Origin: an uncultured Bacilli bacterium
GTDB lineage: Bacteria; Bacillota_I; Bacilli_A; RF39; UBA660
NCBI GenBank assembly: GCA_947629475.1
Contig: CANRDV010000011.1
Coordinates: 1-34,429 of the forward strand
Direction of reading: 5' to 3'
DNA: 34,429 nucleotides
The position numbers and the translations under genes are program-made. Below are positions 1-34,429 of this stretch, piece by piece (the first letter of the stretch is position 1; the number at the start of each line of letters is the position of its first letter). The notes under the pieces are model-generated. The model had not been told where the DNA came from. It saw nothing but the letters and a program-made list of their open reading frames with translations, and did not search any database.

Positions 1-245
1 TTTTCTTCTAGTTTATCTTGATAACTATCTTTATTAATTCTTTCTCCACTTAATAACTCATTAATTGAAATATCTAGCTCATAACATAAATCTTTAATAA
101 TAGAATAATCTGGTAATCTCCTACCATTTTCCCAATTAGATATAGCACGATCAGTAACATCAAGTTTTAAAGCAAGTTCTTGTTGTGTCATATTTTTTTC
201 TTTACGACATTTTGCAATAAACTTTCCTATTTTTTCTTGACTCAT
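1..245 (-). CDS. XRE-family HTH regulator, N-terminal part (truncated by window edge)
   Basis: Minus-strand reading from ATG at 245 gives MSQEKIGKFIAKCRKEKNMTQQELALKLDVTDRAISNWENGRRLPDYSII..., a typical HTH_3; RBS GAAAGGAG upstream; near-identical to the start of the 11026-11754 gene. Confidence 0.85.
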   Translation of the reverse strand, partial: MSQEKIGKFIAKCRKEKNMTQQELALKLDVTDRAISNWENGRRLPDYSIIKDLCYELDISINELLSGERINKDSYQDKLEE

Positions 246-315
246 AATTTGCTCCTTTCATATCCAATTATAATATTTAATTATTTAAAAGTAACCAAAC
301 AGAGTGTGGAGTTTA

Positions 316-332
316 ACAAATTACTATTTATC
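316..332 (-). repeat. junction repeat copy A (ACAAATTACTATTTATC)
   Basis: Exact consensus, between the stop of 333-947 and the start of the XRE gene at 245. Confidence 0.8.
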
Positions 333-947
333 TTATTTACACATATCATCAGTTTTTTCTAATGAATAATCGCCAATATAAATATTTCTATTTCCACTTA
401 ATTTATTGCAAGTTATTAAAGTTATATCTTTATCTTTTGATTTATATATTGTTGTTCCACCATCAAATAAAGCTCCTGTTTGTTCTAATTTATCGGTTAT
501 CATTTTTATTGAATCATCTAAAGTTCTATTATAATTTGAAATAAATTCTTTCAAAATCATAGTTGTTGACCCATCAACAACATAAAATTGATTAATATTG
601 CCTGCTAAATATATTTTTCTATTATCAAAAGTAAAATAATCATTAAATCTAATATCGTTATGGATCTCTGGTTTAGATAAATAAAAATCAAATTCTTCTG
701 TATTACTTTCTTCAATAGGACAAGCATATTTAGTGCTTTTCCAAGTAGTTTTTTCATCGTTGTTTACACAATGATAATGATTAACTAATATTCCTTTATC
801 CATATATTGTACATAACCATCTTTAAAGTTTTTTCTTATTTTAATAAGTGGACTATTATCAAATATTTTAGCTTGTAAAGTATCAAGTACAACAATTCCT
901 AACAAAACACCTAGAACAATTAAAGTAATTTTTAGACCTTTTTTCAT
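333..947 (-). CDS. membrane-anchored extracytoplasmic protein, paralogue of 12787-13662
   Basis: N-terminal TM segment, RBS AGGAGG; N- and C-terminal parts match the 291-aa paralogue. Confidence 0.85.
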   Translation of the reverse strand: MKKGLKITLIVLGVLLGIVVLDTLQAKIFDNSPLIKIRKNFKDGYVQYMDKGILVNHYHCVNNDEKTTWKSTKYACPIEESNTEEFDFYLSKPEIHNDIRFNDYFTFDNRKIYLAGNINQFYVVDGSTTMILKEFISNYNRTLDDSIKMITDKLEQTGALFDGGTTIYKSKDKDITLITCNKLSGNRNIYIGDYSLEKTDDMCK

Positions 948-965
948 ATTTTTTTACCTCCTAAT

Positions 966-982
966 ACAAATTACTATTTATC
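966..982 (-). repeat. junction repeat copy B (ACAAATTACTATTTATC)
   Basis: Exact consensus, 19 bp upstream of start codon 947. Confidence 0.8.
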
Positions 983-991
983 TTACTTTTA

Positions 992-1687
992 TTATTGATT
1001 TTCTTTTTCATATTTAATTTTCAAATATTCAGTTAAATTATTTAATAAACTTACTCTATAATATTCTTCATTTAATAATTCATTATAATTTTTAGGTTTA
1101 TACCATTTATTTCTTTTTTCTATATAATTTACAACAATTGGCTTTACAAATAATTCTAGTTCTTTAACATCATAATTGTCAGCATAAGGTTTTACATATG
1201 GTTCTTCATAATCAACATAATAAAATGTACTAGCAAAACCTTCATAACAATAATTTAAACTTTCATCATAACTTAACATTATTTCATTAAATTTCTTTTT
1301 ACTAATTTTATCATAACTTTTAAATTTCCTTATAAAATCTGTATTAGTAAAATCATTAGTACGATAATATAGATAACAATCAGAAAGTCTCATAATTGCC
1401 CAATTATATTGACTTTGAGCATCATTATCTAATTTTAATTTGTAAGTATTCCAATTATATGTTCGATTAAATTCAGGATTAGAATTTGAAATTTCTTCCA
1501 TATTATTCTTTATATTATCTAGTAATTTATTATATTTAGTTAGTATTTCTTTGTTTTCTTTCGTATCAATAATCATTGTATTAATTTTTTCATTGATAAC
1601 TATTCTCATTACTACCATTAAAAGTACTAATAATATACTAATAACAATAGGAATAATTTCCTTTCTGTTCTTTTTAAATTTTTTCAT
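992..1687 (-). CDS. hypothetical protein with N-terminal TM segment
   Basis: ORF track 992-1789; start chosen at MKKFKKNRKEIIPIV (1687) because GGAGAAAAT precedes it. Confidence 0.7.
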   Translation of the reverse strand: MKKFKKNRKEIIPIVISILLVLLMVVMRIVINEKINTMIIDTKENKEILTKYNKLLDNIKNNMEEISNSNPEFNRTYNWNTYKLKLDNDAQSQYNWAIMRLSDCYLYYRTNDFTNTDFIRKFKSYDKISKKKFNEIMLSYDESLNYCYEGFASTFYYVDYEEPYVKPYADNYDVKELELFVKPIVVNYIEKRNKWYKPKNYNELLNEEYYRVSLLNNLTEYLKIKYEKENQ

Positions 1688-1749
1688 ATTTTCTCCATTT
1701 CTACAAATCGATATTTGTTTCACCATCATTATATCATACTTGGTTAAAT

Positions 1750-1776
1750 AAAAAAAGAGAATTAACTTACTTTCTC
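1750..1776 (-). terminator. possible rho-independent terminator downstream of 1824-3626
   Basis: Minus strand GAGAA-N10-TTCTC followed by TTTTTTT. Confidence 0.4.
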
Positions 1777-1823
1777 CTTGACTTTTCAAATATTACATCT
1801 ATATTAAATTCTTTGCTTATTGT

Positions 1824-3626
1824 TTATTTTACAATTTTTTCTATAAGTTTACGAATAGTACAATAAGAAATAAAATTTTTTAATATAAAGAAATATAATT
1901 TAGATAATAATTTATACCTAAAATCTTTATATAATAACATACTCGCTATTTCATCATCTTTACCAATTGTAATATATACTTCATATCTCTTTTTTATTGT
2001 TAAATAATTACTAATAATTGATATTTCATATTCTTTAATAACTTCATAATGATTAATAGCACTTTTGCTTTCATCAAAATTTATCCTATTAGAATATTTA
2101 TTTAAATTATTTATATTAATTGGATAAATACATTTATTTTTAATTTTTATAGGAACATTTTCTTTTATTTTTGCATAATGATTATGTATACCAATAGTAC
2201 AACTATATAATATTTCAATTGCTAACTCTTGATTTCTTATATTTCCCTTTTCACAATTTCCTTTAAAGAAATTAGTTAAATATACCTCTCTTGCAAGTTC
2301 ATTATATCCAAGCATATTTTTCTTTTCTCTATCTGAATATAAACTTCCTAAAGTAATTCTTTCAAAAGGTTTGCCACCAATTATATCTACATTTCTATAT
2401 ATATCAATATCAAAATGCTCAAGTCCACCTACTTCTTCTTCTAATTTAGAATCATCCGTTCTATCTTTAATTTCTTTAGATTGATAAGAGTGTACTTGAA
2501 TATTTAAAAGACTTCCTACTTGGATATTTAGTCTTTCATGCCTAACTCTACCATTCTCTTTATAAAAATTTTTAGTTTCTATCCAACCTCTCCTAGAAAA
2601 GCCATAATGTAACAGATTCAAATTTACATGAGTTATTAATTGATTAAAATTATTATAAAAATCTAAAACTCCATAAAAATTCTTTTCACCAAATTTTTTG
2701 AACTTAGGTATACTATTCTTTTGTTTTCGTGCATGGTAAAATACAGGAATTGTTTGATTTTTAAATATTTTAAAATAATCATCAATATTACAAATATTCA
2801 TTTCATCATCTGGAGTAAAACAATTACTATATACTTCACCTTTTGTTATCTTTTTAGAACCAGATAATTGTTCATTTATCTTAATAAAATCACTTAATAA
2901 ATCTATAAAATGATATCCACTATGATATAATTTACCATACCCATATTTGTATGGATGGTTCTCTTTTAGCATATCATGAGGAAATTCCCACGATCCATCA
3001 CAATGATAGATTTCAATTTCAGTTATTGGAATTTGATATTTATTTACAATTTCATTCAATAGATTTTTTATATAGATATACCCTTTATGATATTGTCTTT
3101 GACACATTACATTACAACTAGCAGTTGATGTTTCAGCAAGTTTTAATATTTCATAATATTGATTTCTAACTTTTTCAATACTTGCTAAGCTAGTCATATT
3201 TTTAGTTACAGTTATTGGTTTATCTGTTAAAACATTTATATTATTTTTCAAAGCAAATTCTAAATACATAAAATGGGCTTTTGGTTCAGTAGAAATAATC
3301 ATATGAGTTATTTCTAATACTTGGCAAATAGAAGATAAATTGTTAAAAATTTGATTTGATAAATGCTTATCATCTTTATAAATATCATCAATAGTAAAAA
3401 GTTTTGTATTTTTGAATCCATTTTCAGATAAGTATTTTTTCGTAGCATCTTTTTGTGAATCCAATTCAACAACCAATGCTAAATTAATCTTATATTTTCT
3501 AAAATAATTCAAATAAATTCTCTTAGCATGAGGACCAACTCCGATTAATACAACGGAGATTGGTCTATTATTTTTGGGTTTAAAGTCCTTTTTTAAGTTT
3601 TCTTTTACGTAATCTTCATTATTCAT
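1824..3626 (-). CDS. Gfo/Idh/MocA-like oxidoreductase with long C-terminal extension
   Basis: N-terminal Rossmann motif PISVVLIGVGPHAKRIYLNYF and DKPITVT region; start could be 3626 or 3644. Confidence 0.65.
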   Translation of the reverse strand: MNNEDYVKENLKKDFKPKNNRPISVVLIGVGPHAKRIYLNYFRKYKINLALVVELDSQKDATKKYLSENGFKNTKLFTIDDIYKDDKHLSNQIFNNLSSICQVLEITHMIISTEPKAHFMYLEFALKNNINVLTDKPITVTKNMTSLASIEKVRNQYYEILKLAETSTASCNVMCQRQYHKGYIYIKNLLNEIVNKYQIPITEIEIYHCDGSWEFPHDMLKENHPYKYGYGKLYHSGYHFIDLLSDFIKINEQLSGSKKITKGEVYSNCFTPDDEMNICNIDDYFKIFKNQTIPVFYHARKQKNSIPKFKKFGEKNFYGVLDFYNNFNQLITHVNLNLLHYGFSRRGWIETKNFYKENGRVRHERLNIQVGSLLNIQVHSYQSKEIKDRTDDSKLEEEVGGLEHFDIDIYRNVDIIGGKPFERITLGSLYSDREKKNMLGYNELAREVYLTNFFKGNCEKGNIRNQELAIEILYSCTIGIHNHYAKIKENVPIKIKNKCIYPININNLNKYSNRINFDESKSAINHYEVIKEYEISIISNYLTIKKRYEVYITIGKDDEIASMLLYKDFRYKLLSKLYFFILKNFISYCTIRKLIEKIVK

Positions 3627-3684
3627 AAAAAGCCCTTCTTTCAATAATGCTTTTTATTATAAATTATATTTATCAAATAGTAAA

Positions 3685-3720
3685 ATATCAATTCTACATA
3701 CTATTATGCAAAATTGATAT
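3685..3720. promoter_or_regulatory. interrupted palindrome, candidate LysR-type operator
   Basis: Perfect 9-bp arms ATATCAATT (3685-3693) and AATTGATAT (3712-3720) between the LysR gene and the oxidoreductase gene. Confidence 0.45.
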
Positions 3721-3889
3721 ACCAAATTTACTTATATAAATTTTCAGGTAATATTTTAAATAAATATTATAATCTCGCTTTATGGTAAATTTTTGAACCA
3801 ACTATATTATTTTCTGCTTCTTTTATTAATTTTATCCTTAATCCAGCATAAAGAAGCACCTTTCATTCCAATTAAAAATTGAATTAATT

Positions 3890-4783
3890 TTACTGCTTTT
3901 CTAAAACTAATTCAACAAATTTATTTGCTATATTGTTAATTGTTTTTTTTGGATAAACTATTCCAATTGGGTTTTTAGGCATTTCTTCGATTAACTTCAA
4001 CTCTTTTAAATTATAATCATTTACTTCTTCTTTTATAAAATAGCCAATACAATTATTACTTTTTATAAATTCAGCCATTAATTTAGAATCAGGCATTTCA
4101 ATTATAGGACTTAATTCTATATTTTTTGGTTGTAAAATTGAATCCAATCCCTGCCTTCTCCTTGAAGAACCCGGAATTATTAATTTATATCTTTTTAAAT
4201 CTTCAATAGATTTAATATCTTTTGATACTACATTATAAAATTCTTGCGAACAAGCAAAGCAAGTTTCAAAATAACCTATATTTTTAATTTCTAAATCACT
4301 CTTTTCAGTAAAATTAATTTGGGGTAAATAGTCAATTAATACATCTATTTTATGATTTATTAAATATTCATTTAAATTTCTAGCATTATCTGTTACTATT
4401 TTTACTTGGACATTAGGATATTTCTGATAAAATTTTGTTAAATATTCTGATAATCTATTATCAGCAATATTCCTTGTTGTTCCAATAACAATTTTTCCTT
4501 TTAAATCATCATTATTACTTAAATAATTAGTTTCATATTCAGAAAAATTTGAAAACATTTCATCTAATGTTTTATATAAATTTTCACCATCTTTAGTTAA
4601 TTTAATACCTTTGTTACTTCTATTTATTAATTTTAAATTTAACTCATCTTCGAGTTTTTGAATATTACGACTTAAATTTGATTGGGAATAAACATTTTTT
4701 TCAGCTGCATCCGAAAAACTTTTTTCTTTTGCAACTATATAAAAGTCATACAATAAAGATAAATTATTTCTCATATCAAACAT
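3890..4783 (-). CDS. LysR-family transcriptional regulator
   Basis: LLYDFYIVAKEKSFSDAAEKNVYSQSNLSRNIQKLEDELNLKLINRSNKGIKLT HTH plus substrate-binding domain; start set at MFDMRNN (4783) with GGGGTG upstream. Confidence 0.85.
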   Translation of the reverse strand: MFDMRNNLSLLYDFYIVAKEKSFSDAAEKNVYSQSNLSRNIQKLEDELNLKLINRSNKGIKLTKDGENLYKTLDEMFSNFSEYETNYLSNNDDLKGKIVIGTTRNIADNRLSEYLTKFYQKYPNVQVKIVTDNARNLNEYLINHKIDVLIDYLPQINFTEKSDLEIKNIGYFETCFACSQEFYNVVSKDIKSIEDLKRYKLIIPGSSRRRQGLDSILQPKNIELSPIIEMPDSKLMAEFIKSNNCIGYFIKEEVNDYNLKELKLIEEMPKNPIGIVYPKKTINNIANKFVELVLEKQ

Positions 4784-4808
4784 AGACTTCACCCCTAAAT
4801 TGGCACTT

Positions 4809-4837
4809 ATTATATAACAAATCCTGAAAAAAGTCAA
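4809..4837 (-). promoter_or_regulatory. sigma-A-type promoter for the LysR gene
   Basis: Minus strand TTGACT-N17-TATAAT. Confidence 0.7.
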
Positions 4838-4853
4838 TAAAATTAATTATTTC

Positions 4854-6573
4854 CAGCAAAAAAGAGTAAAATTACTAAAAATTTCTTCGCAAAAAAATCT
4901 ATGATATAATTATATAGAATAGAAGGAGTTTAAAGTAATGTGTAAAGAATTAAAAAAGGAAATAGAAGAAGCAAAAAATTTGCCAAGAGCAGAAAGAAGA
5001 AAGGTAGAAAGAAAATTACAAAAAAAATATAATAATAAATCAATACGAATAGAGAAAGGTACTAAATTTAAAAAGACAAAAAATGAATTAACAAGAGAAC
5101 AAAGAAGAGAACTAATCAAAGATAAAGATTTACAAAAAGAAGTTATGAAAATAATAAAAAAATATCTTCCAGAACTAACTAATTTATTTTCTAAATTAAC
5201 TGATAAAAGACATAAGTCATATGTAACATATAAAATGCGTACCATTATCTTAACTAAGATAATTGCTCTTATATGTGGAATTACTACCATGACTGAAATA
5301 TCTTCTAATAAATTTAACACCGAAGCTGCAATTAAAAATCTTTCTAGCATTTGTAATCAAGAACTCAAAGAAATTCCTAATTGGCAAACTATTCAAGATG
5401 TAATTGAAACTTTAGAATATAAAGAAATTGAAGAAATTAGAAAATATATAGTTAATGCTTTAATTAGAAGTAAAATGTTTGATCGTTTCAGATATAATGG
5501 TCATATTCAAGTTGTTGTTGATGCTACTGGTATCACAGCTTTAGATTATAATTTAAATGGTAATTGTATTAGTAAAAAAAGAGATGGAAAAATAAAATAT
5601 TATAAATATGTTTTAGAAGCAAAAATAGTCTTTGGAAATATAGTTATCAGTTTAGATACAGAATGGATTGAAAATAATGAAATTAACACTGAAAAGCAAA
5701 AGCAAGATTGTGAAATCAATGCATTTAAACGTATGGCACCAAGAATTAAAAAAAATTTTCCTAAATTAAAATTTATTATTACTAGTGATGCTTTATATGC
5801 CACTACTCCTATGATTAATATTTGCAAAGATTATAAATGGAAGTTTATTTTTAACTTGAAGAAAAAAAGACTTAAAAATGTTTGGGAACAATTTGAAGAT
5901 AATATTAATTATGAAAATGAAACTTCTAAAATTAACTATTACTTATCTCGTAATATTAAATTCAATGGAAACACTTTTCATGCCTTTAGATATATTGAAA
6001 CCAAAAATAAAAAAACTACCACTTTTAACTATATTAGTAATTTAGATGTTAAAAATAGTAATATTGAAGAAATTGTTGCTATGGGTAGACGTCGTTGGAA
6101 AATCGAAAACGAGGGCTTTAACCAACAAAAAAATGGAACTTACTGCATTTCTCATTTATGTAGCAGGAATGAAAACGCTTTAAAAATTCATTACCTATTT
6201 ATTCAGTTTGCTCATATTATTAGACAACTTTTAGAATATGGTTCTATTATTTTAAGAGAAATGAATTTATCTACAAAAAAAGAAATAAGTGACATAATTA
6301 TCAACACACTCACTTATTCCACCACAACAAATCTTAATATTTTAGAACTTAATTTTCAACTAAGATTTGATAATTAAATTATACTATAAATGTTCTTTGA
6401 AATCTAGTGTGTTGATAATATTTTTTTAAATTTGACATTTGTTTACACTTGCCAAATTTTCCTTCTATTGTTTTTATCATGCAATAATTTATGTGAAAAA
6501 AAACTTTATGAATATTTTTTTATCTTTTATTCGTAAAGTTTTCCTTTTTAAATTAATTTACTCTTTTTTTCTG
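4854..6573 (+). mobile_element. complete insertion sequence, DDE transposase, about 1720 bp
   Basis: Left end CAGCAAAAAAGAGTAAA (4854) and right end, reverse complement, CAGAAAAAAAGAGTAAA (ending 6573) match 16/17; flanked by direct repeats ATTATTTC at 4846-4853 and 6574-6581. Confidence 0.9.
4938..6377 (+). CDS. DDE transposase (IS4-like/DDE_Tnp_1 type)
   Basis: Single 479-aa ORF with VVVDATGI, FIITSDALYA and GRRRWKIENEGFNQQKNGTYCISHLCS motifs. Confidence 0.85.
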   Translation: MCKELKKEIEEAKNLPRAERRKVERKLQKKYNNKSIRIEKGTKFKKTKNELTREQRRELIKDKDLQKEVMKIIKKYLPELTNLFSKLTDKRHKSYVTYKMRTIILTKIIALICGITTMTEISSNKFNTEAAIKNLSSICNQELKEIPNWQTIQDVIETLEYKEIEEIRKYIVNALIRSKMFDRFRYNGHIQVVVDATGITALDYNLNGNCISKKRDGKIKYYKYVLEAKIVFGNIVISLDTEWIENNEINTEKQKQDCEINAFKRMAPRIKKNFPKLKFIITSDALYATTPMINICKDYKWKFIFNLKKKRLKNVWEQFEDNINYENETSKINYYLSRNIKFNGNTFHAFRYIETKNKKTTTFNYISNLDVKNSNIEEIVAMGRRRWKIENEGFNQQKNGTYCISHLCSRNENALKIHYLFIQFAHIIRQLLEYGSIILREMNLSTKKEISDIIINTLTYSTTTNLNILELNFQLRFDN

Positions 6574-6616
6574 ATTATTTCACTCATTATTATAAAATTT
6601 ATATATTAATATACAA

Positions 6617-7036
6617 TTATATATCTTCCTTAATAAAATCTGCTTTAATATTTAAAATATCTAATAATGAAATTATAGTTTTATCAATAAATACTATTTT
6701 CTTGCCAATCTTATCTATTCTTCTTACATTGCCAGTATATTCTTTATATTCTCCACCTGATTTTTTCATATCACTGACAAAATATATAATACTTACTTTT
6801 GGTAATTCTTTTATACGTTCATCTATCATTTGTAATTTCATATTCAATTTTGATTTCATATCTTCGGATAAAATTATTTTCTCGTTTGTAAGTCTTGTTG
6901 TTTCTTTAATGGATTCAGAATAACCTGTTAAAGCTGCAAATGGTGAAAATTGTGCAGCTCGTGATTCCATAGACATTCTTTTATGACTTTTCAGTTCATA
7001 ATGAGGTAAATTAATTATCTTATCATACTTATTCAT
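6617..7036 (-). CDS. YolD-like protein
   Basis: Contains RMSMESRAAQFSPFAALTGYSESIKET; overlaps the end of the Y-family polymerase gene, a common pairing. Confidence 0.8.
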   Translation of the reverse strand: MNKYDKIINLPHYELKSHKRMSMESRAAQFSPFAALTGYSESIKETTRLTNEKIILSEDMKSKLNMKLQMIDERIKELPKVSIIYFVSDMKKSGGEYKEYTGNVRRIDKIGKKIVFIDKTIISLLDILNIKADFIKEDI

Positions 7037-8526
7037 CCTTTGTGTCCTCCTACCTGTCCATTTCTTTCAATGGTTGTTGCTCCTTCTTCAAGATTCATAC
7101 CCTTAAGTATAGCATTTTTTCCATATTTATTTTTTATATCAAGAATAACTCTTTGAACATTTCTTTCTTTTTTCTCATCTTCAAACTCTTTTTCTTGTTT
7201 TATCATCTCTTCATTAGTATTAGAAAAAATATCAAATTGTTTATAGATAGTTTTCGTGTTATTTTCATTAACTAAATTGCAAACAGCAATATTAATTCTT
7301 CTTGTTAAAAGAAAAGGATTAATTATTTTATCATAAAGTTTTAAAACTGCATCCATAATCAATTTTGTTGATGAAGTCTGATGATCTAACCTTATCGTAC
7401 CATGTGCAGGTTTAGGAACAAGTCTTCCATAAAAATCTTTTTTGATTTCATCATTATATTTTTTAACAATTTCAGGATTATCTAAATTTGAAGTATCATA
7501 TCCTATTGTTAAGACAATTTGGTCTGTTACAAAATGTTTATCTACCATATCTAAAGTAAGTAACTCTGTCATTTCCTTAACAATTAATTTTGTTTTCTTA
7601 TAATCGTATGGTTCGTGTAAGACTTGTCCAGAAGATAAACTATTGGATGCAGGTTTATATTTTTTTACATCATCTATTGTTACAGGTTCAAATCCCCAAG
7701 CATGATCAATTATCAATTCTGCATTTACTCCAAACAGCTTAAAAAGTTTGTTTTCATCTTGCATTGAACATAAAGCTATATCTCCCATTGTATACATTCC
7801 ATTATCTTCTAATTTCCTTGCAATTCCTTTTCCTAATCTCCAAAAATCTGTTAATGGTTTATGACTCCACAATTTTTTTCTATAAGTAATTTCATCTAAT
7901 CCTGCAATTCTAACTCCCTGTTCATTTGATTTAACGTGCTTTGCAACAATATCCATAGCAATTTTTGCCAAATACATATTTGTTCCTATACCACCTGTTG
8001 CTGTAATTCCAGTATTTTTATAAACTTCCTGAATTATCATAGTAACTAATTCTCTCGGTTTCATTTTATATAAATTTAAATAATTTGTAATATCTATAAA
8101 AACTTCATCTATTGAATATACATATATATCTTCTGGTGCAATATATTTTAAATAAATGTTATATATTTTATTACTATAATTCATATAATATCGCATTCTA
8201 GGAGATGCAATTATATAATCAAGTTCAAGCTTTGGATTCTTTTTTAATTCTGTATCATCATATGATTTACCGACAAAACTACTTCTTATTTTATATCTTC
8301 TTTGTCTATTTATATCTCTTACTTTTTGAACAACTTCATAAAGCCTAGAACGACCTGATAAACCATATTGTTTTAAAGATGGAGTAACAGCCAAACATAC
8401 AGTCTTTTCTGTCCTAGATTCATCTGCTACAACCAAATTCGTTGTTAAGGGATTAAGATTTCTTTCAACACATTCGACAGAAGCATAAAAACTTTTTAAA
8501 TCTATACAAGCATATACCTTTTTCAT
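7033..8526 (-). CDS. Y-family DNA polymerase (UmuC/UvrX-like)
   Basis: VYACIDLKSFYASVECVERNLNPL, YSIDEVFIDIT and TGGIGTNMYLAKIAMDI motifs. Confidence 0.9.
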   Translation of the reverse strand: MKKVYACIDLKSFYASVECVERNLNPLTTNLVVADESRTEKTVCLAVTPSLKQYGLSGRSRLYEVVQKVRDINRQRRYKIRSSFVGKSYDDTELKKNPKLELDYIIASPRMRYYMNYSNKIYNIYLKYIAPEDIYVYSIDEVFIDITNYLNLYKMKPRELVTMIIQEVYKNTGITATGGIGTNMYLAKIAMDIVAKHVKSNEQGVRIAGLDEITYRKKLWSHKPLTDFWRLGKGIARKLEDNGMYTMGDIALCSMQDENKLFKLFGVNAELIIDHAWGFEPVTIDDVKKYKPASNSLSSGQVLHEPYDYKKTKLIVKEMTELLTLDMVDKHFVTDQIVLTIGYDTSNLDNPEIVKKYNDEIKKDFYGRLVPKPAHGTIRLDHQTSSTKLIMDAVLKLYDKIINPFLLTRRINIAVCNLVNENNTKTIYKQFDIFSNTNEEMIKQEKEFEDEKKERNVQRVILDIKNKYGKNAILKGMNLEEGATTIERNGQVGGHKG

Positions 8527-8613
8527 ATCTATTCCCCATCCCTCTCTTTAGTTAATATTATACCATGAAAAAGCAAATCTCATATAGAGTTTGCTTATAT
8601 AAATTGTAATTTA

Positions 8614-9222
8614 TTATTTAGTCATGACTTTTTTATTCCAACTTCTTTTACCACATTTTGGACATTTAAAATATCTGATGGCAACAATATGGGGAGCAAA
8701 TAAAATTTGCATATAAGTTGGTGTATATTTATGATGACATTTTTGGCATTCAAAGTATCCTGCATCAACTTCAAATTTCAATGCAATAAAACCTGCTATT
8801 GAAAATATTATTGTTGAAACACATATAATTGTTCCAAGTAATACTCCTTCTTCTAAAGTATTTACTGCTAGAAGAATAATTCCTACATAAAACAATACAC
8901 TAACAATTAATATTATCCACATAGAAAACAGTAATTCTTTATTTTTAATTTCTTCTTGTCTAGACATTTCAATTAATAATTCTTCAGTTTTCTTATTATA
9001 CTCTTTCATATCAATTCTCTCACCATTCAAAAGTTCATTAACATTAATATCTAATATATTACATAAATCTAAAATCTTATCTGCATCAGGTAAAGATAAT
9101 CCCCTTTCCCATTTAGATATTGCTCTATCTGTAATATATAATTTTTCTGCAAGTTGTTCTTGTGTTAAATTTTGTTTTTTTCTACAATCTGCAATAAACT
9201 TTCCAATCTTAATCAAATCCAT
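8614..9222 (-). CDS. XRE-family regulator with TM segments and C-terminal zinc-ribbon
   Basis: HTH MDLIKIGKFIADCRKKQNLTQEQLAEKLYITDRAISKWERG; two TM segments; CQKCHH...CPKCGK. Confidence 0.85.
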   Translation of the reverse strand: MDLIKIGKFIADCRKKQNLTQEQLAEKLYITDRAISKWERGLSLPDADKILDLCNILDINVNELLNGERIDMKEYNKKTEELLIEMSRQEEIKNKELLFSMWIILIVSVLFYVGIILLAVNTLEEGVLLGTIICVSTIIFSIAGFIALKFEVDAGYFECQKCHHKYTPTYMQILFAPHIVAIRYFKCPKCGKRSWNKKVMTK

Positions 9223-9297
9223 GAACTTTTTTCTCCTTTCATGACCTAAATATACTCTAAATCATCAAATATTTACACATACTAATGGTTGAGTTTT

Positions 9298-9314
9298 ACA
9301 AATTACTATTTATC
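9298..9314 (-). repeat. junction repeat copy C (ACAAATTACTATTTATC)
   Basis: Exact consensus between genes 9330-10664 and 8614-9222. Confidence 0.8.
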
Positions 9315-9329
9315 TAAATAACATATCTT

Positions 9330-10664
9330 TTACTTTAAATTATTTAAGTAATCACAACTTTTACTATTTATCTCATAATCAAGAGGAAGTGTATAACTAT
9401 TATTAGTTCCTGTATAAATATCTCCAATAGCACAAATCAACATTTGATAATATTTTCCTTTATATATTGTATAAGAATTATCTTTTGAAACAAATGCTAT
9501 TTCTGTTAAAGGATTTATATCAATTTCAACATTATTTGTTTTATTTTTAACATCATTTAAATATCCAATATAGTCATATATGATTCCATCTTGGGTTATA
9601 TTCATACTTTCAATATTATAAAAATAACTATTCCCATATTCTGTATCAGCAATTAATACTTTACCAATTTCTTTATTAGTTTTAACATCAACATTAGTTA
9701 TTATTTTTTCTTTTTTAATATTCATTTTTTTCTCTAATTCTTCAGTAATATAATTACTTTTTATAAAGTTCTCTACATCATAATTCATATCCATAACTTT
9801 TATTATTGAAGTGCCATAATTACAATCACTATAATAATGATAATTATTATAATCTGTAATATGAGTTTTTTCATATTCTATACATTTTAAATTACTTAAA
9901 TCAGCCTTTGCATTTTTTAATTGATAATCATAACTAATATCATATAAATTTTTTATACTAAATAAAAGCGATATTAATATCAAAATAATATACATTATAT
10001 TAATGGTTATTTGACCAATTTTTTTGTCTATAGTTAATTGCATAAACAATTTATTAATTAACCTAATTAACATAGTTTTTCTAATAATGATATAAAATAT
10101 AATTGCTCCTAAAAAATTAAGTAAACAATCATCTATATCAAAACTTCCTATGTTAAAAATAAATTGCATAAGTTCTATTATAATTATTAAAGTAAATATA
10201 GTAATAATATATTTTTTAATGTCTTTAAACTTCTCATTTATTAATGGTAGTAATACAGAAAGTGGAGTCAACATTAAAAAATTTCCTATAATATTATATA
10301 ATCCAAATTTTAAGCCTAGAGGACTATTTAATAGTTCTATAATTGATTTAAATGGTATAAAGTTATAATTATAATGTCGTATATTATTATTAATATAACC
10401 ACTACTACTTCTTGCATTTGAAAAAACAAATCCAATTAAAACTACAACATAAATTATTAAATATAAAATTAAATTTTGTTTTCTTTCTTTTTTATCCTTA
10501 ACCAAAAAAGAAGTAATCAAAAGCATAAAAGATGGGATAGCTAGAATATATACATATTTTAATTCTTTTAAATGATTGCTATCTAATTGGTAATAAAAGA
10601 TTAAAAGTAAATAAATAATTATACTAATAATAGTTATAAAATAATTTAAATATTTTTTTATCAT
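9330..10664 (-). CDS. VanZ-like membrane protein with C-terminal extracytoplasmic domain
   Basis: Multiple TM; NFIPFKSI...YNIIGNFLMLTPLSVLLP...ELMQFIFNIGSFDIDDCLLNFLGAIIFY is VanZ-like; start at MIKKYLNY (10664) with GAGGTG RBS. Confidence 0.8.
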   Translation of the reverse strand: MIKKYLNYFITIISIIIYLLLIFYYQLDSNHLKELKYVYILAIPSFMLLITSFLVKDKKERKQNLILYLIIYVVVLIGFVFSNARSSSGYINNNIRHYNYNFIPFKSIIELLNSPLGLKFGLYNIIGNFLMLTPLSVLLPLINEKFKDIKKYIITIFTLIIIIELMQFIFNIGSFDIDDCLLNFLGAIIFYIIIRKTMLIRLINKLFMQLTIDKKIGQITINIMYIILILISLLFSIKNLYDISYDYQLKNAKADLSNLKCIEYEKTHITDYNNYHYYSDCNYGTSIIKVMDMNYDVENFIKSNYITEELEKKMNIKKEKIITNVDVKTNKEIGKVLIADTEYGNSYFYNIESMNITQDGIIYDYIGYLNDVKNKTNNVEIDINPLTEIAFVSKDNSYTIYKGKYYQMLICAIGDIYTGTNNSYTLPLDYEINSKSCDYLNNLK

Positions 10665-10709
10665 AACACACCTCATATTAATCATAGCATACAAATTTTT
10701 AGAAATATA

Positions 10710-10750
10710 GGGAAAATTTTGCCCATTTCATAAAAGGACGAATTTTGTCC
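10710..10750. promoter_or_regulatory. two tandem 15-bp near-palindromes, candidate operators
   Basis: GGGAAAATTTTGCCC (10710-10724) and GGACGAATTTTGTCC (10736-10750), upstream of the VanZ-like gene. Confidence 0.55.
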
Positions 10751-10756
10751 TTTTAT
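10730..10756. terminator. hairpin ATAAAAGGAC-gaatttt-GTCCTTTTAT (overlaps the second near-palindrome)
   Basis: Perfect 10-bp stem; could be a terminator-like or operator structure. Confidence 0.35.
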
Positions 10757-10974
10757 AGGACAAGCATATTTCGTGATTTTCCAAGTAGTTTTTTTCGTTG
10801 TTTACACAATGATAATGATTTACTGATATTCCTTTATCCATATATTTCTTTAAAGTTTTTTCTTATTTTAATAATTGGACTATTATCAAAGACTTTTGTT
10901 TGTAAAATATCAAATACAACAATTCCTACCAAAACACCTAGAACAATTAAAGTAATTTTTAAACTCTTTTTCAT
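10753..10974 (-). pseudogene. remnant of the membrane-anchored family (N-terminal fragment only)
   Basis: DNA closely matches 740-947 and 13455-13662 (KKxLKITLIVLGVLVGIVV... to TKYACP region) with indels and frame disruption; C-terminal part absent. Confidence 0.8.
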
Positions 10975-10988
10975 ATTTTTTTCCTAAT

Positions 10989-11005
10989 ACAAATTACTAT
11001 TTATT
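10989..11005 (-). repeat. junction repeat copy D (ACAAATTACTATTTATT)
   Basis: One mismatch to consensus, 15 bp upstream of the pseudogene start. Confidence 0.75.
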
Positions 11006-11025
11006 TGACTTATATAAATTGTAAT

Positions 11026-11754
11026 TTATTTTCTTCTTAAACTTAATATTTTTTTGGGTTTATCTTCATTGTACGAAACAATAACATCTTGTCCTACTTG
11101 TGTAAGACTTTCATCCCAAGCAACTATTTTCTTTCCAACATATTCGTTATCATTGACATTATATTGGACTTGTAATGATGATGGAAATATAGCACCATCT
11201 AAAGTTGTTGTTCTAATAGTTTTTTTATTGATTTTCAACCACCATAATTTTTTTACTTTAATTATTTTTCCTATTGTTTCTTCATTACTCATAATTTGTT
11301 TACCTCCTAATAAATTACGAACTATAACCTCATTTATTATTAAAATAAATAATGCAATTATAAATGTATATTCTAATTCTTTTATACCCTTATAAAATGA
11401 ATATATAAACAAGATTAATATTAGTGTAATAGAAACATAAAAATCTAATAAATGTAATCTTTGTTTTTTCTTGCTATATAATTCATTATTTTTTAAAATA
11501 TTAACAACATTCTTATCAGACTTTTCTTTATAATCTTTATTACTAATTTTTTCACAAGCAAATAGTTCGTTTATTGTAATATCAAGTTCGTTACATAATC
11601 TTTCAATGATAGAATAATCAGGTAATCTTCTACCATTTTCCCAATTAGATATAGCACGATCAGTAACATCAAGTTTTAAAGCAAGTTCTTGTTGTGTCAT
11701 ATTTTTTTCTTTACGACATTTTGCAATAAACTTTCCTATTTTTTCTTGACTCAT
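11026..11754 (-). CDS. XRE-family regulator with TM segments and C-terminal domain
   Basis: HTH near-identical to the 1-245 fragment; two TM; C-terminal GKIIKVKKLWW...VGQDVIVSYNEDKPKKI. Confidence 0.85.
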   Translation of the reverse strand: MSQEKIGKFIAKCRKEKNMTQQELALKLDVTDRAISNWENGRRLPDYSIIERLCNELDITINELFACEKISNKDYKEKSDKNVVNILKNNELYSKKKQRLHLLDFYVSITLILILFIYSFYKGIKELEYTFIIALFILIINEVIVRNLLGGKQIMSNEETIGKIIKVKKLWWLKINKKTIRTTTLDGAIFPSSLQVQYNVNDNEYVGKKIVAWDESLTQVGQDVIVSYNEDKPKKILSLRRK

Positions 11755-11824
11755 AATTTGCTCCTTTCATACTCAATTATAATATTTAATTATTTAAAAG
11801 TAACCAAACAGAGTGTGGAGTTTA

Positions 11825-11841
11825 ACAAATAACAATTTATT
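11825..11841 (-). repeat. degenerate junction repeat copy E (ACAAATAACAATTTATT)
   Basis: Three differences from consensus, at the equivalent junction position. Confidence 0.5.
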
Positions 11842-11858
11842 CATATAATAAACTATAA

Positions 11859-12041
11859 CTATTTTTTATTCTTGCTTTTTTCATTAATACTTAATTGTGA
11901 AAAGATAACACTAAACAAACTTGGTATTACAGCATATCCTGCATTTACTTCTCCTTTATTTATTAGTACATAACCTGCACCAATAAAAGTTAATATACAA
12001 AATACAAATGATAATATTCTAAATATTTTCTGTTTTTGCAT
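11859..12041 (-). CDS. small two-TM protein (60 aa)
   Basis: Hydrophobic ORF; GGAGG-type RBS (GAAGGAGG). Confidence 0.6.
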   Translation of the reverse strand: MQKQKIFRILSFVFCILTFIGAGYVLINKGEVNAGYAVIPSLFSVIFSQLSINEKSKNKK

Positions 12042-12072
12042 AAAATTTTACCTCCTTCAAATTGTAACTATT

Positions 12073-12639
12073 TTAATCACAAGAACCATTATTGTTTGTA
12101 AAATATTCTTCAATATTATTAACTGAATCTTTAAGATTATTAAAATCAACTATATCTTTTAATTCTTTTTCCATTTGGTTAGAACAATTATCACATTTGA
12201 AATAATTATCAATACCAAGTTCTATTTGATATTGTTCGTTATTTAAAGTACATATCATTGTTGCACTACTTAAAACATTATCCACATCTACCTTATCTTT
12301 TGTTCTAAAACTACTAAAAACAATCATAGCAATTACAATAAATATAATGTAAATGATAAATATTACTCCAAACACTTTTAGCAATTTAATAATTATACCT
12401 GCTAATCTTTCGGTATTACTTACCTTATTCAATAAAACTTCTTTTCGTTCGTTATCTAATAAGTCATCAATACTAACATTTAGGGCTTTAGATAATAATT
12501 TTAGTTGCTCTGGATTTGGTGCTGTTTCGTTTAACTCCCAATTAGAAATAGTTTGTCTTGTAACATTTACTTGTTCTCCTAATTGTTCTTGTGAAAGACC
12601 TTGTTTTTTTCTTAATTTTAAAATTTTTTCGCCTAACAT
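12073..12639 (-). CDS. XRE-family regulator with one TM segment
   Basis: MLGEKILKLRKKQGLSQEQLGEQVNVTRQTISNWELNETAPNPEQL; RBS GAAAGGAG. Confidence 0.85.
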   Translation of the reverse strand: MLGEKILKLRKKQGLSQEQLGEQVNVTRQTISNWELNETAPNPEQLKLLSKALNVSIDDLLDNERKEVLLNKVSNTERLAGIIIKLLKVFGVIFIIYIIFIVIAMIVFSSFRTKDKVDVDNVLSSATMICTLNNEQYQIELGIDNYFKCDNCSNQMEKELKDIVDFNNLKDSVNNIEEYFTNNNGSCD

Positions 12640-12745
12640 ATTTTTTCTCCTTTCACATATAATTATAAATAAACTTCACTTAACAAATCTACCAAAGACC
12701 TTTTGAACTTTGTCAAAGAGTTTTAACATTTCAATAATTATTCAT

Positions 12746-12762
12746 ACAAATTACTATTTACT
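12746..12762 (-). repeat. junction repeat copy G (ACAAATTACTATTTACT)
   Basis: Near-consensus between genes 12787-13662 and 12073-12639. Confidence 0.75.
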
Positions 12763-12786
12763 TTACTTTTTTATCTTTTTATTTAT

Positions 12787-13662
12787 TTAAATTTCTAAAT
12801 CGTTTATTGTCATATCTTTAGTACCTATATAAACATCTCTATTTCCATTTAAAGTATTACATTTAATAATTGTGTAATTACCATACTGATATATCATACT
12901 ACCACCATCTTTATATATATCGCCTGTTATATTGTTTTTATTTAAATCTTCGTTTGCTTTTTCAAGAATTTCATTCATTGTTATTTTATTTTGTAATAGT
13001 GCCTCTCTTAATGGAATACTATTTTCTGTTAATTCTGTATCACTATTAAAGTTTATAGCAATATGTCCTTCAAAAGCATATACATTATAATCTATATCTT
13101 TAATTTCATTTTTACCTATAATTAATTCTTTTTGTTTTGGTTTTATTGCTGTTTTTTGATAGAATACAAGATTAAATTGATTAATTAATTGTTTATTCTC
13201 TAAAAGTTTATCACCTGTTATACCAAGTTCGGCATCATCTCCTTGTAACGAAATTTCAATGATATATTTTCCATCAACTTCATATTTAAGAATATAAATA
13301 CCACTACCAATATCAATAGTATTTCCTAGTATTTCAACTATGTCTTTATAAGTCATAGATGGTGTGAGTTTTGATACTTGTTCAGATGTAACTTTAGACA
13401 TCGTATCTGTTACATTATTTTTTTTATAAATAGGACAGGTATATTTAGTGATTTTCCAAGTAGTTTTTTCTTCGTTGTTTCCACAATGATAATGATTAAC
13501 TAATATTCCTTTATCCATATATTGTACATAACCATCTTTAAAGTCTTTTCTTATTTTAATAAGTGGACTATTATCAAAAACTTTTGCTTGTAAAGTATCA
13601 AGTACAACAATTCCTACCAAAACACCTAGAACAATTAAAGTAATTTTTAAACCTTTTTTCAT
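12787..13662 (-). CDS. membrane-anchored protein with inserted BLIP/SmpA-like domain
   Basis: Shares ends with the 204-aa paralogue; insert MSKVTSEQVSKLTPSMTYKDIVEILGNTIDIGSGIYILKYEVDGKYIIEISLQG. Confidence 0.8.
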   Translation of the reverse strand: MKKGLKITLIVLGVLVGIVVLDTLQAKVFDNSPLIKIRKDFKDGYVQYMDKGILVNHYHCGNNEEKTTWKITKYTCPIYKKNNVTDTMSKVTSEQVSKLTPSMTYKDIVEILGNTIDIGSGIYILKYEVDGKYIIEISLQGDDAELGITGDKLLENKQLINQFNLVFYQKTAIKPKQKELIIGKNEIKDIDYNVYAFEGHIAINFNSDTELTENSIPLREALLQNKITMNEILEKANEDLNKNNITGDIYKDGGSMIYQYGNYTIIKCNTLNGNRDVYIGTKDMTINDLEI

Positions 13663-13677
13663 ATTTCCTCCATTTCT

Positions 13678-13694
13678 ACAAATTACTATTTATC
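13678..13694 (-). repeat. junction repeat copy H (ACAAATTACTATTTATC)
   Basis: Exact consensus; supplies the TAG stop of the 62-aa gene. Confidence 0.8.
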
Positions 13695-13874
13695 TTTTTT
13701 ATCATTATATTTTTTAAATATTAGAGAAGTCAAAACTCCTAGCGAAATACCAAAACAAATTCCAACTCCAATTCCTGCATAACTATTTAATACTTTGCAA
13801 AAAACAATACTAAAAAGAATTGTCATTGATATTCCAACACTAAATCCAACACTTAAATATGATCCTCGTTTCAT
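13686..13874 (-). CDS. small two-TM protein (62 aa)
   Basis: Hydrophobic ORF MKRGSYLSVGFSVGISMTILFSIVF...; GAGGTG RBS. Confidence 0.65.
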   Translation of the reverse strand: MKRGSYLSVGFSVGISMTILFSIVFCKVLNSYAGIGVGICFGISLGVLTSLIFKKYNDKKDK

Positions 13875-13888
13875 TTTTCACACCTCTT

Positions 13889-13904
13889 ACAATTACTATT
13901 TATT
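13889..13904 (-). repeat. junction repeat copy I (ACAATTACTATTTATT, one base shorter)
   Basis: Near-consensus between genes 13933-14469 and 13686-13874. Confidence 0.7.
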
Positions 13905-13932
13905 TTTTTGATAAGCATAATTTTTTTTCTTT

Positions 13933-14469
13933 TTAATCAGCATAAGTTTCACATTTTAAATCTTTTAAAGAACATCTTAAATTTATATTTATAATATGTT
14001 CATTATTATCATCATCTGTCATGGCATAAATATAAATATAAATATAATCATTTTCTATATTATGTAGGGTTGCAGGTGAAATACTTTTATAATATTGAAA
14101 ATCTAACTTTTTTTTATCTACTTTTTCATGATTTAAACTATATTCATATATTTTATATCCATATAGAATATAAAGTTTATTATCATATAGTTCACTACCA
14201 ATTTTATCATTAAATTTTTCTAGTAAAATATAATCATCATCTTTCAATTCATAAAATAGTCCATATTCAAATCCTTCCGAATATTCAGGAGTAATATTAG
14301 CAATAGCATACGTTTGAGACCAACCTTCTGGTGTTGCCATATTATAGTAGATAGTATTTTCATTAGTTAAAAGATTATAATGTTCATAATTATCTTCTTC
14401 TTTTTTACATCCATTTGTTAATATTACTAAACTACAACATAATAAAATAGTTAATACTAATTTTTTCAT
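13933..14469 (-). CDS. lipoprotein
   Basis: MKKLVLTILLCCSLVILTNGCKKEE signal peptide with lipobox-like LTNGC; start set at 14469. Confidence 0.75.
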   Translation of the reverse strand: MKKLVLTILLCCSLVILTNGCKKEEDNYEHYNLLTNENTIYYNMATPEGWSQTYAIANITPEYSEGFEYGLFYELKDDDYILLEKFNDKIGSELYDNKLYILYGYKIYEYSLNHEKVDKKKLDFQYYKSISPATLHNIENDYIYIYIYAMTDDDNNEHIININLRCSLKDLKCETYAD

Positions 14470-14482
14470 AAATTCCTCCAAT

Positions 14483-14499
14483 ACAAATTACTATTCATT
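14483..14499 (-). repeat. junction repeat copy J (ACAAATTACTATTCATT)
   Basis: Near-consensus, 14 bp upstream of start codon 14469. Confidence 0.7.
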
Positions 14500-14538
14500 T
14501 TACTAACATTAGAACATAATTTCACATTTTATATCATA

Positions 14539-15117
14539 TCAATATTTTATTTTAAATAAATCAAATACATCCAGTTTAACCTTTTTTAAGTTACTTTTTA
14601 TTTTTCTATTAGTATACTTTTTTGCATATATGTCTAAATACTTTTCTATCTTATTGATATCAAACTTCGAATTAATATAGCAATTTCTATTAAATAATTT
14701 TTGTATAATAAATATCGTAAACGTATTAGCATCTACCTCTATATCTTGTTTATAAAAATCTTCATTACCAAAATTTATATAATTATCAAAATTATGTTTC
14801 CAAATGGCTAATATATTTTTATCTTCTGATGACATATTCGGATTCAATATTTGTTGATATTGAAAGAAATGTCTATATTCGTGAGTTACAGAAAATATCT
14901 CATCATGTGTTTCCATATTATGTTTGTCTAAATTAATATATATAATATTATGTTCTGTAAAAAATTTTGCATTTATATCAATATATTTAATATCTACTTC
15001 TTGATCATTATAAATAATCTTTTTATTTTTTGCAATTACTAAATTAGGTTTAATTTTCAACCGTAATACTAATCCTAAAAATTCTATATATTTTTTATAA
15101 TATTCAACTATTTCCAT
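14539..15117 (-). CDS. zincin-like putative metallopeptidase
   Basis: SVTHEYRHFFQYQ contains HEXXH; downstream EVDANTF resembles the third-ligand region of ImmA/IrrE-type proteins. Confidence 0.55.
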   Translation of the reverse strand: MEIVEYYKKYIEFLGLVLRLKIKPNLVIAKNKKIIYNDQEVDIKYIDINAKFFTEHNIIYINLDKHNMETHDEIFSVTHEYRHFFQYQQILNPNMSSEDKNILAIWKHNFDNYINFGNEDFYKQDIEVDANTFTIFIIQKLFNRNCYINSKFDINKIEKYLDIYAKKYTNRKIKSNLKKVKLDVFDLFKIKY

Positions 15118-15162
15118 TTTTCCATCTCCTTAATTAACCTCATTTAATTTTCCAATATAATT

Positions 15163-15366
15163 TTAAATTTCCAAAGTATCTTCAATTTCTCCTGTTTCAT
15201 CATATTCAACAAACCAAACTTTTCCATTATCTTTTTTCTCTATTATCTCACAATCATTACAATTACCATCAGAATAATTTAAACTCACTATTAAATCTAA
15301 ATTTTGAACTTCATCGCCCATTTTCTCTTTGAATGATTTTAAAATTTTTTCTTCCAAACTTAACAA
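15163..15366 (-). CDS. small acidic hypothetical protein (67 aa, TTG start)
   Basis: Strong GGAGGGAGG RBS; promoter-like GGTATAATG upstream. Confidence 0.6.
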   Translation of the reverse strand: MLSLEEKILKSFKEKMGDEVQNLDLIVSLNYSDGNCNDCEIIEKKDNGKVWFVEYDETGEIEDTLEI

Positions 15367-15437
15367 TCAAATTACCTCCCTCCTGAAAATAAGTAATTGA
15401 TATAATAACATTATACCATACTTGAATAATTATTACT

Positions 15438-15464
15438 ATAAAAAAAGATACCTTTTGAAGTATC
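15438..15464 (-). terminator. rho-independent terminator downstream of the XRE pair
   Basis: Minus strand GATACTTCAAAAGGTATC followed by TTTTTT(T). Confidence 0.65.
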
Positions 15465-15652
15465 ATTAATAATTTTAAAATATATTATTTAATTTTCTTG
15501 ATATCAGTTCTATCAACCAAATAATTAATTATTATTTTTTAAAAAGTTGAATAAATAAAATAAATTGAAAACACGGACAAAAAAAGTCCATAAAAAGATT
15601 TAAATTTAAAATAATATTTGATATAATAATGTTGAAAATCAAATATGTAATT

Positions 15653-15967
15653 TTATTTTAAAAACTCATCAAGAGATTTATCAAAAATCCAAGATAATTT
15701 GACTAAATTTTCAAGGCTAATATATTTATGCTTATCATTTTCATTTTCCAATCTTTTATAATGGACTATACTTATATTTAAATAATCAGCAATATTAGTT
15801 ATACTATATGGGTTTTCAGTACCCACAGCACCTCGATGCAGTTCTTTATATTTATTGTAGTACTCTAGTCTTAATTCATGTAAATTTTTACATATCTTAT
15901 GTCTAATTTTATCTATATCAAAATCATCAATTTTTTCATAAATTTGATATATCTCTAAAATTTTCAT
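15653..15967 (-). CDS. XRE/HTH-like regulator
   Basis: YSITNIADYLNISIVHYKRLENENDKHKYISLENLVKLSWIFDKSLDEFL; start placed at MKILEIYQ. Confidence 0.65.
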   Translation of the reverse strand: MKILEIYQIYEKIDDFDIDKIRHKICKNLHELRLEYYNKYKELHRGAVGTENPYSITNIADYLNISIVHYKRLENENDKHKYISLENLVKLSWIFDKSLDEFLK

Positions 15968-16077
15968 TTTTCGATCACCCAATATTATTATTGCATTTGC
16001 AGAATAATTTTTGGTATCATATAGAGACATTTGCTAAAAAGTGTGTTATAATTTATAGGTAAATGAATTTTATATAA

Positions 16078-16290
16078 TTATTTTTTGCGAACAATAACTT
16101 CTATGTCATGTGTTTTACAAATATTTAAAAATATTGATAAACTAACATTTGCTCTTCCATATTCATAATCTTGAATTGTTTTTGGACTTTTATGTATAGA
16201 TTTAGCAAATTCTTTTTGAGTTAATTCAGTCCATTCTCTTAGAATTTTAATTATATCTTTTACTTTATAATCATTAGCTCTTAACTGCAT
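16078..16290 (-). CDS. XRE-family HTH protein (70 aa)
   Basis: IKILREWTELTQKEFAKSIHKSPKTIQDYEYGRANVSLSIFLNICKTHDIEV. Confidence 0.85.
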   Translation of the reverse strand: MQLRANDYKVKDIIKILREWTELTQKEFAKSIHKSPKTIQDYEYGRANVSLSIFLNICKTHDIEVIVRKK

Positions 16291-16365
16291 TTATCTATAC
16301 ACCTTCTTTCACAGTTTAACCAAACTAAATATATAATACACCAAAAGGGATTTTTAGTGTCTGAT

Positions 16366-16386
16366 TTGCCGGAACACATCCGGCAA
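16366..16386. promoter_or_regulatory. perfect GC-rich palindrome, candidate operator
   Basis: TTGCCGGA-ACACA-TCCGGCAA in the divergent control region between 16290 and 16444. Confidence 0.65.
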
Positions 16387-16443
16387 TACAAGTTATTATT
16401 TACAAAAATAACAAAAATATACAAAGATTGGAGATGATAATTT

Positions 16444-17479
16444 ATGAATAATATAACAAAAGAAAGTTTAATTGAATTAACATTTAATTCAACAATGGAA
16501 ATTAAAAACTATCTATTAAAATTACTTGAAGACCATAAGCAAGAATTTAATAATTATTGTATAATAAAAAAAATAATAGATAATACGAGTATAGAACTAT
16601 TTGAGGCAAAAAAAAGTTGCAAAAACAGCAATGATAATAAATATTTTTTAAAAGGGTTTTATACTTGTTTATATAAATATAATTCACTTATAAATCAACT
16701 ACAGCTTATTTTTGGAAAGGATAATGACTTTAATTATGAATTAATCAGCAAATACTATTTTTATAGTAAACAAATTCAAAGGTTTATTCATTATAAATTC
16801 TTTAAAACTTATTCCAACTTATTCTAAAGAAGAGATCGAAAAAGAATTTAATACAGATATAATTCATACTATTAGTGTTTCATTATTTAATTTAAGAAGA
16901 TTTTATATTATTCATTACAAATCATACAATAATACCAAAAACTTAAATGAAAACGAAATAAGAGAAAATGACTACTATAACATATTATTAAAAATAGGAA
17001 AATGTTTAAGTAAAGAAAGTATTATTGCAATTTTTAAAATTAAAAAAGTAACTTCATGTGAATTAAAAAATAATAATTTAATAACTGAAATTGATAATAT
17101 TATTAGTGATTTAAATCATAGTAAATTAAATATAAAAATTGCTAAACAAGAAATGAATTTAGAATTTAAAAAAATTATTAATACTTTTATTTCAAACTTA
17201 GATTCATTTAAAAATACTTATAAAGATTATAGTATTAATGATGTTGATACGAATATTATTGATCAACAATTTAAAATAATTTTATTACAATTCAATATAC
17301 TTTACAAAAAAGCCAAATATAACATCAAAATTATTCAAACAAATTTAAAGCTTTACTCATATATATACAAAAATAATAGCACTCATAACATATCTATTGA
17401 TAGAATTTATAGTGCATTTGATTTCAGCAGAATTTTTTATATCATAAATGAATTAAATGAGAAAGGAGGATTATGTTGA
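16444..17479 (+). pseudogene. orphan helical protein gene with one frame disruption (or sequence error)
   Basis: ORF 16444-16827 continues in the +1 frame (...LKLIPTYSKEEIEKEFNTDIIHTISVSLFNLRRFYIIHYK...) through MNLEFKK (17153) to 17479; RBS GGAGATGAT before 16444. Confidence 0.65.
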
Positions 17480-18012
17480 TGAAAAATAATAAATATTATT
17501 ACTACGAATTTAAAGATTTTTCAATAAATAAAGAAAATGTTTTAAATTTAATAGTAACCAACTATATGAGAAAAATTAAGTTAAATCAAGATTATTCAAT
17601 TCTTGTTTTAACAAATAGTGATAATGAATTTGATTTTTTTGTTAAATATGTAAATGATATTCTAAATAACATTACAATTAAAACTATTAATGATTATTTA
17701 CCATCTTATTTACAATATAATTTTAAACAAAAAGATTTAGATAACATGAAAAAATTAAAAATTATACAAATGACAAAAAAAGATTACAATAATTATAATA
17801 ATGAATATGATTTTGTTATTCTTAAACCAATAACAAAAAGATATTTGGAAAAAATTGTATATGATAAAACATATCATGAAAAAAGTAATAGTAATAATTA
17901 CTTATATCAAAATAATATTTATCTAAAATACTACAAAAATACTTTCGATAAAATATATAGAAAAGCATTAGGAAATTTTCATACAATTAATAATAAACCA
18001 GAATATAGATAG
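17473..18012 (+). CDS. orphan hypothetical protein (179 aa)
   Basis: Overlaps the upstream ORF end; AAAGGAGG RBS; no family recognised. Confidence 0.7.
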   Translation: MLMKNNKYYYYEFKDFSINKENVLNLIVTNYMRKIKLNQDYSILVLTNSDNEFDFFVKYVNDILNNITIKTINDYLPSYLQYNFKQKDLDNMKKLKIIQMTKKDYNNYNNEYDFVILKPITKRYLEKIVYDKTYHEKSNSNNYLYQNNIYLKYYKNTFDKIYRKALGNFHTINNKPEYR

Positions 18013-18037
18013 TTCACACACTATCTATTTTTTTATT
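18005..18037 (+). terminator. rho-independent terminator of the orphan operon
   Basis: ATAGATAGT-tcacac-ACTATCTAT followed by TTTTTTT. Confidence 0.8.
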
Positions 18038-18057
18038 ATATTAATTATTTTAACAAT

Positions 18058-18086
18058 ATAAAAAAGATATGCTTTTATACATATCT
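18058..18086 (-). terminator. rho-independent terminator, minus strand
   Basis: Minus strand AGATATG-tataaaag-CATATCT followed by TTTTTA. Confidence 0.6.
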
Positions 18087-18295
18087 CTCACAGCTAATCT
18101 CAAATCATATTTAATAATTAAAAATTTTCATTATAAATAACATTTATGAACACGACCATATTTTTTAAAATGCTATTGATATAATAATATTTAAATCTGC
18201 TTTATCTTCTTTATTATCTGTAGATTCGATAAGTATCTTTTTATTATCAAAATACCCCTTAAAATAAAGCAATTCAGTTATTTTTAACAATCGTG

Positions 18296-19336
18296 TCATA
18301 TCGAATAGTTTTGCCACCATATGTATCCTATATTTAAATATCCACTTCCATATGCTGTATCATCATCAACAGAACCTAAATTTTTATAACTTTGATAATA
18401 TTCATATGCATTTAATAATCCTACTTTTCCGTCTATTGTTGCTCCTGTTGGTTTTGCTGAGGTTGAACAACTATCTGCTGTTGCATACCATTTTGCATCT
18501 TGTACTATTATATTTTCTTGACTTTCTAGTGTATCTAAAAAATCTTCATTTAACCATTGATATATCCAGGAACCTTTATATGTTGTATTGATATTCCATG
18601 TTATTGCTGTTATTGCATCTTGCGTTATCATTTTTATTGTATTATCGGGATTTATGGCTGTTATTCTCCATAGTTTTCCAGAATACCAAACATAATTAAA
18701 GTTTATTTGGTCATTGGTTCCTGAAAGATAGGTTGTATCACCATCATTTACAGAATTAGAATCATTTAAATCATTCTTAATAAAATCTAATAAAGGACCA
18801 GTTTTTACATAAGACTCTTGATTTGATTCAATATGAATTTTAGCATTAAATGTCTTACCCATATAAGTTTCATCTGCTTCTTCTTTAAGATAAACCTTTA
18901 CATGATAAGTTGCTTCTTTAGTTGCTTCTAAAGTAGCATTATAATCAATATACTTATTTTCACTTAATACAACAGGTTGATTATAATCTCCAGTATCCTT
19001 TTTAACTATATACTTAATAACTGATTTAAATTCTGGATTAGTTGAAGTCTCTTCAATTGAAACATTATAATAAGCTTTTACTGTTCCTTCATTTTTTACT
19101 GTAAAAACTAATTCCTTTTCAACTAAGGCTCCTTCTTCATCAGTCATTGGATACATATTAGATGCATTTAAAGATGAAGATGTTGCATCTTGAAAATTAA
19201 CCTTTAAATCTCCTACATTAATAACATAGTTATTTTGACTAGTTCTTGTACTTCTTAAAAGTGCATAACTTGATGATAATATTAATATTAAACTTAATGA
19301 TATTACCATTACTATTAATTTCTTTTGATTACTCAT
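18296..19336 (-). CDS. secreted surface protein with TasA/CalY-like N-terminal region, possibly C-terminally truncated
   Basis: Signal/TM IVMVISLSLILILSSSYALLRSTRTSQNNYVINVGDLKVNF, then FNYVWYSGKLWRITAINPDNTIKMITQDAITAI; start at MSNQKK (19336) with GGAG RBS. Confidence 0.7.
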   Translation of the reverse strand: MSNQKKLIVMVISLSLILILSSSYALLRSTRTSQNNYVINVGDLKVNFQDATSSSLNASNMYPMTDEEGALVEKELVFTVKNEGTVKAYYNVSIEETSTNPEFKSVIKYIVKKDTGDYNQPVVLSENKYIDYNATLEATKEATYHVKVYLKEEADETYMGKTFNAKIHIESNQESYVKTGPLLDFIKNDLNDSNSVNDGDTTYLSGTNDQINFNYVWYSGKLWRITAINPDNTIKMITQDAITAITWNINTTYKGSWIYQWLNEDFLDTLESQENIIVQDAKWYATADSCSTSAKPTGATIDGKVGLLNAYEYYQSYKNLGSVDDDTAYGSGYLNIGYIWWQNYSI

Positions 19337-19363
19337 ATTTTTAACTCCTTTTTTTAACATAAA

Positions 19364-19408
19364 AAGACACAGAAAAGATAGTATTAATATACTATTTTCC
19401 TGTGTCTT
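19364..19408 (-). terminator. strong hairpin, terminator or attenuator
   Basis: AAGACACAG...CTGTGTCTT outer stem with inner GATAGTAT/ATACTATT; minus-strand T-tract; 28 bp before the start of 18296-19336. Confidence 0.75.
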
Positions 19409-19430
19409 AATTTGTTTGTTATTATTAAAA

Positions 19431-19523
19431 TTATATTTTGTGATAAGTTAGTAGTACCCCCCCCATAATTGACTCATTGTTAACAATATTTTCTGATACT
19501 TTTTGAATATTTTTAATTATCAT
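19431..19523 (-). CDS. small ORF (30 aa) containing a G8 tract
   Basis: RBS GAAAGGATG, ATG at 19523: MIIKNIQKVSENIVNNESIMGGVLLTYHKI; hairpin follows. Confidence 0.45.
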   Translation of the reverse strand: MIIKNIQKVSENIVNNESIMGGVLLTYHKI

Positions 19524-19605
19524 GGAAGTTCACATCCTTTCTAACTTATATATACATAATATCATAAATTTCTAAATAATCAAGTACTTATTTTTATTTT
19601 TTCAC

Positions 19606-20415
19606 TTAATTTGACAATTGTTTTACTTTAACTTTACTTACTTCATCATTAATCATATTCCTGTTATATTTATACATTAACCTAAGATAAGTTCTAAAGA
19701 TATCAATAGTAAAAGCAATATTTGTTAATTCTTCTAAATGTTCTTTTTTAAACTTAGTCTTACTAATATTCTCTTTTATCCTCTTCATTAATACTAATTG
19801 AACCTTTTTCTTTTCGATTAAACTTAATTCTTTAAATAATAAAGAATCATCACTATTTTTAATTTCTGTTAAGATTATATCTAAATAAATATTACTTAAA
19901 TAATAATCTATACTATCTTTTTCAGTATCACTAAAAAGAATATTTAAACTAATATAATCATTTCTTAAATAAAATATTTCTTTTATACTTAAGTTTATAT
20001 CTTCAGAATCTATTCTAAATTCCTTTACTCTTTTTAAAAAAGTATATTTTGCTAAAGTAGCATCTAAGGTTTCTAAAAATTCTCTTAAGGCTCCTAGATA
20101 GTAATTGCAATCTCTAAGATATAATTCAATCTTATCTTTACCTTTCTCTCTTTTTATTTGTCTATTGGCTTCTTCTTTTAAGACTCTATATTGTTCTTTA
20201 AACGATTCTAATTTATTAGGTTCAATAAAAGTTAATTCTAAACCTCCTAACTTAGACTCAATTTCTAACTCTAAGTTTTCAATTTTTTCATAAACCGTTT
20301 TCTTAGGAGGTATATCATTATCAATAGTAAAACTTGGTTCTTTTCTACTTACTTTATTTTTTCTAAATATATTAAATATCATTGGTAGTCCTTTTCTTTG
20401 AATTGGAATACTCAT
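19606..20415 (-). CDS. hypothetical protein, coiled-coil-like
   Basis: 269-aa ORF with AAAGGAGAG RBS. Confidence 0.75.
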   Translation of the reverse strand: MSIPIQRKGLPMIFNIFRKNKVSRKEPSFTIDNDIPPKKTVYEKIENLELEIESKLGGLELTFIEPNKLESFKEQYRVLKEEANRQIKREKGKDKIELYLRDCNYYLGALREFLETLDATLAKYTFLKRVKEFRIDSEDINLSIKEIFYLRNDYISLNILFSDTEKDSIDYYLSNIYLDIILTEIKNSDDSLLFKELSLIEKKKVQLVLMKRIKENISKTKFKKEHLEELTNIAFTIDIFRTYLRLMYKYNRNMINDEVSKVKVKQLSN

Positions 20416-20472
20416 TTTAATCTCTCTCCTTTAACAAGTTTTTATTGTAGCACTTTCGTTATTTTTTGTCAA

Positions 20473-21285
20473 TTATCTAAAATATTTTTCTCGTTTTTTA
20501 ATAGGTACTAATCTTTTAATAGCTTTTATTTCATCATTTAACATTTCTTCTTTTTCAGATTCATATAAATTAGGTGTTTCTTCAAATTTATTAGCATTTT
20601 CATTATAAAGATATCTTGGTAATCTTGTAACAGTCCAATCCATAAGTAAATAATTGTAATATCTTTCATAAATATTTTGATAAGAACTAGTAATTATTCT
20701 AGGAACTTCTACACCTAAATCCTTAATAAAACCATTCTTATTTACTCTTTCAATAGAATCATACCCTAGATACATAACTGCTATATCTTTAAAATAATTC
20801 ATTAATTCTAATTTTAAATAATTATTTAAATAATACTTTCTTTGATAACTAATATCTTTACTTTCTAATTCTTTATTTAATTTTAAATATTCAAAGAAAT
20901 CTAATACTTCAATTCTTCTATCTAACTTCGTTTTATATAAATCCCTAAAGAATAATAATATTTGATAACTAAACTTTAAAGTAGGGTTATTAAAATCTTT
21001 ATAATTATTTATTTCTTTATTAAGTTTATCTAAAAACTCTTGATAAGTCATAGTATTACTATTACCTACTCCATATTTAATTTGTTTATCCTTACCAACT
21101 ACATAGATTAAATAAGATAAATAAGTTCTTGAAATAGGATTTTTCCATTCTAAATGTCCATTTACTCCATCTTTAATATTAAAACTTATTAAATCTCCTT
21201 CTTTGGAAAAATAACCAACGAATGCTTCCTTCGTTTCTCTTTCTTCTTTTAATATTTCATCTTCCATATATTCGATTGTCATATA
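20473..21285 (-). CDS. hypothetical protein
   Basis: Long ORF; start placed at MTIEYMEDE with GGAGAG RBS. Confidence 0.75.
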   Translation of the reverse strand, partial: YMTIEYMEDEILKEERETKEAFVGYFSKEGDLISFNIKDGVNGHLEWKNPISRTYLSYLIYVVGKDKQIKYGVGNSNTMTYQEFLDKLNKEINNYKDFNNPTLKFSYQILLFFRDLYKTKLDRRIEVLDFFEYLKLNKELESKDISYQRKYYLNNYLKLELMNYFKDIAVMYLGYDSIERVNKNGFIKDLGVEVPRIITSSYQNIYERYYNYLLMDWTVTRLPRYLYNENANKFEETPNLYESEKEEMLNDEIKAIKRLVPIKKREKYFR

Positions 21286-21344
21286 AACTCTCCATAACAA
21301 TAGTATATTATAGAGGAAAACAAAATATTAATCAATAGTAAAAT

Positions 21345-21435
21345 TAAAAAAGACTGGCAGTGCTTATGTGACTGAATTAATAAATAACTCTTATATTCAA
21401 TCCTTGAAAGAATCACATAAGGCTTATATGCCAGT
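21345..21435 (-). ncRNA. candidate structured RNA with closing stem and poly-U
   Basis: Nested pairs ACTGGCA/TGCCAGT, CTTATGTGA/TCACATAAG and TGAAT/ATTCA; minus-strand TTTTTT after the closing stem. Confidence 0.5.
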
Positions 21436-21607
21436 TCTCTTTATATATAATTACTTAACCCCTCTTTTTCATTGCTACAATACTATTGTATCAAATTTTA
21501 TAAGATATATCTAGTATTTAGACAAAAATTATACATTTTTTTTAATCAGTACTTTTTTAAGAAAACAAAATATTAAGCAAGTGCATACAATAAAATGGTG
21601 AAATATT

Positions 21608-22372
21608 ATGTATTTAAAAATTAATAATTTAAATATTTACTATGAAAAATATGGAAATAAGAAGTCTACTATCGTAATTTTACCTGGTTGGGGAGATACA
21701 AGATTAACTTTTAATTATTTAATAAATTATCTGAAAGATTATTTTACTATTTATATTTTAGATTATCCAGGCTTTGGTAACTCGAGTATCCCAGAATCTG
21801 ATTTAACAATCTACGAGTATGTCTCTTTAATTGAAAGGTTCTTAACTAAATTAGATATCAAAGAACCTATTATAATTGCTCATTCTTTTGGAGGAAGAAT
21901 TACATCTATTCTTTCAGAAAGAGTTAAATTAAAAAAGTTATTACTAATCGATGTTGCTGGAATAAAACATAAAGATATTAAGTTATTATTAAGAAATTGT
22001 TTATATAAATTTTTAAAGAAATTAGGTTATTTATTACCTAAAAAAGTAAGAGAGAAATATTTAAAACTATTATTTAATAAATTCTCATCAAGTGATTATA
22101 AAGCCTTAGATAAAAGACTCCTTAAAACTTTTCAAAATGTGGTTAAAGAAGATTTAACTAAATATTACAAGAATATTACTTTAGAAACTCTTATTCTCTG
22201 GGGAGAAAATGATGATATAACCCCTCTTAAAGATGGAATTAAGATTAATAAATTAATTAAAGATTCCGTTTTAATCCCAATTGCTAATACTTCCCATTTT
22301 CCTTATCTTGATAAGAATAATTTAGTTTTAAAAATTATTCTAGCATACCTAAAAAAAGATATCCGAGTTTGA
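21608..22372 (+). CDS. alpha/beta hydrolase
   Basis: VILPGWGDTR, LDYPGFGNSS, IIAHSFGGR nucleophile elbow, WGENDDITP and NTSHFPYLD. Confidence 0.9.
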   Translation: MYLKINNLNIYYEKYGNKKSTIVILPGWGDTRLTFNYLINYLKDYFTIYILDYPGFGNSSIPESDLTIYEYVSLIERFLTKLDIKEPIIIAHSFGGRITSILSERVKLKKLLLIDVAGIKHKDIKLLLRNCLYKFLKKLGYLLPKKVREKYLKLLFNKFSSSDYKALDKRLLKTFQNVVKEDLTKYYKNITLETLILWGENDDITPLKDGIKINKLIKDSVLIPIANTSHFPYLDKNNLVLKIILAYLKKDIRV

Positions 22373-22380
22373 TATCTTTT
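22354..22380. terminator. bidirectional terminator between convergent genes
   Basis: AAAAGATATC-cgagttt-GATATCTTTT. Confidence 0.7.
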
Positions 22381-22828
22381 ACTTTACTTTAATCATACTT
22401 TTTATTTTATTATCTAAATTATATTCAATACTTCCAAATTCACTTAAACTTATTAAATCTAAATTATCATTTATTTTTAAATAATAATAATTATCTTGAT
22501 AATAAATATTATTATAGTTTTCAATTATAAAATAATCACTTGTTTTATAATAAAAATCTATATCTTTAATAATTCGAACTTTTATGTCGATTAAATCTGG
22601 ATTAAATAATAACTCTTCTTTCTTTTCGATTTCTAGAATTGTACCATAGTCTTTATTTTCATAGACTAATACGTCATAGATACCACCTATTTTAAAATGA
22701 TAGTTTTTAATTAATCTAATAAATATTTTCTTTATTTCGCGAACTATAATATCTTTTTCTTCAGTTTTAAAGAAATAGTTATATAAATATAAAATTATTT
22801 TATCGGAATCTTGAACTTGAATTTTCAT
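22379..22828 (-). CDS. hypothetical protein
   Basis: 149-aa ORF downstream of murC. Confidence 0.65.
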   Translation of the reverse strand: MKIQVQDSDKIILYLYNYFFKTEEKDIIVREIKKIFIRLIKNYHFKIGGIYDVLVYENKDYGTILEIEKKEELLFNPDLIDIKVRIIKDIDFYYKTSDYFIIENYNNIYYQDNYYYLKINDNLDLISLSEFGSIEYNLDNKIKSMIKVK

Positions 22829-22862
22829 ACATTCACCAATGTATTATATGAACTTTCTTTAG

Positions 22863-24167
22863 TTAGGATAAAAGTTTCTTAAATTCTTCAATTAAAGGAG
22901 TTATATTAGCACAGCTCATGAAACAGATAACATCATCTTTATGTTCAAGTAAAATCTCAACATTTTCAAGACTTAGTTTCTTAGCATCCTTTATTTTACT
23001 TATTAAAGTATCACTTGAGACATTCGGATAATCTTTAGGGTCTTCTCTATCACATTTAATATCCATGACATACGAATAATCAAACTGACTTAAAACATTG
23101 GCAAAATCGTCCATGAAGTCCTTGGTTCTCGAATAAGTATTTGGTAAGAAGACTCCAACTATCCTCTTTCCTTCGTATTTTTGTCTAGCACTATCTAACA
23201 CCGTTTTAATTTCTGTTGGATGATGAGCATAATCGTCAACTATAATGGTATTCCCAATCTTGGTTTCCATGAATCTTCTTGTTGCTCCATGAAAACAATT
23301 AAGGGTTTCAACAACACTATCTTTATCTATCTTATATAAAATTGAGACCATAATAGCTGCTAAACTATCAAGTATCATATGTCTTCCAAATAAAGGTAAT
23401 TCAAAGTGTTCATAAAATTCACCATGATAATAAACATCAAAACTACTTCCATCGGGAGTTAATTTTAAATTCTTGGCTACTAAATCATTAGATTCATTAA
23501 AACCATAGTAATAGGTTTGATTATTATTACTTTTTATTTTTAAGACGTTCTTATCATCTCCACATAAAACTAAATTAGTTGCCCTATCTGCTAATATATT
23601 AAAAGTTTTAATAATATCATCAATATCCTTATAACACTCAGTATGTTCTAAATCAATATTTGTAATAATTAAAGTTTTAGGATAATATTCTAAGAAATGC
23701 TTATTGTATTCACAAGATTCAAGAACAAATAATTTATTCTTCTTATCACCATGTCCTCGTCCATCTCCAACAAAATAATTACAACCAACTTCTTTGTCAA
23801 GAATACTTGATAGCATTAGACTAGTTGTTGTTTTTCCATGGGTACCACTTACTGAGATAGTTTCAAACTCTTTCGTTAAACTTCCAATTAAGTCTTGATA
23901 TCTAATCATTTTAAGACCTAATTTTTTTAATCTTACAATTTCCTTATGATTTTCATTAATGGCATTAGAAAAACAAACTATAAAGTCAATACTTGGATTA
24001 AAGGTATCATCATGATAAACTTTAATTCCACGTTTAGTTAAACCATCCAAAGTAAATTTAATATCCGTTGAATCATCATATCCAACGACCTCATTTCCTA
24101 AATCATATAGAAGTCCTGCTAAAGCACTCATACCAGAACCTTTAATTCCAATTAAATAATATTTCAT
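22863..24167 (-). CDS. murC: UDP-N-acetylmuramate--L-alanine ligase
   Basis: YYLIGIKGSGMSALAGLLYDLGNEVVGYD, SVSGTHGKTTTS, VDDYAHHPTEI. Confidence 0.93.
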   Translation of the reverse strand: MKYYLIGIKGSGMSALAGLLYDLGNEVVGYDDSTDIKFTLDGLTKRGIKVYHDDTFNPSIDFIVCFSNAINENHKEIVRLKKLGLKMIRYQDLIGSLTKEFETISVSGTHGKTTTSLMLSSILDKEVGCNYFVGDGRGHGDKKNKLFVLESCEYNKHFLEYYPKTLIITNIDLEHTECYKDIDDIIKTFNILADRATNLVLCGDDKNVLKIKSNNNQTYYYGFNESNDLVAKNLKLTPDGSSFDVYYHGEFYEHFELPLFGRHMILDSLAAIMVSILYKIDKDSVVETLNCFHGATRRFMETKIGNTIIVDDYAHHPTEIKTVLDSARQKYEGKRIVGVFLPNTYSRTKDFMDDFANVLSQFDYSYVMDIKCDREDPKDYPNVSSDTLISKIKDAKKLSLENVEILLEHKDDVICFMSCANITPLIEEFKKLLS

Positions 24168-24236
24168 AATTCACCTCTTTTTTTCACTATTATATCATAT
24201 GCAAAGAAAAGTGAATACTATTTTTTTAATTAAATT

Positions 24237-24298
24237 AAAAAAATGCCTGGGGGGCAGCGTACTTAACATACGCTTAACATTTAGTTACCTACCCCAGG
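24237..24298 (-). ncRNA. candidate structured RNA/terminator-like element upstream of murC
   Basis: CCTGGGG/CCCCAGG outer stem, AGCGTA/TACGCT inner hairpin, minus-strand TTTTTTT. Confidence 0.45.
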
Positions 24299-24335
24299 TC
24301 TTGTAAGAATATTTTATCATTATAATTTTACAATG

Positions 24336-25055
24336 TCAAGCATTTTTTACAATATTCTCTTTTTTATTATATTCAATTTTTTGAATTCTACCACTTATTT
24401 TATGTCCTGGAAATAAACTTATTCTGAAATTTTTATTTTTCAAAACTGGTAACACATTTTTTACAATTTCTTTATCCTTATAAAAATTATAAAATGTATT
24501 AACAATTAAATCAGCCAATTGAATACCATAATTAATTGAAGAATCATAGTAAGTAATCTTAAAGTCAAAGTTTTCTAAGCAAAATTCTGTTTTCAAATAT
24601 GTCTCCAAATTATTTAAATTCCCAACTCTTATATTTCTATTATCTATACTTACTATAAACTCTATATCATCACTAATCTGATTTAAATTTAAAAGTGGTA
24701 ATATACAATCTTTAAATATTAACTTAACAGCATAATTAAAGAAAATATTAGATTCAACAATTTCCTTTTTCATAGTTTTTTTATCAAAAATCTTTACGCA
24801 GCCATAAAAACTATCAATTTCCTGAATATTATTAAAAATTTTCTTCTTTTCACTATCCTTCATATCATATGACTTAATTTCTACATTTAAAGGTATATTT
24901 CTTTTTTCTTTTATTTCTTTATTTATTTTCTTATATAATGAAACTATTTTATTTTTATCTTCCCAAAAAGAAAAATAACCACCAACTGCAAAATATCTCG
25001 TCTTACTATTTTTATGAATGGAACCACTTTCATCTAAATACACAAATATTTTCAT
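24336..25055 (-). CDS. DUF3800-like protein
   Basis: N-terminal FVYLDESGS and C-terminal YGIQLADLIVNTFYN. Confidence 0.8.
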   Translation of the reverse strand: MKIFVYLDESGSIHKNSKTRYFAVGGYFSFWEDKNKIVSLYKKINKEIKEKRNIPLNVEIKSYDMKDSEKKKIFNNIQEIDSFYGCVKIFDKKTMKKEIVESNIFFNYAVKLIFKDCILPLLNLNQISDDIEFIVSIDNRNIRVGNLNNLETYLKTEFCLENFDFKITYYDSSINYGIQLADLIVNTFYNFYKDKEIVKNVLPVLKNKNFRISLFPGHKISGRIQKIEYNKKENIVKNA

Positions 25056-25229
25056 AATAACTCACATTCCTTTCGCTCTGTTCAAAGCATACAAAGTCAT
25101 GAAAAAATATTTTTCAGACTATCACATCCTTATATATATAATACTACATTTTTATACTAAAATCTAGTAATATGTAAAACATTTAGATAATATTACCCAA
25201 ATTTCTTATTTTGTAGTATAATATTAATC

Positions 25230-26153
25230 GTGATTATTATGAATGTATTGAAAAAATGTAATTTATGTCCAAGAAATTGTTTAGTTGATAGATATAATAG
25301 CCTTGGATATTGCAAACAATCTAATAAAATAAGAATTGCTAAAGCAGCCTTAACTTATTTTGAAGAACCATGTATTTCTAATTCTAAAGGAAGTGGAACG
25401 ATTTTCTTTTCGGGGTGTAATTTAGGATGTGTATTCTGTCAAAATAAAGATATCTCAAAAGATAACTACGGCAAAGTTATTTCTATTAAAAGACTATCTG
25501 AAATTATGTTAGAACTTCAAGATAAAGGTGCTATTAATATTAATTTAGTTACTCCGACACCTCATGTAGTAGGAATAGCAAAAGCAATTAAACTTGCTAA
25601 AAAGAATGGTTTAGTTATTCCAATTATTTATAATACTTCAAGTTATGAAAATCTTGATACTATAAAACTTTTAGATGGTTTAATTGACGTGTATCTTCCT
25701 GATTTAAAATATTATGATGATAAATATGCTCTAAAGTATTCAAAAGCTCCTAACTACTTTGAAGTAGCAACCCTTGCTATTCACGAAATGTACAATCAAG
25801 TAGGTAAACCCCAATTTGATAAAGATGGTAATATTTTAAAAGGTGTAATTGTAAGACATTTAATGTTACCTACTTTAAAAGAAGATACAAAAAATATATT
25901 AAATTATTTATATAATACTTATCAAGATAATATTTATATTAGTATAATGAATCAATATACTGTAATTAAACCTTTAAAATATAAAGAACTAAATCATAAA
26001 GTTACTGATAAAGATTATAATGAAGTAATTGATTATGCCATTTCTCTTGGTATTCAAAATGCTTATTGCCAACTAGATAATACAAGTAGTAAGGATTTTA
26101 TTCCTAACTTTGACCTTGAAGGAGTAGAAAAAAGTGAGCTTTCCCCTGACTAG
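25230..26153 (+). CDS. radical SAM protein, PflA/PflX-like
   Basis: CNLCPRNC, then FSGCNLGCVFCQN (CxxxCxxC) and VTPTPHV motifs; start could be 25239. Confidence 0.88.
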   Translation: MIIMNVLKKCNLCPRNCLVDRYNSLGYCKQSNKIRIAKAALTYFEEPCISNSKGSGTIFFSGCNLGCVFCQNKDISKDNYGKVISIKRLSEIMLELQDKGAININLVTPTPHVVGIAKAIKLAKKNGLVIPIIYNTSSYENLDTIKLLDGLIDVYLPDLKYYDDKYALKYSKAPNYFEVATLAIHEMYNQVGKPQFDKDGNILKGVIVRHLMLPTLKEDTKNILNYLYNTYQDNIYISIMNQYTVIKPLKYKELNHKVTDKDYNEVIDYAISLGIQNAYCQLDNTSSKDFIPNFDLEGVEKSELSPD

Positions 26154-26230
26154 ACGAGCCCACAAGTCATTGCTTGCTGGTACATGATTAACATATACCC
26201 TCCAGTAACTCAGCGAACTACTCACTCACT
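26127..26230 (-). ncRNA. candidate structured RNA
   Basis: Minus strand AGTGAG...CTCACT closing stem followed by TTTTTT; internal CTGG/CCAG and GTATAT/ATGTAC hairpin with a G-U pair. Confidence 0.4.
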
Positions 26231-26350
26231 AAATATATAGTATCATAAATGATAACATTAGTCAATAATATTAACTAAAATTATTTAACATAATAATAAA
26301 TTAAACATAAAATCATAAATATAACTATTAAAATAGTTGGTATAAATTCT

Positions 26351-27040
26351 TTAAACTTTTTCATTATCTTCTCCTTTTATATCATTTAAAATAATACTTG
26401 CCATATAAAGACCAAACATATTAGGTATAATTGAATTAGAACCAATTACTTTATCATGATATTCTATAACTTCTTTTGAATAAACTACTCTTATATCTAA
26501 ACAATCTTTATCATCTTTCAAATTATATCTTAAAATCTTTGCTAGTTTATCATAACTAGTATTTTTTAATTTAGTAACTTCAATCATAGATGGATTAAAT
26601 TTAAAACCAGCTCCCATACTAGAAATAATATTAATTCCCCTTTTAACACTTTCTCTAATTATTATTTCTTTACTTTTAACTACATCACAACAATCTAAAA
26701 TATAATCATAATCATTATTAAAAATTACATCTTTATTATCTGCATTATAAAATATAGGATAAGTTGTAACTTTACAATTTGGATTAATATCTAAAATTAA
26801 ATCTTTTAAAACATCAACTTTTAATTTACCAATTGTTGAATGATATGCTACTACTTGTCTATTTATATTTGTAATATCTACTTTATCATAATCAACTAAA
26901 CTTATATCATCAACTCCCATTCGAGCAATGGCAAGAGCACTACTTCCACCTACTCCTCCTACTCCAAGAATTAAAACTTTTAACTTCCTTAAATCATTTA
27001 TTTTATCTTTTAATAATAATTCTAATCTTTGAAATTCCAT
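26351..27040 (-). CDS. tcdA: ThiF-family tRNA threonylcarbamoyladenosine dehydratase-like
   Basis: LKVLILGVGGVGGSSALAIARMGVDDISLVDYDKVDITNINRQ. Confidence 0.8.
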   Translation of the reverse strand: MEFQRLELLLKDKINDLRKLKVLILGVGGVGGSSALAIARMGVDDISLVDYDKVDITNINRQVVAYHSTIGKLKVDVLKDLILDINPNCKVTTYPIFYNADNKDVIFNNDYDYILDCCDVVKSKEIIIRESVKRGINIISSMGAGFKFNPSMIEVTKLKNTSYDKLAKILRYNLKDDKDCLDIRVVYSKEVIEYHDKVIGSNSIIPNMFGLYMASIILNDIKGEDNEKV

Positions 27041-27216
27041 TTAATATCTAACCTTTCCTAACAAAATTTTATCATTTTTTAGAATTAAAGTAAATAATAT
27101 TATTTAATTAAGTATATTTTACACTTTATATGTCAATTTTTTAATTATTCTTTAATAAGACCTTTAAAATACTTTTATTTTAATATATAATTATTATATA
27201 AATAGAAGGTGAATAT

Positions 27217-29427
27217 ATGAAAAAGAAAGAAAAAAAAGATGTTATAAATTTAGATGATTCAACCCCTAAAGAAGTAGAATTAGTTGCTTTAGAAAATACT
27301 GTTGAAATTAAAGAAGATATTAAATCAAGAGAAGATAAGTTAAATGACCCAGATTATGATTTTTCTTTAATTGATAAAAAACAACGTAAAAGAAAGAAAA
27401 AAGAACTTAAAGAAGATAATGTTATTTCTTTACAAGAAGAAAAAGAAATAGTTCCTGATAACTCTATAAATGAAATTAAAGAAGATAATGATAATTTTGA
27501 TATTAAAGAAAATAATCAAGTTAAATCTGAAAAAAGTAAATTATCTATTTTCTTATTAATATTATCTTTATTAGTACTTATATTTTATGCTTTTAATATT
27601 TATAAAAATTTAGATAAAACTAATCTAAATATTATTTCTCTTTTAACATCTACTAATGTAATATTTACTTTAATTAGTTTTATAGTAATTCTTATTTTAT
27701 TTAAACTAAATAATAAAAAAACAACTCCATATGTATTTTTTCTTACTTTAGTTTTAATAGGTTATACAATGTTTTCTACTTCTTATTCTGCTAAAGTAGA
27801 TACTTATGTTTTAGATTTTATTAATAAAGATATTAAAGAAGTTATGAATTGGGCAAAAGATAATAACTTAGAACTTGAAATATTACATGAATATAGTGAT
27901 ACTGTAGAAAAAAATCATGTTATTATGCAACAATATGGTATTACTACTTTAGTTAAAGATATTAAAACTTCTTTTCAAGTAACTATCTCAGATGGACCTA
28001 ATTTAGATAAAGAAATAATTGTTCCTAATATGACAGGATTAACATTTGATGAAGTAATGAAATATATTAAAGATAATAGTTTAAGTAATGTAGAAATAGA
28101 ATTTATTAAATCAGATGCTACGAGAGATACAGTTATAGAACAAGTTGGAAGTGGTACTATGAAAAGAAATGCTGAAATAAAGTTTATTTTCTCATATGGA
28201 CCAGATGAACTTGAAAAAGTACCAGTTAAAGATTTAAAGAATTTAAGTGAATTTGAAGCAACTGCTTATTTAAAAAGATATAATATTCCTTATGAAATAG
28301 AATATAAACATAGTAATGATATAGAAAAAGGTTATGTAATTAGTCAAAGTATAATAGAAAAAATAGTTGAAGATAAATTAACTTTAGTTATTTCTAAAGG
28401 ACAAGAAGTAATAGTTCCTGATTTATTAAATATGACAACAAATGAAATTACTAATTGGGCTATGGAAAATAATATAGATATTAAGTTTATTGAAGAATAT
28501 AATAAAGAAATAGAAACAGGTAAAGTTATAAAAGCATCTAAAGAAAAAGGTGATACAGTAGCAGAAGATGAAGTTATTGAAATAGTAATTTCTAAAGGAA
28601 GTTTAAAGATACCTAAGATTGAAAGTCTTGCAAGTTTTAAAATATGGGCAAATGAAAATAATATTAAATATGAAGAACAATATGAATTTAGTGATATTAA
28701 AAAGGATACAATAATTAAAGTCTTTCCAGAAGAAGGTTCTAATATTACTACTCTTGATACAGTTATTATAACTATCTCTAGAGGTAAACAAGTAACAGTT
28801 CCAAATCTAACAGGTTTATCTAAATCATCAATAGAAACTAAATGTAAGGAAGCTAAACTTAGTTGTACATTTACATATGGTTCTTATACAGAATCAACTA
28901 AAAGAGATATTTCTTTATATCAATCTAAACGCCAAGGAACTATAGTTGGTGAAGGAACTAATGTTACAATTACTCTTTCAAGTGGTATCTATGAAAAAGT
29001 AAATGTTCCTAGTTTTATAGGTAAAACTAAACAATCTATTCAATCAAGTTGTAATTCAATTGGATTAACTTGTAACTTTACTTATAATAATAAATTCTCT
29101 AATGAACCTAAAGATACAGCATTAAGTCAAGATAAAACAGGAACAGTTATTAAGGGAACAACAATTAATATAACTCTAAGTAAAGGTCAAGCTCAAACTT
29201 ATAATGTTGTAATAACTGGTGAATATCTATCTCAAGGTAATCCAGATAAAACAAAAGAAACTTTAAAATCTTTATTAGAATCTAAATGTCCAGGAGTTAA
29301 ATTTACATTTACATTTAAACCATCTAATTCAGGTATTGGTTATTTAAATGAAAATAGTCAAGTTAAAGTTGGTAATAATACTCTAACAGAAGGTAATACT
29401 TATAATATAATAATAAATAGTAATTAA
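27217..29427 (+). CDS. membrane protein with multiple extracellular PASTA domains, no kinase domain
   Basis: Charged N-terminus, several TM, then about seven PASTA-like repeats (VPNMTGLTFDEV, VPDLLNMTTNEI, VPNLTGLSKSSI, VPSFIGKTKQSI). Confidence 0.88.
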   Translation: MKKKEKKDVINLDDSTPKEVELVALENTVEIKEDIKSREDKLNDPDYDFSLIDKKQRKRKKKELKEDNVISLQEEKEIVPDNSINEIKEDNDNFDIKENNQVKSEKSKLSIFLLILSLLVLIFYAFNIYKNLDKTNLNIISLLTSTNVIFTLISFIVILILFKLNNKKTTPYVFFLTLVLIGYTMFSTSYSAKVDTYVLDFINKDIKEVMNWAKDNNLELEILHEYSDTVEKNHVIMQQYGITTLVKDIKTSFQVTISDGPNLDKEIIVPNMTGLTFDEVMKYIKDNSLSNVEIEFIKSDATRDTVIEQVGSGTMKRNAEIKFIFSYGPDELEKVPVKDLKNLSEFEATAYLKRYNIPYEIEYKHSNDIEKGYVISQSIIEKIVEDKLTLVISKGQEVIVPDLLNMTTNEITNWAMENNIDIKFIEEYNKEIETGKVIKASKEKGDTVAEDEVIEIVISKGSLKIPKIESLASFKIWANENNIKYEEQYEFSDIKKDTIIKVFPEEGSNITTLDTVIITISRGKQVTVPNLTGLSKSSIETKCKEAKLSCTFTYGSYTESTKRDISLYQSKRQGTIVGEGTNVTITLSSGIYEKVNVPSFIGKTKQSIQSSCNSIGLTCNFTYNNKFSNEPKDTALSQDKTGTVIKGTTINITLSKGQAQTYNVVITGEYLSQGNPDKTKETLKSLLESKCPGVKFTFTFKPSNSGIGYLNENSQVKVGNNTLTEGNTYNIIINSN

Positions 29428-29510
29428 AAATAAAACTGATAAAAATCTATATTTAATATTTTGGCTCTACAATTTCTAGTGGGGTGCCCAATTGGCTTCA
29501 AATCCATATA

Positions 29511-29567
29511 AAATAAGGGAAAAATTAAGATTTTTAGTAACTTAAAAATTTTCCCTTATTTTTTTCA
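29511..29567. terminator. strong terminator hairpin
   Basis: AAATAAGGGAAAAATTAAG ... CTTAAAAATTTTCCCTTATTTTTTT. Confidence 0.75.
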
Positions 29568-29602
29568 CCTTTTTATTCTAATTTCTTAAAAAAATATATT
29601 CA

Positions 29603-29812
29603 TCATTTCTTATCTATTTTAGAAAAAATTTTTCTATCACTTGAGTAACTTGGGGATAAAATTGCTAATGCTCTTAATCTAAAAAATTTAAAATTTTTAT
29701 ATTCAAAACCACTATCTACTATTTTACTAATTATGCCATTATTTCCTTCTGTAAATACATTTGAATATATTTCATTAGAAAATTCTTTGAAATAGATAAA
29801 TAATACTTGCAA
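29603..29812 (-). CDS. possible small ORF (69 aa, TTG start)
   Basis: AGGGG 5 bp before TTG; no recognised domain. Confidence 0.3.
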   Translation of the reverse strand: MQVLFIYFKEFSNEIYSNVFTEGNNGIISKIVDSGFEYKNFKFFRLRALAILSPSYSSDRKIFSKIDKK

Positions 29813-29857
29813 ATTAACCCCTTTTATGGTATTATATAGAACATTCGGAGGGGGATT

Positions 29858-30385
29858 ATGTTTAATATTTATAAGTTTTATAGTAATGATTTAGAAATAT
29901 TATTAAGTATTATTATAATAAGTTTATTATTTATAATAATCTATGATAAAGTTAAAAATAAAGGAAAGTTAGAAATATTCATTTTAAAATTAAAAGCTAA
30001 TATTTTAAATAAAGATAGTTGGCAATCTCAAGATATAAATAAAGATACTAAAGGAGTTGAACTTGATTTTATCTTAAGACTTTGTAATAATAAAAATAAT
30101 TATAATAGTTTATATGATTTTAATATAATAAAAAAAGATAAAGTAATAGAAAATAATTATTTATATCTTGCTGATACTATAAAAAGTATATCTGGTGCTA
30201 GTTCCTATGAAAAACTTAAAATAATTAATTTCTTACCTTATGAAGTTAAAGAATATCATTTAAAGATTAAATTAACTAAAGAAGAAATTAGTAATCTAAA
30301 GAAAAATCCTCTTATTATTAAATATAAAATAAGAGGAAAAACTAAAAAGATTAAACTTAATAAATATTTAATGAGTAACAAGTAA
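29858..30385 (+). CDS. hypothetical protein with N-terminal TM
   Basis: GGAGGGGG RBS; 175-aa ORF. Confidence 0.7.
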   Translation: MFNIYKFYSNDLEILLSIIIISLLFIIIYDKVKNKGKLEIFILKLKANILNKDSWQSQDINKDTKGVELDFILRLCNNKNNYNSLYDFNIIKKDKVIENNYLYLADTIKSISGASSYEKLKIINFLPYEVKEYHLKIKLTKEEISNLKKNPLIIKYKIRGKTKKIKLNKYLMSNK

Positions 30386-30400
30386 TTTGTTACTTTTTTA
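30374..30400 (+). terminator. rho-independent terminator
   Basis: AGTAACAA-gtaat-TTGTTACT followed by TTTTT. Confidence 0.65.
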
Positions 30401-31076
30401 TTTTTTTTACTTTAGGATATTTTTCTTGTAAATCTTGACTATTTAAATAAATAGTTTTCATTAAATCATAATTATTATCTAACATATAATCAAATTCTTC
30501 AATACTATCTGCATCTATCATTCTTTCTCCATATTCACTTTCAACTTTTCCCATTATTCTATCCTTTAATCTTATAAAAGGATAAGTTTTATTACCAAAT
30601 GGATACTTAGTTTTATCAAATATATAAAATTCTTTATCTATTAAATAAACTCTATCTTTATCTGTTAATATTCCAAGTTCTTTAATCATATCTTTATTAT
30701 ATAAAACTATTTTACTTATTCGATTATAACTAATAAATTTACCAAAGTTATCAAAGATAATTGCTCCATTATATTCTTTATTATTATAAGAATGAGTAAA
30801 TAAAACATTAAAATCTAAATAATGATATAAAGTTAATAAACAATAATTAATTCTTAATAAATAATTACCATTTTTAAAATAAATACCTAAGTTTTCTTCT
30901 TGATTAAAATTTTTATTCTTTAAAATATAAATATCTAATATTAAACTATCACAATCAGTTACCATAGTAAATTCATTTAAACTATAATTACAAGGTATAA
31001 TAATCATTCCTGTTTCTTTATCAATTAATCCTGATTGCATTTTCTTATAATCTCTGATTATTTCAACTTTTGCCAT
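30390..31076 (-). CDS. hypothetical protein
   Basis: 228-aa ORF with GGAGGG RBS. Confidence 0.75.
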   Translation of the reverse strand: MAKVEIIRDYKKMQSGLIDKETGMIIIPCNYSLNEFTMVTDCDSLILDIYILKNKNFNQEENLGIYFKNGNYLLRINYCLLTLYHYLDFNVLFTHSYNNKEYNGAIIFDNFGKFISYNRISKIVLYNKDMIKELGILTDKDRVYLIDKEFYIFDKTKYPFGNKTYPFIRLKDRIMGKVESEYGERMIDADSIEEFDYMLDNNYDLMKTIYLNSQDLQEKYPKVKKIKK

Positions 31077-31124
31077 ATTACCCTCCTAAATTGGTTATTA
31101 TACTAACACTTTTTATTTGTTTTG

Positions 31125-31985
31125 TCAAATTATTTTTAAAGCTTCTTTAATAGTATTATCAAAGTTATCTAAATCAACCTGCAACCAAGTAACATCCATT
31201 TGATGATTAAAAAATGTATATTGTCTTTTAATAAAATGTCTTGTATTAGTTTTAATTTGTTTAATAGCATCATCTAAACTTATTTCTTTATCTAAATATT
31301 TATATAATTCTTTATAACCAATTCCAGTTTTAATAGCTTTACTTCTTATTCCTCTTCTATGAAGTTTTCTTACTTCATCAACTAAACCTTCCTTAATCAT
31401 TTCATCAACTCTATTATCTACTACTTCATATAATTTACTTCTATCAATGGTTAAACCAATTATTTTAAAATCATACATTTTTTTATTAACATCACTTTTA
31501 TTATCGGTTTTATTTTCTATTTTATTTAATTCTCTTATTAATCTTTTTCGATTATTAACATGAATATCACAGTCTTTAACTTTTTTAATTCTATCAAGAA
31601 TTTCTTTATTAGTTAAATCATCATAAGTATTATTAATAGATTCTAAACCAAATTGATAATCATATAATAAACTTTTAATATAAAGTCCACTTCCTCCAAC
31701 AATTATGACATTACGATTTTCTTTCTTAAATTTATCAAGTAAACTTCTCCCATCTTGTTGATACCTATAAATATTATAATCTTCTCTTGGAGATACTATA
31801 TCAAATAAATAATGTTCTATCCCCTCTTTTTCACTTTCTTTAATCTTTGCTGTTCCGATATTCATATCTCGATATACTTGCATACTATCGGCATTCATAA
31901 TAACTGCATTTAGCTTTTTAGCTAAACTAATACTTAATTTTGTTTTCCCAACACCAGTTGGTCCTATTATAACTACTATTTTCAT
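31125..31985 (-). CDS. miaA: tRNA dimethylallyltransferase
   Basis: VIIGPTGVGKTKLSISLAKKLNAVIMNADSMQVYRDMNIGTAK; TGIGYKEL; NTRHFIKRQYTFF. Confidence 0.93.
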   Translation of the reverse strand: MKIVVIIGPTGVGKTKLSISLAKKLNAVIMNADSMQVYRDMNIGTAKIKESEKEGIEHYLFDIVSPREDYNIYRYQQDGRSLLDKFKKENRNVIIVGGSGLYIKSLLYDYQFGLESINNTYDDLTNKEILDRIKKVKDCDIHVNNRKRLIRELNKIENKTDNKSDVNKKMYDFKIIGLTIDRSKLYEVVDNRVDEMIKEGLVDEVRKLHRRGIRSKAIKTGIGYKELYKYLDKEISLDDAIKQIKTNTRHFIKRQYTFFNHQMDVTWLQVDLDNFDNTIKEALKII

Positions 31986-31986
31986 C

Positions 31987-32520
31987 TTAACCTCTATACA
32001 TTTTTAAAACTTTCTTTTTATTATTATTTAATCTATATTTATCTAATTCTTGACTATTAATTATTTTTATTTTTCTTAATAAATCTTTATCTATATTAAT
32101 ACCATATCCATTTATAATAATTTTATCAGTATATCTATTATATAAATTAATTATTAAATCTTGATAAAATTCATTATCTAAAATACTTTCTTCTTCTTTT
32201 ACTCTAAATAAACCTTTAATATATAACATTATACTATTAGTTATTAAATCTTCTTTATCATTAACTAAACCTTCATTATTAAATAAATAATCATGATACA
32301 TATAATCTTTATATATTTTAACTTTAATATTATTATCACTAAATAAATCTCGATTAGTTATTATTAAAGGAAAAGGTACTTTATTTAAATAATCTATATT
32401 TAAATTATGAATAGTATAATTACTATCTTTAATAAAGTTATCAATAATAATATTTCTTGTTACTCTTGCTTCTTTTATCTCTTTATTTAATTTAGATAAA
32501 TTAATATAATTATAATTCAT
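31987..32520 (-). CDS. hypothetical protein between mutL and miaA
   Basis: 177-aa ORF, tight spacing in an apparent operon. Confidence 0.75.
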   Translation of the reverse strand: MNYNYINLSKLNKEIKEARVTRNIIIDNFIKDSNYTIHNLNIDYLNKVPFPLIITNRDLFSDNNIKVKIYKDYMYHDYLFNNEGLVNDKEDLITNSIMLYIKGLFRVKEEESILDNEFYQDLIINLYNRYTDKIIINGYGINIDKDLLRKIKIINSQELDKYRLNNNKKKVLKMYRG

Positions 32521-32530
32521 AAAACCTCCT

Positions 32531-34315
32531 TTACATAGCTCTTTTAAACATTTTTTCTAAATCATATTTAGTATATGTAATAATAGTTGGTCTTCCATGA
32601 GGACAAGTAAATGGATTTTTAGTTTTTCTTAACTCACTTATTAAAAATTCTATATCTGGCATTGTAATAACATCACCAGCTTTAATACTCATCTTACAAG
32701 CAAGAGTAATTGAAACTTTTTCATTAAATTTATCTTCATCAAAATCTTCATTATTAACTATTACTTCGATTATTTTTTTAATGGCTAGAAGTGGTGCATA
32801 TTTAGGTAACCAAGTTGGATGAGACCTAATTATAATTGTATTATTTCCAAATTCTTCAAAATTAAATCCAAGTCTTTCTAGAATATCAAAATGTTTTTCT
32901 AAAATTAAATATTCACTATTAGGTAATTCTATTTTATAAGGTATTAAAACATCAATTGTATTCTTAGAATGCGTACTTAAAGCATGATAATACTTTTCAT
33001 AATTAATTCTTTCTGCTGCAGCATGTTGGTCTATTATAAACATACCATCTGGATTTTCACAGATAATATAAGTTCCATGTATTATTCCAATTGGATACAT
33101 ATTTTTTAGTCTTGTATCTTCATATTCTATATTTTCTTTATTATCTTTATTTTCTATATTATCTATATTTTCTTTATTATTTATATCACTCTTAGTAATA
33201 TCAAAATCAAATTTAATTTCTTCGAGTTTCTTATCTTTATCAAGTTCTCTATCATTTACTTCATAATTAACTTCTAAATTATCTTCATAATAGTTATCTT
33301 CAACATTATCTTCAATTGCTTTAGGAATTAAAGTCTTATTACTCAATCTATCACTTATAACTTTATTAATTAAATTAGTCAAAGAATCCATTTTTGAAAA
33401 CTTAACTTCCATCTTGGTTGGATGAACATTTACATCTACTAAAAAGGGGTCTACTTCTATTTTTAAAACAACATATGGACATCTATCTTTAAATATATAT
33501 GTGTGATATGCGTCTAGTATACATCTTACTATTTCATTACTTTTAACATAACGATTATTAACTAGTAAAGTTATTCCACTTCGATTACTTTTACTTAGTT
33601 CTGGATAGGATATATAACCACTTATTTTATAATCATCATTTTCTCCAACTATTTCCATCATTTTACTAGCAACAACTAGTCCATAGATATTATTAATTGT
33701 TTTTAATAAATCTCCATTACCACTTGTATTAATTAATTCTTTAGAGTCATTACTTAAAATAAATTTAATTGAAGGATAACTAAGTGCCATTTTACTTAGA
33801 TAATCACTTACGTTAGCAAGTTCCGTGTATAAACTTTTTAAATATTTAAGTCTAACTGGTGTATTATAAAATAAATTGCTAACAGTTATACTAGTTCCTT
33901 TTACTAAATCACATGATTTAACATCTTTTATAACTCCTCCTTCTAAAGTTACCATAGTACCTACTTTCCCATCAGAAGTTTTTAATAAAACATTAGAAAC
34001 ACTGGCAATTGAAGGAAGAGCTTCTCCACGAAATCCTAAAGAATTAATATTAAATAAATCATCAAGTGTTTTTAATTTACTTGTTGCGTGACGCGAAAAA
34101 GCCATAATACTATCTTCTTTATCCATTCCAATTCCATCATCAGTTACTTTAATTTCTTTAACTCCACTTTCAAGTAATTCGACTTTAATTATACTTGCAC
34201 CTGCATCAATTGAATTTTCAACTAATTCTTTAACAACATTCATTACTCTTTCAACAACTTCTCCGGCTGCTATTTTATTAGCCAAATCTTCATTCATTAC
34301 TTTAATTTTACTCAT
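32531..34315 (-). CDS. mutL: DNA mismatch repair protein MutL
   Basis: NEDLANKIAAGEVVERVMNVVKELVENSIDAGA, GFRGEALPSIASV; C-terminal CPHGRPT. Confidence 0.95.
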   Translation of the reverse strand: MSKIKVMNEDLANKIAAGEVVERVMNVVKELVENSIDAGASIIKVELLESGVKEIKVTDDGIGMDKEDSIMAFSRHATSKLKTLDDLFNINSLGFRGEALPSIASVSNVLLKTSDGKVGTMVTLEGGVIKDVKSCDLVKGTSITVSNLFYNTPVRLKYLKSLYTELANVSDYLSKMALSYPSIKFILSNDSKELINTSGNGDLLKTINNIYGLVVASKMMEIVGENDDYKISGYISYPELSKSNRSGITLLVNNRYVKSNEIVRCILDAYHTYIFKDRCPYVVLKIEVDPFLVDVNVHPTKMEVKFSKMDSLTNLINKVISDRLSNKTLIPKAIEDNVEDNYYEDNLEVNYEVNDRELDKDKKLEEIKFDFDITKSDINNKENIDNIENKDNKENIEYEDTRLKNMYPIGIIHGTYIICENPDGMFIIDQHAAAERINYEKYYHALSTHSKNTIDVLIPYKIELPNSEYLILEKHFDILERLGFNFEEFGNNTIIIRSHPTWLPKYAPLLAIKKIIEVIVNNEDFDEDKFNEKVSITLACKMSIKAGDVITMPDIEFLISELRKTKNPFTCPHGRPTIITYTKYDLEKMFKRAM

Positions 34316-34350
34316 AACTACAACACCTACTTATATTTTATGAACAAAAA

Positions 34351-34428
34351 TGATTTTTGAATAAATTCAAAAATCACTTGAAAGCCTCACGGCTTCCTTT
34401 TTCTACTTCATAGGATACTTTGTATCCT
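34351..34428. promoter_or_regulatory. cluster of three hairpins upstream of mutL, at window edge
   Basis: TGATTTTTGAA-taaa-TTCAAAAATCA (34351-34376), AAGCC-tcac-GGCTT (34382-34395), AGGATAC-ttt-GTATCCT (34412-34428). Confidence 0.5.
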
Positions 34429-34429
34429 C

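Follow-up and report, generated by a model that had tools for sequence, protein, structure and literature searches.

The locus is probably a compact, operator-controlled XRE/orphan accessory cassette under XRE70, a small regulator that, together with its partner XRE125, diverges from a two-gene orphan operon across a palindrome. The gene order, the conservation of the XRE pair, the geometry and enrichment of the palindrome, the covariation between recognition helix and palindrome arms, and the homology of orphan 1 were all observed directly, while the direction of control and the function of the orphan genes are proposed from them. The window (the whole 34,429-nt stretch of DNA analysed) has a GC content of 0.23, belongs to a 1.72-Mb genome and provides a single sequence of the locus.

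Organisation of the locus

Much of the gene layout proposed by a previous sequence-only reading was recovered (Table 1). ORF listing and Pfam HTH_3 confirmed both XRE genes, the palindrome TTGCCGGA-ACACA-TCCGGCAA and the HEYRH and EVDANTF motifs are present, and a terminator-like hairpin, formed of a 9-bp stem, a 6-nt loop and a T run, lies directly 3' of orphan 2; this hairpin was missed by our terminator scan because it is too AT-rich for the threshold of three G-C pairs. The orphan operon stood only in part. Orphan 2 was confirmed at 17473-18012, while the span 16444-17479, previously taken as one gene, consists of two overlapping frames, with that from 16444 stopping at 16827 (127 aa) and that ending at 17479 opening at 16745 in the +1 frame. 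The break, near 16,801-16,827, may on sequence grounds be either real decay or an assembly error, and as orphan 1 is frame-broken this copy of the cassette may be partly dead.

Table 1. Features of the cassette and its flanks, in window coordinates.
Feature	Position	Strand	Basis or remark
HEXXH protein, 192 aa (HEYRH...EVDANTF)	14539..15117	-	judged outside the cassette
Terminator-like hairpin separating the HEXXH unit from the XRE pair	15572..15592	-	scan: 1 found, 0.2 expected
XRE125 gene	15653..16030	-	partner gene of XRE70
XRE70, 70-aa single-HTH regulator (Cro/C1-type)	16078..16290	-	Pfam HTH_3
Candidate sigma-70 promoter TTCACA-18-TATAAT for the orphan operon	16308..16337	+	consensus match only, 11/12 positions
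Palindrome TTGCCGGA-N5-TCCGGCAA, proposed XRE70 operator	16366..16386	.	
Orphan 1, first part, 127 aa, ends at frame break	16444..16827	+	
Orphan 1, second part, +1 frame	16745..17479	+	
Orphan 2, 179 aa	17473..18012	+	
Terminator-like hairpin after orphan 2	18005..18036	+	read from sequence

Elsewhere in the window, the genes at 333-947 and 12787-13662 encode proteins with nearly identical N-termini (MKKGLKITLIVLGVL...), likely a paralogous exported pair. A 479-aa ORF at 4938-6377 looks like a transposase, and no other obvious mobile-element gene was seen in the window. The 3' end of a surface-type protein gene at 18165-19360 overlaps an ORF in another frame, so that this gene is possibly frame-broken.

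Conservation of the XRE pair

XRE70 matches Pfam HTH_3 with E=2.9e-9. XRE125, which is also XRE-like and has a long loop in its HTH region, matches the same family at E=0.0034 and fails the Pfam cut-off, yet it can be aligned with nine homologues; these begin at Met22, and the true gene is therefore probably 15653-15967 (104 aa). Clear XRE125 relatives were found in at least a dozen genomes, and in three other loci such a relative adjoins a close relative of XRE70, with 71-74% identity between XRE70 and its counterparts. One of these pairs is a paralogue in the window's own genome (G000:C14) and the other two (G181 and G091) are from two other genera. In both G181 and G091 the XRE pair is again divergent from a two-gene orphan operon, here encoding proteins of 237 and 189 aa, to which the second part of orphan 1 has no detectable similarity, and a further genome (G286) holds a near-copy of the XRE70 side of this arrangement. 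The own-genome paralogue lacks both a matching palindrome and a divergent operon. At that locus (L059 1408-3732, on contig 14) the XRE70/XRE125 pair sits 3' of a Schlafen AlbA_2/RecG-C-like gene and is followed by a double-HTH XRE gene.

The expectation that the XRE and orphan genes are conserved together thus held for the arrangement, since the XRE pair faces other orphans elsewhere, and not for the exact combination, as the full set of XRE70, Orf1 and Orf2 (orphans 1 and 2) was found at this locus only. The role of XRE70 as a regulator is well supported.

The palindrome as a putative operator

Within the window, the palindrome is the sole perfect inverted repeat with 8-bp arms and at least four G/C per arm, while shuffled windows are expected to contain ~0.07 repeats of that kind. 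It is also unique in the 1.72-Mb genome when up to two mismatches are allowed, and it is the one inverted repeat within the 153-bp control region. DNA alignment of the control regions places it opposite TTCCTAT-TATCG-ATAGGAA in G181 and G091, which together count as one independent comparison because their control regions are near-identical; a fourth row of that alignment (L189) had wrong coordinates and was disregarded. In each of the three loci, 68 bp separate the palindrome centre from the orphan start, and 86 bp (window) or 88 bp (G181 and G091) separate it from the XRE70 start; the 5-bp spacer is likewise common to all three, while the arm sequence of the window differs from that of the other two. 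What recurs in homologous loci is a palindrome of the same architecture and position, with a different exact sequence. The intergenic regions of G411, G031, G180 and G142 contained no inverted repeat.

XRE70-type proteins were matched in 87 of the 326 genomes searched (E<=1e-12), and from these we took 113 distinct family genes, chosen for their similarity to XRE70, irrespective of neighbour or palindrome. Upstream of 36 of the 113 there was an odd-centred palindrome with at least 7/8 pairs, compared with 2.0 in shuffles (maximum 5), and controls on the same genes gave six even-centred palindromes and two inside the gene; taken singly, only 20/113 reached p<0.02. Many of the family palindromes have their centre 59-64 bp away from the start codon, with the subgroup of the window at 86-97 bp. 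Recognition helices and arms change together, with SRDSINNIEN paired with TTGAGTAT, TKTAIQYYEY with AACCAAC and, in the window, SPKTIQDYEY with TTGCCGGA. Across the family, operator similarity followed recognition-helix similarity beyond that of the rest of the protein, with a modest partial r of 0.21 that was not equalled in any of 500 permutations.

An XRE70 dimer would bind the 21-bp palindrome and from there set its own level, keeping the divergent Orf1-Orf2 operon silent, or at a fixed level, until release, while XRE125 would tune this control. We infer that XRE70 acts as a repressor rather than an activator. A derepressible module with effectors of no assigned role, as previously proposed, survives in this form, with its protease component dropped (see below).

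Alternative explanations for the locus

It is possible, but unlikely, that XRE70 instead activates the divergent orphan genes, as phage XRE factors do. In those modules the phage factor switches on a gene transcribed divergently from its own, the partners have no homologues, five residues in the recognition-helix region set promoter specificity and the targets inactivate the cI repressor (PMC10432266). The window and G181/G091 resemble them in having a small XRE-type factor divergent from a target without known homologues, and perhaps in a private specificity set by the recognition helix, as helix and operator covary here too; the modules are unlike in sequence and alike in logic. Unlike the phage modules, the target here is a two-gene operon of larger proteins, control is probably by repression, and no cI or phage genes were seen near the locus. 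The best candidate orphan promoter, a consensus match only, argues against activation, as it is upstream of the palindrome; the palindrome would then fall downstream of the start site, where a bound protein more likely blocks polymerase than recruits it.

Less probable still is a controller-protein/restriction system, in which XRE70 would be a C-like protein and the orphan-1 family a restriction-type effector. XRE70 matches the PADLOC 'Control_protein' model, a Type I R-M system adjoins the XRE pair of G091, and a C5 DNA methyltransferase lies beside an orphan-1-family gene in two loci (L185 and L186). In each of these two genomes the methyltransferase is apparently split into two ORFs (L185 6088-7135; L186 2528-3606). 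The operator of C.Csp231I, formed of 5-bp arms and a 5-bp spacer (PMC4321490), is also similar, in that both systems have a small XRE regulator and a palindromic operator, putative in our case, with a 5-bp spacer upstream of the regulator's own gene, although the arms here are 8 bp and there is one palindrome, not two. Unlike the loci of Type II R-M controllers, the cassette in the window contains neither a restriction endonuclease nor a methyltransferase, and no methyltransferase was seen in what was read of the orphan-1-family loci L183/L184, L032 and L192. Neither orphan 1 nor its family yielded a nuclease domain. A C protein usually has a left and a right operator, and the single palindrome of this locus departs from that.

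We consider it very improbable that the palindrome is not a DNA operator at all and acts as an RNA hairpin in the orphan mRNA leader, in attenuation or translation control. The leader does fold well (z=-3.2), forming this hairpin and, close to the ribosome-binding site, a second stem. However, the position of the palindrome is fixed relative to both the XRE gene and the orphan, odd centring is seen family-wide and the arms track the recognition helix, while the corresponding repeat in G181/G091 is AT-rich and shorter.

The sequence-only reading had compared the HEXXH protein to the ImmA/IrrE proteases that inactivate XRE repressors (ImmR/ImmA). A module in which it would cleave an XRE repressor after DNA damage and derepress the orphans we now regard as hardly credible, as we do the related CapH/CapP scheme. 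The likeness to ImmR/ImmA of ICEBs1-type elements and to CapH/CapP (PMC10233336) is that an XRE regulator is divergent from accessory genes with a HEXXH gene nearby, and this HEXXH is followed by a downstream Glu-containing helix. A weak match to PADLOC capP (E=7.9e-4, residues 55-163) suggests that the protein may be a distant ImmA/IrrE-type enzyme, but it had no match in Pfam (including its peptidases), NCBIfam or PDB, and its structure model (pLDDT 44) is too poor to judge, a fold search with it being uninformative. Unlike in those systems, the HEXXH gene is neither co-transcribed nor co-conserved with the regulator, and XRE70 consists of a 70-aa HTH alone, without a further domain that could be cleaved. 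Between the HEXXH gene and the XRE pair lie a 67-aa ORF and a terminator-like hairpin, searches of 288 genomes from the order, of the species-genome collection and of viral contigs detected no homologue, and a gene of this type was found in 0/124 related loci, many of them only ~2-3 kb long. A tie between the HEXXH gene and the cassette is not supported, and neither is the ImmR/ImmA model, because the gene is beyond a terminator, has no detected homologue and is absent from related XRE loci. A HipBA-type toxin-antitoxin was rejected, as there is no HipA and the gene after XRE70 is XRE125.

The locus lacks defining features, among those we tested, of both C-protein R-M and ImmR/ImmA systems. 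Its proposed logic matches that of the phage XRE factor/divergent orphan modules, and the form of its putative operator that of C.Csp231I. An XRE70-controlled accessory cassette is our preferred reading.

The orphan genes as possible mobile-element cargo

Searches of Pfam, PHROGs, NCBIfam, PADLOC and PDB sequences gave no convincing match from which to name either orphan. The first part of orphan 1 (16444-16827) had no family match, while its second part can be aligned across 210 residues to the C-terminal half of an orphan family of 425-486 aa, scoring 23.7 bits against a best of 2.4 in 600 composition-preserving shuffles. Wherever members of this family were seen, they diverge from small XRE genes. 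For four of them an XRE neighbour is to be expected, because they were found through XRE70; those in G031 and G411 were found without XRE and are likewise divergent from small XRE genes.

Orphan 2 is a predicted alpha/beta protein (single-sequence AlphaFold2 model, pLDDT 54, pTM 0.55), for which a fold search was Rossmann-like and uninformative, returning only IDH fragments at E of about 0.04. Relatives of orphan 2 were found in three other genomes only. The relative in G110 is part of a Mob relaxase/recombinase/Rep element, that in G196 has PcfJ/SSB/resolvase surroundings, and the copy in G401 is broken. Those in G110 and G401 face a double-HTH XRE, which is different from XRE70. The view that orphan 2 is itself a phage or plasmid gene was rejected, since viral contigs, phages and plasmids yielded no match. 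From their relatives, orphans 1 and 2 look like exchangeable cargo. Furthermore, L068 and L183/L184, judged by reading the sequences, share one mobile-element backbone with different XRE cassettes beside the same genes. The orphans are probably mobile-element cargo and perhaps defence or element-competition genes, and the cassette may have a role in defence or mobile-element control, as originally suggested.

Possible XRE70-type switches across the lineage

A divergent neighbour is present for 80 of the 113 family genes, compared with 22% of background genes, and an N-terminal hydrophobic stretch is present in 59 of the 80, against a background of 16%. The divergent neighbour mostly has an N-terminal membrane segment in L080, L081, L087, L089, L092, L094, L097, L098 and others, and many such membrane-segment proteins facing XRE70-family genes resemble SipW/TasA-type surface proteins. 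Facing exported or surface-protein genes may be the main role of the XRE70 family, and since most members face exported-protein genes, control of mobile-element cargo would be a minority use. Two loci (L187 6964-7590 and L188 7115-7747) encode a protein of 208-210 aa that gives a weak Cas4/NERD-like (PD-(D/E)XK) signal and is divergent from an XRE70-family gene, and in L188 serine-recombinase-like genes are found near it.

We tentatively suggest, at somewhat less than even confidence, that the lineage carries private XRE70 switches, each paired with a palindrome to match and with a divergent gene of its own, which mostly encodes an exported protein and sometimes mobile-element cargo. If this is true, many surface and accessory genes would be controlled independently by closely related small regulators via orthogonal operators. 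The findings give an unstudied low-GC bacterial family a testable regulatory code, with dozens of small regulators whose predicted binding sites can be compared in sequence with the recognition helix. Searching in this way also locates the target genes, among them mobile-element orphan cassettes that may be defence or competition genes missed by libraries.
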